A stretch of DNA of 64,000 nt from a virus. The stretch lies in IMG/VR virus record IMGVR_UViG_3300005466_000027, positions 1-64,000 of that record; one strand, written 5' to 3'. The notes beneath the pieces were generated by a model that saw only the letters and a program-made list of their open reading frames with translations, had not been told where the DNA came from and ran no database searches. Positions 1 to 64,000 of the stretch are shown here, piece after piece; positions within the stretch are counted from its first letter, which is position 1; the number at the start of each line of letters is the position of its first letter. The position numbers and the translations under genes were made by a program.

Positions 1-1
1 G

Positions 2-244
2 CAGCAGGAGATGCAGCAACAGCAAGGTGGTGAGATGAGCCCCGAAGCTCAGCAGAAGATGCAGCTCCACCAGATCGAACTGCAAAAACGGCAGGACGAA
101 CTGGCGATGCGCCGTGAAGAGTTCAACGCTAAAATGCAGGAGATGCAGCAGGCGGCTCACGTAAAAGCCAGCATCGCGGATTTGGAGGCAACCCGTGCTA
201 TCGTGGATCGCAACGCCGAGCTGGCCTCACAGCCGCTCAACTAA
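2..244 (+). CDS. C-terminal tail of a phage structural protein, probably portal (5' truncated)
   Basis: The reading frame is open from the first bases, so the gene starts upstream of the window. Only about 80 residues are visible. They are rich in Gln, Glu, Met and Lys and predict a long amphipathic helix (KRQDELAMRREEFNAKM) followed by a short tail ending LASQPLN. Portal proteins of many tailed phages end in such Gln-rich helical tails, and the next genes are a scaffold-like protein and the terminase, so portal is the best guess. No portal core is visible. An internal ATG at 11 is not needed as a start. Confidence 0.5.
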   Translation, partial: QQEMQQQQGGEMSPEAQQKMQLHQIELQKRQDELAMRREEFNAKMQEMQQAAHVKASIADLEATRAIVDRNAELASQPLN

Positions 245-247
245 TTT

Positions 248-556
248 ATGGCACAAAAAGAAACATGGACACCCGACCTGCGCAAGCAGTGGGCCGACAC
301 TTGGAGTCAGCCGCATATGCAAGCGGGGTTGGCTGAAATCGAGCGCCGGATACGCGCTAGCATCACTCCACTCCCTCCAGGCTATGACGCCTTGGTTCTG
401 GCTGCAGGTGAGCACCACCGCGCAGTGGGGAATAGAGAAGTTCTCAACCACGTTGAAGAGATGGGCAAAGAGAAGTCCGTCCCCACCCCGCTGCCTGCCC
501 CTTTCACCCGCGAAGCTCGCGGCGAAAAACCACCTCAAGAACAGCCCCAAGAATAA
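248..556 (+). CDS. Small hypothetical protein in head gene cluster
   Basis: 102 residues, ATG three bases after the previous stop, so very likely co-transcribed. The N-terminal half is helical with paired Trp and Arg residues (TWTPDLRKQWADTW) and the tail is a Pro- and Glu-rich low-complexity stretch. There are no membrane segments or cysteines. The family is not recognised. Position between the putative portal and scaffold genes suggests a virion or assembly role, which is inference only. Confidence 0.7.
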   Translation: MAQKETWTPDLRKQWADTWSQPHMQAGLAEIERRIRASITPLPPGYDALVLAAGEHHRAVGNREVLNHVEEMGKEKSVPTPLPAPFTREARGEKPPQEQPQE

Positions 557-565
557 AAATAACGT

Positions 566-1843
566 ATGCCCACCGAAATTGGAAGTTTTGCCGATGTAGC
601 CGCAGCCGACATGCCCGCTGATGATGCGGTCAAAGGTCCGTTGCTCAACACGCAGGAACCACCCGCCAAAGAAGCATCACCCGTGAAGGAGGCAGCAGCG
701 GCCAAGGAAAACCCCGTGGTCAAGGAAGCCGCTGTTGAGGAGAAGCCGAAAGAGAAGGAGGTGGAAAAGCCTGCTCTGACCAACCCGAACCTGACTGCCG
801 AGGAGAAGACCGAGAAAACGGCTGAAGCCGCCGCGGACGACGAGAAACTCCCCGAAGCGCTTGGCAAGGGTATGACTGCATCGGCCAAGGCCAAGGCGGA
901 AGAATCGTGGAAGGCGATCAAGACCGCGGAAAAAGCTGCCATCAAGGAGCGTGACACGATCCGCACCGAGCTGCAGGAGTTGAAGAAAAAGCTGGAGGAA
1001 ACAGCCAAGATTTCGCCCGAGCTGGAGACGGCGAAAAAGGAGCTGGCTGAAACCAAGCAACGGCTGGCCGAGTACGAAGGCGAGATTTCCGTCACCCGTG
1101 TGGAAGCGACGAGGCAGTTCAAGGACACCGTGACCGGCCCCATCAAGGCGCTACAGGGCGACATCGACGAAATTGCCAAACGCTACGAGATTCCCTCGGA
1201 ATCGCTGTGGAAAGCGATCACGGAGAAAGACCCAGCCAAGCGCGTCGATATGCTGGAGGAAGAGACGGCAGACCTGAAGGCCGTAGACAAGCTGGAAATC
1301 GTTCAAGCAGCCAAGGACTATCACCGCATCCAGAAGGCCGCGGACAGCATGCGTGCCGACGCCGCCAAGCAACTCGACCACATCGAGCGCACCACCAAGG
1401 CGGAAGCGGAAAAACGCGACGCCATGACCACGCAGGACTATCGGAATGCCGTGGGTGAAGCGTGGGACAATTTCCAGCAGTCCATCCCGGAAATTCGCGC
1501 GGTCGAAGGTCAGCAGGCGTGGAACGATCACCTCGCTAGTATTCGCCGAGCGGTGGAAGCAGTGAACGTCAACGAGCTGCCCGTGGAAGAGGTTGCCCGG
1601 ATGAAGGCAGCCGAGCTGCTCCTGCCGGAAGTGCTGGCGTCTGCGAACCACTACAAAAATACCATCGCCAAGAAGGACGCCGCGCTGAAGACCGAGAAAG
1701 AACTGCGCGAGAAAGCGGAAAAAGCCTTGGCCGACTACATGCGGACTGCGCCAGGCGCGGGTGCCGGTGGTGCGGTCAAGGAAGGTGGTAGCAAAGGCGG
1801 TAGCGGCTTGTTCTCCGATGTCGTGCTGGGTGATGTTGCCTAA
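566..1843 (+). CDS. Coiled-coil protein, putative capsid scaffolding protein
   Basis: 425 residues, very rich in Ala, Glu and Lys. The first ~100 residues are disordered with repeated PVVKEAA-type segments. Residues ~110-210 are a strong coiled coil (LQELKKKLEETAKI), then comes a second helical region, and the C-terminus is Gly/Ser-rich and ends GLFSDVVLGDVA. Scaffolding proteins have this make-up: acidic, helical, no catalytic motif, small basic or Gly-rich tail near the capsid genes. The putative major capsid gene lies 7 kb downstream rather than adjacent, which is unusual. A tail-fibre or internal virion role is possible. Confidence 0.55.
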   Translation: MPTEIGSFADVAAADMPADDAVKGPLLNTQEPPAKEASPVKEAAAAKENPVVKEAAVEEKPKEKEVEKPALTNPNLTAEEKTEKTAEAAADDEKLPEALGKGMTASAKAKAEESWKAIKTAEKAAIKERDTIRTELQELKKKLEETAKISPELETAKKELAETKQRLAEYEGEISVTRVEATRQFKDTVTGPIKALQGDIDEIAKRYEIPSESLWKAITEKDPAKRVDMLEEETADLKAVDKLEIVQAAKDYHRIQKAADSMRADAAKQLDHIERTTKAEAEKRDAMTTQDYRNAVGEAWDNFQQSIPEIRAVEGQQAWNDHLASIRRAVEAVNVNELPVEEVARMKAAELLLPEVLASANHYKNTIAKKDAALKTEKELREKAEKALADYMRTAPGAGAGGAVKEGGSKGGSGLFSDVVLGDVA

Positions 1844-2448
1844 AATAGCACAGGCTGTTCGATCAGCTTGTTCCACTCCTTCAAGGACTTTGCTCTTTTG
1901 TGCATATTACGTGGGATACACGCAATACACAGATTCAAGAGGGTGTGACCCCCTCGCCGCGAGAGAGGGATGATATGGTCGGGGTGGCACTGTGAAGGGT
2001 GAAAGCTGTGCAGGCACCAGTAACACCGCACTTGGTACATGGCTTTCCACCTCTTCTCCCACGCGCAAATCCACCCAGCTTCTTCATGGCTAGTTTTGTG
2101 CTTTTGCGCCTTTCTTATGGCATGATGTTTACGAACTTTGTCTGGGTTTTTAGCCGCCCAGTCTTTCAGCATACCCCGGATTTTCTCTCGATTCTTTTCT
2201 CGGTATTGCTGGTAGTAGAGCCTTACCTTTTCCGCGTTCTTCTTTTTCCACTCCCGATCTGCTTGCACTTTTCTCTCTTTATTATTTTCCACCCACTTAC
2301 GCGCTACCTCTCGACACCTCTCTCGATTTTTAGCGTAGCGCTCCCGCTCCTTCCGCTGAATTTCAACTTTGTTCTTCTCGTAATACACCTTTTTTCCGGC
2401 CAAGTAAGCGGCTCTTTTATGCTCAGGTGTGAAGTATTTTTTAGTCAA
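1840..2448 (-). CDS. HNH homing-type endonuclease
   Basis: Antisense to all surrounding head genes and filling an otherwise empty gap between the scaffold-like gene and the terminase, as expected of a free-standing homing endonuclease. The basic N-terminal two thirds have repeats of Lys/Arg/Asn (YAKNRERCREVARKW, EKNREKIRG). The C-terminus carries the zinc-binding and HNH signature: CYWC, then HPDHIIPLSRRGGHT, then NLCIAC and NMHKRAKS. The TTG at 2448 is chosen because homologous-looking sequence begins LTKKYFTPEHKRAAYL. The frame stays open to an ATG at 2709, but that part overlaps the terminase gene and looks non-coding. Its end overlaps the scaffold stop by 4 bases. Confidence 0.75.
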   Translation of the reverse strand: MTKKYFTPEHKRAAYLAGKKVYYEKNKVEIQRKERERYAKNRERCREVARKWVENNKERKVQADREWKKKNAEKVRLYYQQYREKNREKIRGMLKDWAAKNPDKVRKHHAIRKAQKHKTSHEEAGWICAWEKRWKAMYQVRCYWCLHSFHPSQCHPDHIIPLSRRGGHTLLNLCIACIPRNMHKRAKSLKEWNKLIEQPVLF

Positions 2449-2458
2449 AACGTGAAAG

Positions 2459-2511
2459 AGCCCTCTCCGTGTAGAACCCCAGACGTGAATACGGCTGGCA
2501 CAGAGAGGGCT
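2459..2511 (-). promoter_or_regulatory. RBS-sequestering hairpin before the HNH gene
   Basis: A 13-bp inverted repeat (2459-2471 with 2499-2511, one G-U pair, 27-base loop) lies immediately upstream of the HNH start on the minus strand. The only Shine-Dalgarno-like sequence, GGAGAGG, is inside its 3' arm. Hairpins that hide the ribosome site are established for phage T4 homing endonuclease genes. The same role here is inference. Confidence 0.55.
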
Positions 2512-2549
2512 TGGAGAATCATTAATCCGGGTTCTAGTCGGACGCCAAG

Positions 2550-2578
2550 TTGATTTCTTAGCGCGTGAAGGATATATA
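2550..2578 (+). promoter_or_regulatory. Putative promoter of the large terminase gene
   Basis: TTGATT, 17 bases, TATATA, ending 14 bases before the terminase ATG. It would restore terminase transcription downstream of the antisense HNH insertion. Sequence pattern only. Confidence 0.45.
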
Positions 2579-2592
2579 TAGAGCCCGAAGTA

Positions 2593-4425
2593 ATGGCAAT
2601 CAGAAAATATGGCCGTGAATTTCAGACCGACTCCCTTCTCACCATCGAGCTTTGGGCTTTTAAAGTTGGCCTGACCGAAGCCCAAGGGGGGCTTGGCAGA
2701 CACAAACATTTCGAGAATCTGGTTCGCGAGGTATTCCCGGAGTTTGTTTGGTTCAAAGAGGCGTATGAGCAGGCTGACGCGCTTTGCAACTACACCGTCA
2801 GCGGGTTTATGGCGGGCGCGTCGTTCGCGAAATCCGATTTGCTGGCAAAATATGCACTTTTTAATTGGTGGTGTGACCCAGTAAACACGCTGGTGATTCT
2901 ATGCTCCACTACGAGCATGGACGCTAAGCAACGGTGTTGGGGTCACCTCGTTCGCGATTTTCGAAAAGCCCGAGGGCAGAATAAGTCCGTGGGGCGGTTG
3001 ATCGAGAGTCAGAGCATCATCAAGCTGAGTGAGCAAGCGGACGGCGTAGCAGCTTCGGATAACTCTTCAATTTGCTTGGTCGCCGCGGGCAACGAGTACA
3101 AAGAGGATAGCCTCAAGAGATTGCAGGGCCGCAAAAATAAACGGGTGTGTTTGTTGATCGACGAAGGGCAGGACGTGAGTAACGACATTATTCAGACGGC
3201 TCTCTGGAACCTAAATGCGAACGATCATTTCGAAGTCCACATTGCAGGCAACGGGGCAAGCCGCTACGACACCCTAGGAGATTTTATGAAACCCGTGGAC
3301 GGTTGGAGTTCGGTCAACCGCTACACCCACAAATGGAAAATCAATGTGATGGGCAGGGAGGGATTGGCTATCCATTTTGATGCCACTGCTGAGGACTCGA
3401 CCAACATGGCGAGATTTGCACAAGGGCTCCCGCAGCTACCTTTTTTGCGTAAAGCAGAGGACATCATCACAGCAAAGGCTCACCTCGGGGAAAACAACGC
3501 AACCTACATGCGGCAATTTGTCGGGTTCCCTCCAGATCAAGAGGGTGAATCCAACTACATCATCACCGACGCCGCGCTTACCGCGCATGACGCTTACGAC
3601 CGCGCCGAATGGAGAACAACGCCGACTGAGTTGGCCGGTATCGACCCCAGCTATTCGAGCGAAGGTGACCGCTTTATGTTCTATCACTGCCGATGGGGGA
3701 TGAGCACCCAAGGCATATGGACTTTCGAGTTTTACGAGTCCATCCAGATCAAGCCAATCCCTGTGCCAGGTGAAACAAAAGACCACGCCAATATTCGAGC
3801 GTGCAAACAGATCGCGGAGGAACGGCACATCTCTCCGCGCATGGTCGGTATGGATGCCTCGGCAGGCAGCCCGCTGCTCTCCATCGCTCACCAACACTGG
3901 AGCCCGGATATTCTCGGCGTCTCGTTCGGAGGTTCTCCATCGGACCTGCCCATCAGCTTATTTGACAAACGCATCGCTTCTGATGTGTATGCCAACGCCA
4001 CCAGCGAACTCGCCTATGTGCTGGTGGAGTTTCTCAACTCTGGGCAGATTCGAGGCGTCAAACCAGATCACGCGAAAGAGCTGACTTCCCGCAAATTCGA
4101 AATCGTCGCCGGAAACAAAATTCGCATCGAGAAAAAGGCTGACGTAAAAAAGCGCCTTGGGTTTTCGCCGGATATTTCCGACAGCGGGGCGGTGGCGTTG
4201 CGTGTGCTGCGTGAGCGGCTCAAGATTCAGGCGGGCTCGGACGTAGGCAGCGCGCTGGGAGCCAGCTCTGACTGGAGAGCACTGCAGCGGAAGCGCGATG
4301 TCAACACACTCTCTTCCCGCAACCCTGCGCAGGCTCAGTCGCTCCCGGATCAAGTGATGGACAGCGTAGCGATGCGGGAGAGGACCATCAAACGGCTTCA
4401 AGGGTTGACTCAACGCAAGTTTTAA
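2593..4425 (+). CDS. terL: Terminase large subunit (packaging ATPase and nuclease)
   Basis: 610 residues, the normal size for TerL. It pumps phage DNA into proheads and cuts it. The N-terminal ATPase has a Walker A-like loop AGASFAKS (74-81), in which the usual Gly before Lys is Ala, then an adenine-motif-like VNTLVILCSTT. Walker B with catalytic Glu is VCLLIDEGQ (D190, E191). The C-terminal RNase H-fold nuclease shows GIDPSYS (~D351), GMDASAG (~D421) and SPDISDSG (~D527/D530), a plausible acidic triad. The gene follows the antisense HNH insertion and has a promoter-like sequence of its own. The small subunit candidate is far away, near 58.3 kb. Confidence 0.93.
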   Translation: MAIRKYGREFQTDSLLTIELWAFKVGLTEAQGGLGRHKHFENLVREVFPEFVWFKEAYEQADALCNYTVSGFMAGASFAKSDLLAKYALFNWWCDPVNTLVILCSTTSMDAKQRCWGHLVRDFRKARGQNKSVGRLIESQSIIKLSEQADGVAASDNSSICLVAAGNEYKEDSLKRLQGRKNKRVCLLIDEGQDVSNDIIQTALWNLNANDHFEVHIAGNGASRYDTLGDFMKPVDGWSSVNRYTHKWKINVMGREGLAIHFDATAEDSTNMARFAQGLPQLPFLRKAEDIITAKAHLGENNATYMRQFVGFPPDQEGESNYIITDAALTAHDAYDRAEWRTTPTELAGIDPSYSSEGDRFMFYHCRWGMSTQGIWTFEFYESIQIKPIPVPGETKDHANIRACKQIAEERHISPRMVGMDASAGSPLLSIAHQHWSPDILGVSFGGSPSDLPISLFDKRIASDVYANATSELAYVLVEFLNSGQIRGVKPDHAKELTSRKFEIVAGNKIRIEKKADVKKRLGFSPDISDSGAVALRVLRERLKIQAGSDVGSALGASSDWRALQRKRDVNTLSSRNPAQAQSLPDQVMDSVAMRERTIKRLQGLTQRKF

Positions 4426-4440
4426 GGTAGTCAGCGTCTC

Positions 4441-5490
4441 GTGAAATTATTGCTCGGCGACGCCCTCACCACCATTGACCCCGCGGCGCTCCCTGCTGGC
4501 TCGCAGCAAAAGCAAATTTCGTGGATCAACGCGGTTTGCAGCCATCTGTATATGACTGGAAAGTGGCAGGGCACCACCGTTCGATGGAAGGGGGCCACGA
4601 CGGGAGCGGCCTTCGCCATTTTCTACGATCCGGTGACGTTCCAAGCGTACATCACGCTCCCCCGCAACATCCTCTCCCTTTTGGCCGGTGCTTACGGCGT
4701 CTCAGGCACCAGCGCTCCCAGCTACAACGTCACCTTCAGCACATCACAAATCGTCGGCCCATGGTTCGAGTTCCGCCTCGGCGCTTACGGTGTCGGGGAT
4801 CAAGTGTGGGGCAGTGGCATCATGGATGCAGGCGACGGCTGGACGACTTTCCGGGACATCACGGAGAACAGCTATTTGAGGGTCGTCACGTCCGAAGCGG
4901 AAGCCGTGGGAGCGAAAATGCTGTTCCGCGGGTTGGACCAAAATGGCAACGAGATTTATTCCGGCACCGGCACCAACACGATTCAAGGCGTGGAACTGGA
5001 CATCAGCACCGGGCTCGTCACGCAGACCACCCAGATTTTCAGCGCGGCTCCTTCGCTCATCAAGAAACCCGTCACCTACGGCCCGGTGAGTCTCTACGCG
5101 GTCAGCGTCGCAACTGGGGTGGCCACCATGATCGGCCAATACGATCCCGGCGACACTTCTCCCGGATTCCGCCGATACAAGCTGGCTGGGCCTGTGGCCA
5201 GCGCAGGCGCACCGATTCCTTACACCACGCTCCACGCTATGGTGAAACGCCGGTTCGTCCCGGTGGCGTCTCTCTCCGATGAAGTAATCCCCGGCAATAT
5301 CCCGGCCATCGAACTCGGGTTGATGGGGCACCGCTACGACCTGCAGAGCGATACCAAGACGGCAGATCAATTCTGGGGTGAGGCTATCGCACTGCTCAAC
5401 GCGGACCTGGCCGAAAGCAATGGTGCGGCCATGCCGCGTATCCAGTTCCAGCGGGGGTCGAATTTAGCGGGCATGCCCTACATCGGATAG
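4441..5490 (+). CDS. Putative virion structural protein
   Basis: 349 residues from a GTG start 15 bases after terL. Mostly beta-rich, with many aromatic and Gly residues (WFEFRLGAYGVGDQVW), no membrane segment and no catalytic motif. The middle has FRGLDQNGNEIY and a long beta-rich region that ends in helices (DQFWGEAIALLNADLAE). Its place directly after the terminase and before another structural protein suggests a head-tail connector, neck or tail tube role. I do not recognise the family by name. Confidence 0.7.
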   Translation: MKLLLGDALTTIDPAALPAGSQQKQISWINAVCSHLYMTGKWQGTTVRWKGATTGAAFAIFYDPVTFQAYITLPRNILSLLAGAYGVSGTSAPSYNVTFSTSQIVGPWFEFRLGAYGVGDQVWGSGIMDAGDGWTTFRDITENSYLRVVTSEAEAVGAKMLFRGLDQNGNEIYSGTGTNTIQGVELDISTGLVTQTTQIFSAAPSLIKKPVTYGPVSLYAVSVATGVATMIGQYDPGDTSPGFRRYKLAGPVASAGAPIPYTTLHAMVKRRFVPVASLSDEVIPGNIPAIELGLMGHRYDLQSDTKTADQFWGEAIALLNADLAESNGAAMPRIQFQRGSNLAGMPYIG

Positions 5491-5491
5491 C

Positions 5492-7294
5492 ATGCCAAAT
5501 AATCCTCCCAACAAGCCGACGCTGGATTTTCCGTTTCCTTCGGTTGTCGTCGATACGCTTCTCACCGAACGGTCGTCCTCATTCGTGGGAACGTGGACGC
5601 CCCTGGAGCCTGGCACCCCGTTCAACCCGCTCAACCACTCGGTGGAAGAGGTTACGAGGTATCAAGGAAATATTTTCCTCGGACAAAAAGCGGGTAAGGA
5701 TAACGAATCTCAAGACCGATTCTGGGCCACTCAGCCGCACACGCAGGACATCTACAACTACGCGCAGGATTACACCTCGGATGTCGATGCCAACCCGGTT
5801 TTCACACGGCGGTATCTGGAGCTTCGTGACCAGTATCCAGCACTGCGTCGGACACGGCGGCAGCCGTTCACGGGCCTCTACGCCATCCGTGTGACCAATG
5901 GAGGCACTGGCTACAGCACCGACCCGACCAACCCACCGACCGCGGTAATTTCCGACAGTGGCTCCGGTTCTGGTGCGACGGCGGTTGTCGTGGTAGACCC
6001 GACGACAGGCGCAGTGGTGAAGCTGACCTTGAAGACCGAGGGTCTGCTCTACACACCGACGACGGTTTCCATCGCGATCACGGATGTAGCTGGTGGCACG
6101 GGTGTAGGAGCAACAGCGGTGGCCGTTCTTCAGCCGGTGGCCTGCGTCTTGATAAGTGAGGTAGCGGTTTCTGCTCCCGCTCCATGGGACTCGCTTTATC
6201 TGCTCGTCACGCGGGTTTACGAGACGCTCCCTGGGCCGATTCTCTTCAGCATCGACCCTGACCCCGAGTTGGGTATTCCGGTGATGACGACGGAGCAACG
6301 GCGCAGTTCCAGTGACACTTGGACCTGTGGTGAAATTGCTCCAGTCGCTTTCAATATCTCCGGGGCGACGGTCGCCGCGCAAACGGTGGTGACGCTCTCC
6401 GGGTATCCGACAATCCCTGACATTTTCGTTGAGGAATGGGTGGTCATCGCGGGTACCGCCAACACGACGCCTACGCTGAATGGGACGTGGAAGGTGGTGG
6501 CGGTGAGTGGCAGCACGATCACGCTGGATAAGCAGATCACCAATGTCTCGGGAGCCGTGGGGGGCACTGCCCGACGTTACTCCTACGCCTATGTAGCGCG
6601 CAGGAAGACCGAGAATGCCAACGTGGTGATGATGGTGACGACGCGCGCAGCCACGAACGACATCACTCAGTACGGACAGACCACCAAGGATAGCCGCCCT
6701 TACCCGTTCCCGGACGCCTTGCTGGACATCATCCTCTACAACGATACCGCCAGCACAACGGATGGCGCGTTCGCCATCAACTACGCCTACTCGTGGTCCG
6801 GGGTTGTGGGGTATAAAATTCTCCCAGGCTTCCGGGGCGACTGCAGCGCTCAGAAGATTCGGTTTTTCAGCATGGGGCCGTTCACCGTGTTCCCGACTGA
6901 TCCCTCCACAGGGCTTGAATATGCCGCTACAGTCGTGATCCCGGCTGTCGGCACAGTCACGGTTCAAGGGGGGTCGTTTTCCAAAGCGTTGAATTTCAAC
7001 ACTCTCGACGAGACGCAATCGACCAGCAACACGTTCAAGGGGTCGCCCGTTCCGCCAGTTCTCACCTCTGCCTATGCTGGACCGACTACGGTAGGCACTG
7101 GACAGGCTACATTCAACATCGCGCTGCCGGATTCCATCGTGAAAGACCCCGGTTCCGCTGCGAGAAAAGGATTCGTCCAAGGGGACATTATTCGGGTGAT
7201 CGACCAAGTGCAGAAGCTCCGGGGCACCGGGGTTTATATGCTGACCATCTGGAGAATCGTTTGTCCGTACACCACAGGCGTCGGTCCTGCTTGA
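5492..7294 (+). CDS. Large beta-rich virion protein, possible tail or adhesion component
   Basis: 600 residues starting one base after the previous stop. It is rich in Thr, Val, Gly and Pro. Residues ~130-210 hold two short beta repeats typical of tail proteins ([17 protein letters not shown]; a Gly/Ala-rich strand-turn region ending [16 protein letters not shown]). The remainder has beta-sandwich-like segments ([17 protein letters not shown]). No enzyme motif was seen. A structural tail, neck or decoration protein fits. A long antisense frame covers the same DNA but is a composition artefact. Confidence 0.7.
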
Positions 7295-7295
7295 T

Positions 7296-7769
7296 ATGGA
7301 CGAGGGAGACGACTTCTTAATCTGGAATCCCGATGGTAATGGACTGCTTGGTGGGATGCCAAGTAACGCCCGACCCATTCTTGAACCTGCTACGGGTGAG
7401 CTGACGGCGACTGCGGACGAACCACTGGCCCAGCCTGGGGTGCAGCAGGGTACGGGGTCTGACGCAACAGCCGGTCCTCCCGGTGGCCCTGGCCCGCCTG
7501 GCCCGCCTGGCCCGCCTGGTGATCCGGGTGGCCCTCCCGGTCCTCCGGGTGATCCCGGCCCCCCTGGGCCTCAAGGTGATCCCGGTCCCCCCGGTCCTGG
7601 TGGCACACCCGGTCCTCCGGGACCACCCGGTGGTCCTCCTGGTCCTCCCGGCAGTCCGGGAACTCCAGGGCCACCCGGCCCTCCAGGGGTGACAGACACA
7701 TTTACCTTCAGTTATTTGGACTGTAACAACGTCTGTCAGACGATTACTGTCTTCGTTCCTCCCCCGTAA
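7296..7769 (+). CDS. Collagen-like (Gly-X-Y) virion protein
   Basis: 157 residues. The N-terminal ~58 residues are acidic and non-repetitive. Residues 60-131 are about 23 Gly-X-Y triplets, mostly GPP, GDP and GPQ, with proline in the Y position in nearly every triplet. Two GGPPG steps (78-82 and 112-116) shift the register. The C-terminal 26 residues form a short beta-like cap with a CNNVC pair. Collagen-like stretches in phages normally form trimeric stalks in fibres. The gene starts one base after the structural gene before it and ends 4 bases before an oxygenase of prolyl-hydroxylase type, which could modify it. Confidence 0.9.
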
Positions 7770-7773
7770 AAAT

Positions 7774-8352
7774 ATGGACTGGTGGCGTATCAAAACCAAA
7801 GCGCTTTCACAAGCGGAGTGCGAAAAAATCAGAGAGGTGGCCTTCACTTATGCGCAGGCCGACGCAACCATTGGGCATGGAGGCACAACCTCGGTGGTGG
7901 ACACGTCGATCCGCAAAAGCACACTGCGCTGGCTTCACCGGGAAGACCCGCGGCTCCAGTGGCTCTACCTGCGCATCGAGCACATCGTTGGGGACTTCAA
8001 CGCCAAGTATTTCGGGCTCGATCTTGCGGCCCAAGCCGGGGGATTCACCGATGTCCAGTTCACCGAATACCATGGTGAAAGCAATCAGCGCTACGATTGG
8101 CATGAGGATTGCAACTGGAAAGGCACAACGCCGTTCGACCGCAAACTTTCCTTGGTGATCCAACTTTCGTTGCCCAGTGAGTATCAAGGGGGCCGGTTGG
8201 AGCTACACAATGACCCGCTCCCAGATCATCTGTTCCGCGATCAGGGGGATATCATCATTTTCCCATCGTTCAACCGCCATCGGGTAACACCTGTCACCTC
8301 CGGCGACCGATACTCTCTCGTCACTTGGATTCACGGCCCACGCCTCCGGTAA
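7774..8352 (+). CDS. 2-oxoglutarate/Fe(II) oxygenase, prolyl 4-hydroxylase-like
   Basis: 192 residues. The double-stranded beta-helix signature is complete. The HxD iron motif is H110/D112 in YDWHEDCNW, the distal iron ligand is H169 in FPSFNRHRVTPV, and the 2-oxoglutarate-binding Arg is R179 in SGDRYSLVTWIHGP. The strand LVIQLSLPSEYQGG with GRLELHND is typical of PiuC/P4H-type enzymes. Such enzymes use O2 and 2-oxoglutarate to hydroxylate protein side chains or small molecules. Being 4 bases after the collagen-like gene makes X-Pro-Gly hydroxylation the first hypothesis. Substrate assignment is inference, and PiuC-like members with other substrates exist. Confidence 0.9.
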   Translation: MDWWRIKTKALSQAECEKIREVAFTYAQADATIGHGGTTSVVDTSIRKSTLRWLHREDPRLQWLYLRIEHIVGDFNAKYFGLDLAAQAGGFTDVQFTEYHGESNQRYDWHEDCNWKGTTPFDRKLSLVIQLSLPSEYQGGRLELHNDPLPDHLFRDQGDIIIFPSFNRHRVTPVTSGDRYSLVTWIHGPRLR

Positions 8353-8357
8353 TCGCT

Positions 8358-8582
8358 ATGCACTACTCCGACCAAAAACCCACCAACGCCGATGGCGACA
8401 GCGCCGGTCAACTTCTCGCCTTCAACCGGGATACCCGTCGCTGGTACACCGTGGGCTGGAACGTGGTGGACGGCAAGCGTTGGTCAGACTGGGAAAAACT
8501 GCCAGAGGCACCAGCAGAGCGGGAGGAAGAGGTTACTCCGGCTGAGCCCGCGCCCGAGCAACCCGAGGCTCCGACGCAGTAG
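8358..8582 (+). CDS. Small hypothetical protein
   Basis: 74 residues from the ATG 5 bases after the oxygenase stop. A compact N-terminal half (LLAFNRDTRRWYTVGWNVVDGKRW) is followed by a Glu/Pro-rich disordered tail. It is the last gene before the strong capsid promoter and is probably co-transcribed with the collagen/oxygenase pair. Not recognised. Confidence 0.65.
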   Translation: MHYSDQKPTNADGDSAGQLLAFNRDTRRWYTVGWNVVDGKRWSDWEKLPEAPAEREEEVTPAEPAPEQPEAPTQ

Positions 8583-8597
8583 GCTGAAAAATACCTG

Positions 8598-8626
8598 TTG
8601 ACAGACAGAAGGTAAACGGATAGAAA
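8598..8626 (+). promoter_or_regulatory. Strong promoter for the major capsid gene, long leader
   Basis: TTGACA, exactly 17 bases, TAGAAA, in the only sizeable gap of the head cluster. The transcript would have a leader of roughly 175 bases (to 8809) with a small CCAAG/CTTGG hairpin. A dedicated promoter and a terminator after the gene match high expression of a capsid protein. Confidence 0.65.
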
Positions 8627-8809
8627 CGTAAGCGACCTTAAAGACCGCTGATGTCTTGGTCGGACGTTGGCAGCGATGCCGGTGCTTTATCCCGGTTTGG
8701 CCCATCCTCCAAGACGCCCTTGGAGAATTAAATCGTTCGCGCATTCGCGCTGCAACGACCACTCCACCGAAACCACTCCCTCACGGGACCATTCCATTCT
8801 TTTTTAATC

Positions 8810-10060
8810 ATGCCTGCTCAAAATTTCGCCGCTTGCGCCACTATCTCGCAGCGGTTCCTCGTCGAATCCGGTCGTATCGGGCCGGAAGCTTATACCCGCG
8901 GTCGTGAAGCCGATCCGCTCTGGCTCGGCCTCATCGGTCAGAAGCCGTGGCACGACAACATGGGATACATCATCTCGAACACGGTCTACCAGCGCTCGGG
9001 TCTGACCACGCCGCCGTCCTGGCAGACGATGCAGCAGTCCGATGGTGGCAACGTCAACGGCTGCGTGCCGCCGCTCACCGTTATCAGCAACTCCACCACG
9101 ACCCAGCAGTACTACCGTCAGTGGATTTCGCTGGAGAGCGATCCGCTCTGCTTGATGGACATCGTGACGAGCAACGAGCCCCGCCGCGCCATCCAAGGCT
9201 TCATCGACAACCTGATGAGCAACGCCAACTACGTGCGCAAGGAGCGTGTTCGTTCCGAGTACGAGCGCATTTCCAAGCACAAGGTGGTCATCGCCCCCGG
9301 CCTGCCGGAAGACTCCACCGCCTTCCCGCTGGTGCAACCCACCAGCCCGGTGACGGGCGGCGTCCTGCGCCACTTCTATCGTCAGCTCCAGCGTGAATCC
9401 GATGGCACCTCCGGTGTGACCAAGGTTGCCACTGGCGACCGCGGCGACCAGAAGTTCATCTTCACGAGTTCGGGCGAAACCATCGAGAACATCGTCAAGG
9501 GTGACGAGACGATCCGCAATGACTTCCGCTGGTCGTCCCGTGTGGACGAGCTGCTCGGTTCCTGGAGCGCCCCACGCATTGCGTATGGCGGCTTCATCAT
9601 GTGCGAGGAGAGCTTCCCGCCCCGCTACAACTGGAACGGCGATTTCGTCCGTGTGCCGGAATACACCGCGCAGGCCACGACCATCGGCAGTAAGCTGGAA
9701 ATCAACCCGGCCTGGAACAACGCCCAGTTCGAAGTCAGCTACATCTTCCACCCGGATGTGATGATTTCGCGTGTGCCGAACCAGAAACAGAGCTTCGGCG
9801 ATGTGACCTACGGCCCGCTCAACTACTCGCTGGATTTCCGTTGGGTGAACCAATGGGACCGCAATTGTAATCCGGATAACCTTGTTGGTTGGTTCCGCGC
9901 CATCGGTATTCATGCCTCGGAGCCAGTCTTCCCGCAATTCGGTTACGCGCTCATGGCACTCCGGTGCGATGTCGCCCTGAACCTCGTGCCGTGTGGCTCT
10001 GGGTCGGGTTACGCCTCCAGCTTCTCGGTCTACAGCGGCCCAGACAGTTCGCTTCAGTAA
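8810..10060 (+). CDS. Putative major capsid protein
   Basis: 416 residues, a usual size for an HK97-fold shell protein. It is soluble, mixed alpha/beta, without signal or membrane segments. A central helix (NEPRRAIQGFIDNLMSNANY) followed by basic RKERVRSEYERISKHKVVI resembles capsid E-loop and spine-helix organisation, but I cannot prove the fold by eye. Strong promoter, long leader, terminator and position after scaffold and terminase all support it. Codons are uniformly GC-ending. Residues 231-243 (GDETIRNDFRWS) are nearly repeated in the zinc-ribbon gene at 41876. Confidence 0.65.
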   Translation: MPAQNFAACATISQRFLVESGRIGPEAYTRGREADPLWLGLIGQKPWHDNMGYIISNTVYQRSGLTTPPSWQTMQQSDGGNVNGCVPPLTVISNSTTTQQYYRQWISLESDPLCLMDIVTSNEPRRAIQGFIDNLMSNANYVRKERVRSEYERISKHKVVIAPGLPEDSTAFPLVQPTSPVTGGVLRHFYRQLQRESDGTSGVTKVATGDRGDQKFIFTSSGETIENIVKGDETIRNDFRWSSRVDELLGSWSAPRIAYGGFIMCEESFPPRYNWNGDFVRVPEYTAQATTIGSKLEINPAWNNAQFEVSYIFHPDVMISRVPNQKQSFGDVTYGPLNYSLDFRWVNQWDRNCNPDNLVGWFRAIGIHASEPVFPQFGYALMALRCDVALNLVPCGSGSGYASSFSVYSGPDSSLQ

Positions 10061-10076
10061 TCCTCGTCGCCATAAA

Positions 10077-10105
10077 CCCCTGCGCCGGATTCCCCGGCGC
10101 GGGGG
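10077..10105 (+). terminator. Terminator after the capsid gene
   Basis: Very GC-rich hairpin (CCCC-T-GCGCCGG / CCGGCGC-GGGG) 16 bases after the capsid stop, followed by a short TTTT. Partial termination would set a high capsid to downstream protein ratio. Confidence 0.65.
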
Positions 10106-10129
10106 AATGGCTTTTCCAATTTTCATTTT

Positions 10130-10447
10130 ATGGTCAAACCAAAAGCAGCTCTCGTTATCAAGGTGGGCGACAAAGGTGGTGAGCCCGATCACGACGAAAC
10201 GTATTTCAGCGCTCCCGAAGGTATGGACATGGAGGGCAAGAAGCCTGGCGACACGATTGAGTTCGTCGGGGAAGCCCGTATCGAGGAGGACGGCAAACTC
10301 TGTCTCAAGAAAATGAACGGCATGGATGTCCCCGGTGCCGGTGAAGCCCAGAAAATGGGCGACGGCGAAAAGGACTCCTACAAAGGTGGATTCGCCAATG
10401 CCGTGATGCCGCCGAAGGAAGACGATCTTGAGGAGGGGGCCGCGTAA
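10130..10447 (+). CDS. Small hypothetical protein after capsid gene
   Basis: 105 residues, acidic, with an N-terminal basic strand (MVKPKAALVIKVGD) and a central KPGDTIEFVGEARIEEDG beta-like unit. Following the capsid gene it could be a decoration or completion protein. Family not recognised. Confidence 0.7.
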   Translation: MVKPKAALVIKVGDKGGEPDHDETYFSAPEGMDMEGKKPGDTIEFVGEARIEEDGKLCLKKMNGMDVPGAGEAQKMGDGEKDSYKGGFANAVMPPKEDDLEEGAA

Positions 10448-10752
10448 TGACACCTGGGCAACTCGGAGCTGACCTCGACGGTAAGTCAGCTACGCCTGCG
10501 ACGGGCAAAGAAATGCTCCTTGCGCTCATCTTGGGTGCAGTCCAATCCACCGCATCCTCGACTAATGGAACCGGGTCTACCGGCAGCGGACTTCCCTACG
10601 GGGCCGACGAGCAGGACATCACCAATGTGGCTGCGGGGCCATCCGTGATCGTCTACAAGAAGGCAGGCGTGACCCTCAAAACACGTACCTTTACCTACAC
10701 CAATGGCGGGGGGTCCAGCACGGACGTTCTGATTAAAACGGTAGATAGCTAA
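10447..10752 (+). CDS. Small beta-rich virion-like protein
   Basis: 101 residues, start overlapping the previous stop by one base. The first half contains a helix (GKEMLLALILGAVQS) and a Gly/Ser/Thr linker. The second half is beta-rich (AGPSVIVYKKAGVTLKTRTF). Short Thr/Ser/Gly beta proteins in this position are often neck or decoration proteins. Not recognised. Confidence 0.7.
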   Translation: MTPGQLGADLDGKSATPATGKEMLLALILGAVQSTASSTNGTGSTGSGLPYGADEQDITNVAAGPSVIVYKKAGVTLKTRTFTYTNGGGSSTDVLIKTVDS

Positions 10753-10755
10753 ATT

Positions 10756-11295
10756 ATGCTGGCTCCAGTTATCGGCGGATTTGTTAATATCCCACCAGGT
10801 GGGGATGGCGCAAGCGCGGTTCAGTCCCTTGTGTGGACCTGGGCCAACGGGAATCTGACAGACCCGGTGGCAGGTACTTTCACCACCGACAGCAATTATT
10901 ACGATGGAACTTCGCAGATATATCTGAGCGAAATTCCCAAAGGAGGTGGCCCGAACGTGGCCGTTGCGCTCACTCAGCTCACCGGCACTTGTCAGGTTTT
11001 CTTCGTAAATAACACTACGGGGAAAATTTATTCGTATACGGCACCAACGATTGTGGGGACCGTAGACTACCTTAATTTGAGTTCGCTCAACGCGCGAGGC
11101 GTCGAACATGTGATGTGGAGCGGGGATTATTCTTTGGTAGTCGTTCCAGCTCCATCTCTTTTGGACGTTTTGACCAAGGATTCCATCACGCCAGTGTCGG
11201 ATGGGACGTACACCGTGGGAATCGGCGGCTCTCAAAATGGAACTATTACTACTCGCAACGGCGTCATTACTGCAGTGCAGGAAGCACAACCCTAA
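10756..11295 (+). CDS. Beta-rich virion-like protein
   Basis: 179 residues. Starts 3 bases after the previous stop. Rich in Gly, Thr, Val and Asn, with beta hairpins such as QVFFVNNTTGKIYSYTAP and a C-terminal repeat-like GSQNGTITTRNGVITAVQ as found in fibre shafts. No enzyme motif. A minor tail or fibre component is plausible. Confidence 0.7.
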   Translation: MLAPVIGGFVNIPPGGDGASAVQSLVWTWANGNLTDPVAGTFTTDSNYYDGTSQIYLSEIPKGGGPNVAVALTQLTGTCQVFFVNNTTGKIYSYTAPTIVGTVDYLNLSSLNARGVEHVMWSGDYSLVVVPAPSLLDVLTKDSITPVSDGTYTVGIGGSQNGTITTRNGVITAVQEAQP

Positions 11296-11297
11296 AT

Positions 11298-11618
11298 ATG
11301 AACATCGAACAAACCCAACTCGGACTTCTCTACGCAGAACAAGTCGCTGAGTATCAACGCCGCGATGCGGAGCTTGCCGACGCGCAGGCTCAACTCTCCG
11401 CTACAGCGGCTCAGGTGCGTGACCTCGAATCTCAAGTCAACGCGTTACAAAACTCCAACGCGAGCTTGAACAACGACCTGGACACGACTGCGGTGCAACG
11501 CGACGCACTGCAGGAGCAGGTAAATTCGCTGTCTCAGCGCGATTCCGCCCTCAGCGCCACGCTCGAAAACCTCCAAGCTGATTTCGACGCCTACAAAGCA
11601 GCGCATCCTGAGTCCTAA
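11298..11618 (+). CDS. Coiled-coil protein
   Basis: 106 residues from the ATG two bases after the previous stop. Almost the whole length is heptad-patterned (LADAQAQLSATAAQVRDLES, ending LENLQADFDAYKA). There are no cysteines or membrane segments. It could be a tail or whisker-like rod or an assembly chaperone. No family assignment. Confidence 0.75.
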   Translation: MNIEQTQLGLLYAEQVAEYQRRDAELADAQAQLSATAAQVRDLESQVNALQNSNASLNNDLDTTAVQRDALQEQVNSLSQRDSALSATLENLQADFDAYKAAHPES

Positions 11619-11673
11619 TCTCTGCTGGCTTTGTGGGCGTGGGTGCGGGTAAACTTTACCTCATCTTTTACCA

Positions 11674-12096
11674 ATGATGAAGTCCCTGCTTTATATCGAG
11701 GATGACCCGATGGAGGCTGAAGTCATTCAGCGGCTCTACCAGACAGTGCGGGTCAAGTTCCATGATGAGGTGGACTTTCGGGTAGCCAAATCATGGGAGG
11801 ACGGGTTGGCGTCGGTTGAGTCAGGACAACCTGATGTGGTGATCCTGGACCTCGTGCTACCACCCACCGTGGACACCGAGAGAGCGATCCAGAATATCGA
11901 AAGAGTTTGGAAGTTGTGGCCACCAATTCTCGTGCTCACCGGCAACACCTATGACTTGACTTTACGCCGCCGTTGCATCTTGGCCGGGGCCGACGATTTC
12001 ATGGTAAAACCCGACGCACGGCACGGTGGCTGCGAGCTGCTCTGTGAACGCGTCTACAGCGCTTATTTAAGGAGGCTGCGTGGATCGGGAGCCTGA
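11674..12096 (+). CDS. Stand-alone CheY-like response regulator receiver
   Basis: 140 residues, a single receiver domain without an output domain. All catalytic positions are present: acidic pair E9-D10-D11 (YIEDDP), phosphoacceptor D59 (VVILDL), T89 (LVLTGN) and K112 (FMVKPD). Such domains accept phosphate from histidine kinases and act by protein contact. It lies at the start of the lysis cassette, 55 bases after the previous gene, and its end overlaps the next gene. It might titrate or mimic a host response regulator, or time lysis. Both roles are inference. The alternative start ATG is 11677. Confidence 0.88.
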   Translation: MMKSLLYIEDDPMEAEVIQRLYQTVRVKFHDEVDFRVAKSWEDGLASVESGQPDVVILDLVLPPTVDTERAIQNIERVWKLWPPILVLTGNTYDLTLRRRCILAGADDFMVKPDARHGGCELLCERVYSAYLRRLRGSGA

Positions 12097-12364
12097 TTTC
12101 CATGTGCCCAAGGCACCGGAAACTCCTACCAGCCTGCTCAGCCTGCAAATCCCCATCAGCGCTGCGTGGGCGATCTTCTCCACGCTGCTCTTTGGTGGGC
12201 TCTGGACGAGCTGGCAGCTCTGGGATTTGAAGCAGAGCATCAAAGACGGCACGAACGACCGCTGGAAGAAATCCCACATGCGCGAGTGGTCCAGCCGATT
12301 TCAACAGCAGAACCCCACAGTTAAAGTCCCGAGTGTCGATCAGGTGGTGAAAGACCTGGACTGA
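12080..12364 (+). CDS. Single-span membrane protein, possible holin
   Basis: 94 residues from GTG preceded by AAGGAGG at 7-base spacing, overlapping the receiver gene by 17 bases. One hydrophobic helix (AAWAIFSTLLFGGLWTSWQLW, about 28-48) is followed by a basic cytoplasmic-type tail (DRWKKSHMREWSSRFQQ). Size, one span and neighbouring endolysin make a holin or antiholin reasonable. Confidence 0.7.
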   Translation: MDREPDFHVPKAPETPTSLLSLQIPISAAWAIFSTLLFGGLWTSWQLWDLKQSIKDGTNDRWKKSHMREWSSRFQQQNPTVKVPSVDQVVKDLD

Positions 12365-12407
12365 TTAAACCTTGTCAACGGTGTGTGGGTATGCTGTAGT
12401 GCTTGAC

Positions 12408-12554
12408 ATGGCTGAAAACCCCGCTCAACACATTCAGCGATTTCTGGAGTTGGAGACTCTTCGATTTTCCTGCACCCCGATCTTCTGGTGCGTCTTGGAT
12501 GGTGTGTTCATTATGCAGCTGATGGACGCCCGTGAGATGACGGTAGCCGGTTGA
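12408..12554 (+). CDS. Very small hypothetical protein
   Basis: 48 residues from ATG 12408. A TTG at 12372 would add 12 residues. It has a hydrophobic central stretch with two Cys (FSCTPIFWCVLDGVFIMQL). It fills the gap between the holin candidate and the lipoprotein and ends 3 bases before it. It could be another lysis membrane peptide. Coding status moderately supported by tight spacing. Confidence 0.4.
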   Translation: MAENPAQHIQRFLELETLRFSCTPIFWCVLDGVFIMQLMDAREMTVAG

Positions 12555-12557
12555 CTT

Positions 12558-12839
12558 ATGAAATCCCTCCCTCTCTTCGCCCTGCTCTTCTGCTCCTGCG
12601 TCACCACCAATAAACCTGCCGCGCATTTTGCCGTCACAGCTCCAACCCGTACCAGCGTTACGCGGGCTGCCGAGGCAGCGCATGAGGCACAAGTGGCGAG
12701 TGAGCGCAGTAGCGTTCACATTCGGGAATCCCAAGCAGCGAGTGAGCGGAGCAGTGCCCACATCAAGGTGTTCAAGTCGGACGCAGAGCGGATCGACTAC
12801 AAAGCCAGCCGCGCTCTCCGAATCTTGGACCATCCATGA
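12558..12839 (+). CDS. Small lipoprotein, possible outer spanin
   Basis: 93 residues. N-terminal signal with basic residue, hydrophobic core and Cys (LPLFALLFCSC) consistent with a lipoprotein signal, though the lipobox is not textbook. The mature part is polar, with an internal repeat ASERSSVHIRES / ASERSSAHIKVF. Overlaps the next gene by ATGA. Lipoprotein next to muramidase suggests an outer-membrane spanin subunit. Inference from context. Confidence 0.65.
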   Translation: MKSLPLFALLFCSCVTTNKPAAHFAVTAPTRTSVTRAAEAAHEAQVASERSSVHIRESQAASERSSAHIKVFKSDAERIDYKASRALRILDHP

Positions 12840-13426
12840 GATACTTCTTTTGCCTCTTCCTGCTGCTTGGCACACCCTTGCTCGCCAAATCGCTGCCCAA
12901 AGCTGCACCAGCGCCACCGGCTGCCGCCCCTATGGCACCTCAGCGAACGGTGCAACAGGACTTGGAGCTACGGGATTGGATCGTAGGCATCCAGACTACC
13001 GCGCAGGACGAGATGAAGCGTGCGGACGCCGCGGAAGCCGAAGCCAAGATTTCCCGTGAAAAAGCCACTCTCGCGGAAGCCGAGGCCAAGGCGTCTCGCG
13101 ATCAAAGCGCCATCTCGGAGTCGAAATCCCTCGATGCCCAAAAACAGTTGACCGAGGTACAGGCGAAATACAACGGGGTGGAGGATGAGCGGAACAAGGC
13201 CATCGCTGAGCGCGATGCTGAGCACAAGGGGCGGGCGGCAGCGGAGGCCCATGTCAGCAAGATTAAAACATATCTCGGTTTTGCACTCGGCGGGTTGCTG
13301 GCCTTCGCCGCGTTCTCCCTGCTTTCGCAGTTTCCTCTCCCACCGCCACTCAGTTTCTATGTTCGTATTGGCGGCCCAGTGCTGGCCTTCGGACTCGGAT
13401 GGCTGATCGTCGCTCGATTTGTGTAA
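12836..13426 (+). CDS. Membrane protein with long periplasmic coiled coil, lysis module
   Basis: 196 residues. Hydrophobic signal-like start (FFCLFLLLGTPLLA), a Pro/Ala linker, an alanine- and charge-rich coiled coil (~45-145, AAEAEAKISREKATLAEAEA) and two C-terminal membrane helices (~147-166, 174-194). Inner spanins have one anchor plus coiled coil. Here the anchors are C-terminal. Together with the lipoprotein before it, it may span the periplasm. Unusual topology leaves the assignment open. Confidence 0.65.
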   Translation: MRYFFCLFLLLGTPLLAKSLPKAAPAPPAAAPMAPQRTVQQDLELRDWIVGIQTTAQDEMKRADAAEAEAKISREKATLAEAEAKASRDQSAISESKSLDAQKQLTEVQAKYNGVEDERNKAIAERDAEHKGRAAAEAHVSKIKTYLGFALGGLLAFAAFSLLSQFPLPPPLSFYVRIGGPVLAFGLGWLIVARFV

Positions 13427-13438
13427 TACGAAAATCCT

Positions 13439-14431
13439 ATGACCAACATCCCGCTCATCACGTGGTTCCAGCGCCAATGGTTGCTGATCGTTCTGTTCTT
13501 CATCACGAATTGGCTATGCCTCACGGAAATCCATTTCAGTTTCCTCGGTAAGTGGGTAGTCGATCCCCAACTTGGCGGAATCTGGCGACCGGCGACCCCA
13601 TTGGAGTTTTGCGGCCCTTTACTGTGGGCGATTCCTTATGGTATTGCGGCTTACCTGCTGGCCCTGTTGAGCATTCATCTCCATTACCGGCAGACCCTCG
13701 ACGCCGATACCCACAACGAGACGTACCTGAACGACTGGCGGGCCTGCACCTCTTCTCAGCGTGTCTATGTCGCCGCAGCTATCCGTATCGGAATCTTCAT
13801 CGGGTTCTGCATTCTCCTTTCCAATCTGGCCAAAGCTGCGGTGCCCAACGTCGATCAGGACAGCCGGTGGCAGGCTGCCACGGTCAACCCCAAGGCGCGC
13901 ATCGCTCTGGACGTGGCTGTGGCCCAGTACCAGCGCAATGAATGGCGCTACCAGCAGATTGCCAACATGCGGCCAGGCACTGTTCCTCCGCAGGTTCTCT
14001 TTTGCCTCCATATGCGAGAGAGCGACTGCAATTTCAAGTGTTCCCCGGCCCAGGGCGATTCGCTCCAGCATCGGTCGATCCATGTCCCCAAAGGGCGCAT
14101 CCCGGACAAGGAGCCCCCTTATACTTTCGAACAAGCGGCAATTGACAGCTATTTCAACGTGGACCGGCTGGACCTGCAGAACTGGAAAACGACCAAGGGT
14201 ACACTCGATGCCATCACAGCTTTCAACGGCTGGGGACCGGAATACCGCGGATACCCCTCGGGGTATACGTGGGCCGGAACATCCGTTTATCGCGGTGGGA
14301 AGTTCGTAGCCGATGGGCACTGGAGTCCGATTACTTGGGATCAGCAGTTGGGGTGTGCCGCCATTCTGAAGGCGATGCAGGCGAAAGGCATCGAGGTGTC
14401 GCCGCTGCCGTGGCCTAGGGCGGTAAAGTAA
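13439..14431 (+). CDS. Membrane-anchored muramidase (endolysin with three N-terminal membrane helices)
   Basis: 330 residues. Residues ~13-30, 59-81 and 112-132 are membrane helices. The C-terminal ~190 residues are a phage muramidase of the COG5526-like lysozyme type: VPPQVLFCLHMRESDCNF with catalytic Glu E194, then GDSLQHRSIHVPKGRIP and TFEQAAIDSY, NGWGPEYRGYPSGYTW. With the N-terminus inside, three spans place the enzyme in the periplasm, so it need not pass through a separate holin. Looks like a holin-endolysin fusion or a tethered lysozyme. It ends convergently, overlapping the next minus-strand gene by 17 bases with no terminator visible. Confidence 0.85.
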   Translation: MTNIPLITWFQRQWLLIVLFFITNWLCLTEIHFSFLGKWVVDPQLGGIWRPATPLEFCGPLLWAIPYGIAAYLLALLSIHLHYRQTLDADTHNETYLNDWRACTSSQRVYVAAAIRIGIFIGFCILLSNLAKAAVPNVDQDSRWQAATVNPKARIALDVAVAQYQRNEWRYQQIANMRPGTVPPQVLFCLHMRESDCNFKCSPAQGDSLQHRSIHVPKGRIPDKEPPYTFEQAAIDSYFNVDRLDLQNWKTTKGTLDAITAFNGWGPEYRGYPSGYTWAGTSVYRGGKFVADGHWSPITWDQQLGCAAILKAMQAKGIEVSPLPWPRAVK

Positions 14432-14894
14432 GGCACGGTTTGATCCTGACAATGCTCCGGTCCACTTTCTGGGCATAGCGAACACAGTTGCCCGTGCCTC
14501 CCGGTGAGCCATCCCACACAGCAATAAGCGTTTCGCATTTGTCCACCATCCACTCGTTGCGCTTCTGCATTTTGGCCGGTGAGTATTCGCCAGGGCAGAC
14601 AATCACCACCTCGAAAGCTTTGGCGAGCAGTGCTCTATACTCTTTCTGTGACTGAGCTGGCCACTGCGACTCCTGACCTCTGAATGGCACGGCAGCGAGA
14701 AAAGGGATGCCGAGCTGGACACAGATTTTCGCGGCCCACTGATCGACGCCGAGAGCCATACCGGAGATGGCAAAATCCGGTTTGAGCGTGAGAAGTTCCT
14801 CCTCAATGCACCAGCATACCCAGCGATATTTCGGGTTCGGGGTGTGATAGCCGCCGAGCTTGTTCGGGCGGTGGCCGGTGAACGCGACGCTCAT
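14415..14894 (-). CDS. SLOG-superfamily (DUF1273/YpsA-like) nucleotide-binding protein
   Basis: 159 residues. Starts with the family signature VAFTGHRPNKLGGY, followed by ISGMALGVDQWAAKI and a Rossmann-like core with AVPFRGQESQWP and VCPGEYSPAKMQKRN near the middle, and WDGSPGGTGNCVRYA. SLOG proteins bind nucleotide-like ligands and several act in phage or defence contexts. The exact reaction is unknown. Last gene of a long leftward operon. Start overlaps the upstream stop by ATGA. Confidence 0.85.
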   Translation of the reverse strand: MSVAFTGHRPNKLGGYHTPNPKYRWVCWCIEEELLTLKPDFAISGMALGVDQWAAKICVQLGIPFLAAVPFRGQESQWPAQSQKEYRALLAKAFEVVIVCPGEYSPAKMQKRNEWMVDKCETLIAVWDGSPGGTGNCVRYAQKVDRSIVRIKPCLTLPP

Positions 14895-15187
14895 ACATTG
14901 GGGTTGTGGTCAGGAACTCCGGCCCGAAACTCCTTTTTGCGGTCCTCGTAGAACGAGTTGCTGGCGGCAAACCTTCTGCCAGTTTTGGTTTCGAAAACAG
15001 GGACTCTCCCAAACGAATACATCCAAGTTCCAAGGTGAATATCAATCCGGCCTTTCCAACAAAGGTGGACGCCGAAAGACAAATCCCACCCTTCGTGTTT
15101 TGTGGTCCAGAGCCATCGGAAGCCGATAAATCGGAACTGTGGGATACTCGGTTTTGCCTGCCTTTTGACTCGCTCGGTAATGTCCAT
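14891..15187 (-). CDS. Hypothetical phage protein
   Basis: 98 residues, basic and aromatic-rich (FRFIGFRWLWTTKHEGW, HLGTWMYSFGRVP), without membrane segments. Overlaps its downstream neighbour by ATGA and lies 2 bases after its upstream neighbour. The aromatic beta-strand pattern is common in small phage early proteins, but I do not recognise it. Confidence 0.7.
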   Translation of the reverse strand: MDITERVKRQAKPSIPQFRFIGFRWLWTTKHEGWDLSFGVHLCWKGRIDIHLGTWMYSFGRVPVFETKTGRRFAASNSFYEDRKKEFRAGVPDHNPNV

Positions 15188-15189
15188 AA

Positions 15190-15579
15190 TTAAAACGGTT
15201 CATCTACAATCGCGCTCATCCACAGCTTGCCATAGCGTTCCCGGTTGCCTTTGGCGATGTTCTCGCTCATGGGGAGCACCTGGAGATTGTCCATCGTGTA
15301 GCCGAGCCACGTTTTAATCCGGTCGATGTGGTGTTCCAGGGAGTTGTATTTATTCTTGATGAGGAACTCAGTCAGCCACTCCTCGGTTAAGTCGAAGGGC
15401 ACTTTTTTCCGTTTTGCCCGGTCGCGCAGGATACACAGTTTCGCTTTGACTGGGTTCGCTGTACGCCACTGCCGCTTTTTGCATTTGCTGCAGAACCCCC
15501 CATCTTTCTTGGCACGCGGGTTGCGGCAGAATTTAGTGAGGCACTTGTCTGGGCGTCGGCGGGGGGTGGTCATTTTCAA
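15190..15579 (-). CDS. HNH-type nuclease-like protein
   Basis: 129 residues. N-terminal zinc knuckle (CLTKFCRNPRAKKDGGFCSKC), a basic middle, and a C-terminal HNH-like beta-beta-alpha unit EHHIDRIKTWLGYTMDNLQV with LPMSENIAKGN. The second His of HH, the Asp and the Asn residues correspond to the HNH pattern. In phages this family is found as stand-alone genes and is probably mobile or a nicking accessory. Activity is not proven. Confidence 0.7.
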   Translation of the reverse strand: MKMTTPRRRPDKCLTKFCRNPRAKKDGGFCSKCKKRQWRTANPVKAKLCILRDRAKRKKVPFDLTEEWLTEFLIKNKYNSLEHHIDRIKTWLGYTMDNLQVLPMSENIAKGNRERYGKLWMSAIVDEPF

Positions 15580-16031
15580 TACCCCAGCGCCATTCCGCTA
15601 CGGATGCAGTGTTCGGCGTTGCGGCAAACTTCCACTGACCCTGCACCATCGAAGAAAATTCGAATGGGGTTCCCGATGAACAGGAAAGGCTTTTCGGCAG
15701 GTGGGTGCAGGACGGTTGGACCGGAGTATGGTGGGGCATCGCTCCAGTTATCCCGAAACCGGCGAGCGCTGAAGCAGCACATGCTTCCGGCAACCCCGAC
15801 CATGCCGAAGAAGTTCGTAATCTCGAACATCCGGTGAGAGCAGTCGATGACCGACTCGTCATACTTCATTCGGGACTCGACCAAACCTACTTCCTCAGCG
15901 CCGAAATTATCCGTCACCCAGATGCCACCGAAAAAGCGACCGTGCGAGTTGTGTTCGCTCTCACTGTAGGTAAAACGCCGCACCATCATCGGGTCAACGT
16001 GTGGCAGTGTTTCTGCGTTGTAAGTCTTCAT
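15576..16031 (-). CDS. Hypothetical protein
   Basis: 151 residues, ATGA overlaps on both sides. Mixed alpha/beta with conserved-looking aromatic patches (HGRFFGGIWVTDNFGAEEVG; FEITNFFGMVGVAGSMCCF). Three of its five cysteines lie in or just after this middle stretch. Placed between a helicase and an HNH-like gene, so a DNA-related role is possible. Not recognised. Confidence 0.65.
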   Translation of the reverse strand: MKTYNAETLPHVDPMMVRRFTYSESEHNSHGRFFGGIWVTDNFGAEEVGLVESRMKYDESVIDCSHRMFEITNFFGMVGVAGSMCCFSARRFRDNWSDAPPYSGPTVLHPPAEKPFLFIGNPIRIFFDGAGSVEVCRNAEHCIRSGMALGY

Positions 16032-17401
16032 TTCTTCCGGTAGCTCTCCAGCAGTTGCAAAGCCGCGATCAACCGGCTCTCGTTTTCGGCCTTTGTCTCT
16101 AGTGCCGCGGCTACGGCATCGTCCACCGTGCCTGGGATCATTAGCCGGTAGACCTTGATAATCTGCTTCTGCCCCCGCCTGGCGAGACGGGCGATCATCT
16201 GTTCGTAGAGTTCACGCGAATAGGTCAGCGTGATCCAGAGCATCACATGCGAGCCATATTGGAAATTAAGGCCGTGGCCGACACTCGCGGGGTGGGCGAC
16301 CAGTAGTGGCACTTTACCGGCGTTCCACAGGTCGATGAGAGCCTGCTGTTCCTTCTGCGTCTTGGCATCGGCGAAAAACTTTGCCTGGGGAAACTGCGAC
16401 CGGATGCGCGATTGTTCGTGCTGAAAGATCGTGGCGACGAGTATGGGGTGCCTCTCGTGCTTCACGATCCGCGCCATCTCGTCGAACTTCAAATTGTGGA
16501 CCGGATGCACTTCACGTTCCTCATCGTAGACGTGGCCACTGGTGAACTGGAGCAGCTTCGTTACGAGTGCCGCGGAGTTGGCCACGTTGAGCGTTTTGTC
16601 CTTACGCAGTTCCATCACCAATTCCTTCTCCAGTTTTTTATATTTCGCCTCCAGTTCAGCGGTGAATTTAATCTCTTTGTCCTCAATCTCGGTATCGGGT
16701 ATGTCCAACCAATCGGAAGATTTGAGAGTAACGGTGATGTCGGAGATTTTCTCCTCCAGTTTGTCCTCGGTGTCGTGCTTCGGCATCCACGGTTTGAACG
16801 GTGTGGCTGGAGCGAAGAAATATCTTTTTTTAAATTCAAGGAAATTACTACCCAACCGTTGTCCTCCATCGACCAGCCGTACTTGGGCGAAAATGTCCAC
16901 CCACGAGTTGGGTATCGGTGTGCCAGTGAGCCCGATGTGCCGCGTCACACGGGGGACGTTGCGTCGATAATGGTTGACCCGTTTGCTGCCAGGATTCTTG
17001 GCCTTGGTCAGCTCATCGAAGATAACCACGTCGAAGGGCACCCCTGCCTTGCCACGGCGCTTAACCAGTGACACCAGTGTATTCACTCCGTCCCAGTTGA
17101 TCGTGTAGAGGTGAGCACGGCCTTCCAGGAAGTCCCGTTGCCCCTGTGGCTCGCGCAGGTTGGCAACTCGCATCCAAGGGAACCACGTTTTCACTTCGCT
17201 GGGCCAGGTAAGCAGGGCGACCCGCAATGGTGCGACGATCAACGCTGAAACCGCTTCACCTGAACGGAATAAGTCATCGAGGTGGTGAAGGCACACCGCG
17301 GTCTTGCCAATGCCCATGCCGACAAAGGCGAGAGCGTCGTTTGTGGATCGTAATTGATCCAGCATAATCCGCTGTGGCTCGTCTGGCGTGAAAAGGGGCA
17401 T
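16028..17401 (-). CDS. SNF2-family DNA helicase/translocase
   Basis: 457 residues with the superfamily 2 motifs in order: I VGMGIGKTAV (K33), Ia IVAPLRVALLTWP, II VVIFDELTKAKN, III GLTGTPIPNSW, V ASVGHGLNFQYGSHVM and VI QMIARLARRGQ. Motif II reads DELT rather than DEAH, as in many phage SNF2 proteins. SNF2-like phage helicases remodel protein-DNA complexes in replication or recombination. It sits in the leftward replication operon. Full-length, no obvious defect. Confidence 0.92.
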   Translation of the reverse strand: MPLFTPDEPQRIMLDQLRSTNDALAFVGMGIGKTAVCLHHLDDLFRSGEAVSALIVAPLRVALLTWPSEVKTWFPWMRVANLREPQGQRDFLEGRAHLYTINWDGVNTLVSLVKRRGKAGVPFDVVIFDELTKAKNPGSKRVNHYRRNVPRVTRHIGLTGTPIPNSWVDIFAQVRLVDGGQRLGSNFLEFKKRYFFAPATPFKPWMPKHDTEDKLEEKISDITVTLKSSDWLDIPDTEIEDKEIKFTAELEAKYKKLEKELVMELRKDKTLNVANSAALVTKLLQFTSGHVYDEEREVHPVHNLKFDEMARIVKHERHPILVATIFQHEQSRIRSQFPQAKFFADAKTQKEQQALIDLWNAGKVPLLVAHPASVGHGLNFQYGSHVMLWITLTYSRELYEQMIARLARRGQKQIIKVYRLMIPGTVDDAVAAALETKAENESRLIAALQLLESYRKK

Positions 17402-17407
17402 CGGATA

Positions 17408-17809
17408 TTATACCCCCTCCAGACCGAGCGCGCGGACGAGAGCCAGCACTTTTTGCCGGGCGGTTGCCTTCACGCACCTCACCCATTCCTCTGCACACAA
17501 GTCGCTTCCACCGACCAGCCATCCGTTGCGTGTGACTTTGCGAAGGCCCAGTGCGATGACTAGCTGCTGCGCGTAACTTCGGCACTGCTCATCCGACAGC
17601 TTCGCTTCAAGACCGGCGATGGCGTCGAGGGATGAGGTGTAGTCTAGCGTAGACCGCTTCCCGCGATGAAATTCGCCCCTCGGGTCAAACCATCCAGTAG
17701 CTGGTTGCGGGCCTCCTCCGTAGCTTGGCTCTACGCCCTGTTGAAAGCGCCACCCCGCCCACTTAGCCAGTCGCACGTTGATTTCTTGGTCAGTCATTTG
17801 TGCACTCAT
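17408..17809 (-). CDS. Phage ABA-sandwich domain protein
   Basis: 133 residues. The opening MTDQEINVRLAKWAGW, then YTSSLDAIAGLEAKL and YAQQLVIALG match the Phage_ABA_S domain family common in small phage early genes. Function unknown in general. It starts 6 bases from the helicase gene on the operon strand. The alternative start is the second Met, four residues in. Confidence 0.7.
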   Translation of the reverse strand: MSAQMTDQEINVRLAKWAGWRFQQGVEPSYGGGPQPATGWFDPRGEFHRGKRSTLDYTSSLDAIAGLEAKLSDEQCRSYAQQLVIALGLRKVTRNGWLVGGSDLCAEEWVRCVKATARQKVLALVRALGLEGV

Positions 17810-18172
17810 TTAGGCTCCTTTCGCTTCTACCTGCTGGCTCCTTAGGGCTTCCAGCGCGACCCTGGCTGTATCCAATTCACGAAGCAGGTTCGCCTCCGCG
17901 TCCCAGTGTTTATTCAGCCGCGCTACAACTTGGTTATGTTTGACGGTGGCCTCCATGATTCGAACATCGAGGGGGCGCTGTTGTTCAAGCCATTCGTTAT
18001 GCTCACGAGCAACCTTACCGGCTTCGGCTTCAGTAAATTGGCTGCCTTCGTCGTTGCTCCAGCAGACATTCCCGTCGGCTCCTTCGATCCATCCCCAACG
18101 ATTACCGCTTGTGCTCGTGTGGCGATTGGTCATGCACGACCACTTGCGCGTGTTATGTGGAACATCCTTCAT
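17810..18172 (-). CDS. Hypothetical coiled-coil early protein
   Basis: 120 residues. N-terminal aromatic WGWIEGADGNVCWSNDEGSQ suggests a small beta unit. The C-terminal ~60 residues form a coiled coil (LDTARVALEALRSQQ). ATGA overlap with the upstream gene supports the long start. A second Met is 13 residues in. No known family. Confidence 0.65.
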   Translation of the reverse strand: MKDVPHNTRKWSCMTNRHTSTSGNRWGWIEGADGNVCWSNDEGSQFTEAEAGKVAREHNEWLEQQRPLDVRIMEATVKHNQVVARLNKHWDAEANLLRELDTARVALEALRSQQVEAKGA

Positions 18173-18519
18173 TCAGTTTCCTTTCCGGTGAGGATTTCGG
18201 CCAGTTCGGCGTTATACTCCGCTGCGTATTCGCTCCATCGGCTGCTATTGAGCAACGAGATGAGCGTGCGGTCGCGCTGCTGAACCGCCAACTCAAGCGC
18301 CTTGATGAGAGCGGACCGATCTTCAATTGCCTCCAAAACCGTTTTAGCCATGCAGTCAGGGCACAGGTTTTCCGCGTCTATATCTCCCCACTCACATCCG
18401 TCCTTAAGCCCGAGAGTGCAGCCACAGGCGGGGCATGCTGGTTCAGATTTGTCGAATGCGGTTGCTGTAGCAGCCTCACAACGCGCCTTCATGTCGGCCA
18501 GGATCGTTTCGAGGGTCAT
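18169..18519 (-). CDS. Zinc-ribbon early protein
   Basis: 116 residues from the Met overlapping the upstream stop. The frame extends upstream but that part belongs to the neighbour. Two Cys pairs, CPACGCTLG and CPDCMA, can bind zinc. A C-terminal helix carries LEAIEDRSALIKALELA. Probably a small regulator or adaptor. No specific match. Confidence 0.65.
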   Translation of the reverse strand: MTLETILADMKARCEAATATAFDKSEPACPACGCTLGLKDGCEWGDIDAENLCPDCMAKTVLEAIEDRSALIKALELAVQQRDRTLISLLNSSRWSEYAAEYNAELAEILTGKETE

Positions 18520-18707
18520 TTTGTTTCCTCCGTAACCCAAGTGCGGATTGGGTAGATTTGATGGTCGCCGCCGAAGCCGTTCTCTTCCAGCATCCGACAT
18601 ACTGTCTCGGCTTGCGCTCGTGATCCGTGTGTGTCGGTAGATTCGTTTTCGGTGTTACCGAGATTCACCGGGCCTTTCGGCCATTTAGCGTGAGATACGT
18701 AGGTCAT
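18516..18707 (-). CDS. Small conserved-looking early protein
   Basis: 63 residues: TYVSHAKWPKGPVNLGN, then a helix with AQAETVCRMLEENGFGG and a terminal strand. Compact, with a layout like known small phage beta-alpha proteins. Both ends overlap neighbours by 4 bases. No function assigned. Confidence 0.65.
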   Translation of the reverse strand: MTYVSHAKWPKGPVNLGNTENESTDTHGSRAQAETVCRMLEENGFGGDHQIYPIRTWVTEETK

Positions 18708-19477
18708 TTTGTTCCTTTCAGCAACGCCTCTGCGCTGTCCCGATGTGGCATTAGTTCGTCGTCAATTGCGGCCAGAACCGTGTTCGTCTGACCGTTGTCG
18801 AGCGTCGCCTCCAATGGCCCGCGACCATTCAGCACAACATCACGCAGAGAGTCAGCAGCTTTCACCAGCGCCTCCACGACCTCACGCCAAGGCTGGGATG
18901 GGTCGTTAGCCCAAGGCGGGATGTTCAAAAACCCCTCTAACGTTTCCGCCAAGTAGAAGTTTCCAATAGGCAGTTTATTCACTTCCTTGTGAACCTCGCA
19001 GGCCGCCTTAATTGCTGTATACATCCGCGCGTTATCGGCTTCCAGCGTGCCAGCCTTTCCCGCCCAGACTGCGATTTCCTTAATAGCTGCGTCCCGCTCC
19101 GCTTTCACCTTTGCGAGTTCGGCAAGAGCGGCGTCGCGCTCGGTGCTAGCCTTTTCTTTTGCTTCTGCCCATCGCACCTGGTTATCAAACGTGAGCTTCT
19201 GTAGCCGGTCTGCGGCAGCCAGCTTGGTGACGCATTCTTTGTATTCGTTCTTCCACGCGTCCCGATCCTTCTCGCACTCCGCGAGCCTGTCGCGTGCGGC
19301 GGTTAGTTCGGTCTGCACGGCATGCAGTGCGTTCTCAACATGGTTGTAGGCGTTCTCCATTGCGTTGAGGGCTTGTGGCATACTGCCTCCTCGTAACTGG
19401 TGCTCACGAGCTTGGTTGAACCAGTATCCAGCTGTTTCAACTAGGTGCGTTCGTTTTGGCGTAGGTATCTCGCTCAT
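18704..19477 (-). CDS. Coiled-coil early protein
   Basis: 257 residues. Residues ~45-150 are a long coiled coil (LTAARDRLAECEKDRDAWKN; LAKVKAERDAAIKEI). The C-terminal part is helical with WREVVEALVKAADSLRDV. Similar long coiled coils occur in Ea22-like accessory proteins. No enzymatic motif. Part of the 14.4-21.0 kb operon. Confidence 0.7.
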   Translation of the reverse strand: MSEIPTPKRTHLVETAGYWFNQAREHQLRGGSMPQALNAMENAYNHVENALHAVQTELTAARDRLAECEKDRDAWKNEYKECVTKLAAADRLQKLTFDNQVRWAEAKEKASTERDAALAELAKVKAERDAAIKEIAVWAGKAGTLEADNARMYTAIKAACEVHKEVNKLPIGNFYLAETLEGFLNIPPWANDPSQPWREVVEALVKAADSLRDVVLNGRGPLEATLDNGQTNTVLAAIDDELMPHRDSAEALLKGTK

Positions 19478-20250
19478 TTGGAAGCCTCCATTGCTGCGGT
19501 GCTAGGTTCGTGGAGACGAATCCAGACGCCCCCCATTTCGGTGACTGGCTGGAATCGTGTCCAGCCCCACTGACCTTCAGGTGCGAAGTAACTGCCATCC
19601 GTGCCAGAATAGAAGATCGTCACAGGAATCGGCGCGCTGTCTTCGTCTTCATTCCACCACCAATAAAGCCCCTGATCATTTGGCGGTTCTTTTGTCCACT
19701 GCATCGCCCCGTCCGCTTTCAACTTCTCCACCTGCGCTGTTAGGTCGGCGATTTGGGCGTGGAGTGAGTCGCGTTCGAACATGGCGGCAGCCACAAGCTT
19801 AGGAACCTTAATGCAGAGAACGTCCTCCACCAACCCGCCGTCGTCCTGCGTTTTGGCTGCGTCTCCAAACATCTCTCCGATTTGGTTGAGAAGTCCGTGG
19901 TAGTAGTCTTCGTTACGAGAATGAAATGCCGCTGTATCGGTCCACGCATTGCGTTCATTAGTCAGCCTCTCCACCTCGGCTTTGCGCTCGGTATCGGACT
20001 CGGCGACTTGGTCGGTGAGAGCATCGGCGATGACTTCCTGAAGTGACACGGCTTGGCCTCGGTTGCTTTTCTGGATGTATAGGCGCATCGCATTTAGCGC
20101 CCGCTGTTGGATTGAGGTGGTCATAACGTCATCAGAGATAATGGATTGAAGCGCCCCGCAGCACGGAGTGGAGCCAACGCCGTTCTCGTAGATGGTGCCG
20201 CAGGCATCGCATTTCGTCTTCCAAGACCCTATTAGTGGTTTAATGGTCAT
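19474..20250 (-). CDS. Zinc-ribbon plus coiled-coil early protein
   Basis: 258 residues. N-terminal ribbon CDACGTIYENGVGSTPCC, a helical region, a coiled coil (ERDSLHAQIADLTAQVEKLK) and a C-terminal aromatic module GLYWWWNEDEDSAPIPV with WGWTRFQPVTEMGGVW. This last module recurs in phage accessory proteins, usually behind a coiled coil. Function unknown. A second start, MTTSIQQRALNAM, lies at residue 43. Confidence 0.7.
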   Translation of the reverse strand: MTIKPLIGSWKTKCDACGTIYENGVGSTPCCGALQSIISDDVMTTSIQQRALNAMRLYIQKSNRGQAVSLQEVIADALTDQVAESDTERKAEVERLTNERNAWTDTAAFHSRNEDYYHGLLNQIGEMFGDAAKTQDDGGLVEDVLCIKVPKLVAAAMFERDSLHAQIADLTAQVEKLKADGAMQWTKEPPNDQGLYWWWNEDEDSAPIPVTIFYSGTDGSYFAPEGQWGWTRFQPVTEMGGVWIRLHEPSTAAMEASK

Positions 20251-20253
20251 AGG

Positions 20254-20337
20254 TTATTCCTTGTTCTCGGTTGCAGCGACGGCCTGCGCGAGCGCGAGGC
20301 AGTCGGCTACGGGTTTGTCGAAGCCTTCGGGGTTCAT
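20254..20337 (-). CDS. Tiny hypothetical peptide
   Basis: 27 codons, MNPEGFDKPVADCLALAQAV then AATENKE. It fits exactly between two operon genes (4 and 3 bases gaps), which is why I keep it. An amphipathic helix is possible. Translation is unproven. Confidence 0.4.
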   Translation of the reverse strand: MNPEGFDKPVADCLALAQAVAATENKE

Positions 20338-20341
20338 GGGT

Positions 20342-20779
20342 TTAAAAATCGTCTAGGGTGAGTGGGCCTCGGCTGGGTGCTCCTCCATGTCCATTAGGAC
20401 AGGTGATACCAGATGGGGTCGAAAACTGACGATCACCACAAACGCTGCAGAAGGCCGTTTCCTTTTTCTTGGTATCGGGCTCTGCCCCATGCATCATCGC
20501 ATTGACCATCACTCTCCCGGCTTCCACCGTGTCTGCCACGCACACCGGCACACCCTGTCTCTTGATTTTGTCAATCTCGACTGCCTGGGCCGCGGTGGGT
20601 TTTTGACCGGCTCTTTTAAACTCGACGAAAAAGACTTCGCCCTTTGGGGTTATGAACAGACGATCCGGCACACTGCGGCGGCTGGGGCTGGTGAACTTGT
20701 AACAAAGACAGCCTAAGTCGCGAGCGTAGGAGCACACGTTGCTTTCGATGACTTTCTCTAGGGGGCCGGTGGGCTTCAT
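20342..20779 (-). CDS. VRR-NUC nuclease
   Basis: 145 residues. Core of the VRR-NUC (PD-(D/E)XK) fold: SVPDRLFITPKGEVFFVEFK with catalytic Asp, Glu and Lys, then AGQKPTAAQAVEIDKIKRQG and VPVCVADTVEAGR. The C-terminal extension has a zinc motif (CSVCGDRQF, CPNGHG) and ends LTLDDF. Such enzymes are structure-specific nucleases in phage replication or recombination. ATGA overlap with the upstream gene. Confidence 0.9.
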   Translation of the reverse strand: MKPTGPLEKVIESNVCSYARDLGCLCYKFTSPSRRSVPDRLFITPKGEVFFVEFKRAGQKPTAAQAVEIDKIKRQGVPVCVADTVEAGRVMVNAMMHGAEPDTKKKETAFCSVCGDRQFSTPSGITCPNGHGGAPSRGPLTLDDF

Positions 20780-20988
20780 CGGTCGTCTTTCCTTACTGGA
20801 AGCGCAATAGCCGACGGGCGGCGCTTAATCTCGAACATCTGAATCAGTGCGTGCGCTCCGGCCATCATATCTGAATGGCTTTCGGGGTACGCTAAGTCTG
20901 GACGCCACTGTTTGTGGCCCGCCAGAAAGGTTTCGATCAGGTCATTTGCGAGTGCTTGATTATTGTCACCGAGAGTGGGTTTTGGCAT
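20776..20988 (-). CDS. Small early protein, first gene of the operon
   Basis: 70 residues: LANDLIETFLAGHKQWRP and AHALIQMFEIKRRPSAIA. All helical, slightly basic C-terminus. A promoter-like sequence ends 6 bases before its ATG, so its mRNA may be leaderless. Not recognised. Confidence 0.65.
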   Translation of the reverse strand: MPKPTLGDNNQALANDLIETFLAGHKQWRPDLAYPESHSDMMAGAHALIQMFEIKRRPSAIALPVRKDDR

Positions 20989-20994
20989 ACTTCG

Positions 20995-21023
20995 TTAATC
21001 TCACGTCTTGCTGAAAACGTCAA
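20995..21023 (-). promoter_or_regulatory. Promoter of the 14.4-21.0 kb leftward operon
   Basis: On the minus strand TTGACG, 17 bases, GATTAA. The -10 ends 6 bases from the ATG at 20988. Flanking bases AAAATAGTT and TTTTCAGCAAGA are repeated at the promoter near 27.92 kb. Confidence 0.6.
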
Positions 21024-21026
21024 CAA

Positions 21027-21401
21027 CTATTTTCGACGATTCAACCTGGCATTGGTTTTCTGCAGGCATCCGAGGCAGTAAATCCGTGTTTCCAGTTGTG
21101 GGCTCTCGCACATCACGCAAACGTGGTCGGCCTGCCTGCGGTGAAAAGTGGTCATGCCGTGGTTGACTTTGCTTTTGCGGACGTGGGGAACCTTCTCGAA
21201 CTGCTGTCCTTTCTGCAGGGTGCCACTGGGCACAATAGCCATGAAGACTTGACGTGAGAGGTTCTCCCGAAGCTGGTATTTTTGCTCCTGCGCTTCCTTC
21301 ATCTTGACGTGGCAGGCGGCGACACCGTGAACACACAAGCCGTGGAAAGCGATGATCGCTACATCGTAGCGCCGGGTGTCTGGTTGAAAGTCGTAGTCCA
21401 T
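21027..21401 (-). CDS. Basic zinc-finger-like early protein
   Basis: 124 residues from the Met five bases downstream of the polymerase C-part gene. The upstream extension of the frame is antisense-free but overlaps the polymerase and is rejected. N-terminal MDYDFQPDTRRYDVAI, a middle rich in Lys/His, and CVMCESPQLETRIYCLGC near the end, a likely zinc site. Follows the polymerase genes, so probably DNA-related. Confidence 0.65.
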   Translation of the reverse strand: MDYDFQPDTRRYDVAIIAFHGLCVHGVAACHVKMKEAQEQKYQLRENLSRQVFMAIVPSGTLQKGQQFEKVPHVRKSKVNHGMTTFHRRQADHVCVMCESPQLETRIYCLGCLQKTNARLNRRK

Positions 21402-21405
21402 AATG

Positions 21406-22239
21406 TCAATCCTTTTTATAGAAGGGCACGAGCGCCCCCTCAGCCGCAATCGGGAGCCCCTCAGCCCAAGCGGGTAAATCGGTGAGTAACTTGACAAACT
21501 CCTCGGGGGTTTGCGTGGGTCGGGAATAAGCAAGAGCTTGATCGTGAATAAGGGCACAGATTTCGTATCCACCGTCTTCGGCGTTTTGTGCTCCGTTGCA
21601 CATGATGTCTGCGGCGACGGCCTGCGTGGCATTTTCCGCCCACACCCCGCCCCAAATACCTGAATTGTGTCCCCATGTCACGCCTTTGAGGTTCTGGTAA
21701 AAGCTGACCGCTGTGGTCCCTTCGAACTTGCCTGGAACGATCCGGGGCAGTGGATAAGCAAGCTTACGACCACTGGGCAACCGCATGAGGAGGAACTCGA
21801 TACCCCCAGTCGTGATGACTTTGAATGAGATGTGCGGGCCTGCGGAGAAAACCTCACCCTTGTGCAGCACCGCGGCTTTGGCCGCGTCATCCAGATCACC
21901 CCAGAAATCGACTACTTTGCTGTGCTTCTTGCGCCATGCCTTGATGGCCTTGAACTCCAACCCCTCGGGCAGATCGTAATTGCTTGGGGGTTTCTTGCAG
22001 GAATCGCGGAATTTCGGGGCACCAAGTCCGAAGCCCGCGCCCAAAATTAGACCCTTCCCAACAAACCGTTGAGGGAACTTGTTCACCTCTTTTTCCGGTA
22101 TGCCGTAGACGAATGCAGCCATGCGCTTATAACGGTCAACGCCTTGCTTGTATTCTTCCAGCGCGTCCTCTTGGCCAGCCAGCCAGCATACGATACGAGC
22201 CTCGATGGCTGCGAAATCAGCATCATGCAGAAAGCTCAT
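21406..22239 (-). CDS. polA: Family A DNA polymerase, palm and fingers part (split gene, C-part)
   Basis: 277 residues carrying the polymerase active site. Motif A is DADFAAIEARIVCWLAG (D8, E13). Motif B is R58-x3-K62-x7-F70-G71 (QRFVGKGLILGAGFG). Motif C is ALIHDQALAY (H232-D233-Q234), in which the usual Glu of HDE is Gln. The thumb and exonuclease are missing here and are encoded by the gene at 22484. The split falls directly before motif A. Overlaps the intervening small gene by ATGA. Confidence 0.92.
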   Translation of the reverse strand: MSFLHDADFAAIEARIVCWLAGQEDALEEYKQGVDRYKRMAAFVYGIPEKEVNKFPQRFVGKGLILGAGFGLGAPKFRDSCKKPPSNYDLPEGLEFKAIKAWRKKHSKVVDFWGDLDDAAKAAVLHKGEVFSAGPHISFKVITTGGIEFLLMRLPSGRKLAYPLPRIVPGKFEGTTAVSFYQNLKGVTWGHNSGIWGGVWAENATQAVAADIMCNGAQNAEDGGYEICALIHDQALAYSRPTQTPEEFVKLLTDLPAWAEGLPIAAEGALVPFYKKD

Positions 22240-22487
22240 AAGAAAGTCTCTCCAGAAGAAATAACATCCTCAATTTTATAAGCGCCGTTGGGGTAATGTT
22301 TGATGCCGTGTTTTGTGCACAAGGTCACCCACCCACAGGGATTTGCTGGGTAAACGTAATCGGTGGGTTCGCCGCAAAATTCGTGGTACGCCAGCCCATT
22401 CCGAACTTGCATAACCAAGACTTCACACGTAGGGGAAATGGGTTGACTCAGCCAGTTTTTTGATTTGTAGGGAAGAGGAGGAATCAT
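22236..22487 (-). CDS. Small protein inserted between the two polymerase genes
   Basis: 83 residues with ATGA overlaps to both polymerase halves. Contains CEVLVMQVRNGLAYHEFCGE and CGWVTLCTKHGIKHYP, a four-Cys arrangement that could bind zinc. No homing-nuclease or intein motif seen. It may be a subunit that helps the split enzyme assemble, or an unrelated insertion. The ribosome site GGAGG for it is embedded in the last codons of the upstream half. Confidence 0.75.
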   Translation of the reverse strand: MIPPLPYKSKNWLSQPISPTCEVLVMQVRNGLAYHEFCGEPTDYVYPANPCGWVTLCTKHGIKHYPNGAYKIEDVISSGETFL

Positions 22488-23665
22488 TGCGCGTCCTCCA
22501 CAAAGTGTCTGATACAGCTCGAAATCACCTGCAGCGGTGGCCCGTAAACCAACTCCACCATATCCCTTGACATACCTGCACAGATGTCACGGTAAGCCTC
22601 CTCGCTATTATCAATAGTAGGGCGCTTCATATTTTGAAATTGCACCAGGGAATTTGTCGATCTACCCGTGGTAGCTCCATGGTGATTCAGCATCCCCCGT
22701 ATCCGATTATCCCCCGGCCCCACACACGCGAGCATGGTCTGCACTTTCTTGATGGCAGCGTAGCTCACGGATGCCCGCAGAGCGAGTGCCTCGCGAACCA
22801 CACATGGAACGTATCCACCACTTTCGTCTTCAAGAAAAGTTTCCACCGTAGCCGCCTGCAAATCGCCGTACGGGTATCCCGCCGTCTGCGCCCAAGCGAG
22901 CACCTTCGCTCCCTGCGTAAACTCCAAGCCCGTCAGATCTTTAAACTTCTTCGACACGATTTCCGTTTCCTCGTCGATCAGCTTTTGCGCATGACGCAGA
23001 GCTGGTATATTCACCGTTACGCCGCGGGCGTTGATAATCTCATGCAAGGTGTAGTTGCGGTTGTTGATCGGATCATCGAAGTAGGCCAGGCGACGCGCCA
23101 CCTCCTGCTCCGCACGCACGTCCTGACGGCAGTAGTCCACAAAGCGCATGAAGTCTTCGGGGTCGTCCTCCGGGTGAATCCGACGCACGGGCACACCATC
23201 AGGGTTTTTCTTGGTCGGCTTCTTCGCGGGCTGCATCATGGAGAATTTCTTGATGAGCCGCTTGCCGTCTTTGTCCTTGATGACGGTGCCGAGAAACTCG
23301 CTGAGCTTTTCCAGTTTGGCCGGGAGAGCTGCACGACGGGCAAGGGACATGGTGCAGCGGAAGCGCTCGATGGCTGGTGGCCGTATGCCCCAGGTTTTCC
23401 ACATCAGCGCTTGGCTCATCGCGTACTCAAATTGTGCATTGTGGGCGACCACTAACACGCTGGGGTCTTCCAGCGCATCCCAGTAAGGATCGAGCTTGGC
23501 CAGCTCTGCATCCGGCATGCTCCTCCACCACGCTACGGGTTCTTCGTTGTCAAAGGCCATCGCACAGCACAGAATCTCTGTGGATTTGTCAAGGCTATAT
23601 CGGTAGCCTCCGACTTCGGTGATGTCGGCTTGACTGAAGGACTCGTAGTCGAGGTGAAGGTGCAT
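22484..23665 (-). CDS. polA: Family A DNA polymerase, exonuclease and thumb part (split gene, N-part)
   Basis: 393 residues. N-terminal DEDDy 3'-5' exonuclease: LHLDYESFSQADI (Exo I), VVAHNAQFEYAMSQ (Exo II), YCRQDVRAEQEV (Exo III). Then a thumb-type helical region and the conserved GATTGRSTNSLVQFQNMKRP, after which polymerases normally continue into motif A. Here the protein ends CIRHFVEDAQ and the rest is a separate gene. The Met at 23665 is chosen because the exonuclease begins there. The longer frame adds non-homologous residues. Confidence 0.92.
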   Translation of the reverse strand: MHLHLDYESFSQADITEVGGYRYSLDKSTEILCCAMAFDNEEPVAWWRSMPDAELAKLDPYWDALEDPSVLVVAHNAQFEYAMSQALMWKTWGIRPPAIERFRCTMSLARRAALPAKLEKLSEFLGTVIKDKDGKRLIKKFSMMQPAKKPTKKNPDGVPVRRIHPEDDPEDFMRFVDYCRQDVRAEQEVARRLAYFDDPINNRNYTLHEIINARGVTVNIPALRHAQKLIDEETEIVSKKFKDLTGLEFTQGAKVLAWAQTAGYPYGDLQAATVETFLEDESGGYVPCVVREALALRASVSYAAIKKVQTMLACVGPGDNRIRGMLNHHGATTGRSTNSLVQFQNMKRPTIDNSEEAYRDICAGMSRDMVELVYGPPLQVISSCIRHFVEDAQ

Positions 23666-23676
23666 GTATGCGGGAA

Positions 23677-23961
23677 TCAGCGGGAGTAATCCCGTTTCTC
23701 GTCGAGCAGAAGACGCATGTAGCAATCTGGGCAAACATGCCCAAGGGTAGGTCTGTTACCTACCGCGAACCACACTGCGGTGTTCTGGCATCCTGGTGTC
23801 AGACATGGATAACGTGTGTCCTTATTCGCTGCCACCACCTCACTCCTCGGCAGCGAAGGGACGCAGGTGCAAGGCTGCCCCGCTTCCACGTCCCGCGCAC
23901 AGAAGTGGCAAGGACGGGATTTGGGACGCGGATCGCGGTCGATGTAGTAGGCGTGGTCCAC
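23677..23961 (-). CDS. Cys-rich zinc-finger protein
   Basis: 94 residues. Cysteine pairs CHFCARDVEAGQPCTC, CLTPGCQN and CPDCYMRL indicate two zinc sites. Between SSB-like and polymerase genes, 3 and 11 bases spacing. Likely nucleic-acid or protein binding. Not assigned to a family. Confidence 0.7.
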   Translation of the reverse strand: MDHAYYIDRDPRPKSRPCHFCARDVEAGQPCTCVPSLPRSEVVAANKDTRYPCLTPGCQNTAVWFAVGNRPTLGHVCPDCYMRLLLDEKRDYSR

Positions 23962-23964
23962 GGC

Positions 23965-24567
23965 CTAGTAATCGTCAGTGCTGGTGGGTGCCTTGCCGCG
24001 ATTGGAGCGGCGGCTGGTGGTGGATGCTTCATCACCATCCCCGCTGATGGCGTCGAACTCGTCTTCGACGTTGACCTTACCCGCGCCAAAGCTCTCGCCA
24101 TCTTTGAGGAACTGGACAGCACGCAGTTCCGCGTTGACGCGCTTGCCCCACTTATTGTTCTGCACCCAGAGGCGGATGGTGGCGTTGACGTAGCACCCGG
24201 CGTAGACTTTGCCGTCTTCCTCGGTAATCGGATTCAGGTCGTGATCGACGACCGCGGGACGGGTTTTGCGGCTGGCCGGAATGAAGAACTTCCCGTCGCC
24301 ATAGCCTTCCAGCTCCAGCTTTTCGTTGCCGCCACGGAGACAGCGTTTGAAGCTGATTTTCTTCTTGAACTCGTCGAGAGCGAGCCGGTCAATCATGGCG
24401 TCGATGTGGTCGAGGAGTTTGCCGTGCTCCTCGGTGTCGAGAAGGAAGGTCGCGGAGAACTTCGGTTCCTGGCCTTCCTCCATGGCGTGAGGCTTGAACA
24501 GGTGAGGGAAGGACAGCCGAACATTCGGCAGTTTGATGATGGCGGGATCGGTGGCTTTGGTGGTCAT
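23965..24567 (-). CDS. Single-strand DNA-binding protein, DUF2815 family
   Basis: 200 residues from the ATG at 24567. DUF2815 features: PAIIKLPNVRLSFPHLF, KFSATFLLDTEEHGKL, RPAVVDHDLNPITEEDG, GCYVNATIRLWVQNNKWG, GVLVELRAVQF-like region and an acidic, Ser/Thr-rich tail ending STDDY. This family is a phage ssDNA-binding protein usually placed next to DUF2800 and polymerase, as here. An upstream GTG is less likely. Confidence 0.9.
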   Translation of the reverse strand: MTTKATDPAIIKLPNVRLSFPHLFKPHAMEEGQEPKFSATFLLDTEEHGKLLDHIDAMIDRLALDEFKKKISFKRCLRGGNEKLELEGYGDGKFFIPASRKTRPAVVDHDLNPITEEDGKVYAGCYVNATIRLWVQNNKWGKRVNAELRAVQFLKDGESFGAGKVNVEDEFDAISGDGDEASTTSRRSNRGKAPTSTDDY

Positions 24568-24681
24568 GTTGGTTTTGGTTGCGCCTAGCGTCGGGATCAC
24601 ATCCCGCCTTTCGGCATTTTCTTGCCAGCGCGGAGGCGCTGACGGTTTTGTTGAAGGACAGCGTGAATCGCTGGCCCAGAT

Positions 24682-24942
24682 TTATTGGTGGTCGGTGCTG
24701 GGGGTTTCATTGGGGAGAACTTTGATGCGGATTTTGTGATCGCCGCTGAAAGGTGCTTGCTCGTATCGCTCCACCAAGTCCTTACTGAGAAGTTTTTTCA
24801 CAACAGCAGTGCATCGTTTGTGATTGTCGCTGCGGAAATAATACGCATTAGGCCGGAACCGGCCCATGTAAGGCATATAATATACGACAGCTCCAGCCTT
24901 CATTGCGTCGTAAAGTTCCTGCTCTGTCTTGGGTAATTTCAT
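24682..24942 (-). CDS. Small basic early protein
   Basis: 86 residues: LYDAMKAGAVVYYMPYMGRF, then KRCTAVVKKLLSKDLVERY and a terminal KIRIKVLPNETP. Suggests a small winged-helix-like DNA-binding fold, by pattern only. Overlaps the upstream nuclease gene. 114 bases without a gene separate it from the SSB gene. Confidence 0.6.
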   Translation of the reverse strand: MKLPKTEQELYDAMKAGAVVYYMPYMGRFRPNAYYFRSDNHKRCTAVVKKLLSKDLVERYEQAPFSGDHKIRIKVLPNETPSTDHQ

Positions 24943-26123
24943 AGATTTTCAAACTCCAGTTTCGGATCAATGCCACCAAACGCTGGTCGCTTATCCGCCT
25001 CCGGCGCGATGGTCGGCTTGCCTTCCGCACGGCCTACGAGGTTGAGCAGGTCGAGGGTGAGCGCTTTTTTACCGAGCAACTTTTCCGCTCCACCAGGGCT
25101 GACGACAGACCGCTCATACACTTCGTTCTCGCGCAGGTGGGTGTGTTCCAAGAGCAGCTTGGCCGCTTTCTCTTCATCGGTCCAATAGCGGTTGCCCTGA
25201 CGACCCTGCACCAGCTTGAATCCCGGCACCACGCCGCCGTTCTTCATGTGCTCCAGAGCATATTCACGGACGTCGTCCACCCACTGCTTGATGGCATCGC
25301 CGTGCGTGAGCACAGCCGCCAGTTGCTCCACGGTGACCGCCTTGACCGGAGGAAAGTGCATTGGTCCACGATCCACCTTGGCCAGCACTTTCACGTCACG
25401 GGTGAAGTCCTTGGTGCGCGCTGTGCAGAACCCCTTGGCGGGGCAGAACCGGCACGCTTTGTCGCTGGGCTGGAACTCGGTTTCACCGTCAGCCAAGATC
25501 AGCTCAGCGGCGACTGTCACCTGTTTGGTGAATTCCAGAATCTCGCCCCAAGTGGTGTCCCAGACATGGAATGGGAAATCCTCCGCACCGCGGCCCCGCG
25601 GCTGGTAAATGTGGATCGTCACCGGGGAGCCCATCAGCTTGCCCAACGGGATTTCTGTGGCACCCAGCACCGTGTCCAGTGCAGACCGCGCGTAGATGGC
25701 ACCCTGAAGATTCTCAAAAGGATCGACGATGACGCCTTGACCATATTTTAGATCAATGACGTGTGTGTGCCCGTTAGAAATGGTCAGCACGTCCACTTTG
25801 CCGTTGCGTTCGGGCATATACCACAAGGGGAATTTGCGCTCGATGAAGGGTTTGCCTCCCAGCTCTTGGACGTATTCCCAATAGTCCCAGGCGTGCCGAC
25901 GCATTTCCTTGGTGATAAGTGTTGGGCACTCGGCGGGATTCGGTTCGCGGTTCTCCAGCATAGCCGCTGCAACCTCGTGGGCGGTGCTTCCTTCCAAGTT
26001 CCACACCGTGTCATCGGGTGGCAGTTTGTCAGCGTTCTCCAGAATGAATCGCGGGCTGGCCGTACAAGTGACCCACCGTGCGGCGGCAGACGGGTTCAAG
26101 TCGAGACGGGGAGTGGATTTCAT
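24939..26123 (-). CDS. RecB-like nuclease, DUF2800 family
   Basis: 394 residues. PD-(D/E)XK elements: GSTAHEVAAAML, GKVDVLTISNGHTHVIDLKY (Asp and the DxK pair) and NLQGAIYARSAL. A four-Cys cluster includes CRFCPAKGFC, as in iron-sulphur RecB/AddB-like nucleases. The DUF2800 family sits next to DUF2815 and polymerase in phage replication cassettes. Expected role in DNA end processing and recombination. Confidence 0.9.
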   Translation of the reverse strand: MKSTPRLDLNPSAAARWVTCTASPRFILENADKLPPDDTVWNLEGSTAHEVAAAMLENREPNPAECPTLITKEMRRHAWDYWEYVQELGGKPFIERKFPLWYMPERNGKVDVLTISNGHTHVIDLKYGQGVIVDPFENLQGAIYARSALDTVLGATEIPLGKLMGSPVTIHIYQPRGRGAEDFPFHVWDTTWGEILEFTKQVTVAAELILADGETEFQPSDKACRFCPAKGFCTARTKDFTRDVKVLAKVDRGPMHFPPVKAVTVEQLAAVLTHGDAIKQWVDDVREYALEHMKNGGVVPGFKLVQGRQGNRYWTDEEKAAKLLLEHTHLRENEVYERSVVSPGGAEKLLGKKALTLDLLNLVGRAEGKPTIAPEADKRPAFGGIDPKLEFENL

Positions 26124-26648
26124 TTAAAGGAGACGGAGAAAGGCTTCACGCTCACTACGCGCCCCAGCGAGGGCGTTGTGGGGATTCGGTTCCTTCGGCA
26201 GCCCCAGAGCCGTGCAGATGCCCTCGTGGCTCAAAGACCGGCCCAGCTTGGCGAAAGCCACGGAGTGCAGATCGAGAGTGCGGTAGCCGAAGGGGAATTT
26301 CCGGCCATCGCCGCCGAAATATGGATTACTGATGAAGTCGTGGAGCACCTCGATAAACAGGAGGTCGAGATGGCCGATGTTGTGCCCAGCCAGAAGTCTG
26401 TCTGGGAATTTTGCCGACCACTGCTCGAAGGCTAAATACAGATCATGCGGAAACTGCTTTTTACCGGGCTGCACATTCTCTCCCTTGAACCCATTAATCT
26501 CTAGCGCCACCGGGTCGACTACCGAGGTGGAGTAGACGGAACATTCACCATAAAACTCTTCACCGCTGTCGTAGTCCACCGCACCGAGAGAAAGCATGCA
26601 GTGTTTCTTCGGGTCTGTGCCCGTGGTTTCAATATCAAGGACGATCAT
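26124..26648 (-). CDS. DEDD-family 3'-5' exonuclease with degenerate last motif
   Basis: 174 residues. Exo I MIVLDIETTGTD (D5, E7), Exo II LLAGHNIGHLDL, Exo III-like HNALAGARSE. In the DEDDh pattern the last Asp should stand five residues after H157, but G162 is found there, so metal binding may be weak. Either the protein uses a nearby acid or is a binding protein. Adjacent to the DUF2800 nuclease with a one-base gap. Confidence 0.85.
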   Translation of the reverse strand: MIVLDIETTGTDPKKHCMLSLGAVDYDSGEEFYGECSVYSTSVVDPVALEINGFKGENVQPGKKQFPHDLYLAFEQWSAKFPDRLLAGHNIGHLDLLFIEVLHDFISNPYFGGDGRKFPFGYRTLDLHSVAFAKLGRSLSHEGICTALGLPKEPNPHNALAGARSEREAFLRLL

Positions 26649-27065
26649 AATTTTGGGTTTGGAAAGTAGCCGGTCATTACGCTGGCCGGAAAGCGGAGAC
26701 GTGCTGTGTTCAACTGCCCGTTATTATGAGTCACGTCTGACTCATTTTTACATTTACCTGCGACTGCGATTGCTCGCATTTCGGCTTGTGGCAGCACTTG
26801 GCCCACGGGCTTAGCGGGGCGCGGTTCTCAAGGTAGCCGGTCTTTGCTCTGGGCCGGGACAAGGCATCGCGTTTTACGAGATGATGCTTTCTCGCTCCCA
26901 GGGCCGTACAACTCCGGCTCAAGAAGGTTTGTATTCGCCACGGTTTCCGAGAGCTGGAATACCTCAACTCTGGAGTATTTCTTCTGCACTGGGTGGAGCA
27001 GTGAGAATCCGGTAACGCACTCATGGCTTACGCGCGCCTTGCGGCACTGGTGGACAAAACGGTTT
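26649..27065. other. 417-base gap between early genes
   Basis: No convincing gene. It contains a perfect 8-bp dyad (26726-26745) near the exonuclease start, and several imperfect CCGG-rich repeats. A minus-strand frame of about 50 codons starting with GTG near 27000 looks faintly protein-like but lacks a ribosome site. Confidence 0.4.
26726..26745. promoter_or_regulatory. Perfect dyad, operator or mRNA hairpin
   Basis: ATGAGTCA, 4-base spacer, TGACTCAT. It lies about 80 bases upstream of the exonuclease start on the transcribed strand. T-run only on the opposite side, so an operator or leader hairpin is likelier than a terminator for the minus-strand operon. Confidence 0.4.
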
Positions 27066-27443
27066 TTACATCGTCAGCGCTTCGATGTCGCGGGCGAAGG
27101 CGACATGATTGGCCGCGGGGATGTCGGCGCACTTGGTGCCGCCGTGCTTAGCGATGATCTTCTTCACATCCTCACCCATACCCGCCTCCACGGCGGGAGC
27201 GATGATGGCTTTCAGTTCCTCGGTGGTCTTGCCCTTGACAGCCGGTTCGGCAGGCTTCTCCGGCTCGGAAGGCGGGGTGCTGGTGGGTTCGGTCGGTGGG
27301 CGACCGCGGCCACGCTTGGGCGCGGCTTCACCGGCTGGCGGCGTAGCGGGGGACTCCGGGGTATTGTCGGTGGCAGCGCCGCCGAGGTCTTCAAGGATGG
27401 CTGCGATGGCGACGGAAATGGCGTCGATGGTGGATTTCTTCAT
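27066..27443 (-). CDS. AT-hook protein with KHGGTK-type C-terminal domain
   Basis: 125 residues. After a short helix comes a Pro/Thr linker with an AT-hook-like KRGRGRPPTEP, then ELKAIIAPAVEAGMGEDVKK and KHGGTKCADIPAANHVAF. The last 50 residues resemble the neighbour upstream (27508-27894), so the two are paralogues. Probably DNA-associated. Confidence 0.7.
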   Translation of the reverse strand: MKKSTIDAISVAIAAILEDLGGAATDNTPESPATPPAGEAAPKRGRGRPPTEPTSTPPSEPEKPAEPAVKGKTTEELKAIIAPAVEAGMGEDVKKIIAKHGGTKCADIPAANHVAFARDIEALTM

Positions 27444-27469
27444 GTGTTTGGTTTTTGTGTTTTTGGTTG

Positions 27470-27479
27470 GCCTTACGGC
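27470..27479 (-). promoter_or_regulatory. GNRA-tetraloop leader hairpin
   Basis: As minus-strand RNA this reads GCC-GUAA-GGC, a GNRA tetraloop hairpin 27 bases upstream of an ATG, followed by A/C-rich leader. The same element occurs at 35410 and 36368. Confidence 0.4.
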
Positions 27480-27507
27480 GTAATCCTCCGGTGGTCGGAG
27501 AAAGTGG

Positions 27508-27894
27508 TTAAGGTTCGACAGATGCAGTTTTACTAAACTCCATGGCCGCAAAAGCGAGTTCCCGCCACACAGCCAGGGTGTAGCTCAAACGTGAATTTTC
27601 GTCAGGCCACTTTCGGTTGTTGTCGAAAGCAAAAGCAAATTTCTGAGCCGCTTTCATCAGCTTCTCCTGCGAGGCCAAATTAGTCCGTAGGTTGTTCTGT
27701 GCTATGGCAAGCTCAACGTCTTTGATGAAAGCGGCGTGAGCTTGTGGGGGGATATCGGCCAACTTCGTGCCGCCATGCTTTACTGTTAGCTCTTTAACTT
27801 TTTCCCCTTGTCCTGATTCCGCTAACGGGCGAATAAGCTCACGAAGTTCGGATTCAATTTTATCTGATGGGGCATTGAGAGATTGGGATTTCAT
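27508..27894 (-). CDS. KHGGTK-domain early protein, paralogue of its neighbour
   Basis: 128 residues from the ATG downstream of a promoter. Shared pattern with the adjacent AT-hook gene: ELRELIRPLAESGQGEKVKE, KHGGTKLADIPPQAHAAF. Lacks the AT hook and instead has a helical C-terminus (LMKAAQKFAFAFDNNRKW). Function unknown. Similar KxGxxxxxxIP repeats occur near phage recombination genes. Confidence 0.7.
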   Translation of the reverse strand: MKSQSLNAPSDKIESELRELIRPLAESGQGEKVKELTVKHGGTKLADIPPQAHAAFIKDVELAIAQNNLRTNLASQEKLMKAAQKFAFAFDNNRKWPDENSRLSYTLAVWRELAFAAMEFSKTASVEP

Positions 27895-27905
27895 AATCTT
27901 TTTGT

Positions 27906-27934
27906 AGTTAACCCTATCTTGCTGAAAATAACAA
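27906..27934 (-). promoter_or_regulatory. Promoter, repeat of the 21.0 kb promoter
   Basis: TTGTTA, 17 bases, TTAACT on the minus strand, 11 bases before the ATG at 27894. The sequence matches the 21.0 kb promoter through GAAAATAGTT and TTTTCAGCAAGA. Confidence 0.55.
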
Positions 27935-27947
27935 GAACTATTTTCAA

Positions 27948-30596
27948 CTAACCGCAAATTAATTCCATGCAAAGATTTTTCAGTCCTTTCTTGACACGCT
28001 CACCAGCCACGTCACCGACCGTGCTTTCGTCCACACCGCTGCGGCACCAGAGGTAGTGACGGTCCTGGCCGAAGGAATATCGTCCCACTTGGCGAAATCC
28101 CTCTTCGCGCAGGACGTGGGCCAGTTGTTGAGCGGTGACACGGGAGAGGTTCTCTTCGATGTGCAGCACATCCAAAATTGCCTTGGCGGAAACGATGTCG
28201 TACTGGATCAGCGGATAATCGCCTTCCAGGAGCAAGCGGCGCACCGCGGCAGCTACGTCGCTGGCGGAATCGTTGATGAGGTCTTGAACGTATTTCGTCC
28301 GCGGAGCGTGGCCATCGGCGGCGAAGGAGTCGGAGATGTTCCAGTCAGCGAAATAGCTGCGCAGGGCTCCAGGCTGTTCACGAAGCAGTTTGTAGAGCGG
28401 GGGAAAATAATTCTCACCGAGAGCCTGCACTTGGGCTTTGCTCTGCAATGGGCTCTTTACTACGAAGTAGCGCCGGTCGCCGGGTTGAAGGGCCAGAGCG
28501 TCGTGGTGGTTTGAAAAGAGAAGGTAATTGCTGATGTTGCGCACCTCGCGCGTGTCCCGAAATTTCTGGTTGACACTCACAAAATCATTGGTGATGAGCG
28601 GCTTCAAGGCATTCATCACCTCGTACTTGTTCGTCCCGGCTACACGGACTTCCTCCAGCACCACAACCTGATGGCCGAAGCTCCATTCATTGTATCCGCT
28701 TTTGATCGAGTCGCCGGAAATAATCTTGACGTGTTCGCCGCCTAATATGGCCTTCGCCGCCTCTGCCAAGTAGGTTTTCCCAGCCCCCTCGACGGATTGG
28801 ATGAGAATGGCCCAACGGATTTTTCTTCCAGGGGTCTGAACAAGGCTCGCGAAGTAATCGACGATGGTTCGGCGGTAGTCAGGTTCCGCGATAAGATTTC
28901 GCAGATGACCTTGAAAGATTTCCCCCGCTGCATGGGCGTGCTCCGGGGTAAGATCGGGGTAAGTAGGGCAATAAGTGTTGACATACTTTCGCCCGCCACT
29001 GACGAAAAACACTTCAGTTGGCTGGGATGGATCGTAGGCGTAGTCATAGACCGTGGGAATCTTCAGGTGGTTGAGCGCGTAATCCGAAGGCGAGACGATA
29101 GGTTGAGAAAGGGATTTGGGGGAAACAGGTATACCGGCATTGCGCAAATCTTCTTCCTGGGGCAAGAGCCAGCGACCGTAAGCAGCGTTGAAAGCTTCCG
29201 CCTTGTAGCGCTCTCCCGTGCGGTGCCGGTAGTAGTCCTGCACGGTCGTCACGTAACACACGCCACGCGCCCAGAGGGGTTCGCGTTTGCTGGTCGATTC
29301 CTGCTGCTCCTGCGTGCGAATCTGCTGCCGGTAATTGGTGATGGCCTTGCGAACGGACGTGGGGGACATCGGATACGCGAAGCGCTTCTTCACGTTGGTG
29401 ACGATGTGGTTGATGAGGATGTCTTCCTGCGTCGCGGAGAGGAGGGGAGCAGCGATGATCTTGCGCGGACCTTCCTCGGTCAAAGCGCTCACCGTGTCCA
29501 CTTCTTCGATCCACCGGATGAGAGCGGAAAAAGTGGTTTCCTTGACCTTCTTTGCATCCCACCCAGCAATCTCCGCGGCGCGCAGGAGGGACCGCACGGT
29601 GACGGGCAACCGGCCTACCGGCGTGGGCCGCAGGCTCTCCCAGATTTTCCGGGTTTCCTTTTCACCTCCATACTTTTGCCCGGTGGCGCTCCACTCGTCG
29701 AAGAGAGCCAATGCCTCATCTTCCATCGTGTGGCCGAATTGATGCTTCAGCGCGGCAGCGCAGTTGAGCCACTCGGGGCGGCTGCAATCACTGTCGATGG
29801 CTTCCAGGGCTTCCTTGGCCGTGGCGAAGGTGATTTCCGGCAACGGTGCGCGGAGGAACTCCAAGGCGTCGATGCTGGCGGCTTCCGTTGAACGGGGTGT
29901 ATGTGAGTTGGCGCCGTTTTTGTCAACCGTATCTTCCTCAGTGGCGTCGGCATCACCGAGTTCATCCCGGCCCAAATCCCGGCCTTCAGCGAAGGTGAGC
30001 AACGGATGGTCTTCGTCCGTTGAATCCGAAAACATCACCGGCAAATACATCGGCTGCACCGCCACCATGCTCTCACGTGTCACCGAGGGCAACCCCAGCA
30101 TATCCGCCACCGTCTGTACTGCCTTGGGGTAGTCGGCTACTGGGATGCGGTGCGCTCCCACCACGATCCGCATTCGGGGCTTGGCGTGCGTGTGGGACGC
30201 CGTGAGGTAGGCAGCGAAGTTGAGCCCGTGGAGAGCCGTGTGCAGGATACGTGGGTCTTTGAAAAAGGGTGCCGCGGGGTAGCGCCCTGTCTCGACCCAC
30301 TTGCCGTCGCGCTGTTCTTTCTCCGGGTCGATGTCGAGAAAGATTAGGTTGCAGTGCGTCGCCTCGGTGTAGACACGCTTGGAAGGCGAAGCCCGGAAGC
30401 AGGCAGGCACGAAGTAGGGCACCTGCTTGATTTCATCCCGTCGCTTTTGATCCAAGGCGATAAAGTCGGCGTGTCGAATCGCAAGCGTGGGGCACACCCG
30501 GAACTTTTCCACGACTTCGCGGAAGGTGGTTGCCGTGCTGGCGCTGACTTGACCGGAGACAGATTGACCCTGGAAATAGCGGGGAGAAGTGGACAT
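27948..30596 (-). CDS. Primase-helicase (archaeo-eukaryotic primase-like plus SF3 helicase)
   Basis: 882 residues. The N-terminal region has CNLIFLDIDPEKEQ (D88, D90) and HTHAKPRMRIVVGAHR, as in VirE-N or AEP-like primase domains. A linker and DnaB-like region follow. The C-terminal SF3/D5 helicase has Walker A SVEGAGKTYLAEAAK (~602), Walker B VVVLEEVRVAG and an arginine-rich sensor FRDTREVRN, SNHHDALALQPGDRRYF. The last ~75 residues form a winged-helix-like domain (PLIQYDIVSAKAILDVLH, TAQQLAHVLREEGFRQVG). It unwinds and primes at the phage origin. Confidence 0.92.
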   Translation of the reverse strand: MSTSPRYFQGQSVSGQVSASTATTFREVVEKFRVCPTLAIRHADFIALDQKRRDEIKQVPYFVPACFRASPSKRVYTEATHCNLIFLDIDPEKEQRDGKWVETGRYPAAPFFKDPRILHTALHGLNFAAYLTASHTHAKPRMRIVVGAHRIPVADYPKAVQTVADMLGLPSVTRESMVAVQPMYLPVMFSDSTDEDHPLLTFAEGRDLGRDELGDADATEEDTVDKNGANSHTPRSTEAASIDALEFLRAPLPEITFATAKEALEAIDSDCSRPEWLNCAAALKHQFGHTMEDEALALFDEWSATGQKYGGEKETRKIWESLRPTPVGRLPVTVRSLLRAAEIAGWDAKKVKETTFSALIRWIEEVDTVSALTEEGPRKIIAAPLLSATQEDILINHIVTNVKKRFAYPMSPTSVRKAITNYRQQIRTQEQQESTSKREPLWARGVCYVTTVQDYYRHRTGERYKAEAFNAAYGRWLLPQEEDLRNAGIPVSPKSLSQPIVSPSDYALNHLKIPTVYDYAYDPSQPTEVFFVSGGRKYVNTYCPTYPDLTPEHAHAAGEIFQGHLRNLIAEPDYRRTIVDYFASLVQTPGRKIRWAILIQSVEGAGKTYLAEAAKAILGGEHVKIISGDSIKSGYNEWSFGHQVVVLEEVRVAGTNKYEVMNALKPLITNDFVSVNQKFRDTREVRNISNYLLFSNHHDALALQPGDRRYFVVKSPLQSKAQVQALGENYFPPLYKLLREQPGALRSYFADWNISDSFAADGHAPRTKYVQDLINDSASDVAAAVRRLLLEGDYPLIQYDIVSAKAILDVLHIEENLSRVTAQQLAHVLREEGFRQVGRYSFGQDRHYLWCRSGVDESTVGDVAGERVKKGLKNLCMELICG

Positions 30597-30605
30597 GCTG
30601 GAAAG

Positions 30606-30854
30606 TTAAGCGACCCCCAGATGACTCGGTTCCATGACACGGTGAACGGTCATGCCTTCGAACGTGCGGATACCTTTCAACGCTGCATCTGTCGGTCCAG
30701 AAGCAAACCGTAAATACTGCTCAGCATAAGCCGTGAGTGCCTTGTCCTCTTCTTCCCCCAAGTACAGTGCTGTTGGTCGCACCAGGCCGTTCGCCATCGC
30801 GCGGTCAACGGCCACACGGATGCACTTCGAAATGGTGTCTGGGGTGACGTTCAA
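30606..30854 (-). CDS. Small early protein
   Basis: 82 residues from a TTG whose ribosome site GGAGG lies 4 bases upstream inside the last codons of the preceding gene. Helical: TPDTISKCIRVAVDRAMANG, LTAYAEQYLRFASG, then EGMTVHRVMEPSHLG. Directly upstream of the primase-helicase (9 bases). Possibly a replication accessory. The family is unknown. Confidence 0.6.
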   Translation of the reverse strand: MNVTPDTISKCIRVAVDRAMANGLVRPTALYLGEEEDKALTAYAEQYLRFASGPTDAALKGIRTFEGMTVHRVMEPSHLGVA

Positions 30855-31069
30855 AAGTCCTCCATGGTTAGGGGCTTCGGCTTCAATTCCGCTGCGATTG
30901 CTTCCCGGATTGCACCACGGATGGACGAGGCAAAATATGCACGAGTTCCGATTCTGATGTGCCAAGTCTGGGTAGCATCATCCGCGGCAATATGGATTGA
31001 CTCGAACGAATCATCCTCCAGCGCTCCGGCCATCTCCACCAATCCCTTCATCAGTTCTTCATCGGTCAT
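30851..31069 (-). CDS. Small early protein ending LTMEDF
   Basis: 72 residues. Acidic N-terminus (TDEELMKGLVEMAGALED), a strand TWHIRIGTRAYFASS, then IREAIAAELKPKPLTMEDF. Its stop overlaps the TTG of the next gene. Its last four codons double as the ribosome site. Belongs to the early operon. Not recognised. Confidence 0.65.
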   Translation of the reverse strand: MTDEELMKGLVEMAGALEDDSFESIHIAADDATQTWHIRIGTRAYFASSIRGAIREAIAAELKPKPLTMEDF

Positions 31070-31071
31070 CG

Positions 31072-31266
31072 TTAAAAGTCCTCCAGCGTGTAGACTTTGT
31101 TCCTGCGGGCCGACTCCACTGCCGCCAGGCATCGCTTGGCCTGTTGATACCCTTGGCAGCGGAACTCGCTGATGATGCCGTTGATGCTCGGGAGAGGATA
31201 ACGGTCGGCCAAGGCCGAGATGATCTGGGGTTCGGTGATGCACCGATACTTGGGATGCTGGATCAT
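31072..31266 (-). CDS. Small early protein ending YTLEDF
   Basis: 64 residues from the ATG overlapping the upstream stop. Helical, basic: IISALADRYPLPSINGIISE, YQQAKRCLAAVESARRNK, then VYTLEDF. The GGAGG in its last codons (GAG GAC) is the ribosome site for the next gene. No assignment. Confidence 0.65.
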   Translation of the reverse strand: MIQHPKYRCITEPQIISALADRYPLPSINGIISEFRCQGYQQAKRCLAAVESARRNKVYTLEDF

Positions 31267-31547
31267 TTGGTGCGAGTAATCTCCGTGTAGTTCTTGAGTT
31301 TCCACACACACTCTCCGACGTAGGCATCGTTCAGACGCATAACGGTGGAGTAGCAGTTGTGGTAGTGTGAGCGGGGAAAAGTGATTGTGCTACGCGGCCC
31401 CATATCGTGGATGCAGCGGCGGATCGGACCCCATCTCGACGGCTGCAACTTGTCCTTGGGCTTCGCGTGTTTTTTGAACAGTCTTCGAAGAGAGTGCAGT
31501 TCTTCTGTGATTACGGCGATTCGGCTTTTGATCTGAAGCGGGGTCAT
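31263..31547 (-). CDS. Small basic early protein
   Basis: 94 residues from the Met at 31547. A basic coiled start (SRIAVITEELHSLRRLFKK) then HYHNCYSTVMRLNDAYVGE and CVWKLKNYTEI. Start overlaps the previous stop by four bases. Not recognised. Confidence 0.65.
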   Translation of the reverse strand: MTPLQIKSRIAVITEELHSLRRLFKKHAKPKDKLQPSRWGPIRRCIHDMGPRSTITFPRSHYHNCYSTVMRLNDAYVGECVWKLKNYTEITRTK

Positions 31548-31723
31548 TTGGTGCGGCGGCTCCAATGAGGTTGTCCAGCTTTCCCTCCATCTCTGCGGCA
31601 CCGTTCTCCGATGGTTGCCTTACAGTCAGGGCATGGACGTGAAAGAGCGAAGGTTCGAATTTTTTTCCGTTCAGCCGGTGTTGCCCGGTCGTAGGTGGTC
31701 AGGGAGGATGGTCGTGTTGCCAT
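31544..31723 (-). CDS. Small zinc-finger protein
   Basis: 59 residues, below common length cut-offs. CPDCKATIGERCRRDGGKAG followed by QPHWSRRTK fits the CPxC...GxxC...H zinc finger known from bacterial and phage proteins. Stop and next start overlap as ATGA, which strongly supports translation. Upstream lies a quasi-palindrome CTGACAAAATTATCAG that could be a repressor site. Confidence 0.65.
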   Translation of the reverse strand: MATRPSSLTTYDRATPAERKKIRTFALSRPCPDCKATIGERCRRDGGKAGQPHWSRRTK

Positions 31724-31777
31724 ACTGATAATTTTGTCAGGCCGTAGCCCGAAAGTAAAAATGCGTAGTCGAGGGGT

Positions 31778-31806
31778 AAAAAAAACCGACTGCCCTACAC
31801 CGGCAG
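31778..31806 (-). terminator. Intrinsic terminator of the XRE gene
   Basis: On the minus strand a CTGCC/GGCAG hairpin overlapping the XRE stop, followed by eight T. Isolates the repressor gene from the early operon downstream. Confidence 0.7.
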
Positions 31807-32028
31807 CAGGCTATCCAGTGATACGCGGAGCGCGGAGGCAATGCGGATCAGCTTGTCCAGCCGTGGCTCTTGCGTGCCGCTTTCCAGGCGGCTGATAGCA
31901 GCCCCCGCGTCATCGCCGGAGAGGCCGATGGCGTGAGCCAGTTCAAGCTGGGTCATGTGGGCTTTGGCGCGGGCGCGGGCGACACGTTCGCCGACGTACT
32001 CCGCGGCACTGAGGTTGGGGCTGGGCAT
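31795..32028 (-). CDS. XRE-family HTH regulator
   Basis: 77 residues with one HTH: RARAKAHMTQLELAHAIGLS, GAAISRLESGTQEP, LIRIASALRVSLDSLLPV. No dimerisation or protease domain, as for small Cro-like regulators. It has its own promoter ending 6 bases before the ATG and a terminator behind, so it is a separate unit inside the early region. It likely represses neighbouring early promoters. Confidence 0.9.
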   Translation of the reverse strand: MPSPNLSAAEYVGERVARARAKAHMTQLELAHAIGLSGDDAGAAISRLESGTQEPRLDKLIRIASALRVSLDSLLPV

Positions 32029-32034
32029 GGACAG

Positions 32035-32064
32035 AGGCTACGCTGGAGGTGTTGAATGTGTCAA
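32035..32064 (-). promoter_or_regulatory. XRE gene promoter, leaderless start
   Basis: TTGACA, 18 bases, TAGCCT on the minus strand. The -10 ends 6 bases before the ATG at 32028, so transcription would begin at or next to the start codon, as for lambda cI from PRM. Confidence 0.6.
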
Positions 32065-32502
32065 GAGGCGTTCTTCGATTTTATGAGATTTGTAAGCGCC
32101 AAACCCTCTTTTAATGTCCCGAATACGGGAACACCTGTTGCACATCCACGGGTTTCCTTCTTTCGCTAAAAGGGTTTGTTGCTTGATGATTTGATATCCC
32201 CCACAGGAGCATTTCAGCACCCAGTAATGACGGTATGTGCCATTGCGTTTTTTATTGGCTTTGGATTTTTCACCTCGGTGGACGGAACCAAAAAAACCTA
32301 CACAGACGCCTTGCCCACGTTTCCTTCCAACAAGATCAGGTAAACCCGGAAATCGAGGTTCCATCGGGAATGGGTCTGCACTCCACAAACCATCGCTCAG
32401 GTGATCTAAGTGCTCTACATTACAAACTGGTCCCGGCATGACTTGAAGTGCTGCCAGCCGATCTACTCCTCCAACGCAATTTTCGATACTGGATGTTTTC
32501 AT
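32038..32502 (-). CDS. Zinc-ribbon early protein
   Basis: 154 residues. C-terminal beta ribbon HYWVLKCSCGGYQIIKQ with CNRCSRI, a known phage and bacterial zinc ribbon pattern. The N-terminal ~45 residues resemble nothing. Start chosen by ATGA overlap. A later Met at residue 47 (MEPRFPGLPDLVGRK) could be the true start of the ribbon protein. Confidence 0.6.
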   Translation of the reverse strand: MKTSSIENCVGGVDRLAALQVMPGPVCNVEHLDHLSDGLWSADPFPMEPRFPGLPDLVGRKRGQGVCVGFFGSVHRGEKSKANKKRNGTYRHYWVLKCSCGGYQIIKQQTLLAKEGNPWMCNRCSRIRDIKRGFGAYKSHKIEERLLTHSTPPA

Positions 32503-32726
32503 GCTCCCATTTTATCAGCGATGGACTCCACCTCTTCGATCCTGCCGCTCAACAGTTTCGCCTCGAAAGGCAGCTCAGCGAGGAATGGTGCGAGCTGTGT
32601 CCGGATGTCCGGTGGCATCGACAGGGCTTTCTTGCGCAGCCAGACTATGCGGCTGGCCACGTTGCAGACCAGTGCTGGCGCGTGACGGGCAAACGCTTCG
32701 CTCGGTGTCCAAGGGTGACCGTTCAT
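32499..32726 (-). CDS. Small early protein
   Basis: 75 residues, helical: TPSEAFARHAPALVCNVASR, FLAELPFEAKLLSGRIEEVES. Overlaps the next gene by ATGA. Unknown. Confidence 0.6.
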   Translation of the reverse strand: MNGHPWTPSEAFARHAPALVCNVASRIVWLRKKALSMPPDIRTQLAPFLAELPFEAKLLSGRIEEVESIADKMGA

Positions 32727-32733
32727 ATACTTC

Positions 32734-32883
32734 TCAGTTTCCCCACCACAGGCAATAGGTGATCCAGCCGAGCGTAAAGACAGCGGCAGCCAGGATCAGC
32801 CATTGACGGCGGCTGCGGGCGCGCTGTTCGCGCTGCAATCGGGCGTCGGCGGATTCGGTGTAGATGGGCGCGTGGTGGTTCAT
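32734..32883 (-). CDS. Small single-span membrane protein
   Basis: 49 residues. A basic, Arg/Gln-rich start (RLQREQRARSRRQ) precedes a membrane helix WLILAAAVFTLGWITYCLWW. The start overlaps the upstream stop as ATGA. Could insert in the host inner membrane, with the N-terminus in the cytoplasm. Contains the 10-base repeat ACCACGCGCC just after the start codon. Confidence 0.65.
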   Translation of the reverse strand: MNHHAPIYTESADARLQREQRARSRRQWLILAAAVFTLGWITYCLWWGN

Positions 32884-33086
32884 GTGGTTTCGATGAGTTC
32901 AATTGGACGCCATTCTCCGTGTCCCTCTTCATCCTGCCACCACTGATGGAGCATCCAAGCGTGATAGCATTCCGAAGGGTAATACGGGGCGTCGTCGCAA
33001 TATGTGACGTTGATTACTGGGTCTTTTGGCTCAGATCGGAACACCGATTTCCACGCCAAACGCATCGTTGGTTTCTTGGGTGTCAT
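32880..33086 (-). CDS. Small acidic early protein
   Basis: 68 residues, aromatic and acidic: DPVINVTYCDDAPYYPSE, CYHAWMLHQWWQDEEGHGEW. Overlaps both neighbours by 4 bases. No family. Confidence 0.6.
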   Translation of the reverse strand: MTPKKPTMRLAWKSVFRSEPKDPVINVTYCDDAPYYPSECYHAWMLHQWWQDEEGHGEWRPIELIETT

Positions 33087-33634
33087 GGTTGCACCTCCTC
33101 TGTGTTCTGATTACCGCCGCATTCCCGTTCATGGAAATCGACCACAGCCTGGAATGGGTGTGTCGTGGGGCGCGTGATGGGTCGGCGGCAGCAACCGACA
33201 TCACCTTGAGCAATCACGAGGGTGAAGGCCGTTTCGGAGCAGGGTTCCCAAATTCCTCCGTAGCACCATTCGTCTCCGTGGCGGATGGCTTCACCTACCT
33301 CCAGCATCCGGTATTCCGGTTGTGGAGGCTCTGGGCGCGTGACAGGCAATTCCACCACGGCATCTAATTTCTCCTTGAGCTTTTCCACGATCCGAAATTC
33401 ATCTTCAGTCGTGCCGAGCCGGGAAAGTTTTTCCCGCATGGCGGGTGAGAGGATTTTCTCGACCACTCGGAGCTGATACAAGCTCTGCAGCGCTTCCACG
33501 ATTCCCGAGGCATGGGTGGCCTGCGTGAGCAGGATCGGAGCGCGAAGCGGGTCTGTAGAGAGGAAGCTGATAGCGGTGGCCCGTAGTTCGCTTTCGAGTT
33601 GCTGGGCCAAGGCGATGAGTTTTTGGGTGGTCAT
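33083..33634 (-). CDS. Helical early protein
   Basis: 183 residues. N-terminal helices LIALAQQLESELRATAIS, and VEKILSPAMREKLSRL. The C-terminal part is beta-like with YGGIWEPCSETAFTLVIAQG. The repeat ACCACGCGCC lies about 16 bases before its ATG. Not recognised. Confidence 0.65.
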   Translation of the reverse strand: MTTQKLIALAQQLESELRATAISFLSTDPLRAPILLTQATHASGIVEALQSLYQLRVVEKILSPAMREKLSRLGTTEDEFRIVEKLKEKLDAVVELPVTRPEPPQPEYRMLEVGEAIRHGDEWCYGGIWEPCSETAFTLVIAQGDVGCCRRPITRPTTHPFQAVVDFHERECGGNQNTEEVQP

Positions 33635-33664
33635 AGATTTTTCTCTTTTGGGCGCGTGGTAGGT

Positions 33665-33976
33665 TTATCTCTGCACCTCTTTGGACGCGGCGAGCGCGGC
33701 GCGGGCCGCATGTAGGTCCACAGTGACACCTTCGCCAGTGTGATGACCGCAAGAAATTGAGTCAACATGCGCGATGAAATCGGCTTCCGCTTTCTTGATC
33801 TGCCCCAGGCTCATACAGCCTTTATGTGATTCTTTTCGTGTGATGTATGCAAGGCACTGTTCCAGCGCTGTGTGCAACTTCTCCACTTCGGCTAGTGCGG
33901 CACCATATTCAACGTAGGTTCCATCGCTGTGAACGCGAGTCACCCCACCTTGTGTTTCGTATCGTGTCATTTTCAT
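33665..33976 (-). CDS. Small early protein
   Basis: 103 residues from the Met at 33976. ETQGGVTRVHSDGTYVEY then a helix LAEVEKLHTALEQCLAYITR and HAARAALAASK. A repeat copy is 34 bases upstream of the start. Unknown. Confidence 0.6.
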   Translation of the reverse strand: MKMTRYETQGGVTRVHSDGTYVEYGAALAEVEKLHTALEQCLAYITRKESHKGCMSLGQIKKAEADFIAHVDSISCGHHTGEGVTVDLHAARAALAASKEVQR

Positions 33977-34074
33977 AAAATAGAGTTTTGATGTTCTGCA
34001 GATGGCCGGGGCGCGTGGTCTGACAACGTGGCTTGGCAGCCGGTCAGGGCCACGAACCCCGGCGTTTTTCCGCA

Positions 34075-34725
34075 TCACTGGAAAAGGTATATGGGGCAAA
34101 GTTGATCCATCAGCTCAACCCCTGGAGAACCTGCGGCACGGAGAGCCTCAATACCAGTTTCAGCGCAAAGGCTAAGCACTTCATCGCGGGCGGCGGCGGC
34201 GGCGTAGACGGCGTCGGCGGCGGCGGCGTAGGCGTCGGCGGCGTCGGCGGCGTAGGCGGCGGCCCTCGCCACTTTCTTAGCTTCGACCACAGCTTCAATA
34301 GTGCCTTCCCGCTCACACTTCGAAGCTGAGGCTTCCAATTTTTCACGATAGGATGCGTTCCCTTTCATGGAAGCCGCTGCACGTAGGGCGCGTGGCATGA
34401 TTTGCCGGATTGTTTGTTCCAGTAGGACTGCTCGAAATACTGTCACGTCCAGTTGATCGGCGCTACCGAGCTGGGCAACCGCAATGCGTCGCATCCCCTT
34501 GGCGCGTGCTGTGTTGGAAGACCATTTCGAATCGTTGAGGCGGATTTTGAATTTACGGACGGCGGGGTGAACGCATGCCGGTTCGTCCCCGTGAGGTTGA
34601 CCCAGAGCGTAGCAAACTGCGGCTTCGACGCACATTTTGCCTGGGATGGGTTTACCGACGCCATGCACAAGGCCAGCGTCTACGGTAGTGAGAACTTTTT
34701 GAGCGATTTCAAGGGTGATGTTCAT
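34075..34725 (-). CDS. Alanine-repeat early protein
   Basis: 216 residues. N-terminal ~60 residues resemble known phage accessory proteins (TVDAGLVHGVGKPIPGKMCVE, AAVCYALGQPHGDEPACVHP). The middle is helical and basic. Residues ~155-185 are Ala/Tyr/Asp repeats (AAAYAADAADAYAAAADA), encoded by a GC-rich 3-base-period tract (34189-34262) that can change copy number. Such tails form helical bundles. Function unknown. Confidence 0.7.
   Translation of the reverse strand: MNITLEIAQKVLTTVDAGLVHGVGKPIPGKMCVEAAVCYALGQPHGDEPACVHPAVRKFKIRLNDSKWSSNTARAKGMRRIAVAQLGSADQLDVTVFRAVLLEQTIRQIMPRALRAAASMKGNASYREKLEASASKCEREGTIEAVVEAKKVARAAAYAADAADAYAAAADAVYAAAAARDEVLSLCAETGIEALRAAGSPGVELMDQLCPIYLFQ
34189..34262. 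repeat. GC-rich microsatellite-like tract in coding sequence
   Basis: Alternating GGCGGC, GTCGGC and GTAGGC units in a run of about 74 bases within the alanine-repeat gene. All units keep frame, so copy number can vary without a frameshift. Confidence 0.7.
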
Positions 34726-34773
34726 AAGTGGATTGGTGATGCTGAGTTATTTGTTTTTAATCTGGAGAAGCGT

Positions 34774-34819
34774 TACCCCCGGCCCGCGGGCGACTGTGGC
34801 CGTTTAAAGGCCGGGGGTA
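34774..34819. promoter_or_regulatory. Perfect 11-bp inverted repeat in an early leader
   Basis: TACCCCCGGCC and GGCCGGGGGTA with a 24-base loop. In the leader of the alanine-repeat gene, about 50 bases before its ATG. No T-run on the transcribed strand, so it is an mRNA hairpin, perhaps a processing or stability element. Confidence 0.55.
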
Positions 34820-34848
34820 GTTTTTCCACTTCTCACGGTGAAAGGGGG

Positions 34849-35004
34849 TTAAAGGATTTCCCGCAATTCAGTGCGGCGGAAAGCGTGATGAGTGAAAGCG
34901 CGCTTCATTGCGCATGCTTCTTGGTGTGTGAGCGGGGAACGGTTGAGCTGTGTCTCCTGCCCATTGTCGCAGCGGATGGAGTAAAGATTGAAAAAGCGTT
35001 TCAT
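34849..35004 (-). CDS. Small basic early protein
   Basis: 51 residues: MKRFFNLYSIRCDNGQETQL, then HQEACAMKRAFTHHAF. ATG 35004 lies 5 bases downstream of an ACCACGCGCC copy. Fits between two early genes. No family. Confidence 0.5.
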   Translation of the reverse strand: MKRFFNLYSIRCDNGQETQLNRSPLTHQEACAMKRAFTHHAFRRTELREIL

Positions 35005-35025
35005 GGCTGGCGCGTGGTGGGTGAT

Positions 35026-35379
35026 TTAAAGCGCTTCGGACGCAACTTCCGCTTCCACTACACGGCGGTATGGGTCTCCCCACGGTTGACCGTCACGGCC
35101 AAAATCAATACCGCTGAGAGAGCCTACAGCCACGCCGTTCTCGTCACGGCAGAGGCATTCCCACAGTGCCCGCGGTTCCTCATCGGAGAAATCGCTGGAG
35201 TCTGTGGTCTGGTCAATCGACCACTCGAAAGAGAACCCGCGTTCCCGCGCTTCCTTTTCCGCCTGGGCGAGAGAAGCGGCGCAACGTGCGCGTCCCTGCT
35301 CTGGTGTTTCAGTCTTTAGATCATAACTGTATCCAGCGTGTTCGTAAAAGAATTGCTCTGCTGTGGTGGTAGTTTTCAT
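35026..35379 (-). CDS. Early protein, aromatic/acidic
   Basis: 117 residues. AEQFFYEHAGYSYDLKTE, a helix with ARCAASLAQAEKEARERG, ALWECLCRDENGVAVG and RVVEAEVASEAL. Preceded by a GNRA leader hairpin 31 bases upstream. Unknown. Confidence 0.65.
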   Translation of the reverse strand: MKTTTTAEQFFYEHAGYSYDLKTETPEQGRARCAASLAQAEKEARERGFSFEWSIDQTTDSSDFSDEEPRALWECLCRDENGVAVGSLSGIDFGRDGQPWGDPYRRVVEAEVASEAL

Positions 35380-35409
35380 ATTGTGAGAAGTGTTAATGGT
35401 TTGTTTGGT

Positions 35410-35421
35410 CGCCTTACGGCG
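35410..35421 (-). promoter_or_regulatory. GNRA-tetraloop leader hairpin
   Basis: CGCC-GUAA-GGCG as RNA of the minus strand, 31 bases before the ATG at 35379. Same element as at 27470 and 36368. Confidence 0.4.
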
Positions 35422-35495
35422 CTTTTGGCCTGCTCTCTTCAGTTGCCAGTGGCCAGCCTGGGCAAGACACGCTCTGGGAAGCGTGTTTCGGCTGT

Positions 35496-36347
35496 TTACG
35501 CGAGGACAGGGGCAAGGCGCTCCACTTCGGCCCAGGTGATGCGATGGCAGCCTGCCACGATCCCGTGTTCGTTAATCGCGTCCAACTGGTAAGGCCCGAC
35601 TGGGCAGGTTTCCCCGTTGCGATGCCAGTTTTTGTGAGTGCGGGCGAAGCGATAGGCCTCGCGAGCGTCATGGAGCGGTACGCGAGCGCCGAGAGTAGAG
35701 ACAAGCTCCTCGCCCTCCACACGGAAGGCTGTGGGGAAAAGACGGGGGTTGAAATACTCCCCTGTTTCCCCGCGGAGCCATGCGGCGTAGCCTGCCTCTT
35801 GCTCCAATCGGGCAGCAAGCTCCCGTTTCGCTTCAGCCTTGGCGCGTGCCGCTTCAGCGCGTTGCGTGGCCAGCTTCAATCGCTCGATTGTCTTTTCGTC
35901 CACTTTGCGGCGCAGGCCGAAAAACTCGTTTACCTTGGCCGCGGACTCCAGCCACTTCGATTGTTCGGCGCGGTATTGGTCCTTGTTGCGCGCTTTCTCG
36001 ATTTTCGCGGCGAAGTAGGCAGCCCGCTTGACGGCATAGTCGAAAAGCTCTTTCCCGCCGATGTCGGAAAGGGAACTGCCCATATTGATTCCCCCGATGT
36101 GGAACACGGTCATACCGCTGACCGCTTGACGCAGCTGCCCTTGATGCTTACTCGTCGTCACGCTGTAGCTGGTGTCGTTGATGACGACGGCAGCTTTGCC
36201 TTTGTGTTCAATGTGGCGGGCGATGGCCGTGCCATAGGAAAGAAAGGCGTCGCCGTTGAAGGACATGGCCGATGGGGCTTCGCCACGGGGCGCGCCCTTG
36301 TGGGCCCAGACATGTGCGATTTCATTAGAGGTAAATTTCGTTTTCAT
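35496..36347 (-). CDS. Large early protein, conserved phage type
   Basis: 283 residues. N-terminal beta-rich region (FLSYGTAIARHIEHKGKAAV, NDTSYSVTTSKHQGQLRQAV, FHIGGINMG), then a helical middle (YFAAKIEKARNKDQYRAEQS, QRAEAARAKAEAKRELAAR) and a C-terminal unit with DAREAYRFARTHKNWHRNG. The N-terminal pattern (a short, switchable Tyr/Thr strand unit) resembles proteins of large phage genomes that have no known function. Promoter 54 bases upstream. Confidence 0.7.
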   Translation of the reverse strand: MKTKFTSNEIAHVWAHKGAPRGEAPSAMSFNGDAFLSYGTAIARHIEHKGKAAVVINDTSYSVTTSKHQGQLRQAVSGMTVFHIGGINMGSSLSDIGGKELFDYAVKRAAYFAAKIEKARNKDQYRAEQSKWLESAAKVNEFFGLRRKVDEKTIERLKLATQRAEAARAKAEAKRELAARLEQEAGYAAWLRGETGEYFNPRLFPTAFRVEGEELVSTLGARVPLHDAREAYRFARTHKNWHRNGETCPVGPYQLDAINEHGIVAGCHRITWAEVERLAPVLA

Positions 36348-36367
36348 TTTAGTAGGTGATGCGGAGT

Positions 36368-36379
36368 TGCCTTGCGGCA
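36368..36379 (-). promoter_or_regulatory. GNRA-tetraloop leader hairpin
   Basis: TGCC-GCAA-GGCA on the minus strand, 21 bases before the ATG at 36347, followed by CCGCATCAC. Third copy of the leader hairpin. Confidence 0.4.
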
Positions 36380-36400
36380 GGTTTTAATTGTTGAGGCTGC

Positions 36401-36429
36401 AGGTTAATTCAGTTTGTTGGAAACGTCAA
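36401..36429 (-). promoter_or_regulatory. Early promoter
   Basis: TTGACG, 17 bases, TAACCT on the minus strand, driving the 35496-36347 gene with a roughly 50-base leader. Confidence 0.6.
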
Positions 36430-36436
36430 GAGGAGA

Positions 36437-36649
36437 TTACAGATTTTTTTTGTTCGGTTGGGCGCGTGGTGGGTGGATCGTGACAAGCACCATGTGTTTG
36501 TGGATACCGTCGCGTTTAATCAAGGCAACGGTTGCCGGATGGCAGTAGCCGAGCGTCGCATATTTGCCTGTCGCTTTGAGCTTGGCGCGGATTTCGGTTT
36601 GCCCGTCTGTGGTGATGAAGCGCAAAGCTTCCTTAGGTTTGGTAATCAT
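36437..36649 (-). CDS. Small basic early protein
   Basis: 70 residues from the ATG that directly follows an ACCACGCGCC copy: ITKPKEALRFITTDGQTEI, KLKATGKYATLGYCHPATVA, HMVLVTIHPPRAQPNKKN. Mixed alpha/beta. Unknown. Confidence 0.6.
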   Translation of the reverse strand: MITKPKEALRFITTDGQTEIRAKLKATGKYATLGYCHPATVALIKRDGIHKHMVLVTIHPPRAQPNKKNL

Positions 36650-36659
36650 GGCGCGTGGT

Positions 36660-36893
36660 CTACCGTTCAATCAGTGCGGCGCACTCCAGAGCGTGAAAGA
36701 CGCACTCACCAAATTCGTGTGCAGCCTCTTGCCAAGACAGCCCGCCGCGGATTTGCGCGCCATATTGGACGGCGAAAGAGCGTTTGCCTGACTGGTGGAT
36801 CGAAACGGGGTGTTGACCGGGAATTTCGTGTGTGGTGATGAGGGTCGATTTCGTTTTCATGTGATGCGGGATGAGGGTCGATTTCGTTTTCAT
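36660..36893 (-). CDS. Small early protein with duplicated start
   Basis: 77 residues. The first 11 codons (MKTKSTLI...) are a tandem copy of codons 12-22, produced by the 33-base duplication at 36837-36902, so two start codons with the same leader exist. The rest has ISVHQSGKRSFAVQYGAQIRG and FGECVFHALECAALIER-like helices. Confidence 0.6.
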   Translation of the reverse strand: MKTKSTLIPHHMKTKSTLITTHEIPGQHPVSIHQSGKRSFAVQYGAQIRGGLSWQEAAHEFGECVFHALECAALIER

Positions 36894-36902
36894 GTGATGC
36901 GG
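36837..36902. repeat. 33-base tandem duplication over a start codon
   Basis: Two adjacent copies, 36837-36869 and 36870-36902, differing at a few terminal bases. Each carries a leader and an in-frame ATG of the 36660-36893 gene. Confidence 0.85.
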
Positions 36903-36923
36903 AAAGAGTTGAGAGGCAGGGTT

Positions 36924-37418
36924 TCAGACCAATCCCAAGAGCACAGTGCCGTCAGCCGCATATACTGTCACGTTGCCGTGATCGTTGACTGTTTTGTAAT
37001 CCGCACTTTGGTCCCTATCGGGGTTTTCGTAGTGCTCCAGTTCGTCGATTTCGTCATGGGATGGCCAGTAGCCGATGTCTGCGCCGTCTCCCGGATGTGC
37101 TCCGAAATAACAGTAGGGCGGGGCAAAGGTGCCCAGAGCATCGGGCAAAGCCTCGTTGACCAGTTCTTGTGCGATGTCTTCTTTATCTGGGTCGATTTCG
37201 CTGCCATCGGGGGAGAAGCAATCCTGTGCTTCCCCGATGAGGGAATTGAGGTTGTCACGTTGGGCGAAGTTTTCCGGGAGGGAAAAGTAATTGCCGTTGC
37301 GGTTGACCTGCCATTCCAGTTCGGAGAGGAAAGTCGGAAGCAAGTCTTCTGTGCGAAGGGTGGCAGCGGAGATGCTGCCAAGTGATGCGGGTTTGATCGT
37401 GATGGATTGAGGAGTCAT
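36924..37418 (-). CDS. Acidic early protein
   Basis: 164 residues: PQSITIKPASLGSISAATL, FLSELEWQVNRNGNYFSLPE, ALPDALGTFAPPYCYFGAHP, GYWPSHDEIDELEHYE and VYAADGTVLLGLV. A compact acidic protein of a type common in phage early regions. Function unknown. Confidence 0.65.
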   Translation of the reverse strand: MTPQSITIKPASLGSISAATLRTEDLLPTFLSELEWQVNRNGNYFSLPENFAQRDNLNSLIGEAQDCFSPDGSEIDPDKEDIAQELVNEALPDALGTFAPPYCYFGAHPGDGADIGYWPSHDEIDELEHYENPDRDQSADYKTVNDHGNVTVYAADGTVLLGLV

Positions 37419-37480
37419 AGTGTGATGCGGAGTTTTAAGGTTTGTGGGTCAGAGCGGCTGTTTTTCTTAGCGCTCACTAC

Positions 37481-37501
37481 CGCCCCCGCGTTACGGGGGC
37501 G
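37481..37501. promoter_or_regulatory. GC hairpin in early intergenic region
   Basis: CGCCCCC and GGGGGCG pair perfectly with a 7-base loop. No T-run on the minus strand, so a leader or processing hairpin rather than a terminator. Confidence 0.4.
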
Positions 37502-37526
37502 ATGTGTGAATGCCTTTAAGCGAAGG

Positions 37527-37745
37527 CTAGTTGGCAGCGTCAGCCAAATTAAACGCTGTCCACTTGTCCACGCTGGGGAGAGCACTGCGGGGAACTCGTA
37601 CGACTGTCCCATCCGCTTTAGTAATCCATGCAAAACGCACGGACCAGCGAACCATTTTCGCGCCGCCGAGAGAGGCGCAAATAAGCGGGAACGCGAGAAC
37701 GGCATGTTCCGGGGCTGTGTATTGTCCGTAAGAGGTAGTGGTCAT
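37527..37745 (-). CDS. Small early protein
   Basis: 72 residues: TTTSYGQYTAPEHAVLAF, PLICASLGGAKMVRWSVRFA, and ITKADGTVVRVPRSALPSVD. A beta-rich small fold. Own promoter (37786-37814). Unknown. Confidence 0.65.
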   Translation of the reverse strand: MTTTSYGQYTAPEHAVLAFPLICASLGGAKMVRWSVRFAWITKADGTVVRVPRSALPSVDKWTAFNLADAAN

Positions 37746-37785
37746 AATGTGATGTGGATTTTAAGGTTTTCTGGTCTACGCAAGG

Positions 37786-37814
37786 AAGTTACTCCCACTT
37801 GTTGCATTCGTCAA
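37786..37814 (-). promoter_or_regulatory. Early promoter
   Basis: TTGACG, 17 bases, TAACTT on the minus strand. The -35 and spacer with flanks (ACTTGTTGCATTCG on the plus strand) are repeated at 39.11 kb. Confidence 0.65.
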
Positions 37815-37823
37815 GAGAAGATT

Positions 37824-38591
37824 TCAAAAATTCCATTGCTCTGCCATGGCGAGCGCAATTCCTGAGTAGGTGACAGCCCGCACGGAAGCGCGGTCGTCGG
37901 AAGGAGAAAGTCGGTTCTGCCCGCTGTCGGTTTGGTTGGACCAGCGTGGGCGGATTAATCCTGGTTCGCCTCCACACGCGAGGCAGCCTTTAGAGAACAT
38001 ATAGCGCGCTGTCTCTCCAGTTCCGGTTGTTCCACATGGGCACACTGCACGGGGCGGGTAGTGTTTAGCCGGATCAATCTTGAGCGGGGGCAGCCCTTTG
38101 AGCCAAAGACACGTGGCCTTGCTGGCATCTTCCCCAAACTGGTATGGCTGGATAATTTGACGACCGGGCAGCTTGTTTGGCAGCGCCGGATGGGTGTTCA
38201 TGTGCCCGATGGGGTTTTCGATGCAGATACGGGGCACTGGGGCTGCCCACAGCGCCAGGAAAAACTCCACTGCTTTCTCCCGTGCCTCCCGGCGTGCCTG
38301 TCCGGTCAATGTGCCCGGTTTCACTTTCTGGTGATACCCTACGCCGGGATACTTGGTGTAGTCAGGATCGCGAAAAGCCCATGCCGCACAAGTGGCCAAG
38401 TAGTCACAAGGGGGATGAGCAATCAGTAAATCCCAGTTGTCCCATCTGATGGCTCGCAACACATCGCAGCGGTAATGGTATTCCGATTTGTCCGCAGAGG
38501 GGAGCAGGTCACAACTCCACGCGTCGTGTCCCTTGGCACGGAAAGCACGGCGCACTACCCCACTGCACTCGCAAGCTATGAGCACTTTCAC
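37824..38591 (-). CDS. DNA cytosine methyltransferase-like protein
   Basis: 255 residues. N-terminal MKVLIACECSGVVRRAFRAK resembles motif I of C5 cytosine methyltransferases. HPPCDYLATCAAWAF (C62) is the catalytic PC motif, and ICIENPIGHMNTHP is the ENV-like motif. A Cys-rich insertion (CPCGTTGTGETA, KGCLACGG) sits near the end, replacing the usual target domain. In phages this family is annotated as DNA cytosine methyltransferase. Activity and target are unknown. Confidence 0.85.
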   Translation of the reverse strand: MKVLIACECSGVVRRAFRAKGHDAWSCDLLPSADKSEYHYRCDVLRAIRWDNWDLLIAHPPCDYLATCAAWAFRDPDYTKYPGVGYHQKVKPGTLTGQARREAREKAVEFFLALWAAPVPRICIENPIGHMNTHPALPNKLPGRQIIQPYQFGEDASKATCLWLKGLPPLKIDPAKHYPPRAVCPCGTTGTGETARYMFSKGCLACGGEPGLIRPRWSNQTDSGQNRLSPSDDRASVRAVTYSGIALAMAEQWNF

Positions 38592-38830
38592 AGTTCAATT
38601 TCCTTTCCAGCATTATCCCATGCGCGGCCATTGTAGGAAATCGTGGCAACGGTTTTTCCCGTGGTCAGGTCAACCACGGTCACTTTGGGGGACTCGCGAC
38701 CACCTAGACACTGTTCGTCGCGTAGCTGGCACCACGCGTCAGAGGCTTCGCGGATCGAAGCAACGGCCACAACATGGCGTTTCGAGCCAAAGCGGACGGC
38801 GTATTGAGGGGATGGGGAAAGCGTGTTCAT
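38588..38830 (-). CDS. Small beta-rich early protein
   Basis: 80 residues. YAVRFGSKRHVVAVASIREA, SPKVTVVDLTTGKTVATIS. ATGA overlap with the methyltransferase. Possibly a partner. Unknown. Confidence 0.6.
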   Translation of the reverse strand: MNTLSPSPQYAVRFGSKRHVVAVASIREASDAWCQLRDEQCLGGRESPKVTVVDLTTGKTVATISYNGRAWDNAGKEIEL

Positions 38831-38839
38831 GGTGCGTGA

Positions 38840-39097
38840 TTAATCCAAGTTCCACGTTTTTAGTTCCAGCACTTCACGAACGAGGCACCCGTTTTCCATG
38901 TGGCGGGCGTGCATACGCTTTTCGTGCTGCTCTTTGGCGGAAGCGTTGGCGTAGGATTGTTTTGGCTCGATTGCCGGGAGCATCTCTTCGGGGAGTGCTT
39001 TTGCCTTTTCCACGGCTGCGTTGAAATCGGTTACACCACGAATCCAGACAGTTTTTGTCCGTGTGTCCCACAGTTTGCAGATGACGATGAAATTCAT
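38840..39097 (-). CDS. Small early protein, leaderless start
   Basis: 85 residues from ATG 39097. NFIVICKLWDTRTKTVWIRG, FNAAVEKAKALPEEMLPA, ASAKEQHEKRMHARHME. A promoter -10 ends 8 bases before the ATG. A longer frame start at 39133 would overlap the promoter. Not recognised. Confidence 0.65.
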   Translation of the reverse strand: MNFIVICKLWDTRTKTVWIRGVTDFNAAVEKAKALPEEMLPAIEPKQSYANASAKEQHEKRMHARHMENGCLVREVLELKTWNLD

Positions 39098-39105
39098 ATG
39101 GGGTG

Positions 39106-39133
39106 AGCATACTCCACTTGTTGCATTCGTCAA
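39106..39133 (-). promoter_or_regulatory. Early promoter
   Basis: TTGACG, 16 bases, TATGCT on the minus strand. Almost identical to the promoter at 37.8 kb, but the -10 lies 8 bases from an ATG. Confidence 0.65.
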
Positions 39134-39160
39134 GAGAAGATTTTCCCTTTTTCCGTGGGG

Positions 39161-39736
39161 TCAGGTAAATGCCGGATCATCCATCAATGCGTTTTTCGCT
39201 TTTGCAGCGTGCTTTAACTCCACGGGGTCGGAGAGCTTATCCAATTTGAGTTTGTAACGGATTTGCTGGCCAGCGGCATAAACCTCTAATCGGGATACAC
39301 CCAGCCTTGCTGCAATACGACGGGCTGGCCAGCGCTGAATTTTGTAGGAGAGAACCGCGCGCTCCAATGGGGTCATAAAGGTTTCTCGGGCTGCCTCTGG
39401 AACAGGTTGACCGGATTCGACCAATATGTCAGTTCCCAGATTCGAGAGATTATTCCCCACACGCTCCCTCATTCGAGCCACAATTGCGGCTGTCGGTTGT
39501 GGAGGTAGGCATGTCCAGAGATTGCAGCGAAGCCCCTCAACGCTGTGTAGGCCGATGGGACGCATGCCTAAAGCCCGCAGAGACTTGGCCAAGCCTTGAG
39601 CAGTTATTAGGGCACCATCTTTTTCCAGGAATCGTAAAAGTGTTACGGCGTCGAGTATATCATACTGAACGAGAGGGGTTTCTGCTGCTAAACGGTGTTC
39701 TTGGATTGCGCCGCGAATGGATAATTCTGAATGCAT
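39161..39736 (-). CDS. Primase C-terminal domain fused to a sigma-like HTH
   Basis: 191 residues. Residues ~21-76 (PLVQYDILDAVTLLRFLE, TAQGLAKSLRALGMRPIG, GLRCNLWTC) align with the last domain of the primase-helicase at 27948 (PLIQYDIVSAKAILDVLH, TAQQLAHVLREEG, YLWC). Residues ~122-160 are a helix-turn-helix of sigma-70 region 4 or LuxR type (LERAVLSYKIQRWPARRIAA, RLGVSRLEVYAAG). Probably a DNA-binding regulator or origin factor. First gene of the leftward region. Confidence 0.8.
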   Translation of the reverse strand: MHSELSIRGAIQEHRLAAETPLVQYDILDAVTLLRFLEKDGALITAQGLAKSLRALGMRPIGLHSVEGLRCNLWTCLPPQPTAAIVARMRERVGNNLSNLGTDILVESGQPVPEAARETFMTPLERAVLSYKIQRWPARRIAARLGVSRLEVYAAGQQIRYKLKLDKLSDPVELKHAAKAKNALMDDPAFT

Positions 39737-40030
39737 ATGCCCAGTGCCTATACCACCTTTTCCTTATCGCACAAGGACAGATGTAGAGATTATTAAAAAA
39801 ACGTATAATAGTATAAAGGGAATAGAGTAAGGGGAAATCGCATCTAGGAGGCAGGAGAGACTTTTTAAAGAAAAATATGGACAGCAGGGATTCAGTGCAG
39901 CGGGGCTGCTCCGATTTCGGGTTTTGAGCGTTTGCACGGCTAGCGCTGGATCAGTGGGCGCAGCCCCATGGTGCTTTGGAGTGTGAGGGCCACACTTGAC
40001 TATACTTTTCAGGTATGCTCGAATGCCCAC
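39737..40030. other. Divergent control region
   Basis: No gene supported. Between the leftward region and the plus-strand gene at 40031. Holds the candidate -10 TATAGG for 39736 (with weak -35 TTGTGC) and an A/T-rich run with TATAAT-like sequence near 39800. A minus-strand frame of 88 codons is rejected as non-coding. Confidence 0.4.
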
Positions 40031-40234
40031 ATGCCAAAGGCTAAGCCTCTTCCTGATGATCCTGTAGCGCGTGAAAAGGTGTTGCGGGCTCGCCGGTCAG
40101 CCGTGGAGCGGGTAAATAAGTGGAGAAAGCGCCACCCGGAAGCAGCTCGAATTTACACCTATGCGGCTCAAATGCGTTTCCTGGCATCCAAAAAAGCGAA
40201 AGCCCGTTTGCAGGCATTAAATTTGTTAGCTTAA
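40031..40234 (+). CDS. Small basic protein
   Basis: 67 residues from ATG 40031. Basic and helical: DDPVAREKVLRARRSAVERV, WRKRHPEAARIYTYAAQM, FLASKKAKARLQAL. Resembles small basic DNA-associated phage proteins. TTGACT and TATGCT are found upstream. Moderate coding confidence because it is isolated. Confidence 0.5.
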   Translation: MPKAKPLPDDPVAREKVLRARRSAVERVNKWRKRHPEAARIYTYAAQMRFLASKKAKARLQALNLLA

Positions 40235-40475
40235 GCACTTTTTCCGTGGTGTCGCTTTTCCTCTGTAGGATGGTGCAACGCAAAGACGCTCAGCACGCGT
40301 CAAAACGAACTGCCCGCTGTCCCCTACCAGCTCGTCACCTTCAAAACGAATTTCGGGCACCAGGATGGCTCGAATTTCGCCCACCCTGTGGAACAGATCG
40401 ACCAAACACACTTTTGCGCTGTGGAACGAAATCGCGATGCTGTGGAACACTGATAGATACAGGGTTCTACGTTAT

Positions 40476-40502
40476 TTGACATTCGGGTGTATTTCGTATA
40501 GT
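40476..40502 (+). promoter_or_regulatory. Promoter of an untranslated or unknown transcript
   Basis: TTGACA, 15 bases, TATAGT. Downstream lie a perfect ATAACGTTAT palindrome (near 40530-40540) and two exclusive hairpins, with no gene for 500 bases, so it may make a regulatory RNA or a long leader of the 41.0 kb genes. Confidence 0.5.
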
Positions 40503-40617
40503 GCAAATGGTTGTGGTTGAGGGAGTTACGATAACGTTATACTCTCAGTATCATATGAAATGGGAATGACCCGCCTCTGTGGGATTGCTGAAGGGGTGGT
40601 GGGGTGGCACCCGGTAG

Positions 40618-40656
40618 GCGGGGAAACCGACCCCGCGTGATCGCGTAATAGGGGTC
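40618..40656 (+). promoter_or_regulatory. Mutually exclusive hairpins
   Basis: GCGGGG (40618) pairs with CCCCGC (40631). Alternatively GACCCC (40629) pairs with GGGGTC (40651) around CGCG-TGAT-CGCG. The shared CCCC makes the folds exclusive, as in attenuators or riboswitch-like elements. Confidence 0.45.
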
Positions 40657-40735
40657 TCACGGGATTTTCCTAAAATTTGACTTTTTCTAGTAATTATAAT
40701 TCAGCCCGAACCACCTATTTCCGACACCACGAATT

Positions 40736-40765
40736 ACCCGCACGCCGACGCACCCGCACGCCGAC
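40736..40765. repeat. Direct repeats, possible iterons
   Basis: ACCCGCACGCCGAC occurs twice with a 16-base period, followed by a partial third copy near 40780 in a C-rich, purine-poor stretch. Position in the main intergenic region fits a replication or control region. No proof of origin. Confidence 0.45.
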
Positions 40766-40974
40766 ATCAGCTATTTCCCGCGCACCCGCACACCAAAATA
40801 ACTCCTCCCCCCCCGATCCACCAATCATCCAACCACCCTCACACCGGCCACACGAATTTCTTGACGTGCCCCGTCGAACCTGATACACGCGCCAGCGCAT
40901 GCTGAGAACCCAATCCCGAGTCTACTTCATCGCCCTGCTCACGCTGGAATATCTGCGCGGCTAAAAGATTTGTA

Positions 40975-41003
40975 TTGACGGAAACGTCAAAGAGGAGTAG
41001 TTG
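40975..41003 (+). promoter_or_regulatory. Promoter with palindromic -35
   Basis: TTGACG, 17 bases, TAGTTG. The -10 ends 8 bases before the ATG at 41012. The -35 is half of a perfect dyad TTGACG-GAAA-CGTCAA (40975-40990), so a repressor could sit on it. Confidence 0.6.
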
Positions 41004-41011
41004 TCGCAGAT

Positions 41012-41389
41012 ATGGCGAACAACTACACATCAGATGGTAAATTCATTATCGACGCTTCCGGCAAGCAGTGGCCGGTTGATGTGGCGCATTTAATGCCACT
41101 TCCAAACGGGCTCCAATTCCATACCATTGCCGGTGGTGGGTATTCACTGCTTTTCGCTGGACCTGATGGCGAATGGAGTTGCGAGCAGTACGACACTGAC
41201 ACCCACTGGCTAGCCCGCGCACCCCTGCCGCCCGTGCCGAAGCCGAAGACTCAGGCGGAGTTGGATGAAGAGGCATACCACGCCTACATGCTTCCAATCG
41301 TAAACAAGGCTCACGGGATTCCATACCAATCGGTCTGGAACGCAGCACTCGCCTACGAGCGCAACCGCACCGCTGCTACGCCACAATGA
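41012..41389 (+). CDS. Hypothetical protein, first gene of accessory operon
   Basis: 125 residues. GKFIIDASGKQWPVDVAHLM, HTIAGGGYSLLFAGPDGEWS, DEEAYHAYMLPIVNKAHG, WNAALAYERNRTAATP. The middle resembles small beta domains of phage accessory proteins. Promoter directly upstream. Unknown function. Confidence 0.7.
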   Translation: MANNYTSDGKFIIDASGKQWPVDVAHLMPLPNGLQFHTIAGGGYSLLFAGPDGEWSCEQYDTDTHWLARAPLPPVPKPKTQAELDEEAYHAYMLPIVNKAHGIPYQSVWNAALAYERNRTAATPQ

Positions 41390-41598
41390 AAACCGCGCTC
41401 TACATCGAGGATGGTGTCACTCAGATCATCCTCACCCCCGAATCGGATTGGGAAAGAGTAATCCTGGCCGACGTGGACAAACGCCCAGTAACATTCTTCC
41501 GTGGTGAATTCTATTCCTGCAGAGGTGGATGGGATCGCCACGGCAGCGGCACCGAATCACTCATCATCCGCATGGCTGAATCGAAGGAGGAACTGTGA
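41386..41598 (+). CDS. Small hypothetical protein
   Basis: 70 residues: ALYIEDGVTQIILTPESDWE, PVTFFRGEFYSCRGGWDRHG, IIRMAESKEEL. ATGA overlap before. Its last codons carry the ribosome site GGAGG for the next gene. Common small phage protein pattern. Unknown. Confidence 0.65.
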   Translation: MKTALYIEDGVTQIILTPESDWERVILADVDKRPVTFFRGEFYSCRGGWDRHGSGTESLIIRMAESKEEL

Positions 41599-41879
41599 TG
41601 AAAACTCCTGACACCTCTTCACCAGCATTTCCCGGACTATACAGCACCCCCGGATATGGTTGCGCCCGCCGCACCGCCGATGGAGAACTGGAGGAACACA
41701 CCACCGGCATGACCCTGCGCGACTACTTCGCGGCCAAAGCGCTGCAAGGTATGATGGCAAACAACAATGTCGCGTTGGTCGATTGCCTCACTGGCAGCCC
41801 CGAAGACATTCAGGCTATTGCCAAGACCGCGTATGCCCTGTCGGACGCGATGCTCGCTCAACGGGAGAAATTGGGATGA
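41598..41879 (+). CDS. Conserved small phage protein
   Basis: 93 residues from the ATG overlapping the previous stop, 7 bases after GGAGG. GMTLRDYFAAKALQGMMANN and IAKTAYALSDAMLAQRE are typical of a widespread phage family with no known function. Pairs often with methyltransferase or nuclease genes. Confidence 0.7.
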   Translation: MKTPDTSSPAFPGLYSTPGYGCARRTADGELEEHTTGMTLRDYFAAKALQGMMANNNVALVDCLTGSPEDIQAIAKTAYALSDAMLAQREKLG

Positions 41880-42094
41880 ACTGCGATTACTGCGGAACTT
41901 TTCACTACGACACCCGCTGCCCGAGCTGCGGAGCGCCTGTCACGCGGTCAGTCACCGCCGATCAAGTTCAAGGTGACGAGACGATCCGCCAAGACTTCCG
42001 CTGGTCATGGTCAGGTGGATTGCCTCAGATCATGGGGCTGAAGGTCGGTGGGTTCTCCATTATGCCACCATCCACCAAGCTCACGGGCGTATGA
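41876..42094 (+). CDS. Zinc-ribbon protein carrying a capsid-gene fragment
   Basis: 72 residues. N-terminal zinc ribbon CDYCGTFHYDTRCPSCGAP. Residues 32-45 (VQGDETIRQDFRWS) match the major capsid protein (VKGDETIRNDFRWS). At DNA level 33 of 35 bases are identical to 9500-9534. The rest is GGLPQIMGLKVGGFSIMPP. Frame and overlaps with both neighbours are intact, so it is probably translated. Confidence 0.7.
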   Translation: MNCDYCGTFHYDTRCPSCGAPVTRSVTADQVQGDETIRQDFRWSWSGGLPQIMGLKVGGFSIMPPSTKLTGV

Positions 42095-42333
42095 CCACCT
42101 CCACCATCCTCCTCTCCCTCGTCCCGGTTTACCTTCTCGCTGGATGGCTCACCATGGTTTTCGACACGGCCATTGGCAGTCACTCCAGCGCGGAACAACG
42201 CTTCGCTATTTTTCTGCTGTGGCCGTTCATGCTCGGAGCGCTGTTTCTGGTCTACATCTTTCGCAATCTGTGGGTGCTACTGGACAACGCGGCCACTCGC
42301 CTCGGAAATAAACTGAAGAGGAAAGACCCGTGA
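42091..42333 (+). CDS. Two-span membrane protein
   Basis: 80 residues. Hydrophobic segments ILLSLVPVYLLAGWLTMVF and FAIFLLWPFMLGALFLVYIF, then a basic tail. ATGA overlaps. Function unknown, and no lysis gene neighbours it. Confidence 0.65.
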   Translation: MTTSTILLSLVPVYLLAGWLTMVFDTAIGSHSSAEQRFAIFLLWPFMLGALFLVYIFRNLWVLLDNAATRLGNKLKRKDP

Positions 42334-42878
42334 TCGAGTTCAACCGCATCTTCACCGGAGGCATGGAGCTGTGTCCCCCGGTCGTCCCCGGACTGGCCTT
42401 CGTGCATGCCTGCAAAACGTGTCACCGGCAGCTCTGCGGCCAACCCCGCCCTGCTGACCCGGACTACCTTTACCGTGAGCACAACGGAGAGCTTTTCCTG
42501 AACTTGATCGACCCAGACAAGCCTCTTTTCAGCCTCCCTCTTTTCGAGCATGCCCTCGACTGGATGACCCAACGCCACCGCAACGGCGAGGATGTAGTCA
42601 TCCACTGTGACCAGGGCAACAGCCGCAGCCGGTCCCTCGCGTTGCTCCTCTGCGCCCGCCTCGGGTTCGTCACCGCGGACTCGCTCCAGCTCGCTGCATT
42701 CGAGTTCGCCAACAAAACAGGCTACGCTTTCACACCCGGTCGAGGCATCACGATCTTCATGGAGCAGAATTGGGAAGCGCTTATGGGCAGGGAAACCCCG
42801 AGAGAACGCTCGCAGCGGGAAGCAATAGATGCGCTAGTAAGGAGATTTGGTCCGCGTCTTCTCGCTGCCGGAGAATAG
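42330..42878 (+). CDS. Dual-specificity/tyrosine phosphatase-like protein
   Basis: 182 residues, GTG start overlapping the previous stop. The catalytic loop is HCDQGNSRS (C93 to R99, CX5R) in VVIHCDQGNSRSRSLALLLC, with Asp residues at 61 and 63 (NLIDPDKPLF) as general-acid candidates. It could dephosphorylate host or phage proteins. Substrate unknown. Well-formed P-loop suggests activity. Confidence 0.85.
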   Translation: MIEFNRIFTGGMELCPPVVPGLAFVHACKTCHRQLCGQPRPADPDYLYREHNGELFLNLIDPDKPLFSLPLFEHALDWMTQRHRNGEDVVIHCDQGNSRSRSLALLLCARLGFVTADSLQLAAFEFANKTGYAFTPGRGITIFMEQNWEALMGRETPRERSQREAIDALVRRFGPRLLAAGE

Positions 42879-42883
42879 TTTTT

Positions 42884-42988
42884 ATGACCACACCCGTTCC
42901 CCTGCTCATCTCCGCCAAGACTATGAACACACATTACGAACTCATCGGCCTCACCGCCTTCGACACCCAGAAAGGGAAACGGGAGTGA
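42884..42988 (+). CDS. Very small hypothetical protein
   Basis: 34 residues: TTPVPLLISAKTMNTHYELI then GLTAFDTQKGKRE. Starts 5 bases after the phosphatase stop and shares a GTGA overlap with the next gene. Short, so uncertain. Confidence 0.4.
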   Translation: MTTPVPLLISAKTMNTHYELIGLTAFDTQKGKRE

Positions 42989-43218
42989 GCACCTCTCGAT
43001 ACATTCGCAACTGCATCCGATGGTTCTTTCTTTGCATCTTCCACCCGCTGAAGACACGTCACGAATTGGACCAATACAATTTCTGGTTCCAGCAGACACA
43101 GGATGCCTTTGACCGGGCCAAGGCTGCGAAAACACAGAAAGAATTTCTCTTGGCCAAGTCACAGTTCCAGCTTGCCGAACGCCGCTACTGGAAGCACTCC
43201 AAATACATCTGCCCATGA
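42985..43218 (+). CDS. Small basic protein
   Basis: 77 residues from GTG: SRYIRNCIRWFFLCIFHPLK, hydrophobic start, then helices FWFQQTQDAFDRAKAAKTQK and LLAKSQFQLAERRYWKHSK. May associate with the membrane. Unknown. Confidence 0.55.
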   Translation: MSTSRYIRNCIRWFFLCIFHPLKTRHELDQYNFWFQQTQDAFDRAKAAKTQKEFLLAKSQFQLAERRYWKHSKYICP

Positions 43219-43514
43219 CCACAGAAACTTGCAAAAACTGCTGGTGGTGGAGCAGACCGGACGCGGAAGCAACCCTCGGCCAGTGCCGATGCCATGCGCC
43301 TTCCACTGTCGAGACAGACTGCAACGCCGCTTTTTCAGGCAGAGCACAGCAAACGCTATGGCCGGTGACGGAGGCGATTGACTGGTGCGGGGACTTCCGG
43401 CACAACGTGAGCTGCGATGCACCGAGCCTCCAGGCATGGAAAGATGCACAGATTGACCAAACCTATCAGTTTCTCAGTGACTTCGTGAAAACCAGAATCG
43501 AGTTGGCACCATGA
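43215..43514 (+). CDS. Cys-rich metal-binding small protein
   Basis: 99 residues. CKNCWWWSRPDAEATLGQCR, CHAPS, WPVTEAIDWCGDF. The four conserved Cys positions fit a small zinc or iron-binding family common in phages and bacteria. Overlaps both neighbours. Confidence 0.7.
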   Translation: MTTETCKNCWWWSRPDAEATLGQCRCHAPSTVETDCNAAFSGRAQQTLWPVTEAIDWCGDFRHNVSCDAPSLQAWKDAQIDQTYQFLSDFVKTRIELAP

Positions 43515-43702
43515 CCGATCACCTCATCAACATCGCTTGGAAGGCATCCAGAGTTCTCGATCAGTTGGAGCCACCTAAAGACGGCTGTGGTCCGACCGGA
43601 ATTATCGGGCCGCGGGGATTTTATCCAGCGGGTGAGTCCTACGAAAAAGACCTTGTTGAGTCTATCCAATCCATGCTCACGCGCATCTCCCAGTACCTAT
43701 GA
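43511..43702 (+). CDS. Small hypothetical protein
   Basis: 63 residues: LINIAWKASRVLDQLEPP, GPTGIIGPRGFYPAGES, VESIQSMLTRISQYL. Helical ends with a Gly-rich middle. ATGA overlaps both sides. Unknown. Confidence 0.6.
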   Translation: MTDHLINIAWKASRVLDQLEPPKDGCGPTGIIGPRGFYPAGESYEKDLVESIQSMLTRISQYL

Positions 43703-44100
43703 AACTCCCCCTTATCTTCATCCTCCTGCTCCTCGCCACCACGCTACACGCCGACGACTGGTCATCCGCTATGCTCGCTCGTCTCGATGCCGAGCAGCGG
43801 ACTAGCGAAATCGCCTTTGCCAAGTCCGACTTCAAGGCACTCCTGCAGAGCCAGCGCAGGCTCAACGTCATCCGTCGCCAGGCTAGCAACCACCGACAGA
43901 TCGACACTCTCGCACCCGTCCAGCAAAACGCCTACTACAAGCGGCTGGAGTCACGCGACGAATACGCTATCAAGTGGCTGGCCATCGCCCTCTACGCTCT
44001 CGAAGCGGCGTCGGCTCAGATCGACCGTGAAGAACTCGCGGCGATACAGCGTGAGCAGCTTTACCTGCTGCGGGACATCGATAACCTGATTGCACGATGA
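43699..44100 (+). CDS. Exported protein
   Basis: 133 residues with a clear signal peptide (KLPLIFILLLLATTLHADD) and a helical, Gln/Arg-rich mature part (FKALLQSQRRLNVIRRQASN, AIALYALEAASAQ). Likely periplasmic. Possibly a superinfection or envelope protein. Unknown family. Confidence 0.7.
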   Translation: MKLPLIFILLLLATTLHADDWSSAMLARLDAEQRTSEIAFAKSDFKALLQSQRRLNVIRRQASNHRQIDTLAPVQQNAYYKRLESRDEYAIKWLAIALYALEAASAQIDREELAAIQREQLYLLRDIDNLIAR

Positions 44101-44381
44101 GCACACCAACTGAGCCGGAGAAGGCTTACATTCGAACAAAGCAATTCGAGTTCACCTCTCGAAAGCAATGCGACCATTTGGAGGCCATTGTGCAGCTTAT
44201 CGCACCCAAACTGGAAGAAGTCGGAGTGCAGGTGATCTACAAAAACATTCCAGACCTTCATGCGAACCCGATGCGCTTGAAACCATTTCTGCTGATAATC
44301 GGTGAAGCGCAGCCGCTCTTGCGATTCGCGGATGGTGGTGTGCTCCTCAAAAGTGAAACTTCGCCGGAGAGAAAAGAGTAA
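44097..44381 (+). CDS. Small hypothetical protein
   Basis: 94 residues: KAYIRTKQFEFTSRKQCDHL, EEVGVQVIYKNIPDLHANP, MRLKPFLLIIGEAQPLLRF. Alpha/beta, soluble. ATGA overlap. Unknown. Confidence 0.6.
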   Translation: MSTPTEPEKAYIRTKQFEFTSRKQCDHLEAIVQLIAPKLEEVGVQVIYKNIPDLHANPMRLKPFLLIIGEAQPLLRFADGGVLLKSETSPERKE

Positions 44382-44414
44382 GGCCACCCCGTTAACGACG
44401 CACGATCAACCCGT

Positions 44415-44642
44415 ATGAATACTCTTTCTCTTCTTGCTGTAGGCGCGCTCGGATCCACAGGCGGTTTGGTCGGTCTTCTCGTCTACGTGGCCATCGCCGC
44501 GGTTGTGGTGTGGGGCATCATCGCGCTGGTCAAGTGGAGTGGCATCGTCATACCGCAGCCGGTCTACATCATCCTCGTGTGCCTGGCGTGCATCTTCCTG
44601 ATCCTCTTGATTGCGCGTGCATTTGGTGTGCTGGCGGGGTAA
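44415..44642 (+). CDS. Two-span membrane protein
   Basis: 75 residues, nearly all hydrophobic: GLLVYVAIAAVVVWGIIALV and PVYIILVCLACIFLILLIA. Could be a small inner-membrane protein. Last gene of the plus-strand accessory operon. Confidence 0.65.
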   Translation: MNTLSLLAVGALGSTGGLVGLLVYVAIAAVVVWGIIALVKWSGIVIPQPVYIILVCLACIFLILLIARAFGVLAG

Positions 44643-44779
44643 AAGTTCTTGACGGATTCGTATAGATTACGATACGTTTCGAGCAGTTCTTTGAATCTTG
44701 AATTGAGCGTGGAGAGCCTCTGCTGGGTATGACTCAGCTTCTCTGGCGGGTAAGACGCCGCGTTCAATTCAGTCTTCAA
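44564..44779 (-). CDS. Possible small coiled-coil protein
   Basis: 71 codons on the minus strand, convergent with and overlapping the membrane gene by 79 bases. EKLSHTQQRLSTLNSRFKEL and LYESVKNF look protein-like, but the C-terminal part over the other gene does not. Low confidence. Confidence 0.3.
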   Translation of the reverse strand: MKTELNAASYPPEKLSHTQQRLSTLNSRFKELLETYRNLYESVKNFYPASTPNARAIKRIRKMHARHTRMM

Positions 44780-44781
44780 TG

Positions 44782-44888
44782 AAGCAGGTGGACAAATTGG
44801 TAAAGTCGGCTCAGACGAGTAGCTGGTGCGCTGACGGGTTGATCGCCGTCAGTTCCCAGTCCTGCAGGTTCAACTCCTGCCCTGCTTC
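44782..44888 (+). tRNA. tRNA-like gene, anticodon uncertain
   Basis: The 3' half is canonical: T arm GCAGG-TTCAACT-CCTGC followed by CCTGCTT, which pairs perfectly with AAGCAGG at the 5' end (plus G-C outside). The D arm GAC-AAATTGGTAAA-GTC has the expected GG. The rest is long (107 bases in total) with a CTGACGG/CCGTCAG stem, and no standard anticodon loop is evident. It may be a long-variable-arm or non-standard tRNA or a degenerate copy. CCA not encoded. Confidence 0.5.
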
Positions 44889-44897
44889 CCCTTTTAA

Positions 44898-45090
44898 TTT
44901 TTGTTGGTGGCGGCTTCCCACGGGCGGTGCAATTCCGCAGACTGTCTACTGAGGGAATACCTGCTTGAAATGGCGTCTGTGGCAATACGGTAGGCGGGCA
45001 AGTGCTCGTGCCAGTCCCTTTGGCGGGTGTTGGAGTGAGAAGTCGTGTTTTTCGACCGAGGCTGCTCAGCCATCCCGCCACCAACAAAAA
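44898..45090 (+). ncRNA. Structured RNA candidate with perfect 16-bp closing helix
   Basis: 193 bases between two tRNA-type genes, with no reading frame on the plus strand. TTTTTGTTGGTGGCGG (44898-44913) pairs without mismatch with 45075-45090. Inside: CCGCAGAC (44935) with GTCTGTGG (44975), GGCA with TGCC (44997/45009), GTCG with CGAC (45042/45053) and GGCT with AGCC (45060/45068). Multi-branched RNA fold. A TTGACG promoter candidate is at 44650. Known small RNAs are not recognised. Confidence 0.6.
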
Positions 45091-45157
45091 CGGTTGACGA
45101 CCTCAGCAGTAATGATATCGTTCCGTTCTGTGATTTTCTCGCCGCGACCCCGATTCT

Positions 45158-45196
45158 GATACCACCCCGCTCTGCACCTGTTCAGAGCGGTGTATC
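45158..45196 (+). ncRNA. Strong hairpin before tRNA-Pro
   Basis: CCGCTCTG (45167-45174) pairs with CAGAGCGG (45183-45190), extended by GATAC/GTATC with a small bulge. Loop CACCTGTT. Ends 4 bases before tRNA-Pro, so it may be a processing signal. A promoter-like TTGACG lies at 45094. Confidence 0.45.
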
Positions 45197-45200
45197 AACT

Positions 45201-45278
45201 CGCGTCGTGGGCTAATCTGGCTAAGCCGTCTGCCCTGGGAGCAGGACAATGTGCGTTCGAATCGCACCGACGCGACCA
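45201..45278 (+). tRNA. tRNA-Pro (anticodon TGG), CCA encoded
   Basis: Clean cloverleaf: acceptor CGCGTCG/CGACGCG, D arm GGCT-AGCC, anticodon stem TCTGC/GCAGG, T arm GTGCG-TTCGAAT-CGCAC, discriminator A and CCA (45276-45278). The anticodon loop is CCTGGGA with C at position 33 instead of the near-universal U. Confidence 0.85.
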
Positions 45279-45287
45279 CTTTTCAAT

Positions 45288-45317
45288 CCCCCTCACTGTT
45301 GCGACGGTGGGGTTTTT
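45288..45317 (+). terminator. Terminator after tRNA-Pro
   Basis: CCC-T-CAC pairs with GTG-GGG (10-base loop), then TTTTT at 45313. Confidence 0.6.
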
Positions 45318-45345
45318 ACCACCCGCCCGATGAGGGCGATTCCAA

Positions 45346-45379
45346 GGCCACCTGTCACCGGGTGGTCTTGTTCTTTTTT
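45346..45379 (+). terminator. Second terminator of the tRNA region
   Basis: GGCCACC pairs with GGTGGTC (one G-U) and is followed by TTGTTCTTTTTT. Tandem terminators end the tRNA region before the large virion genes. Confidence 0.7.
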
Positions 45380-45438
45380 GCACGGATTGCTTTACGCTGT
45401 TGACTATTGACAACGGATGTGGTTTGACTGTCAGGCAA

Positions 45439-46227
45439 ATGCCATCCTCGACATCACGAGTCGTTCCCCGCTCCAAGGATAATTTTACGTGGACTGGCGG
45501 CTGGGTGACGACGACCCCCCAGCAGGCCAAGAGCATTGCCACGCGCTACGGTGGCGCACCGGCCAACCCGAATCTCAAGACGGACGCGGAGGTGGCCAAC
45601 ATGGGTGCTGCCGCACAGACCAAGGCCGATGCCGACATGGGCACCGCGGCCAACACCGCGCAGAATGAACAGAATCTCGCCGCCGCCGAGACGCGGGGCA
45701 ACATCGCTGCCGCGGGCACCATGCTCCCGGCTGGCACGACCAACGAGGTGCAGCCTGGTCAGGTAGCCGGTGCCACGGTGCCCGTTGCAGCTCCGACGAC
45801 CGTTGTCGCCCCCGGTGGCCCAGTGGTCAACCCGAACACGGGCAACACCGCCGCCCAGCAAGCCGAGCAGAACTGGATGGATCGCGGGGGCAGCGTGGCC
45901 ACCATGCACCGCGCGCAAGTCGCTCAAGGCCGACGCCCTGCCATCGACGCCCGCGCTACACCGGCTTGGCAGGATGCCGGTCAGTCGGCATCGGATCAAA
46001 TCCGCAGTGGGTTCGGCAGCGGTCCCGGTCAGGAAGGGCACAACCCGTTTCCTGCATCCGACTTCGGCAATGCCGGGAGCGCCGTATGGGCAGCGATGAC
46101 CGACAAATTCAACCAGTTGAACCAGAGCAAGGCTCGTCTGCGGCAATCGCTTGCCCCGGCATCCGCTCCCACCCCGCAGTTTAGCGCCGGTTCCTCGGCA
46201 GAGGATTCCACCGCTTTCGGCAGCTAA
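45439..46227 (+). CDS. Disordered virion-like protein
   Basis: 262 residues from the ATG at 45439. A short N-terminal KDNFTWTGGWVTTTPQQAKS, then Ala/Gln/Thr-rich low-complexity sequence (QTKADADMGTAANTAQN), and helical C-terminus with KFNQLNQSKARLRQSLAP. In large phages, low-complexity proteins before ejection proteins are often internal virion proteins. The start could also be 45400. Confidence 0.65.
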   Translation: MPSSTSRVVPRSKDNFTWTGGWVTTTPQQAKSIATRYGGAPANPNLKTDAEVANMGAAAQTKADADMGTAANTAQNEQNLAAAETRGNIAAAGTMLPAGTTNEVQPGQVAGATVPVAAPTTVVAPGGPVVNPNTGNTAAQQAEQNWMDRGGSVATMHRAQVAQGRRPAIDARATPAWQDAGQSASDQIRSGFGSGPGQEGHNPFPASDFGNAGSAVWAAMTDKFNQLNQSKARLRQSLAPASAPTPQFSAGSSAEDSTAFGS

Positions 46228-46232
46228 TTTTT

Positions 46233-47624
46233 ATGCCCTCCCGCGCCCGTATCGTGCCAAGAATGTATCAGGGACTTGGCCGCACTGTCCCCGGCGCGAC
46301 CTATGGATTCCACAACCCCCAGCAGGACGATCTGCGCGGGGCGCAAGCCCTGGAAGGCGATTACCGGGATGCCTTGGTCCAGGAACACCATGCGGCGGAT
46401 GAGCGCTACCGGCAGATGCACGCCGAACTGGAGCTGGCCAAGCTGCGCCGCGAACTGGCCCACGACGAGGCCAAGACACAGCGCCGGATCAAGTATGAGG
46501 CCATGATGGAGAAGGCGGTGCCGGAGCTTTACGCCATCGACCCCGCCGACCCGCAGGCCGTGCAGAAGCGAGCCCAATTTGCCCAGCGTTGGCCACAGCT
46601 TTTTCACAAGGAAAACGATGTCCCCGGCATCACCTCGGAGTTTGAACAGCATACCCGGCTCTCGGGTGAAGCTGAGCGGCAGCGTAATGCGGTCCAAGCG
46701 AAGAAGGAAGCGGCGGAACAACGTGCTGCGGATATCAAAGAGCGGATGGAGCAACGTGAGCGCGATAAGCAGGAGGCCGAGGATCGCCGCAAGAAGGATG
46801 TGCAGGAGCGCGAAAGCCAGCGCAAACAGGATTTGCGCGAAAATCATCTCGGCTACGCCCGTGGGAAATACGATACTGCTGAAGAGGAGTCCACCATCCT
46901 CGGCAAGCGGATCACCGAGAACCAAGGATACATCGACGCTATCAAGGGACAGTTAAAACCAAATGAACAGCCAAGCGTTGACCAGCAAAAGCAGTTGGAC
47001 CTTTTGGTGAAGAGTCAGGACCAGTTGAAGGCTGAAAAAGCACGGCACGATTCCAAGATGAAAGGGCTCGTAGCTCAGTTTCCGGAGCTGGACCCAGCCT
47101 ACGTGCCCAAGGAGAAATCCGAAACGGCTACTGCTTCGGGTACCGGCTCACCCGCTGCCATCGACACCGCGCAGCCGGATGTCTCCGCGATCCAGGGTAC
47201 CACCCCTCTCGCCCGAGGGACGGCCACACCGAGCGGCGAGATGGATTTGAGCGGTTCCACCAATGGCACTGCTACGCCGCCGCCCGAAGCCGGGGATGCG
47301 GTGGTGCCGGATACCGGGGGAGAAGACTCCGTGGCGAACTTGTCTAGGGCTACGCCGCCACCCGCCGCTGCGCCTGTTGCCGTTCCGCTGCCCACCGGAG
47401 AGGACGCTGTTCCGAATCTCGCTGCGGTCGCACCGGCTGCCGTAGCGCCTGTTGCCGCTGTCCCGCCGCCGCCCGCCGCCGCTGTGCCCCCTGTTGCCGA
47501 GCCGCACCCCTACGAGGGCATGCGGGTGAAGCAGAAAAGCACCGGCAAGTATGGTACGTTCAAGAATGGTCAATTTATCTCCGAGGAAGAGGAGCAAAAT
47601 CAGGATCAGCCAACACCCGAGTAA
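46233..47624 (+). CDS. Coiled-coil internal virion-like protein
   Basis: 463 residues. N-terminal RMYQGLGRTVPGATYGFHN, then a long highly charged coiled coil (EAAEQRAADIKERMEQRERD), a Thr/Pro/Ala-rich linker and a small terminal unit YEGMRVKQKSTGKYGTFKN. The stop directly precedes the next start. Likely ejected or internal capsid protein. Confidence 0.7.
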   Translation: MPSRARIVPRMYQGLGRTVPGATYGFHNPQQDDLRGAQALEGDYRDALVQEHHAADERYRQMHAELELAKLRRELAHDEAKTQRRIKYEAMMEKAVPELYAIDPADPQAVQKRAQFAQRWPQLFHKENDVPGITSEFEQHTRLSGEAERQRNAVQAKKEAAEQRAADIKERMEQRERDKQEAEDRRKKDVQERESQRKQDLRENHLGYARGKYDTAEEESTILGKRITENQGYIDAIKGQLKPNEQPSVDQQKQLDLLVKSQDQLKAEKARHDSKMKGLVAQFPELDPAYVPKEKSETATASGTGSPAAIDTAQPDVSAIQGTTPLARGTATPSGEMDLSGSTNGTATPPPEAGDAVVPDTGGEDSVANLSRATPPPAAAPVAVPLPTGEDAVPNLAAVAPAAVAPVAAVPPPPAAAVPPVAEPHPYEGMRVKQKSTGKYGTFKNGQFISEEEEQNQDQPTPE

Positions 47625-50600
47625 ATGGCCTACGACCTCACCGATTTTGAACCGGAGCAGGCGTCTCCGGTCGCGGTCAAGTCGCCCATCTCGAAATCCC
47701 GTCAAGACCTGAGTGATTTCGAGCCGGTGGAGACACCCGCTGAACCGACCGCGGCTGAACCCGCGGAGCAGGCTGCGCAGGCGACAGTTCCTCCTGTGCA
47801 ACCCGCCATCACCAACGACCCTTTCGCCGCGTTCAATGCCAAGCTGGAAAATTCTCCCGTGGCCAGGATGCCGGAGGTGAACTTGCCCGCGCAGTCCGCT
47901 GTCCCGGATGTCACTCGCCCCATTCAGCCGGTGCCGCAGGTAACGCCGGAAGACACGCTGCCGGTGGCCAAGGACGTGCCCAGCCGGGGCGTGTTTGTCA
48001 ACGAGACGCCGACGCTCATCAGCAATATCCGCGAAGGTAAATTCGAAGACGCGGCGGCACTGGCCAAGGAAAACGCGATGGGTTCCAAACCGATGCGATT
48101 CCTCTTCGGGCCCACCGAAGCTCAGAGGATCGCGGAGGCGGTTCCCGTGACCAAGGAGGATGGCATCACCAGCTACGAGTACAAACCGGCCAGCACGGAT
48201 GCTGTGGAGAAGCTGGGTGCGGTCGGGGCGGCACGTCGTTCCATCGCGTCCCTGGAGCGCGGCATCCCGGTGACGGAGTTGGATCAGAAGGTGGAAAGCG
48301 AGATGATGAAGGACGACCCCAGCGACAGCACGTTGAAGTCCATCGGCAAGGGGCTCTATAATGCGGTCCTCAGAACGACCGTGAGCCTTTCCGATCCGAC
48401 GATGGCTCTTATCCCGGAATCGAAGCTGGTCAGCGGTGCGTTTACGCTCGATATGGCCAACAGCGCCAAGGAACAAATTCAGAAAGGGCTGGAAGCGGAC
48501 AACCCTCGGGAAGCGGTCGAAGGATTGCTCGGGGGCGTCATCACCTTGGGCATGGCTGGGGTGTCGGGGAGCCATACGCTCAAGCCGACCAAGGCCGACA
48601 TCATCGAGCACATGGACAAGGTGCCGGATGAACTGTTGCACGAAGCCAACAAAGAACTGAAGTCCAGCGACCCGGATGTGGCCAGCGCGGCGGGGGCCGA
48701 GTTGATGAAACGGGCTGCCGACTTTGGTCAAGAGTTGGACGCCACGCTCAAGCGATTGCCTGGCGATGTGCAGGAGAAGGTCAATGGTATTCTGCAGAAA
48801 CAGCTCCGGGGTGAAGAACTAACCAACAACGAGCGTGCCACGCTGTTGCAGGTGCGGTCCTACGCTTCGCGGCTGCAGCAGGATAAGACCAACGACGAAT
48901 TTACTTCTGGAACGCCAGCACGAACAGCGCCGACGCAGCAAGTAGCGCCAGCAGAACCAGTAGGAACTGGGGGGCAGTCAGTGAGTCCACGTAATGAACC
49001 TGCGCCTGTTGTAGACGCGAGTCAACAAGGCGGCAGTGTAGCGGCGTCTGCCAAGGCTAAAGCGGAGGCAGCGACACAACCGCTGCGGGAAGTCGCAGCA
49101 GCCGTCCAAGAGACATTACCGCTCGCCGCTCAAGCAGCCAAGGAACAGGCGGATTTGCTGGCCAAACGGGCGCAGGAGCAGGCTGCGGCTGCAGAATCAA
49201 CTTCACCGCCGCCCGCCGTCGAACCTCCGGCATCGGGCCAACAGGAACCGCCACTCTCCGGGGAAGAAAGGCCCCCGGCTGCCACGGTCGCTCCTGTCAT
49301 GGAAGGGGCGGCGGCGAAGCCTGTCACACAGGGCACCAAGATCGTAGGCCCGGTCCTGCAGGTCGATGGTAAAACCTATGCCGAGGGCAAAATTGGGCAG
49401 CATCACAAAGACATCGTAGCTGAGGCGATTGACAACTATTTCAAGGCTAACCCGGATGCCGAGGAAGTGCCACGGTTCGATCACCGATTCAAGGACGACC
49501 AAGGCAACATCCACGACCGGGAGAGCGGCTGGGAGCTGGCCAAGAGTGCCAACCAGATTCCACCGGAAACGGCGAACGCAGTTGAAGCGCTGGCAAGCTC
49601 CAGTGGTGACAGACCGCAGCTTCACGCCGATCACTTGGTTGAAGGAGAATCCAGCTTGACGGAAACAGCAAACAATGGAGAAGCTGCTGGAATGACCAAA
49701 AAACCTTTTGAGGTAGATGAATCTCTTGTGATGAACTCACCACACACTGGAGATGACACGATTGTGAATTTTCGAGGAGTCCAAGGAGATAATGCAGTGG
49801 TGTGGACCGGGAGAAGTCAGATGATGGTGCCTCTGGAGTGGCTTCGCCGTGAAGGCGAGCCCCTTCAGAAAAAAGAAACCCCTTCTTCACAGGCTCAACT
49901 ACCTGCTGACGCCCCACATCCATCTACATCTGAGGGCAAAACGGAAGTAGCCGAGAAGGATTTTCCTAAAACAAAAGCAGACATCATTGAGGAACTTCTC
50001 GGTCCAGAGCCAAGCTACTTTGAAGGACAGATGAAGCAGAAAGAATCCGCCAAACAATACGCTAAATTTTCCAAACAGGAACTGGCTGAGAGACTACAAA
50101 ATAAGAGGGATTTTGAGAAAAAAAGTAAGGAATTAAGTCAGCGGATGATGTCCGTCGCTCCAGAGGTTTCTGCGCGCTTGGACGCTGCGGGAGGTAAATG
50201 GCGTGCAGAGGCCAACCAGATCGCAGAAGAACATGGTTTTGGTGAACGGTGGAGAGGGATGACCGACAACTCACGGGGGGAGGAAGCTGCTCGTCTTTCC
50301 AGTTTTTTGGCCGATTACGGATTTGATAAGCTGAAAAAGGAGCCTCCTGATGAACCTGTATCTTCGAAAGAGCCGATTACCGTGGAACGACCAGTGGTTG
50401 CACCGAATGAGCCTGTGGAGCGGCCACCGGCTGCGGATGCCGCTGCGACCGAGGCTTCCGTGGCGAAAGGCTCCCTTCTCGATAAATTAGAGTCCCTGCT
50501 GACCGAAGAGGAGCCGCCCGCCGCCGCGAAGGAAGCTCCGCAATCCCCCGCACAGAAGCGGGTGGCCGATATTCAGCGGGACATCGAAAATAACGCGGGT

Positions 50601-53600
50601 GCCGAGCCCGCATGGCTGCGGCGGCGTAAAAAAGACCTCAAAGAAGCCCAAAAAGCGCTGTCTGAGGAGAAAACGGCTGCTCCGGTGACGGACGAAACCA
50701 CGCCCGAATCTGCTTCTGTGGATCCAGAAAAACGCGAAATTTGGCAGAAAACACGCGCAGAAGTGGAGAAAGAAGGCGGTTCCAAGGCACGTCACCGCTT
50801 GGAAGTGCGGGAAGCGGTCAAACGGGGCGAAGATGTGCCTTTGGAGACGCTGGAGGACTATTCCGGCTCCAACTGGGCTGACAAAATGCGCCGGGAAAAG
50901 TATGGCGAAAAAGTCAGTGACACCCTATTCGAACGCATCCTTGAATCTTTGAAGGATGAGAGTGGAAATCTTCATTTTGACCCGCTGTTCATCAAGAGCG
51001 TGGGCAAACCGGCGTTGCGCGGAGCGGTCAAGATCATCCGCGAAGGTGTGGAAGCCGGTAAATTGGCCAAGGATTTGATGGAGGATGTCGTTGCCTACAT
51101 CAAAAAAAACTCACCCGACGCCGATGAAGCTAAGGCCCGTGAATTTTTCCAGCCGGTGATTGATGAAGTGCTGGGCGAAAAACCCGCACCGACTGAAGAA
51201 GCTGCACCCGCCGCCGAGTCGCCTACACCTCCTGCCGAACCGCCGACGCAGACCGAACCCCGCATGGTGGATGAGGGTGGACGCAGGCTCACCTCGACCA
51301 AGAATGAGATTGTCGATCAGGAACGCCAGCGCCGCGGAGAACCGCCGATCCTGTCCGAAGCGAAAAAGTCTCTTGGTAATACGTGGGATGAGGCGATGGA
51401 CGAGTTTGCCAAAAACCCGGACGCTGGCACATCGCTGGTCGATGACCTGAACAAAAATCCTCGCGCCATCACGGCGAAAGAGGAAGCAATTTTGCTGCGG
51501 GAAAAGGTGGACGTGATGAACGATTTGACCAAGGCCACGGAAATGGCGTTGAACGCGAGCGCTGATCCGGCAGATCGGGTGGAAGCGCGCGTGCGCAGTG
51601 CCGTGCTGATGGATCAGCTCAACAGCATCGACGAGGCCACACGTAAAGCGGGCACCGAGTGGGGCCGCACCGGACGTTTCCGTCAAATGCTCGCCGCCGA
51701 GGACTATTCGTTATCCCGCATGCTGCAGAAATCGGAGCTGGCCAAGCAGCGTCCGCTGACACCCGAGGAACAGGCTCAAGTCCAGAAAATGAGCGAGCGT
51801 ATTGCATCGCTGGAAAAGCAGCTTGCCGATTACGAGGCGAATCACGCTCAGGAAATCGAGCATATTCGTAACGAGGAAGCGGACAAGGCCATCCAACGGA
51901 TGGTGTCCAAGCCCGAGACTCCCGCAGACGCCTACACCCGTGGTGTCCTTGAAAAGATTCAGGTAGGGTTGAAGAGTCAGGCGGATAAAGCCCGCGCTCG
52001 TATTCGCGCACGCCTTGGAAAAGCGTCCGCAGGTGTTGACCCCACCGTGATTTACGACGTAGCCGTGATTGGAGCTGAGAAGCTATTTAGCACTGGGTTG
52101 GATTTCGCTCGTTGGGGGTCGGAGATGCTCTCGGATTTAGGCGAGTCGATGAAGGAGTATCTGACCGAAGATACTTTCAAAAAATCGCAGGAGATTAACG
52201 ACAAGGCGATTGCGAAAGGTGCCCCGAAATCCGTCCGGGAGAAGATCAAACCCAAGGCTCCGAAGACACCCAAAACCGACGAGGAACAGCGTCAGAACAC
52301 CGTCAACCGCATCGCGGAGAAGCGGAAGAACGGTGCGCGCGAAGCCATCGGCGGTTCCATCCAACAGCTTGCCGAAAGTTTCGTGCGCAGCGGCATCCAT
52401 GAGCGGGAACCACTGATCGACGTCGTGCATGCGGCGGTGAAAGAAGCACTGCCCGAGGCAAGCCGCAAGGACATCCGGGATGCCATCAGCGGCTACGGTG
52501 ATTACAAGGAATTAAGCAAGGATGAAGCCAAAGTGATTCTGCGCGATCTGAAAGGTCAGATGCAACAGGTGTCAAAACTGGAGGACATGCTCAAGACAGG
52601 CAAACTCCCTGCGCGCACCGGCATCGAACGGCGCACCCAGAGCGCGGAAGAACGGCAGTTGCTTAAGGAGGTTAACAAAGTCAAAAAGGAATTGGGGTTG
52701 GAGTCCACCGACCCTACCCAGCTCAAGGGCGCGCTCGACGCGGCCAAGACCCGAACCCGCAATCGCATTGAAGATTTGCAGCGCGCCATCGAGAAAAAGG
52801 AGAAAATTCCCAAGGCTGAGTCTGCTTTGAAAGAGGATGCGGAGCTGCGTGATTTGAAAGCCCGGAAAGACGCAGTGCAGAAAGAGTATGACGCTATGTT
52901 CGGTAAAGCCAAGCCGACCGCGGAAGAGATTGCCGCTGACAAAGCGCAGCAGGCGGTAGATCGGGCTGCCGCCGCGCTGGACCGGCAACAGCGCATCAAC
53001 AGTGGGGAGCTTAAACCGGAGGCTAATGAGCGGGCGCAGCCGTTGAGCGCGCTGGAGAAGGAACTCCGCGACCGCACGGAAGAACTGCGCGCGGCCAAGC
53101 GCAAGGCAGATGCTTACAAGAGCCCGGAGTCCCTCGCCGCCGAGAAAGCGCAGAAGGGCGTGGACGCCGCCGCAGCCGCCGTGGATCGCTGGGACCAGAT
53201 TTTGAAGGGCGAACTGGAGCGCACTCCGGGCGCACCGAAGGAGCCGCTGTCCAATCTGGAGGAGGAACTGCGCGCCCAGGCCGACGCCATGCGCAAGGCG
53301 GCGGATGAGCTGCGCCGCCAACCGAAGTCGGAGGATGCCAAACGTACGGCGGCGGAAGATGCCCAGATCAAGGCTTTGGAGAAATCCGTGGCCGAGTATG
53401 AGCGGCGTATCAAGGAGATGGATTTTTCATTCAAGGGCGCGAACCAAGGACGACCCGAGGTGGAGCGCGTAGCCAAGGTGCGTGCCGCCCGCGACGCGGC
53501 GAAAAAGGCTTACGAGGACTTGAAGAAGGCTCAGACGCCGCAGAAAACGCCGGAGGAAATTGCTTTGGCTGCTTACAAAGCACGTACGAAGTCTCGTATC

Positions 53601-55166
53601 GACGAGTTGAATGATCGGACCAAGCGCGGGGATTTTTCCAAGAAAGTGCGCAAGCCTGTGGAGCTGGACGCCGAGGGCGTGAAGCTCCGCGCGGAAGCGG
53701 CTCGGGCCAAGTTGGAGTTTGATCGTGCGGTCTACAAGGACAAACAGAAGAACATGCCCACGTCGGAGCGGATTCTCGATTACATCCCGAAGATCGCCCG
53801 AGCGAACCTGCTCTCCAATCCTGTCACATTGGCTAAGCTCACCGCCGCGGCAATGTGGCGGTTGGGGGCGAGTCCGTTTGAAGAAGCGATTGGGGGTGCT
53901 CTCGGCAAATTGCCTTACGTCAGCGAAATTGCTGCCCGCGCGCCACGCGAAGGTGGGTTCAACACCAAAGCCGAGGCCAAGGCGTTGACCGATGCGTGGA
54001 TGAAAGGGATGAAGGATGCCAAGGATAAACTGCTCAAGGGAGAGACGGACTTGGATGTGACCGGAGAAAAGCGCAGCGTCATCCCTCATCACTGGTTGGA
54101 TGTCTTCGGCAATATGCACGGTGCTTTGAAAGCCCCGGTGGTTCGCGCCGAGTTCGCCCGGTCCTTTGAAAAGCGCACGGCCCATGCCGCGGCCAACGGG
54201 GTGGACATCACCGATCCTGCGGTGCAAGTTCGCATCGGATTGGAAGCCTACCGCGATTCGCAGCGCGCTATTTTTCAGAACGACAATCGCGTGGTGCAGA
54301 TTTGGAATACGGCGATGCGCGGACTGGAGCAGCCATCAAAGACGACGGGGCGTGTTTCACTGGGAAATAAAGCGCTCCAGGCTGTCGCCAAGACCATCTT
54401 CCCCATCGTAAAGATTCCTACCAATATCGTTGCGGAAGCCTTTCAGTATTCGCTCGGGTCACTGTCGTCGTTGGGGAGATTAGGCGAAATCGCTTGGAGA
54501 GGTATGAAGGAGAACGAAAGACAAACTGGAGCAAAACAGCTTGGGAAAGCTTTTGCTGAAGGGATCAAAACTCTCAAACCCGAAGAGGCTGACCTCATCA
54601 TGCGGGAGATGAAAAAAGGCGCGTTCGGTTTCGCCGTAATGCTGCTCGGTTTTCTCGCGTCTCAGTCGGTCGGCGGTTTTTACCAGCCAGGGCAGCGCCG
54701 AAAAGAGGACGACGTGAAACCCGGTACAGTCCGAATCGGTAACATTGACATTCCGTCGTACCTCCTGCATAACCCGATGGTTGACCAGCTTCAAGTGGGG
54801 GCCACGATTGGCCGTGTGGCCAACTCCCGGCTGCGCAAGAAGGATCGCGAGACGCAGGGGTATCCTGCAGGTGCCGTTGCCGCCGCCCTTGGACTGATCG
54901 AAGAGGTTCCCTTCGCCACGGGTGCCGAGCAACTGCACAAGGTCTTCACTCCGAATGAGCGTGCCGAATACTTTGGGGAGCTGGCACGTTCCCGTGTCGA
55001 GCCTCAGTTCATCCAGTGGATGGCCCAGCAGGGCGACCGTGCATCCTATCTGCCGCCATCGGAGATTCGTCAGCGCAAGCCGGAAAGCTTGAAGGAAGAG
55101 ATGGAGATGGGTATTCCGGGGCTGCGGCAGAACGTGCCGCTCAAACGAAAAAGATCATGGCGCTAA
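47625..55166 (+). CDS. Giant polyvalent (ejection-type) protein, 2513 residues
   Basis: The largest gene here. N-terminal DLTDFEPE and DLSDFEPV linear motifs, then Pro/Ala-rich regions. Near residues 580-650 there is KIGQHHKDIVAEAIDNYFKA with FKDDQGNIHDRESGWELAKS, a small domain recurrent in phage polyvalent proteins. Residues ~1650-2100 are long coiled coils (LQRAIEKKEKIPKAESALKE). The last ~400 residues are mostly helical with a membrane-like segment (FGFAVMLLGFLASQSVGGFY, ~2335-2355). Fits an internal virion protein injected with DNA. No protease or polymerase motif was found. Confidence 0.8.
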   Translation: MAYDLTDFEPEQASPVAVKSPISKSRQDLSDFEPVETPAEPTAAEPAEQAAQATVPPVQPAITNDPFAAFNAKLENSPVARMPEVNLPAQSAVPDVTRPIQPVPQVTPEDTLPVAKDVPSRGVFVNETPTLISNIREGKFEDAAALAKENAMGSKPMRFLFGPTEAQRIAEAVPVTKEDGITSYEYKPASTDAVEKLGAVGAARRSIASLERGIPVTELDQKVESEMMKDDPSDSTLKSIGKGLYNAVLRTTVSLSDPTMALIPESKLVSGAFTLDMANSAKEQIQKGLEADNPREAVEGLLGGVITLGMAGVSGSHTLKPTKADIIEHMDKVPDELLHEANKELKSSDPDVASAAGAELMKRAADFGQELDATLKRLPGDVQEKVNGILQKQLRGEELTNNERATLLQVRSYASRLQQDKTNDEFTSGTPARTAPTQQVAPAEPVGTGGQSVSPRNEPAPVVDASQQGGSVAASAKAKAEAATQPLREVAAAVQETLPLAAQAAKEQADLLAKRAQEQAAAAESTSPPPAVEPPASGQQEPPLSGEERPPAATVAPVMEGAAAKPVTQGTKIVGPVLQVDGKTYAEGKIGQHHKDIVAEAIDNYFKANPDAEEVPRFDHRFKDDQGNIHDRESGWELAKSANQIPPETANAVEALASSSGDRPQLHADHLVEGESSLTETANNGEAAGMTKKPFEVDESLVMNSPHTGDDTIVNFRGVQGDNAVVWTGRSQMMVPLEWLRREGEPLQKKETPSSQAQLPADAPHPSTSEGKTEVAEKDFPKTKADIIEELLGPEPSYFEGQMKQKESAKQYAKFSKQELAERLQNKRDFEKKSKELSQRMMSVAPEVSARLDAAGGKWRAEANQIAEEHGFGERWRGMTDNSRGEEAARLSSFLADYGFDKLKKEPPDEPVSSKEPITVERPVVAPNEPVERPPAADAAATEASVAKGSLLDKLESLLTEEEPPAAAKEAPQSPAQKRVADIQRDIENNAGAEPAWLRRRKKDLKEAQKALSEEKTAAPVTDETTPESASVDPEKREIWQKTRAEVEKEGGSKARHRLEVREAVKRGEDVPLETLEDYSGSNWADKMRREKYGEKVSDTLFERILESLKDESGNLHFDPLFIKSVGKPALRGAVKIIREGVEAGKLAKDLMEDVVAYIKKNSPDADEAKAREFFQPVIDEVLGEKPAPTEEAAPAAESPTPPAEPPTQTEPRMVDEGGRRLTSTKNEIVDQERQRRGEPPILSEAKKSLGNTWDEAMDEFAKNPDAGTSLVDDLNKNPRAITAKEEAILLREKVDVMNDLTKATEMALNASADPADRVEARVRSAVLMDQLNSIDEATRKAGTEWGRTGRFRQMLAAEDYSLSRMLQKSELAKQRPLTPEEQAQVQKMSERIASLEKQLADYEANHAQEIEHIRNEEADKAIQRMVSKPETPADAYTRGVLEKIQVGLKSQADKARARIRARLGKASAGVDPTVIYDVAVIGAEKLFSTGLDFARWGSEMLSDLGESMKEYLTEDTFKKSQEINDKAIAKGAPKSVREKIKPKAPKTPKTDEEQRQNTVNRIAEKRKNGAREAIGGSIQQLAESFVRSGIHEREPLIDVVHAAVKEALPEASRKDIRDAISGYGDYKELSKDEAKVILRDLKGQMQQVSKLEDMLKTGKLPARTGIERRTQSAEERQLLKEVNKVKKELGLESTDPTQLKGALDAAKTRTRNRIEDLQRAIEKKEKIPKAESALKEDAELRDLKARKDAVQKEYDAMFGKAKPTAEEIAADKAQQAVDRAAAALDRQQRINSGELKPEANERAQPLSALEKELRDRTEELRAAKRKADAYKSPESLAAEKAQKGVDAAAAAVDRWDQILKGELERTPGAPKEPLSNLEEELRAQADAMRKAADELRRQPKSEDAKRTAAEDAQIKALEKSVAEYERRIKEMDFSFKGANQGRPEVERVAKVRAARDAAKKAYEDLKKAQTPQKTPEEIALAAYKARTKSRIDELNDRTKRGDFSKKVRKPVELDAEGVKLRAEAARAKLEFDRAVYKDKQKNMPTSERILDYIPKIARANLLSNPVTLAKLTAAAMWRLGASPFEEAIGGALGKLPYVSEIAARAPREGGFNTKAEAKALTDAWMKGMKDAKDKLLKGETDLDVTGEKRSVIPHHWLDVFGNMHGALKAPVVRAEFARSFEKRTAHAAANGVDITDPAVQVRIGLEAYRDSQRAIFQNDNRVVQIWNTAMRGLEQPSKTTGRVSLGNKALQAVAKTIFPIVKIPTNIVAEAFQYSLGSLSSLGRLGEIAWRGMKENERQTGAKQLGKAFAEGIKTLKPEEADLIMREMKKGAFGFAVMLLGFLASQSVGGFYQPGQRRKEDDVKPGTVRIGNIDIPSYLLHNPMVDQLQVGATIGRVANSRLRKKDRETQGYPAGAVAAALGLIEEVPFATGAEQLHKVFTPNERAEYFGELARSRVEPQFIQWMAQQGDRASYLPPSEIRQRKPESLKEEMEMGIPGLRQNVPLKRKRSWR

Positions 55167-56389
55167 TTCCTCGCACGGCTCTGGTGATAGATCATGGGCT
55201 TTTCCAGCCGTTGGCCCATGCTCTTACTCGCTACTACGAGAAGGTGCTCTATTTTCGCCCGTGGGTGAGCAGCTTTTCTCACCCGGATTCGTTCTACATC
55301 GGGACAGGCTATGACTCGTTCGAGAGGATCGAGGAAGTGGAGCCCTACTTCGACGACAAGTTGGTGACGTGGGTGTTCCCGGATTTACATTTCCCAGGGC
55401 TTCAGAAATGGCTGCGCGATCAGGGGCGGCAGGTGTGGGGCGCAGGAGATGGAGAAAAGCTGGAGCTGGACCGCGGCGAGACAAAAGAGCTGATGGAGTC
55501 CATCGGCCTTCCGGTCAAACCGTGGGCGTGTGTGGTCGGCATGATGGAACTTCGTGAGCTTTTGAAGACGCACGAAGATGTTTTTGTCAAGGTGAGTAAA
55601 CTGCGCGGGCTCACCGAGACTTTTTGTTCCCCGTCTTACGATCTGGTAAAGCCCAAGCTCGACGCCATCCAAGCAGACCTTGGCGGGCGTGCCGAAGTGC
55701 AGGAGTTCATCGTGGAGTCCCCGGTGCCGGACGCCACGGAGGTAGGGTATGATGGATATTTTGTAGGGGGATTTCCACAAACCGCGCTTTACGGGATTGA
55801 GGTGAAGGACTGTTGCTACGCGGGTCGAGTGAAGCCATACGCCTCGCTCCCGAAAGAAGTGTTGGAGGTGAACCGTAAGCTGGCCCCAGTGATGAAGAAA
55901 CTCGGTTATCGAGGATTTTTCTCGACGGAGATTCGCGTGGGCAAAGACAAAAAGCCCTACCTGATTGACCTGACCTGTCGCCACGCGTCACCCGCGGGTG
56001 AGTCTATTTTGGAGGTATCCGAGAATCTTGGTGACATCATCGAAAGTGGGTCGAAAAGCAAGTTGGTGGACATGAAACCCGCAGGGAAGTTCGTCTGCCA
56101 AACCATGCTCTGCTCCGATTTCGTCAAAAGCCACTGGCTGCCCATCGAAATCCCCAAAGAGATTCGTCAGCACGTCCACCTCTACCATTCGTGCATGGTG
56201 GAGGGCGTAGAATACGTGGTGCCCATTGATGAAGACATGCCGCAGCTCGGCAGCGTGACAGCGTGTGCAGCCACACCGGAAGAAGCTTCGAAGCTTTGTC
56301 AGAAATACGTCGGAGAAATCAAGGCATTCGGGCTCAAGGACAACTCGGATAAACTGGAGCAGGCCATCGTGGACTTGCAGAAAGCGTGA
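55157..56389 (+). CDS. ATP-grasp domain protein
   Basis: 410 residues from the ATG overlapping the giant gene by 10 bases. ATP-grasp signs: VFVKVSKLRGLTETF, EVQEFIVESPVPDATEVGYD, RGFFSTEIRVGKDKKPYLI and DLTCRHASPAGESIL, a D/N-x-R end of the active site. Such enzymes join an acid to an amine, thiol or similar using ATP. In phages they appear with virion modification genes. Substrate unknown. Confidence 0.85.
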   Translation: MALIPRTALVIDHGLFQPLAHALTRYYEKVLYFRPWVSSFSHPDSFYIGTGYDSFERIEEVEPYFDDKLVTWVFPDLHFPGLQKWLRDQGRQVWGAGDGEKLELDRGETKELMESIGLPVKPWACVVGMMELRELLKTHEDVFVKVSKLRGLTETFCSPSYDLVKPKLDAIQADLGGRAEVQEFIVESPVPDATEVGYDGYFVGGFPQTALYGIEVKDCCYAGRVKPYASLPKEVLEVNRKLAPVMKKLGYRGFFSTEIRVGKDKKPYLIDLTCRHASPAGESILEVSENLGDIIESGSKSKLVDMKPAGKFVCQTMLCSDFVKSHWLPIEIPKEIRQHVHLYHSCMVEGVEYVVPIDEDMPQLGSVTACAATPEEASKLCQKYVGEIKAFGLKDNSDKLEQAIVDLQKA

Positions 56390-56784
56390 ACATTATTGGC
56401 TACACAGTTCCGAAGGAGGATGTGCGCTGCGCGCAAGTGGGTGACTGGTCCTATGGGGACAAAACCATCGAAGTCAAGGCGGCTATTTTAGGTGACTGGC
56501 GTTATGAGTTGCTCGTGCAAGTCCATGAGTTGGTGGAGGCGGCGCTGTGCAAACATCGAGGCATCACGGACGAGCAAGTGACTGCGTTCGATGCGAAATT
56601 TGAAGCGGAGCGGGAGAACGGTCTGCACTCACCTGAAGCAGAAGATGGGGATGATCCGCGCGCTCCCTACCGTAAGGAGCATTTCACAGCCACCAACATC
56701 GAACGGCAACTCGCAGCCGAGCTTGACGTGGACTGGGCGGAATACGAAAAAGCGATTGACTCAGTATACGCGACTCGCGTATAG
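56386..56784 (+). CDS. Metal-binding HELVE-motif protein
   Basis: 132 residues, GTG start overlapping the previous stop. VQVHELVEAALCKHRGI has a His-Glu...Glu arrangement seen in zinc-binding phage proteins. Then HFTATNIERQLAAELDVDWA. Could be a small metallopeptidase or chaperone. Not enough for catalytic proof. Confidence 0.65.
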   Translation: MNIIGYTVPKEDVRCAQVGDWSYGDKTIEVKAAILGDWRYELLVQVHELVEAALCKHRGITDEQVTAFDAKFEAERENGLHSPEAEDGDDPRAPYRKEHFTATNIERQLAAELDVDWAEYEKAIDSVYATRV

Positions 56785-56792
56785 GTGGGAGA

Positions 56793-57500
56793 ATGAAAAC
56801 CAAAAATAGCTCGAAGGGGGCAAAATCAAAATCTACAAAAAAGCATGCTGGGGTGAAGCCGACGCTCGTGGCGTTCCTCTTGGATCGAACAGGTTCAATG
56901 AGTGCGTGCTGTGACGAGACCATCAGCGGTTTCAACGGGTACATCGACTCTCTTTTGGAGAAAAAAGAAAGTAAGGGGATGCGTTTTACTCTCACGCAGT
57001 TTGATTCCCAAGGTATCGACGTTCTGCACAATTGCGTGACCTTGGAGAAGGTAGACAAACTTAATTCAGACACATATCGCCCACGCGCTATGACGCCGCT
57101 CTACGATGCTATCGGGAAAACGATCCGAGCCACCGAGGCAGAGGCGAAAGGGAAATACAACGTCCTTTTTGTGACCCTCACGGATGGCGCTGAAAATGCG
57201 TCAACCGAGTGGAACTCTGAGAGTGTGAAGTCGCTTATCAAGGAAAAGGAGGATAAGGACCACTGGACGTTTGCATATATCGGCGTCGGTTTGAACGGCT
57301 TCGCAGCTACCCAAGCAGTGTCCAAGGGCACGGCTGGGCACAGCAACGTGCTTCAGTCCGATCACAAAGATACGAAGGCAGCATATACCCGAATGGCCAC
57401 AGCGACGGTTCATTATATGGCTTGTGTCGGACCTTCTGGCCCGTGCGGTCCCAAGGGTAAACCAGGTCCAGTTGCAAAACTCTGGGATGGGAAATCGTAA
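56793..57500 (+). CDS. vWA-domain protein with C-terminal collagen stub
   Basis: 235 residues. A basic linker, then a von Willebrand A domain with MIDAS motif DRTGSMS (D31, T33, S35), MTPLYDAIGKT and LTDGAEN. The end, residues 213-227, is five Gly-X-Y triplets (GPSGPCGPKGKPGPV) followed by KLWDGKS. vWA domains bind protein partners through a metal. The collagen-like stub is a second collagen-type sequence in this phage. Confidence 0.88.
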   Translation: MKTKNSSKGAKSKSTKKHAGVKPTLVAFLLDRTGSMSACCDETISGFNGYIDSLLEKKESKGMRFTLTQFDSQGIDVLHNCVTLEKVDKLNSDTYRPRAMTPLYDAIGKTIRATEAEAKGKYNVLFVTLTDGAENASTEWNSESVKSLIKEKEDKDHWTFAYIGVGLNGFAATQAVSKGTAGHSNVLQSDHKDTKAAYTRMATATVHYMACVGPSGPCGPKGKPGPVAKLWDGKS

Positions 57501-57702
57501 ATACAGTGAGCAACTTAAACAGTGGCGTGGTAACCGACCACAATCGGTTGCTGCGAACCTGCTGGACGTTTCTTTGCGGACATACCAGAACTGGGAGCAG
57601 GGAAGAAACGAACCACCGACATTGGTGCGAGACAGCATTTTTTCCTGCATGAAAAGAATCGAGACCACGAGTCAATATGCTAAAACTGGCAAATCCATTT
57701 GA
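57487..57702 (+). CDS. Small HTH DNA-binding protein
   Basis: 71 residues from the ATG inside the vWA end. RPQSVAANLLDVSLRTYQNW and EQGRNEPP form an XRE-type HTH. A C-terminal helix FSCMKRIETTSQYA. Overlaps both neighbours. Regulator of the right-hand late region is possible. Confidence 0.75.
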   Translation: MGNRKYSEQLKQWRGNRPQSVAANLLDVSLRTYQNWEQGRNEPPTLVRDSIFSCMKRIETTSQYAKTGKSI

Positions 57703-58315
57703 AACACCCCCAGGCTATTTCCGTTTTCCGCGGCACGTCGATCAGCCGATAACGGAAAAAAACCTCATCTATGGTGGTGACATCGTGGACCTCGTGTCGA
57801 AGGTCGCGGAGTTTCGCATCGCCAACGGTATGCCCATCGGTGGGTTGGAAGCGGAGGTGCAGGATTGGTTGTGTCGGAATGCCGGTGCCGCCTGCAAACC
57901 CGCGGCACCTGCTAGACTGGATCAAACAGTAAAGATCAGCGGTATTGCAGTATTGCGCTTTTTGAACGCGATGGCTGCATGGGTGGTCAACGGTGGCACT
58001 GTGGAGCAGGAGGAAGCCGAACGTCGCGCCGAAACTTGTTCAGGCTGCCGTTTCAATCGCCACGTCGAGGATGCTGCGTGCCTGGGCTGCGCAGGGGTGG
58101 CAGCAAAGGTGATGCAGATTATTGGTAATAGGCACACAAGGGTTGACGATTCTCTAAAGTTCTGTGGATTTTGCGGATGTTCTCTACTCGTCGTCCCCTT
58201 CGTGCCTCTTGACATCCTCAACCGCTCCCACGCCAATTCCGATTTTCCCGATGACACCGGGCAAGTGGACAAAGACGGCAACCTCATTCCGTGCTGGAGG
58301 AAAGCAGGCGCATGA
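57677..58315 (+). CDS. Zinc-finger protein
   Basis: 212 residues. N-terminal GYFRFPRHVDQPITEKNLIY, a middle with Cys pairs CSGCRFN, CLGCAGV, and CGFCGC, then DFPDDTGQVDKDGNLIPCW. Three Cys pairs fit zinc or iron-sulphur binding. ATGA overlap with the terminase-like gene, so likely functionally linked. Confidence 0.7.
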   Translation: MLKLANPFETPPGYFRFPRHVDQPITEKNLIYGGDIVDLVSKVAEFRIANGMPIGGLEAEVQDWLCRNAGAACKPAAPARLDQTVKISGIAVLRFLNAMAAWVVNGGTVEQEEAERRAETCSGCRFNRHVEDAACLGCAGVAAKVMQIIGNRHTRVDDSLKFCGFCGCSLLVVPFVPLDILNRSHANSDFPDDTGQVDKDGNLIPCWRKAGA

Positions 58316-58890
58316 AAAAGCCCACCGACCCAGCGCGGCAGCCACCCTCCAGCATCGAGAACCCGGAGAAGCACAACGCTTACATGATGTTCCTTTCGGG
58401 TTGGTCGGCGGAAGAAATTGCCGAGCGCTGCGAACTCTCTTTCGACATGGTGCGCCAGTGGGTGACGCGCGGAGAATGGGTGCAACATCGCAAACAGTTG
58501 AACGAGCTGCACACGGAGAAAAATCCCGTGCTGCAACAACCCATACCGAAAGCCGTGGCCAACGCGCGCAAGGGCGAGCTGAAGCAGAGATTCGTGGAGA
58601 CGATGGGCGAAATTGCCGCAGAGGACGTGAGCCACTGGAAAGACCTTGATCCGCAGGAACGTCTCGCTGTTGCCACGGACATCGTGGCTCTCGCCGGTCA
58701 TCACCGCAAGACGTTCGATCTGGACAAGGAAGACACGGCGCAAGAGAAGGGCCACATCAGTTTGACCTTCTTGACGCAGAGCAGTCAGCCAGGATTCGTG
58801 AAGCTCTTGGAGCCGGAGAAGGTGAAGGAAATTGAGGAGCAGCCGCCTCAACCGCCACCCAAGAAAGTTTACACTCTCGACGACTTTTAG
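58312..58890 (+). CDS. terS: Putative terminase small subunit
   Basis: 192 residues. N-terminal HTH-like region MMFLSGWSAEEIAERCELSF and WVTRGEWVQHRKQLNELH, then helical PKAVANARKGELKQRFVE and an acidic tail ending KKVYTLDDF. Helix-turn-helix plus oligomerising helices with an acidic tail are typical of phage small terminases. The large subunit is at 2593, so the packaging pair is split in this window. Confidence is moderate. Confidence 0.6.
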   Translation: MKKPTDPARQPPSSIENPEKHNAYMMFLSGWSAEEIAERCELSFDMVRQWVTRGEWVQHRKQLNELHTEKNPVLQQPIPKAVANARKGELKQRFVETMGEIAAEDVSHWKDLDPQERLAVATDIVALAGHHRKTFDLDKEDTAQEKGHISLTFLTQSSQPGFVKLLEPEKVKEIEEQPPQPPPKKVYTLDDF

Positions 58891-58900
58891 AAAATAATCG

Positions 58901-58929
58901 TTGACGACGTAAAACGGGACGGGTAGACC
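58901..58929 (+). promoter_or_regulatory. Promoter, leaderless RHH gene
   Basis: TTGACG, 17 bases, TAGACC. The -10 ends 7 bases before the ATG at 58937. Same class as the early promoters. Confidence 0.6.
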
Positions 58930-58936
58930 GTAGCGC

Positions 58937-59080
58937 ATGACCGTTTACACCGCCTTCCGCTGCCCGAGCGATTTGCTCAAGGCAATCAAGGCGAAGGCCA
59001 AGACCCAGCGCCGCTCGTTGAGCAACTACATCGTCTGCATCATCGAGAAGGAAGTGAAGAAAGAAAAAACCCAAAAATGA
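58937..59080 (+). CDS. Ribbon-helix-helix (Arc/CopG-like) regulator
   Basis: 47 residues, below common cut-offs. TVYTAFRCPSDLLKAIKAKA then TQRRSLSNYIVCIIEKEV fits the RHH fold (strand, two helices). Own promoter of the leaderless class. ATGA overlap with the next gene. Likely an autoregulator. Confidence 0.7.
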   Translation: MTVYTAFRCPSDLLKAIKAKAKTQRRSLSNYIVCIIEKEVKKEKTQK

Positions 59081-59883
59081 AATCCTATTTCGTCTTCGAC
59101 GTTGAGTCTATCGGTCTACACGGCGAGGGTTTTGCGGTGGCTGGGGGCGTCTATCTTGAGAACGGTGCTGCGCAGTGGGAATTTTGTTTTGCGAGTCCAA
59201 CAGATCAAGCTGAAGGGGAGGACTCGGATCGCCACTGGGTAAAAGACAATGTGCCTATGATGGAGGAGACGCACCGCTCTCTCAGAAAAATGCGTGATGC
59301 TTTTTGGGGTGAATGGGTGAGGGCGAAAAAAGACGGAGCCATTATGGCCGCGGAGTGCCCTTGGCCGGTAGAAGCGGGATTTTTGTCTCAGTGCATAGCG
59401 GATGATGTCGATGCCCGGAAGTGGGACGGCCCATATCCCTTCATGGAGATTGCCAGTTTTCTTGCGGCTGCGGGGATGGACCCGATGGCGACCTACCCAA
59501 GAACACCCTCGGAGCAACCAGCTCATCACCCGCTCAAGGATGCACGCCAGTCGGCACGGCTTCTTTCTGAGGCGCTTGCGAGGATTCGCATCGCCGAAGA
59601 AAACGAAAAAGACCAGCCTTTGGTATGCCGGGTAGAAGGCGATCAACTCGTGGCTCGGATTGGCATTGATGTTTTGGCTTTTGCTTCTCGCCCTGAAAAT
59701 GGCGGGAAACTGGAAGACTGCGATGTTGAGTCCGGGAGAGAGCGTGAGTTTGCAAAGGACGTGGCCAACGAGATGATGCGTGATTTCGGGGAAGGCCCAT
59801 TCCCATTTCCAGATTTTTTAGATGACATGATTGTCGCGGCATCCGACCACGGCAGTGCCGCCCTGAAGTGGAAGAAAAACTGA
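59077..59883 (+). CDS. DEDD 3'-5' exonuclease
   Basis: 268 residues. Exo I YFVFDVESIGLHGEG (D8, E10) and Exo III HHPLKDARQSARL, where Asp stands five residues after His as required. Exo II is less clear. A C-terminal tail has RIAEENEKDQPLVCRVEGDQ. Unlike the 26.1 kb paralogue its last Asp is intact. RNA or DNA trimming expected. Confidence 0.8.
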   Translation: MKSYFVFDVESIGLHGEGFAVAGGVYLENGAAQWEFCFASPTDQAEGEDSDRHWVKDNVPMMEETHRSLRKMRDAFWGEWVRAKKDGAIMAAECPWPVEAGFLSQCIADDVDARKWDGPYPFMEIASFLAAAGMDPMATYPRTPSEQPAHHPLKDARQSARLLSEALARIRIAEENEKDQPLVCRVEGDQLVARIGIDVLAFASRPENGGKLEDCDVESGREREFAKDVANEMMRDFGEGPFPFPDFLDDMIVAASDHGSAALKWKKN

Positions 59884-59885
59884 TT

Positions 59886-60425
59886 ATGCCCCACCGACCA
59901 CCCAACGGATCATCTGACCGCGAGCTGAACGGCAACGTCCATCAGTCGATGCGGATTGGTGAGCGCAAGCGTGACCCTCTCGCTCCGAAGAAGCACAACA
60001 TCGTCATCGAGACGGAGCCGGGAAAGTATTCCATCATCGGCCAGTCGGAAGAACCTTTGGAAATGCTCCGGCTTCAGTACCAAGCGAGACATGCCATCGC
60101 GCACCAAGATGTCAAGATGGCGATTGTCGATGAGGATAGCGTGATCGAGCAGCACTGGGACGACTATCGGCCCGCGGCGTTTCAAGACCCCGATACGCCC
60201 ATCACGCCGGAGAACCAGGCTGTGCGTGATCGTTGGGTGCAGAACATCATTCAGTGGCTCCTGCCGCCCACCATCGCCGCGAAGCTCGGTCAGCCGGGGG
60301 CCAACGAGGAAGCTCAAAAAGCTTTGGCTGAGATGAAGGTGGAGATTTCGGTCAGCCCCACGGGATGTGGTGTGCTGATGTTCCGTGATGGGGAGCCCTT
60401 CGCTGCTTGGTGCTGCACGCAATGA
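59886..60425 (+). CDS. Hypothetical protein
   Basis: 179 residues: KHNIVIETEPGKYSIIGQSE, EDSVIEQHWDDYRPAAFQ, VQNIIQWLLPPTIAAKLGQP, AEMKVEISVSPTGCGVLMFR. Mixed alpha/beta, partner of the glycosyltransferase cluster by position. Not recognised. Confidence 0.65.
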   Translation: MPHRPPNGSSDRELNGNVHQSMRIGERKRDPLAPKKHNIVIETEPGKYSIIGQSEEPLEMLRLQYQARHAIAHQDVKMAIVDEDSVIEQHWDDYRPAAFQDPDTPITPENQAVRDRWVQNIIQWLLPPTIAAKLGQPGANEEAQKALAEMKVEISVSPTGCGVLMFRDGEPFAAWCCTQ

Positions 60426-61147
60426 GCACGACTATCTTTATCCGCTCCTACCGTGCTGACCGTTTTTGGCTCGAATACTGCCTCCGGTCGCTGGAGAAGT
60501 TCGCCAAGGGATTTGACGAAATCGTAGTGTCGCTGCCTGTCGGTGACGAACCTCATTTCGATCAATACAATTTCCGTGGAGCCAAGGGTATTTGGTATCA
60601 CGATCCGAAGTGCAGCGGCTACGTTTCGCAGCAGATAAATAAGATCGAAGCGGATCACTATTGTTCTGCGGATTACATCCTTTTCCTCGACAGCGATTGC
60701 TTCATTGAAAGCGAGCTTCGACCGGAGATGTTCTTCTCCGCAGGTAAGCCCATCATGCTCTTACGCCACTGGGACTCCTTGACCGGCGACGTGAAGCAAT
60801 GGAAGGATATTACGGAGGGCATCGTGGGATTCACGCCCATGTTCGAAGCGATGGCGTGTCCTGGATTGATCTACAATCGAGTCACGCTGCAACGACTTCG
60901 CGCTCATATCGAGCACACTCACAAAAAGAGCATCCGTGAATACGCTCTGACGATTCAGGCCGACCGCATGAGTGAGTTCAATGCTCTCGGCGCTATCGCT
61001 CACCGCTTCCAGCCTTTCCTCTACGACTTCCGTATTGCTGCTCCAGCCGATGACGGATTTCCTCGGAACATCCGGCAGCAGTGGAGCTACAAAGAGGGTG
61101 GTGTCCAGAATCATCTGGATGAATATGAGAGGATTTTGGCCCGATGA
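60422..61147 (+). CDS. Glycosyltransferase-like protein
   Basis: 241 residues. GT-A-type features: TTIFIRSYRADRFWLEYCLR, DEIVVSLPVGDEPHFDQYN, and DYILFLDSDCFIE, the DxD metal motif. QWSYKEGGVQNHLDEYE closes it. Likely transfers sugar to virion, host envelope or DNA-linked acceptor. Overlaps both neighbours. Confidence 0.8.
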   Translation: MSTTIFIRSYRADRFWLEYCLRSLEKFAKGFDEIVVSLPVGDEPHFDQYNFRGAKGIWYHDPKCSGYVSQQINKIEADHYCSADYILFLDSDCFIESELRPEMFFSAGKPIMLLRHWDSLTGDVKQWKDITEGIVGFTPMFEAMACPGLIYNRVTLQRLRAHIEHTHKKSIREYALTIQADRMSEFNALGAIAHRFQPFLYDFRIAAPADDGFPRNIRQQWSYKEGGVQNHLDEYERILAR

Positions 61148-61797
61148 ACCACATCACGCTGACCATTCACACTTTCCCCGACGCCAACCCCACGGTTCGT
61201 CGCCACTGGCCCTACTACGAGAAGGCGGGTGCGGACAAGATCATTCTCATCACGACGAACGATGGCGGGTGTGAAGTGCCTCCCGGCGTTACGCATGAGA
61301 TGATCGGTCCATCGCTCTATATCAGGGGCCGTCATTTACCCTCCCGCTTGCTTCGCACTTTCGAGCATCTCATCTCTTTCACCAAGAGCGACTGGTTTGC
61401 CGTGGCCGAGTACGACACGCTCTGGTTCAAGCCAATTCCTCGTGATCTGCCCCTCGGTCTGACCAGCCACCTCGCGGGCGGCAAGATGCCAGGATCGCAT
61501 TGCAATTTCTTCTGCCACAACCCTTGGATCGTTGACCGCGATACTGCCTGCAAGATCGTTGACACAGGCAACGAGATTCTGCACAGCGGCAACTTCGATC
61601 CCAGCCCGGATTTGTTCATCGGCCATGTCGCGGAAGTAGCGGGTATCAAGGTCCACACTGACATCCTGAAAAGTTACTCACGCAACACGATTCACGCTCC
61701 GTGGGATGACGAAGCTCTGGCTGCGATCCGCGCTGGGGCGGTGTGCGTGCATGGCGTGAAAACTCCCGATGTTTTTCAGAAATTAACTGCTCTATGA
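61144..61797 (+). CDS. Glycosyltransferase-like protein
   Basis: 217 residues. ITLTIHTFPDANPTVRRHWP, ADKIILITTNDGGCEV, DWFAVAEYDTLWFKPIP with a DxD-like acid pair. Same fold type as the gene before and probably a paralogue in role. ATGA overlap. Confidence 0.75.
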   Translation: MNHITLTIHTFPDANPTVRRHWPYYEKAGADKIILITTNDGGCEVPPGVTHEMIGPSLYIRGRHLPSRLLRTFEHLISFTKSDWFAVAEYDTLWFKPIPRDLPLGLTSHLAGGKMPGSHCNFFCHNPWIVDRDTACKIVDTGNEILHSGNFDPSPDLFIGHVAEVAGIKVHTDILKSYSRNTIHAPWDDEALAAIRAGAVCVHGVKTPDVFQKLTAL

Positions 61798-62006
61798 ATA
61801 TCGTTCGACATGATAGAGAGTGCTTGATTTGTGAAGCACTCGTTCGCGAAATCGGAAGGGCGCAACGCTGGAGCGCGATTGAGGAAGCGTGGTCTGCGCT
61901 GCTTCACGTTCGACAGATGGGAGAAAATCTGAGACAGGAAGAGGAAAATATCAATTGTGTGGCTGGTGGGTACCAATCGCCGACGACAGGAAAAACTGAG
62001 TTATGA
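61794..62006 (+). CDS. Small hypothetical protein
   Basis: 70 residues. HDRECLICEALVREIGRAQR, EEAWSALLHVRQMGENLR, NCVAGGYQSPTTGK. A Cys pair and helices. Overlaps neighbours by ATGA on both sides. Confidence 0.6.
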   Translation: MNIVRHDRECLICEALVREIGRAQRWSAIEEAWSALLHVRQMGENLRQEEENINCVAGGYQSPTTGKTEL

Positions 62007-62560
62007 GCCACACCTTCAAACAGATCGCCTCTACGGACCACTTCGGTCCTTGGCACAGCAATTACATGGAGTTCTACGAGCGCCTGTTCCGTAGCGTCGA
62101 TCACGGCTCCGTCTTGGAAATAGGCTGTGATGGTGGAGGGGGAATCCTGAGCTACGCGGAGTGGTTCTCGCGTCAAGCGGGCATCATGCTGCCGCGACAA
62201 CTCATCTCCTGCGACATCTCGCCGCGCCCCGAATCACTGGATGCCAACAAGCAGATCACCCACTACCAGGGTAATGCTTACGATGGCGACTTCATCCGAG
62301 ACGTGATTGAAAAGCATGGTCCTTACGCCGTGATGGTGGAGGACGGTCCACACACCCTTGGTTCACAGCAGTTTTTCGTGCAGCACTATCCGCCCATGCT
62401 GACAAAGAACGGCATTGCCATCGTGGAAGACATCCAGCACCCCGAGCACATCACAGAGCTTTACCGCCGACTGCCGGAGGGGTTCGTGGGGTATGCTGTG
62501 GACTTGCGCCTAGCGGATTCGCGCTACGATAGTTTGCTCTTTGTCATCCATCGCAAATGA
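62003..62560 (+). CDS. SAM-dependent methyltransferase
   Basis: 185 residues. Class I motif GSVLEIGCDGGGGILSYA, then LISCDISPRPESLDA and YAVMVEDGPHTLGSQQ, TKNGIAIVEDIQHPE. Resembles sugar or small-molecule O-methyltransferases of phage glycan clusters (CmcI-like). Placed between glycosyltransferases, so sugar methylation is the best guess. Confidence 0.85.
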   Translation: MSHTFKQIASTDHFGPWHSNYMEFYERLFRSVDHGSVLEIGCDGGGGILSYAEWFSRQAGIMLPRQLISCDISPRPESLDANKQITHYQGNAYDGDFIRDVIEKHGPYAVMVEDGPHTLGSQQFFVQHYPPMLTKNGIAIVEDIQHPEHITELYRRLPEGFVGYAVDLRLADSRYDSLLFVIHRK

Positions 62561-62769
62561 ATTTAGTGCTCGAACGATCAGATTCCTTCTCTCTGGATCA
62601 CGTCCCGATGTGGAGGATCACACCTCCTAAGTGGAGTAAGCTCATTTGGGGTCCATTTTGTTACTCTAAACGAGCTGCGTATCGAGCATGGCTGGCGGCT
62701 TGCATTGGGGACGATGCTAAGATGTATCAAGCGGCAAATTCGGATATCCCGAAGGCACTTCACAAATGA
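62557..62769 (+). CDS. Small hypothetical protein
   Basis: 70 residues: ERSDSFSLDHVPMWRITPP, KLIWGPFCYSKRAAYRAWLA, DAKMYQAANSDIPKALH. Alpha/beta. Unknown. Confidence 0.6.
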   Translation: MNLVLERSDSFSLDHVPMWRITPPKWSKLIWGPFCYSKRAAYRAWLAACIGDDAKMYQAANSDIPKALHK

Positions 62770-63014
62770 CCCTTCTTTGGAACAAAGCTGGTGATCGGTT
62801 TCAGATGTCCACGGGAAATATGTGGATAAGCGTGGCTATCCGAAAACTTGCTTCGGATTCTCCGTTGATCGGAAACATAGATGACTGGTACGGTGTGCCT
62901 AAAAACGATCCTTTTAGGTGGCGCGAAGGTGGGTGTGAGCACCTTGAAGATTTTTGCGTTTTGTGGGATACGCGCGTCACTTCAATTTTACCGGAGCTTG
63001 CTGGTTTCCCATGA
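62766..63014 (+). CDS. Small hypothetical protein
   Basis: 82 residues. GNMWISVAIRKLASDSPLIG, DDWYGVPKNDPFRWREGGCE, FCVLWDTRVTSILPELAG. No motif. ATGA overlap with the next gene. Confidence 0.6.
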   Translation: MTLLWNKAGDRFQMSTGNMWISVAIRKLASDSPLIGNIDDWYGVPKNDPFRWREGGCEHLEDFCVLWDTRVTSILPELAGFP

Positions 63015-63760
63015 ACTACTTCAGCGGCCCATCGCACCTCGGTGACGCAACGTGGACACTCCACGCATTGCGCAAGATCGGTGGTGGGCACCACTTCTAC
63101 ACGCCGGAGGAATACCACTGGCAGCTTCGTGACTTGATCGCGGGCACCATGATTACGCTGCACCCACACGAGAACATCCCGGAGGATGCCAAGTGCTCGT
63201 GGATCGGTTGCCAGCGCTTCCAGAATCAAGGTGTGGTGTGGAGCAATGGCCCGGATGTGGTGGACTTCCTGATGCGTTGGAACAACTGCATGTGCCGCGA
63301 GAATGGCGTCGAGCCGCGTTTCAATGATCGTTGGTCGATGCTGGCTGACTGGCCCGCAATTCAGATACCTGCCGATGATGGTGGTGGCTTTGACGTGCTG
63401 GTTGTCAACTGTCCTCCACGCTCTGGCCAGTGCCTACGCTGGGATCAGGGGGAGATGGACGAACTGATTCAGGAGATTGGCAAGAGATATGACACGGTTG
63501 TAACGAACCCTACCACGGCAACGAGTGTTCGGCAGATTACCCGTTCCCTCTCCCAGATCGGGAATCTCCATCTCCAAGCGCAGTTCACTGTGGCCATCGC
63601 GAGCGGGGCGCACTGGGGCTGTCACTCGGTGTGGTCGCAGGAGAAACCCCTTTATCTTTTCTTGGACGATCCACTGCGACTTGATTACGGGCGGCAGATT
63701 CCGCATCACGGCCTTGTGAGCGGAATGCGGCAACAACTTATTTCGGAGGGATGGTTATGA
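63011..63760 (+). CDS. Glycosyltransferase-like protein (GT9-type)
   Basis: 249 residues from the ATG at 63011. FSGPSHLGDATWTLHALRKI, VNCPPRSGQCLRWDQGEM, and FTVAIASGAHWGCHSVWSQE with LYLFLDDPLRLDYG. The pattern resembles heptosyltransferase-type (GT-B) enzymes, moderate confidence. Adjacent to the methyltransferase and other glycosyltransferase genes. Confidence 0.65.
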   Translation: MNYFSGPSHLGDATWTLHALRKIGGGHHFYTPEEYHWQLRDLIAGTMITLHPHENIPEDAKCSWIGCQRFQNQGVVWSNGPDVVDFLMRWNNCMCRENGVEPRFNDRWSMLADWPAIQIPADDGGGFDVLVVNCPPRSGQCLRWDQGEMDELIQEIGKRYDTVVTNPTTATSVRQITRSLSQIGNLHLQAQFTVAIASGAHWGCHSVWSQEKPLYLFLDDPLRLDYGRQIPHHGLVSGMRQQLISEGWL

Positions 63761-63960
63761 ACGGAAAAATGCCACAAGCAAAAAGCGTTTCGATATGCCT
63801 TTACGACTTGATGGAAAACCACAACAAGTGTTTGGGCGAGGCTATGACTAAATTGTCGGAATTGTCCGGGGTGAGGATCGTCTACAGCAATGTCCGAAGT
63901 GACGACGTAAATCCTGACAGGATGATTGGGACGTTCACCATATTTTCTGATGACTTATAA
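63757..63960 (+). CDS. Small hypothetical protein
   Basis: 67 residues. ATG overlaps the previous stop. KSVSICLYDLMENHNKCLG, AMTKLSELSGVRIVYSNVRS, MIGTFTIFSDDL. Alpha/beta. Unknown. Confidence 0.6.
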   Translation: MNGKMPQAKSVSICLYDLMENHNKCLGEAMTKLSELSGVRIVYSNVRSDDVNPDRMIGTFTIFSDDL

Positions 63961-64000
63961 GGAACATCTCACCGCCGCCATGACCCAGCTCGCACAAGAC
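63950..64000 (+). CDS. Partial gene at window end, possible E1-beta/transketolase-like start
   Basis: ATG at 63950 overlaps the preceding gene's last codons; the frame stays open to the edge. Only MTYKEHLTAAMTQLAQD is visible. This resembles the opening helix of pyruvate dehydrogenase E1-beta/transketolase-like proteins, seen in sugar pathways, but 17 residues are too few for a firm call. Confidence 0.35.
   Translation, partial: MTYKEHLTAAMTQLAQD

Follow-up and report, generated by a model that had tools for sequence, protein, structure and literature searches.

A family A DNA polymerase encoded in two genes divided directly before motif A, at a junction that appears to exchange its cargo

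DNA polymerases of the Klenow and Taq family are textbook single chains. The locus described here lies in a window of 64,000 nucleotides, taken from a virus record of 71,864 bases, and encodes such a polymerase as two genes with a small open reading frame (ORF) between them. It raises the question of whether a polymerase broken beside its catalytic centre can be a working enzyme, and what part the gene in the gap would play. Our reading, to which we assign a probability of roughly three in four, is that the locus specifies a functional two-subunit family A polymerase and that the fission site collects exchangeable accessory genes; we infer subunit assembly, activity and translational coupling from the evidence set out below.

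A complete polymerase in two cistrons

All three ORFs are on the minus strand. Piece 1 (22484..23665) comprises the 3'-5' exonuclease, the thumb and the first part of the palm in 393 residues counted from the ATG at 23665, an alternative TTG start at 23734 being likewise open, and ends ...CIRHFVEDAQ with its stop at 22484. Piece 2 (21406..22239) runs from motif A through the remaining palm and fingers to the C-terminus in 277 residues and opens with MSFLHDADFAAIEAR (first residues MSFLHDAD). Between them, the middle ORF (22236..22487) encodes an 83-residue protein with four cysteines and three histidines, which we regard as exchangeable cargo. The stop of piece 1 and the start of the middle ORF share ATGA (22484..22487), as do the stop of the middle ORF and the start of piece 2 (22236..22239). 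The first-pass annotation had described two polymerase genes with an 83-residue ORF between them and ATGA at both overlaps; this is confirmed from the sequence, and its coordinates, reading frames and quoted peptides are correct. Two Shine-Dalgarno-like sequences presumably serve the downstream starts: GGAGG (22495..22499, minus strand), which sits within V-E-D codons 7 nt before the middle ORF, and GGAGAG (22248..22253, minus strand), 8 nt before the palm piece. ATGA overlaps are commonplace in this genome, where six of seven other 4-nt overlaps checked between 15.5 and 25 kb are ATGA and one is TTGA; the latter (15576-15579) is a possible TTG start in an operon otherwise rich in ATGA.

The locus belongs to a replication module, being downstream of a gene for an Enc34-type single-stranded DNA-binding protein (23965..24600, minus strand; PF10991, 8.1e-39; phrog_112) and of one small gene. 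The interval between binding protein and polymerase is occupied by a 94-residue Cys-rich ORF (23677-23961). This may be another inserted small gene, since the binding-protein gene adjoins the polymerase directly in the relative L005.

Piece 1 matches phrog_17 in the PHROG search (E 5.5e-36, profile positions 672-990) and no family in the Pfam search. Piece 2 matches phrog_17 (2.4e-34) together with phrog_10285 and phrog_7766, and in Pfam it matches PF00476 at 2.9e-6 and 26.9 bits, under the gathering threshold of 34.3. A PDB sequence search with the exonuclease profile returned chance matches only. The window carries the DEDD-type exonuclease signatures LDYESF, HNAQFE and YCRQDV in frame, and the polymerase motifs are divided between its two pieces: TGR, motif A, an R-x3-K resembling motif B, and HDQ as motif C. 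Exonuclease acidic signatures and motifs A, B and C stand in the order characteristic of a family A polymerase with 3'-5' exonuclease. A residual chance remains that this is not the replicative polymerase of the phage.

The same domains occur in the same order as one polypeptide in L005, Rhodoferax phage P26218 and HMO-2011. The AlphaFold2 model of the intact L005 enzyme, built from 35 rows (pLDDT 94, pTM 0.91), has family A DNA polymerase structures as its best PDB matches in Foldseek, and the family A fold is predicted here by way of this relative rather than for the window itself. On L005 the window pieces span residues 1-398 and 398-676, and therefore no polymerase residues are missing: the two cistrons are complementary parts of one enzyme, as in known genes in pieces. 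The end of piece 1 and the start of piece 2 are contiguous on L005, with no intein at the break. In the model, the break falls in a loop, residues 394-399, that links the helix at 382-393 to the strand of motif A at 400-405. Two further breaks, introduced below, also map to predicted loops, that in the thumb of L001 to 284-290, within the stretch modelled with the lowest confidence (72), and that of the far relative L053 to about 368-371. Three breaks of three in loops is only suggestive, because loops make up 31% of the model. The positions on L005 of L001 piece 2, the first palm residue of L007 and L008 and the exonuclease end of L053 were read by eye.

One break with different occupants in the window's clade

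The closest relative, L001, is a different metagenome contig whose palm is 86% identical. Its polymerase is in three pieces. The gap before motif A holds a PAPS-reductase-like gene (phrog_424, 1.4e-23), and a second break (2156-2890) in the thumb is filled by an N6/N4 DNA methyltransferase (phrog_67, 2.3e-67) at a point where the window is continuous. Neither the methyltransferase nor the PAPS gene was found elsewhere in the window's record; a weak partial methyltransferase match occurs elsewhere in L001's own record. In L007 and L008, whose exonuclease pieces are about 60% identical, the break is at the window's point and the gap encodes proteins of 128 and 76 residues, respectively, neither in a known family. 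Their DNA resembles an intact gene into which the five bases GTATG, between the HFV(H/Q)D codons and those of SRP or TRP, and the cargo have been added. The frames of the two halves differ, so the gene is not merely interrupted in frame. Shine-Dalgarno-like sequences are clear in the window and L001 and weak in L007 and L008. The L008 palm piece (6402-8207) also carries an intein-like insert, with ends read by eye, and an HNH-like ORF in another frame, making the L008 polymerase split and intein-bearing at once; the exonuclease start of L008 lies in two frames near 5072-5141, through a real frame change or an error.

These relatives bear directly on whether the break is genuine. The first-pass annotation had named assembly or sequencing error as what could undo its reading. 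In favour of an error stand the window's origin as a metagenome contig and the single record found for this particular virus. An error, or a polymerase in decay, is hardly credible: four clade phages share the break, with L001, L007 and L008 split at the same point as the window, and all signatures are kept. Across the three parts of the polymerase, dN/dS between window and L001 is 0.098, 0.064 and 0.066, ratios that are only rough because dS (1.5-1.9) is near saturation. The polymerase is under purifying selection in its split state. The annotation had also proposed a search for an unsplit relative and held that one would count against the split. Such a relative exists, L005 having a single polymerase gene of 676 residues, but it does not turn the split into an error, given that the four phages share the break with different contents.

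The cargo differs in composition from the genes around it. All five clade cargo genes have a lower GC content than their own polymerase flanks: 46.4% against 55.8/55.4% for the 83-residue ORF and, for the other clade genes, 50.9 and 51.9% against about 60%, 42.6% against 50.2/51.4% and 42.9% against 50.9/51.7%. They look like recent, separate arrivals.

The middle protein was originally suggested to bridge the two parts. A role as third subunit, holding the halves together or acting as their chaperone, would suit its location, coupled by ATGA on either side, and its four cysteines and three histidines could bind metal. Against this, the same break is accompanied by unrelated proteins in L001, L007 and L008 and by none in the cultured Alcaligenes phage QDWS535 or the L138 type, the GC content of the ORF is unlike that of its flanks, and no relative of the protein turned up among phages, among viral contigs or in the related records G001-G004. 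Searches returned no Pfam or NCBIfam family and weak PHROG matches only, and a single-sequence AlphaFold2 model (pLDDT 48.7) is too poor to be informative. A bridging role is consequently improbable and finds no support, although the protein may be a helper specific to the window phage, as its lack of known relatives makes conceivable.

The same position in a separate polymerase lineage

A family A polymerase encoded as two genes with a small ORF between them is already in print for the OM43 phages MEP401 and MEP402 (Zobellviridae), whose authors suspect an intron and, in the part of the paper available to us, do not give the position of the break (PMC10580990). Read in the present analysis, the MEP401 break is also directly before motif A (...SRYGE* / MILNADAKALE). 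In phrog_17 columns the motif A alanine is at 1011 in both window and MEP401, and the palm pieces begin at 1005 and 1007. The MEP401 and MEP402 loci differ from the window in their polymerase lineage, in their middle ORF and in their junctions, TAACATG and TAATATG rather than ATGA. Single-gene polymerases are found in the related HTVC033P, HMO-2011, CRP-235 and AndPeggy.

The MEP401 palm picked out 91 relatives among viral contigs, of which 80 were kept; with MEP401 itself these make 81 loci, 77 with an exonuclease piece in reach. All 77 are split at the alignment position described above. The two halves overlap in 14 and are separated by 11-60 nt in eight, 61-150 nt in ten, 151-300 nt in 40 and more than 300 nt in five, and the gaps hold different genes or nothing. 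QDWS535 has no middle gene and its halves overlap by 1 nt (TAATG), the L138 type is without a middle protein in the gap, the complete circular genome MW202796 has seven genes in 3.6 kb between the halves, the motif A gap of MW202697 contains an R67-DHFR-like gene and that of L173 an HNH-type endonuclease ORF (phrog_3322, 7.7e-29). Because viruses both related and unrelated to this one carry different cargo or none at a shared split site, the break has the look of a stable arrangement and the gap that of a site of gene turnover.

A palm tree of 27 rows groups the MEP401-type splits in a single clade (support 100/99) amid intact relatives and puts the window's group elsewhere, amid other intact relatives. 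A topology constrained to unite every motif A split is rejected (p-AU 7.6e-5), which places the window outside the MEP401-type polymerase lineage. Splits before motif A arose at least twice. Within the window's group, L005 is placed with the window and L001 (81/78), and the AU test does not reject a single clade of the four split phages (window, L001, L007 and L008; p 0.27). The history of this group may be a single split followed by re-fusion, a single split with L005 outside it, or two splits.

The intron proposed for MEP401, or a frameshift, would join the halves of the window into a single polypeptide. Phage polymerase genes often carry introns, according to the same paper as far as available (PMC10580990), and piece 2 is in frame -1 relative to piece 1 when the insert is omitted. 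Yet a search of 21300-23800 at E values of up to 5 gave neither group I or II intron RNA nor any other Rfam match, the insert reads as an uninterrupted ORF that has its own start, stop and Shine-Dalgarno-like sequence, and neither the seven genes of MW202796 nor the empty junction of QDWS535 fits an intron. This explanation is very improbable, rather more so than a bridging subunit, and our best reading rejects both bridge and intron as roles of the middle protein.

A more serious competitor, though still a minority view, is that a free-standing homing endonuclease split the gene, as mobE did in nrdA of phage Aeh1, and was later replaced, the motif A codons being a recurrent conserved target. 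The mechanism is known for nrdA and the T4 topoisomerase, in the portion of the source available (PMC2988022), one site has been hit in two lineages, and the L173 gap does hold an HNH-type ORF. Pfam and PHROG searches with the five clade cargo genes, however, gave no endonuclease match, nor did the NCBIfam search with the 83-residue ORF, so that in neither the window nor its clade relatives does the insert encode the homing endonuclease seen in other genes in pieces. Moreover, 14 of the 77 MEP401-type loci overlap and have no insert, and the tolerance of a loop would alone predict the same site. The earlier suggestion that the middle gene is a former mobile element thus finds no support in the window, with neither an Rfam intron nor an endonuclease match, whereas a mobile origin of some splits is possible because such an ORF occupies the gap of the far relative L173.

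How common the break is was gauged among window-type polymerases. The survey entered 84 names, near-copies included, and 59 had enough of both parts; the other 25 (no exonuclease found by the profile, or too short a match) were counted as neither intact nor split. Among the 59, 53 are intact, four are split before motif A, one is split elsewhere (L053) and one (L045) is divided by an intein accompanied by an HNH ORF. In bacterial genomes the palm profile found 80 prophage-type loci, 79 with exonuclease and palm in one ORF and one truncated at a contig end; the exonuclease profile found no relative there. With 53 of 59 rows and 79 of 80 prophage loci intact, a break beside motif A is indeed unusual within its family, as first proposed. 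L053 (3645-4899) is a far relative, its palm about 33% identical, with a clean split whose site lies after the TGR motif but ahead of the helix that precedes motif A; its gap contains three small genes, the first with an R67-DHFR-like domain (PF06442, 1.1e-14). In L045 (5580-6813) the palm is broken by apparent intein halves, read by eye, with an HNH endonuclease ORF between them (phrog_374, 9.8e-53); it looks like the known fractured-gene type.

Assembly of a divided polymerase and its known counterparts

Fractured genes with split inteins were reportedly described by Dassa in 2009. In such genes the intein halves rejoin the protein; the window break is without an intein. The phage polymerase MIJ3 PolB likewise comes as two parts on either side of another gene, in the part of its source available (PMC6892783). 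Closer in kind are Aeh1 nrdA, interrupted by mobE, and gene 43 of the T4-like phages 25 and 44RR, in which a working phage enzyme is spread over two cistrons; here the enzyme is a ribonucleotide reductase or a family B polymerase, and the insert a homing endonuclease or an untranslated spacer rather than varied cargo (PMC2988022). The same source, in the part available, reports that Aeh1 NrdA is fully functional, that 43A and 43B of phage 25 co-purify and are active, and that in T4 the mobE start overlaps the nrdA stop (PMC2988022). By analogy, split enzymes of the window's sort can work. Our search of print sources, with most subscription papers and bioRxiv preprints outside it, found no account of a shared position, of independent origin, of a single site with exchangeable cargo or of a family A polymerase in three pieces. 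What appears new here is the recurrent exact site, the three-piece form and the turnover of cargo.

The preferred reading, a two-subunit enzyme with an exchangeable gap, suggests the following model. Chain 1 would contribute the exonuclease, the thumb and the helix preceding motif A, and chain 2 the motif A strand, the remaining palm and the fingers. The two chains would fold and join non-covalently, as suggested by the position of the break, in a loop linking secondary-structure elements, and by the absence of any missing residue. Termination-reinitiation at ATGA, with a Shine-Dalgarno-like sequence for each start, may couple translation and keep the pieces in step. In L001 the enzyme would be a heterotrimer of separately translated chains meeting at natural loops. 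Once the gene had become two cistrons, the junction would be an ordinary gene boundary at which unrelated accessory genes could be inserted, swapped or lost harmlessly, and the 83-residue ORF would be its present occupant. We lean, by a narrower measure, towards a wider form of this model, in which obligate two-subunit family A enzymes, three-subunit in L001, arose repeatedly at one loop before motif A and the scar became a docking site for accessory genes that phages swap within a pair of genes essential for replication. On that view, having two cistrons might also allow the phage to adjust how much proofreading subunit it makes relative to synthesis subunit.

If this is true, the palm of these polymerases can be assembled from two proteins at a natural, recurrent and selected break beside the catalytic aspartate, and phages would offer ready-made split polymerases for switchable DNA synthesis. 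It would also explain the small 'hypothetical' ORFs in polymerase genes that are annotated as possible introns, and would describe a route by which essential phage genes become insertion sites for cargo.

Follow-up and report, generated by a model that had tools for sequence, protein, structure and literature searches.

RNase III processing stems are familiar from rRNA precursors and from the early messages of phage T7. The tRNA regions of phages have themselves already been a source of surprising RNAs, the ROOL and GOLLD cages among them. As described in PMC12286853, ROOL and GOLLD are non-coding RNAs of phages and prophages that often lie near tRNA islands, and many GOLLD members exceed 800 nt and have an elaborate predicted structure. 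We analyzed a 193-base segment (44898-45090, labeled RNA3) within a 64-kb window, i.e., the whole stretch of DNA under study, which derives from a 71,864-base IMG/VR virus record. Judged against that description, the only likeness between the segment and GOLLD or ROOL is a site near phage tRNA genes (here tRNA-Pro at 45201-45278); unlike those RNAs, the segment is 193 nt long, matches neither model, and has no excess inner structure. A limited search of the literature found no description of this element.

The segment is bounded by a perfect 16-bp inverted repeat (44898-44913 and 45075-45090, plus strand) with 161 bases between its arms, and the closing helix claimed in an earlier, sequence-only reading was thus borne out to the exact coordinates and spacing. 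Pairing of the arms is purely Watson-Crick, with no G-U pairs. Among inverted repeats at up to 300 bases it is the longest in the window, the runner-up being 13 bp. One repeat with 16-bp arms and a span of up to 200 bases was observed where composition predicts 0.003 (an analytic value per window, the effective chance being raised by the attention that the sequence-only reading had drawn to the site and by the many windows involved), and none of 60 dinucleotide-shuffled windows contained one, consistent with the very low chance of occurrence that had been claimed. The accompanying statement that the segment holds no plausible reading frame stands in so far as nothing there shows a sign of coding; mechanical ORFs do cross it, one of 103 aa with a TTG start on the minus strand (44776-45087) and two of 57 and 64 aa on the plus strand.

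When the whole segment was folded, the plus strand reached -77.5 kcal/mol (z -2.2; 3 of 200 shuffles were equally good) and the minus strand a z of -2.3. The interior alone (44914-45074), in which three arms are predicted on the plus strand, one of them with a 9-bp stem that includes G-U pairs, gave z +1.1 on the plus strand and +0.85 on the minus strand; 173 and 158 of 200 shuffles, respectively, folded as well or better, as did 412 and 395 in a repeat with 500 shuffles per strand. Because the interior yields such values by itself, the fold signal of the whole segment comes entirely from the closing helix, and the four further stems that had been put forward as structure are therefore not evidence of it. 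The excess inner stability that serves as a general mark of structured non-coding RNAs was not found when the interior was compared with shuffles, and the case illustrates how elaborate an otherwise unremarkable sequence may seem once a long helix closes it.

In our judgment it is rather unlikely that the segment is a genuinely folded non-coding RNA that has a function of its own, with the 16-bp helix as its closing stem and an inside shaped by tertiary contacts or pseudoknots that escape the energy model. The long perfect helix, the predicted three-arm layout, and a location next to tRNA genes, which PMC12286853 describes for ROOL and GOLLD too, would all suit such an RNA, but the interior z-scores on both strands, a minimum-free-energy structure that makes up only 0.0006 of the ensemble, and the lack of any family match or relative speak against it. 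The idea of a new RNA with elaborate structure found no support other than the closing helix: the interior shows no structural excess, and the element is missing from the nearest relative phage. The segment is an orphan candidate, not an established RNA class, and its standing as a new structured class is unproven.

Comparison with known RNA families gave a similar picture. At gathering thresholds, Rfam 15 returned nothing at the segment, the sole match in the 64-kb window being Hammerhead_II at 35424-35493; with E-values up to 10, the 193-base segment had a single match, to mir-31_2 (13 bits, E 8.2, against a gathering threshold of 97). A search of the wider region recovered tRNA-Pro and two matches at 15 bits. 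The GOLLD and ROOL covariance models did not match the segment at E up to 10, and the earlier observation that it resembles neither GOLLD nor other known RNAs agrees with the Rfam models, which give no match above chance level. Neither ARAGORN nor the tRNA models matched the segment; loosened ARAGORN settings (-ps60, or -ps70 with introns) produced low-threshold calls only, on both strands, which we took as noise. A presumed likeness of the segment's 5' part to tRNA-Tyr was pursued and rejected, there being no tRNA call for a degenerate tRNA-Tyr at that place. When RNA3 was compared with 14 tRNAs of LR745206.1 and the record's own tRNA-Pro, no clear resemblance emerged (best shuffle z 3.5, n=15), whereas the control, tRNA-Pro against tRNA-Pro, gave z 12.6.

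The repeat lies in a coding-poor gap of 757 bases (44643-45399) without a convincing gene, and its neighbors are as the sequence-only reading had placed them, with a non-standard tRNA-like gene on one side and tRNA-Pro on the other. All features of the gap described here are on the plus strand. A promoter-like site, P1 (44649-44678, TTGACG-18-TACGTT, with a weak second hexamer), was found by pattern search and is followed by RNA1 (44700-44770), a 71-nt candidate with a predicted closing stem of about 10 bp and two inner arms that form a three-way junction. The tRNA-like gene, RNA2 (44781-44890), has an 8-bp acceptor-like stem and a canonical T-arm, and no clear anticodon arm; ARAGORN called it in intron mode only, as Gln(ctg) with a 16-nt intron, and the tRNA-Sec model gave it only 13.3 bits. 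With boundaries chosen by eye, RNA1 (folded as 44700-44775) had z -3.17 (2 of 200 shuffles; -3.38 and 3 of 500 on repetition) and RNA2 (folded as 44776-44895) z -3.62 (1 of 200; -3.68 and 0 of 500 on repetition). When 2130 windows of 120 bases were scanned, RNA1 to RNA3 did not stand out: their lowest z was -2.0, outside the 40 lowest.

Beyond the segment lie a second promoter-like site, P2 (45094-45121, TTGACG-16-TATCGT, its second hexamer preceded by TG), a hairpin just 5' of tRNA-Pro (45157-45197; z -2.4 for 45091-45200, 4 of 200 shuffles), and the tRNA-Pro(TGG) gene itself, which encodes its CCA and was called by ARAGORN and by the tRNA model (52.1 bits). Two intrinsic terminators were predicted after it (45291-45317 and 45343-45379), both of them among the 40 lowest in the 120-base scan (z -3.2 and -3.3). 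The arrangement is like that of phage tRNA arrays, e.g., in LR745206.1, in that tRNA-Pro(TGG) shares its strand with tRNA-like genes whose anticodons are odd; unlike the LR745206.1 array, there is only one ordinary tRNA here. RNA1 also matched one tRNA-Asp of LR745206.1 (z 6.1), an isolated match.

The promoter-like sites are more frequent than shuffles would predict. With a pattern drawn up after the sites had been seen, TTGAC[AG]-N16-18-TANNNT, the 64-kb window held six matches, compared with 1.2 in shuffles (no more than 5 in any of 100), and its only two plus-strand matches, at 44649 and 45094, both fell in the 757-base gap, where 0.022 were expected and none of 1000 shuffles had two. The stricter form CTTGACG-N16-18-TANNNT occurred four times in the window, including at 44648, against 0.21. 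A stricter sigma-70 scan reported the site at 45094 and not that at 44649.

Our preferred explanation, tentative and at somewhat less than even confidence, is a short non-coding transcription unit to which the segment belongs, with the 16-bp duplex serving as a stem for processing or insulation. The unit would run from P1 through RNA1, the tRNA-like RNA2, and the 193-base segment to P2, tRNA-Pro, and the two terminators. Since promoter-like sites, tRNA neighbors, and terminators are all on the same strand, transcription of the segment as non-coding RNA is plausible. The duplex would form in the precursor and isolate, or mark for cutting, a spacer or small RNA; RNase III of the host would probably cut it, freeing the tRNA-like and tRNA-Pro flanks, and the enclosed piece of about 190 nt would be released or discarded. 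Those phage proteins that were scanned did not include an RNase III, and the model therefore depends on an enzyme of the host. The likeness to the RNase III stems of rRNA precursors and T7 early messages would consist in a long, near-perfect duplex that encloses an RNA segment within a multi-part transcript beside tRNAs; unlike in those cases, the enclosed segment is no known stable RNA.

Several observations point to this non-coding unit: the repeat is far above chance, two promoter-like sites occur in the gap, tandem terminators directly follow tRNA-Pro, the plus-strand folds of RNA1 and RNA2 are good, and the whole unit folds with z -5.3 (20 shuffles). A spacer that a processing stem closes off would likewise be expected to have an interior without unusual structure. 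Against the unit are (i) the lack of a terminator after the repeat itself, (ii) the weak second hexamer of P1 and the choice of the promoter pattern after the sites were known, (iii) the unremarkable values of RNA1 to RNA3 in the 120-base scan, and (iv) the lack, in the searches run, of a relative in which the repeat is maintained. If expressed, the locus would be a compact case in which unusual tRNA-like RNAs and an RNA bounded by a duplex come from a promoter of the unit's own. The further step to a new class of small phage RNA, in which the unit makes RNA1 and RNA2 (tRNA-sized) along with an RNA of about 190 nt excised via the duplex, perhaps as mimics of tRNAs or to protect them during infection, seems quite unlikely.

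Relatives were sought through protein-coding neighbors. A helicase probe identified seven loci, of which one, IMGVR_UViG_3300009174_000006 (G001), was close (85% identical) and six were more distant. An exonuclease alignment led to the same phage as the sole relative and matched none of the genome contigs; the neighboring proteins at 47625-49500 and 46233-47624, used as probes, yielded no relative, nor did the reading frame over the segment, which served only as a degenerate DNA probe. The G001 contig (53,170 bases) is probably near complete, because its primase match runs across both ends. ARAGORN found no tRNA in it, and the segment's DNA had nothing beyond a 21-base chance match to it. The only close relative thus lacks both the element and any tRNA. 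A single-sequence covariance model (R1, built from one row entered twice) matched only the window's own record among seven records, and not G001; the helicase locus L013 was not one of the seven. Over 25 sources, the next best R1 score was 13.7 bits, at a locus that had been picked by an interior 16-mer and is thus biased.

These results bear on the possibility that nothing is maintained at the site and that a fortuitous inverted repeat sits in a decayed tRNA region. A closest phage without tRNAs or a match to the segment would fit this, as would the ordinary interior and the resemblance of RNA2 to a degraded tRNA; against an expectation of about 0.003 such repeats per window, we regard it as unlikely.

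Searches with the segment itself, in IMG/VR, GTDB genomes, phages, and plasmids, revealed no homologue. BLAST against phages and plasmids gave chance matches only, and no closing helix with the same 12-base arms occurred in GTDB genomes. Seven IMG/VR stretches that carry the closing-helix pattern were read as chance occurrences, their arms being the low-complexity words GGTGGCGG/CCGCCACC; their interiors, folded and judged by eye, look unrelated to RNA3, three of them (L003, L006, and L007) are near-identical to one another, and none was significant against the RNA3 model (best 11.8 bits, E 0.24). Twelve stretches (3 + 9) obtained with two interior 16-mers were likewise rejected: in local alignment their likeness is confined to a short core at the probe, with no repeat above 9 bp (3 of the 12 were examined closer). 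A proposed homology between 44415-44642 and L023:9064-9261 was also dropped (E 0.062 over 9 residues), and positional homology in the relative was not established.

The repeat could instead be a DNA element, either the relic of a small inverted-repeat (MITE-like) insertion or an invertible segment, which we consider very unlikely. Perfect Watson-Crick arms without G-U pairs are as expected of DNA termini, the interior has no RNA structure, and the nearest relative lacks the element. However, each arm is single-copy in the record (71,864 bases), even when two mismatches are allowed, no target-site duplication is visible at the ends, the GTDB search returned no copy, and no recombinase or transposase domain appeared among the subset of proteins scanned; nor is there a promoter-like site inside (44914-45074), as an inverton with its invertible promoter would have.

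Other features of the window and its relatives were noted along the way. Sites of the form (C)TTGACG/A-N16-18-TANNNT recur at 39133, 37814, 36429, and 32064 (minus strand) and at 44649 and 45094 (plus strand). The Hammerhead_II match, a type II hammerhead ribozyme on the minus strand (35424-35493, 41.3 bits), lies directly after the stop of the ORF at 35496-36347, on the same strand. Short words, among them CACGCGCC and GCATCAC, read by eye, recur just 5' of start codons between 31300 and 38000 (minus strand), possibly as a translation or regulatory signal. The strongest fold in the 120-base scan (z -5.3) was a GC-rich hairpin at a gene junction, 33961-34080 (minus strand), and similar structured junctions seem, by eye, to lie near 34820 and 37520. 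DNA polymerase A is split into two ORFs (21406-22239 and 22484-23734, minus strand) and, in the relative (L025 3809-7326), into three pieces with interruptions of about 770 bases, which intron models did not match. The phage also encodes a response-regulator receiver domain (11674-12096) and a 2OG-Fe(II) oxygenase (7774-8352), both on the plus strand, and the locus L022 (27-2372) carries genes with domains of transketolase, alcohol dehydrogenase, and E1 dehydrogenase, a metabolic cassette that is unusual in phages.
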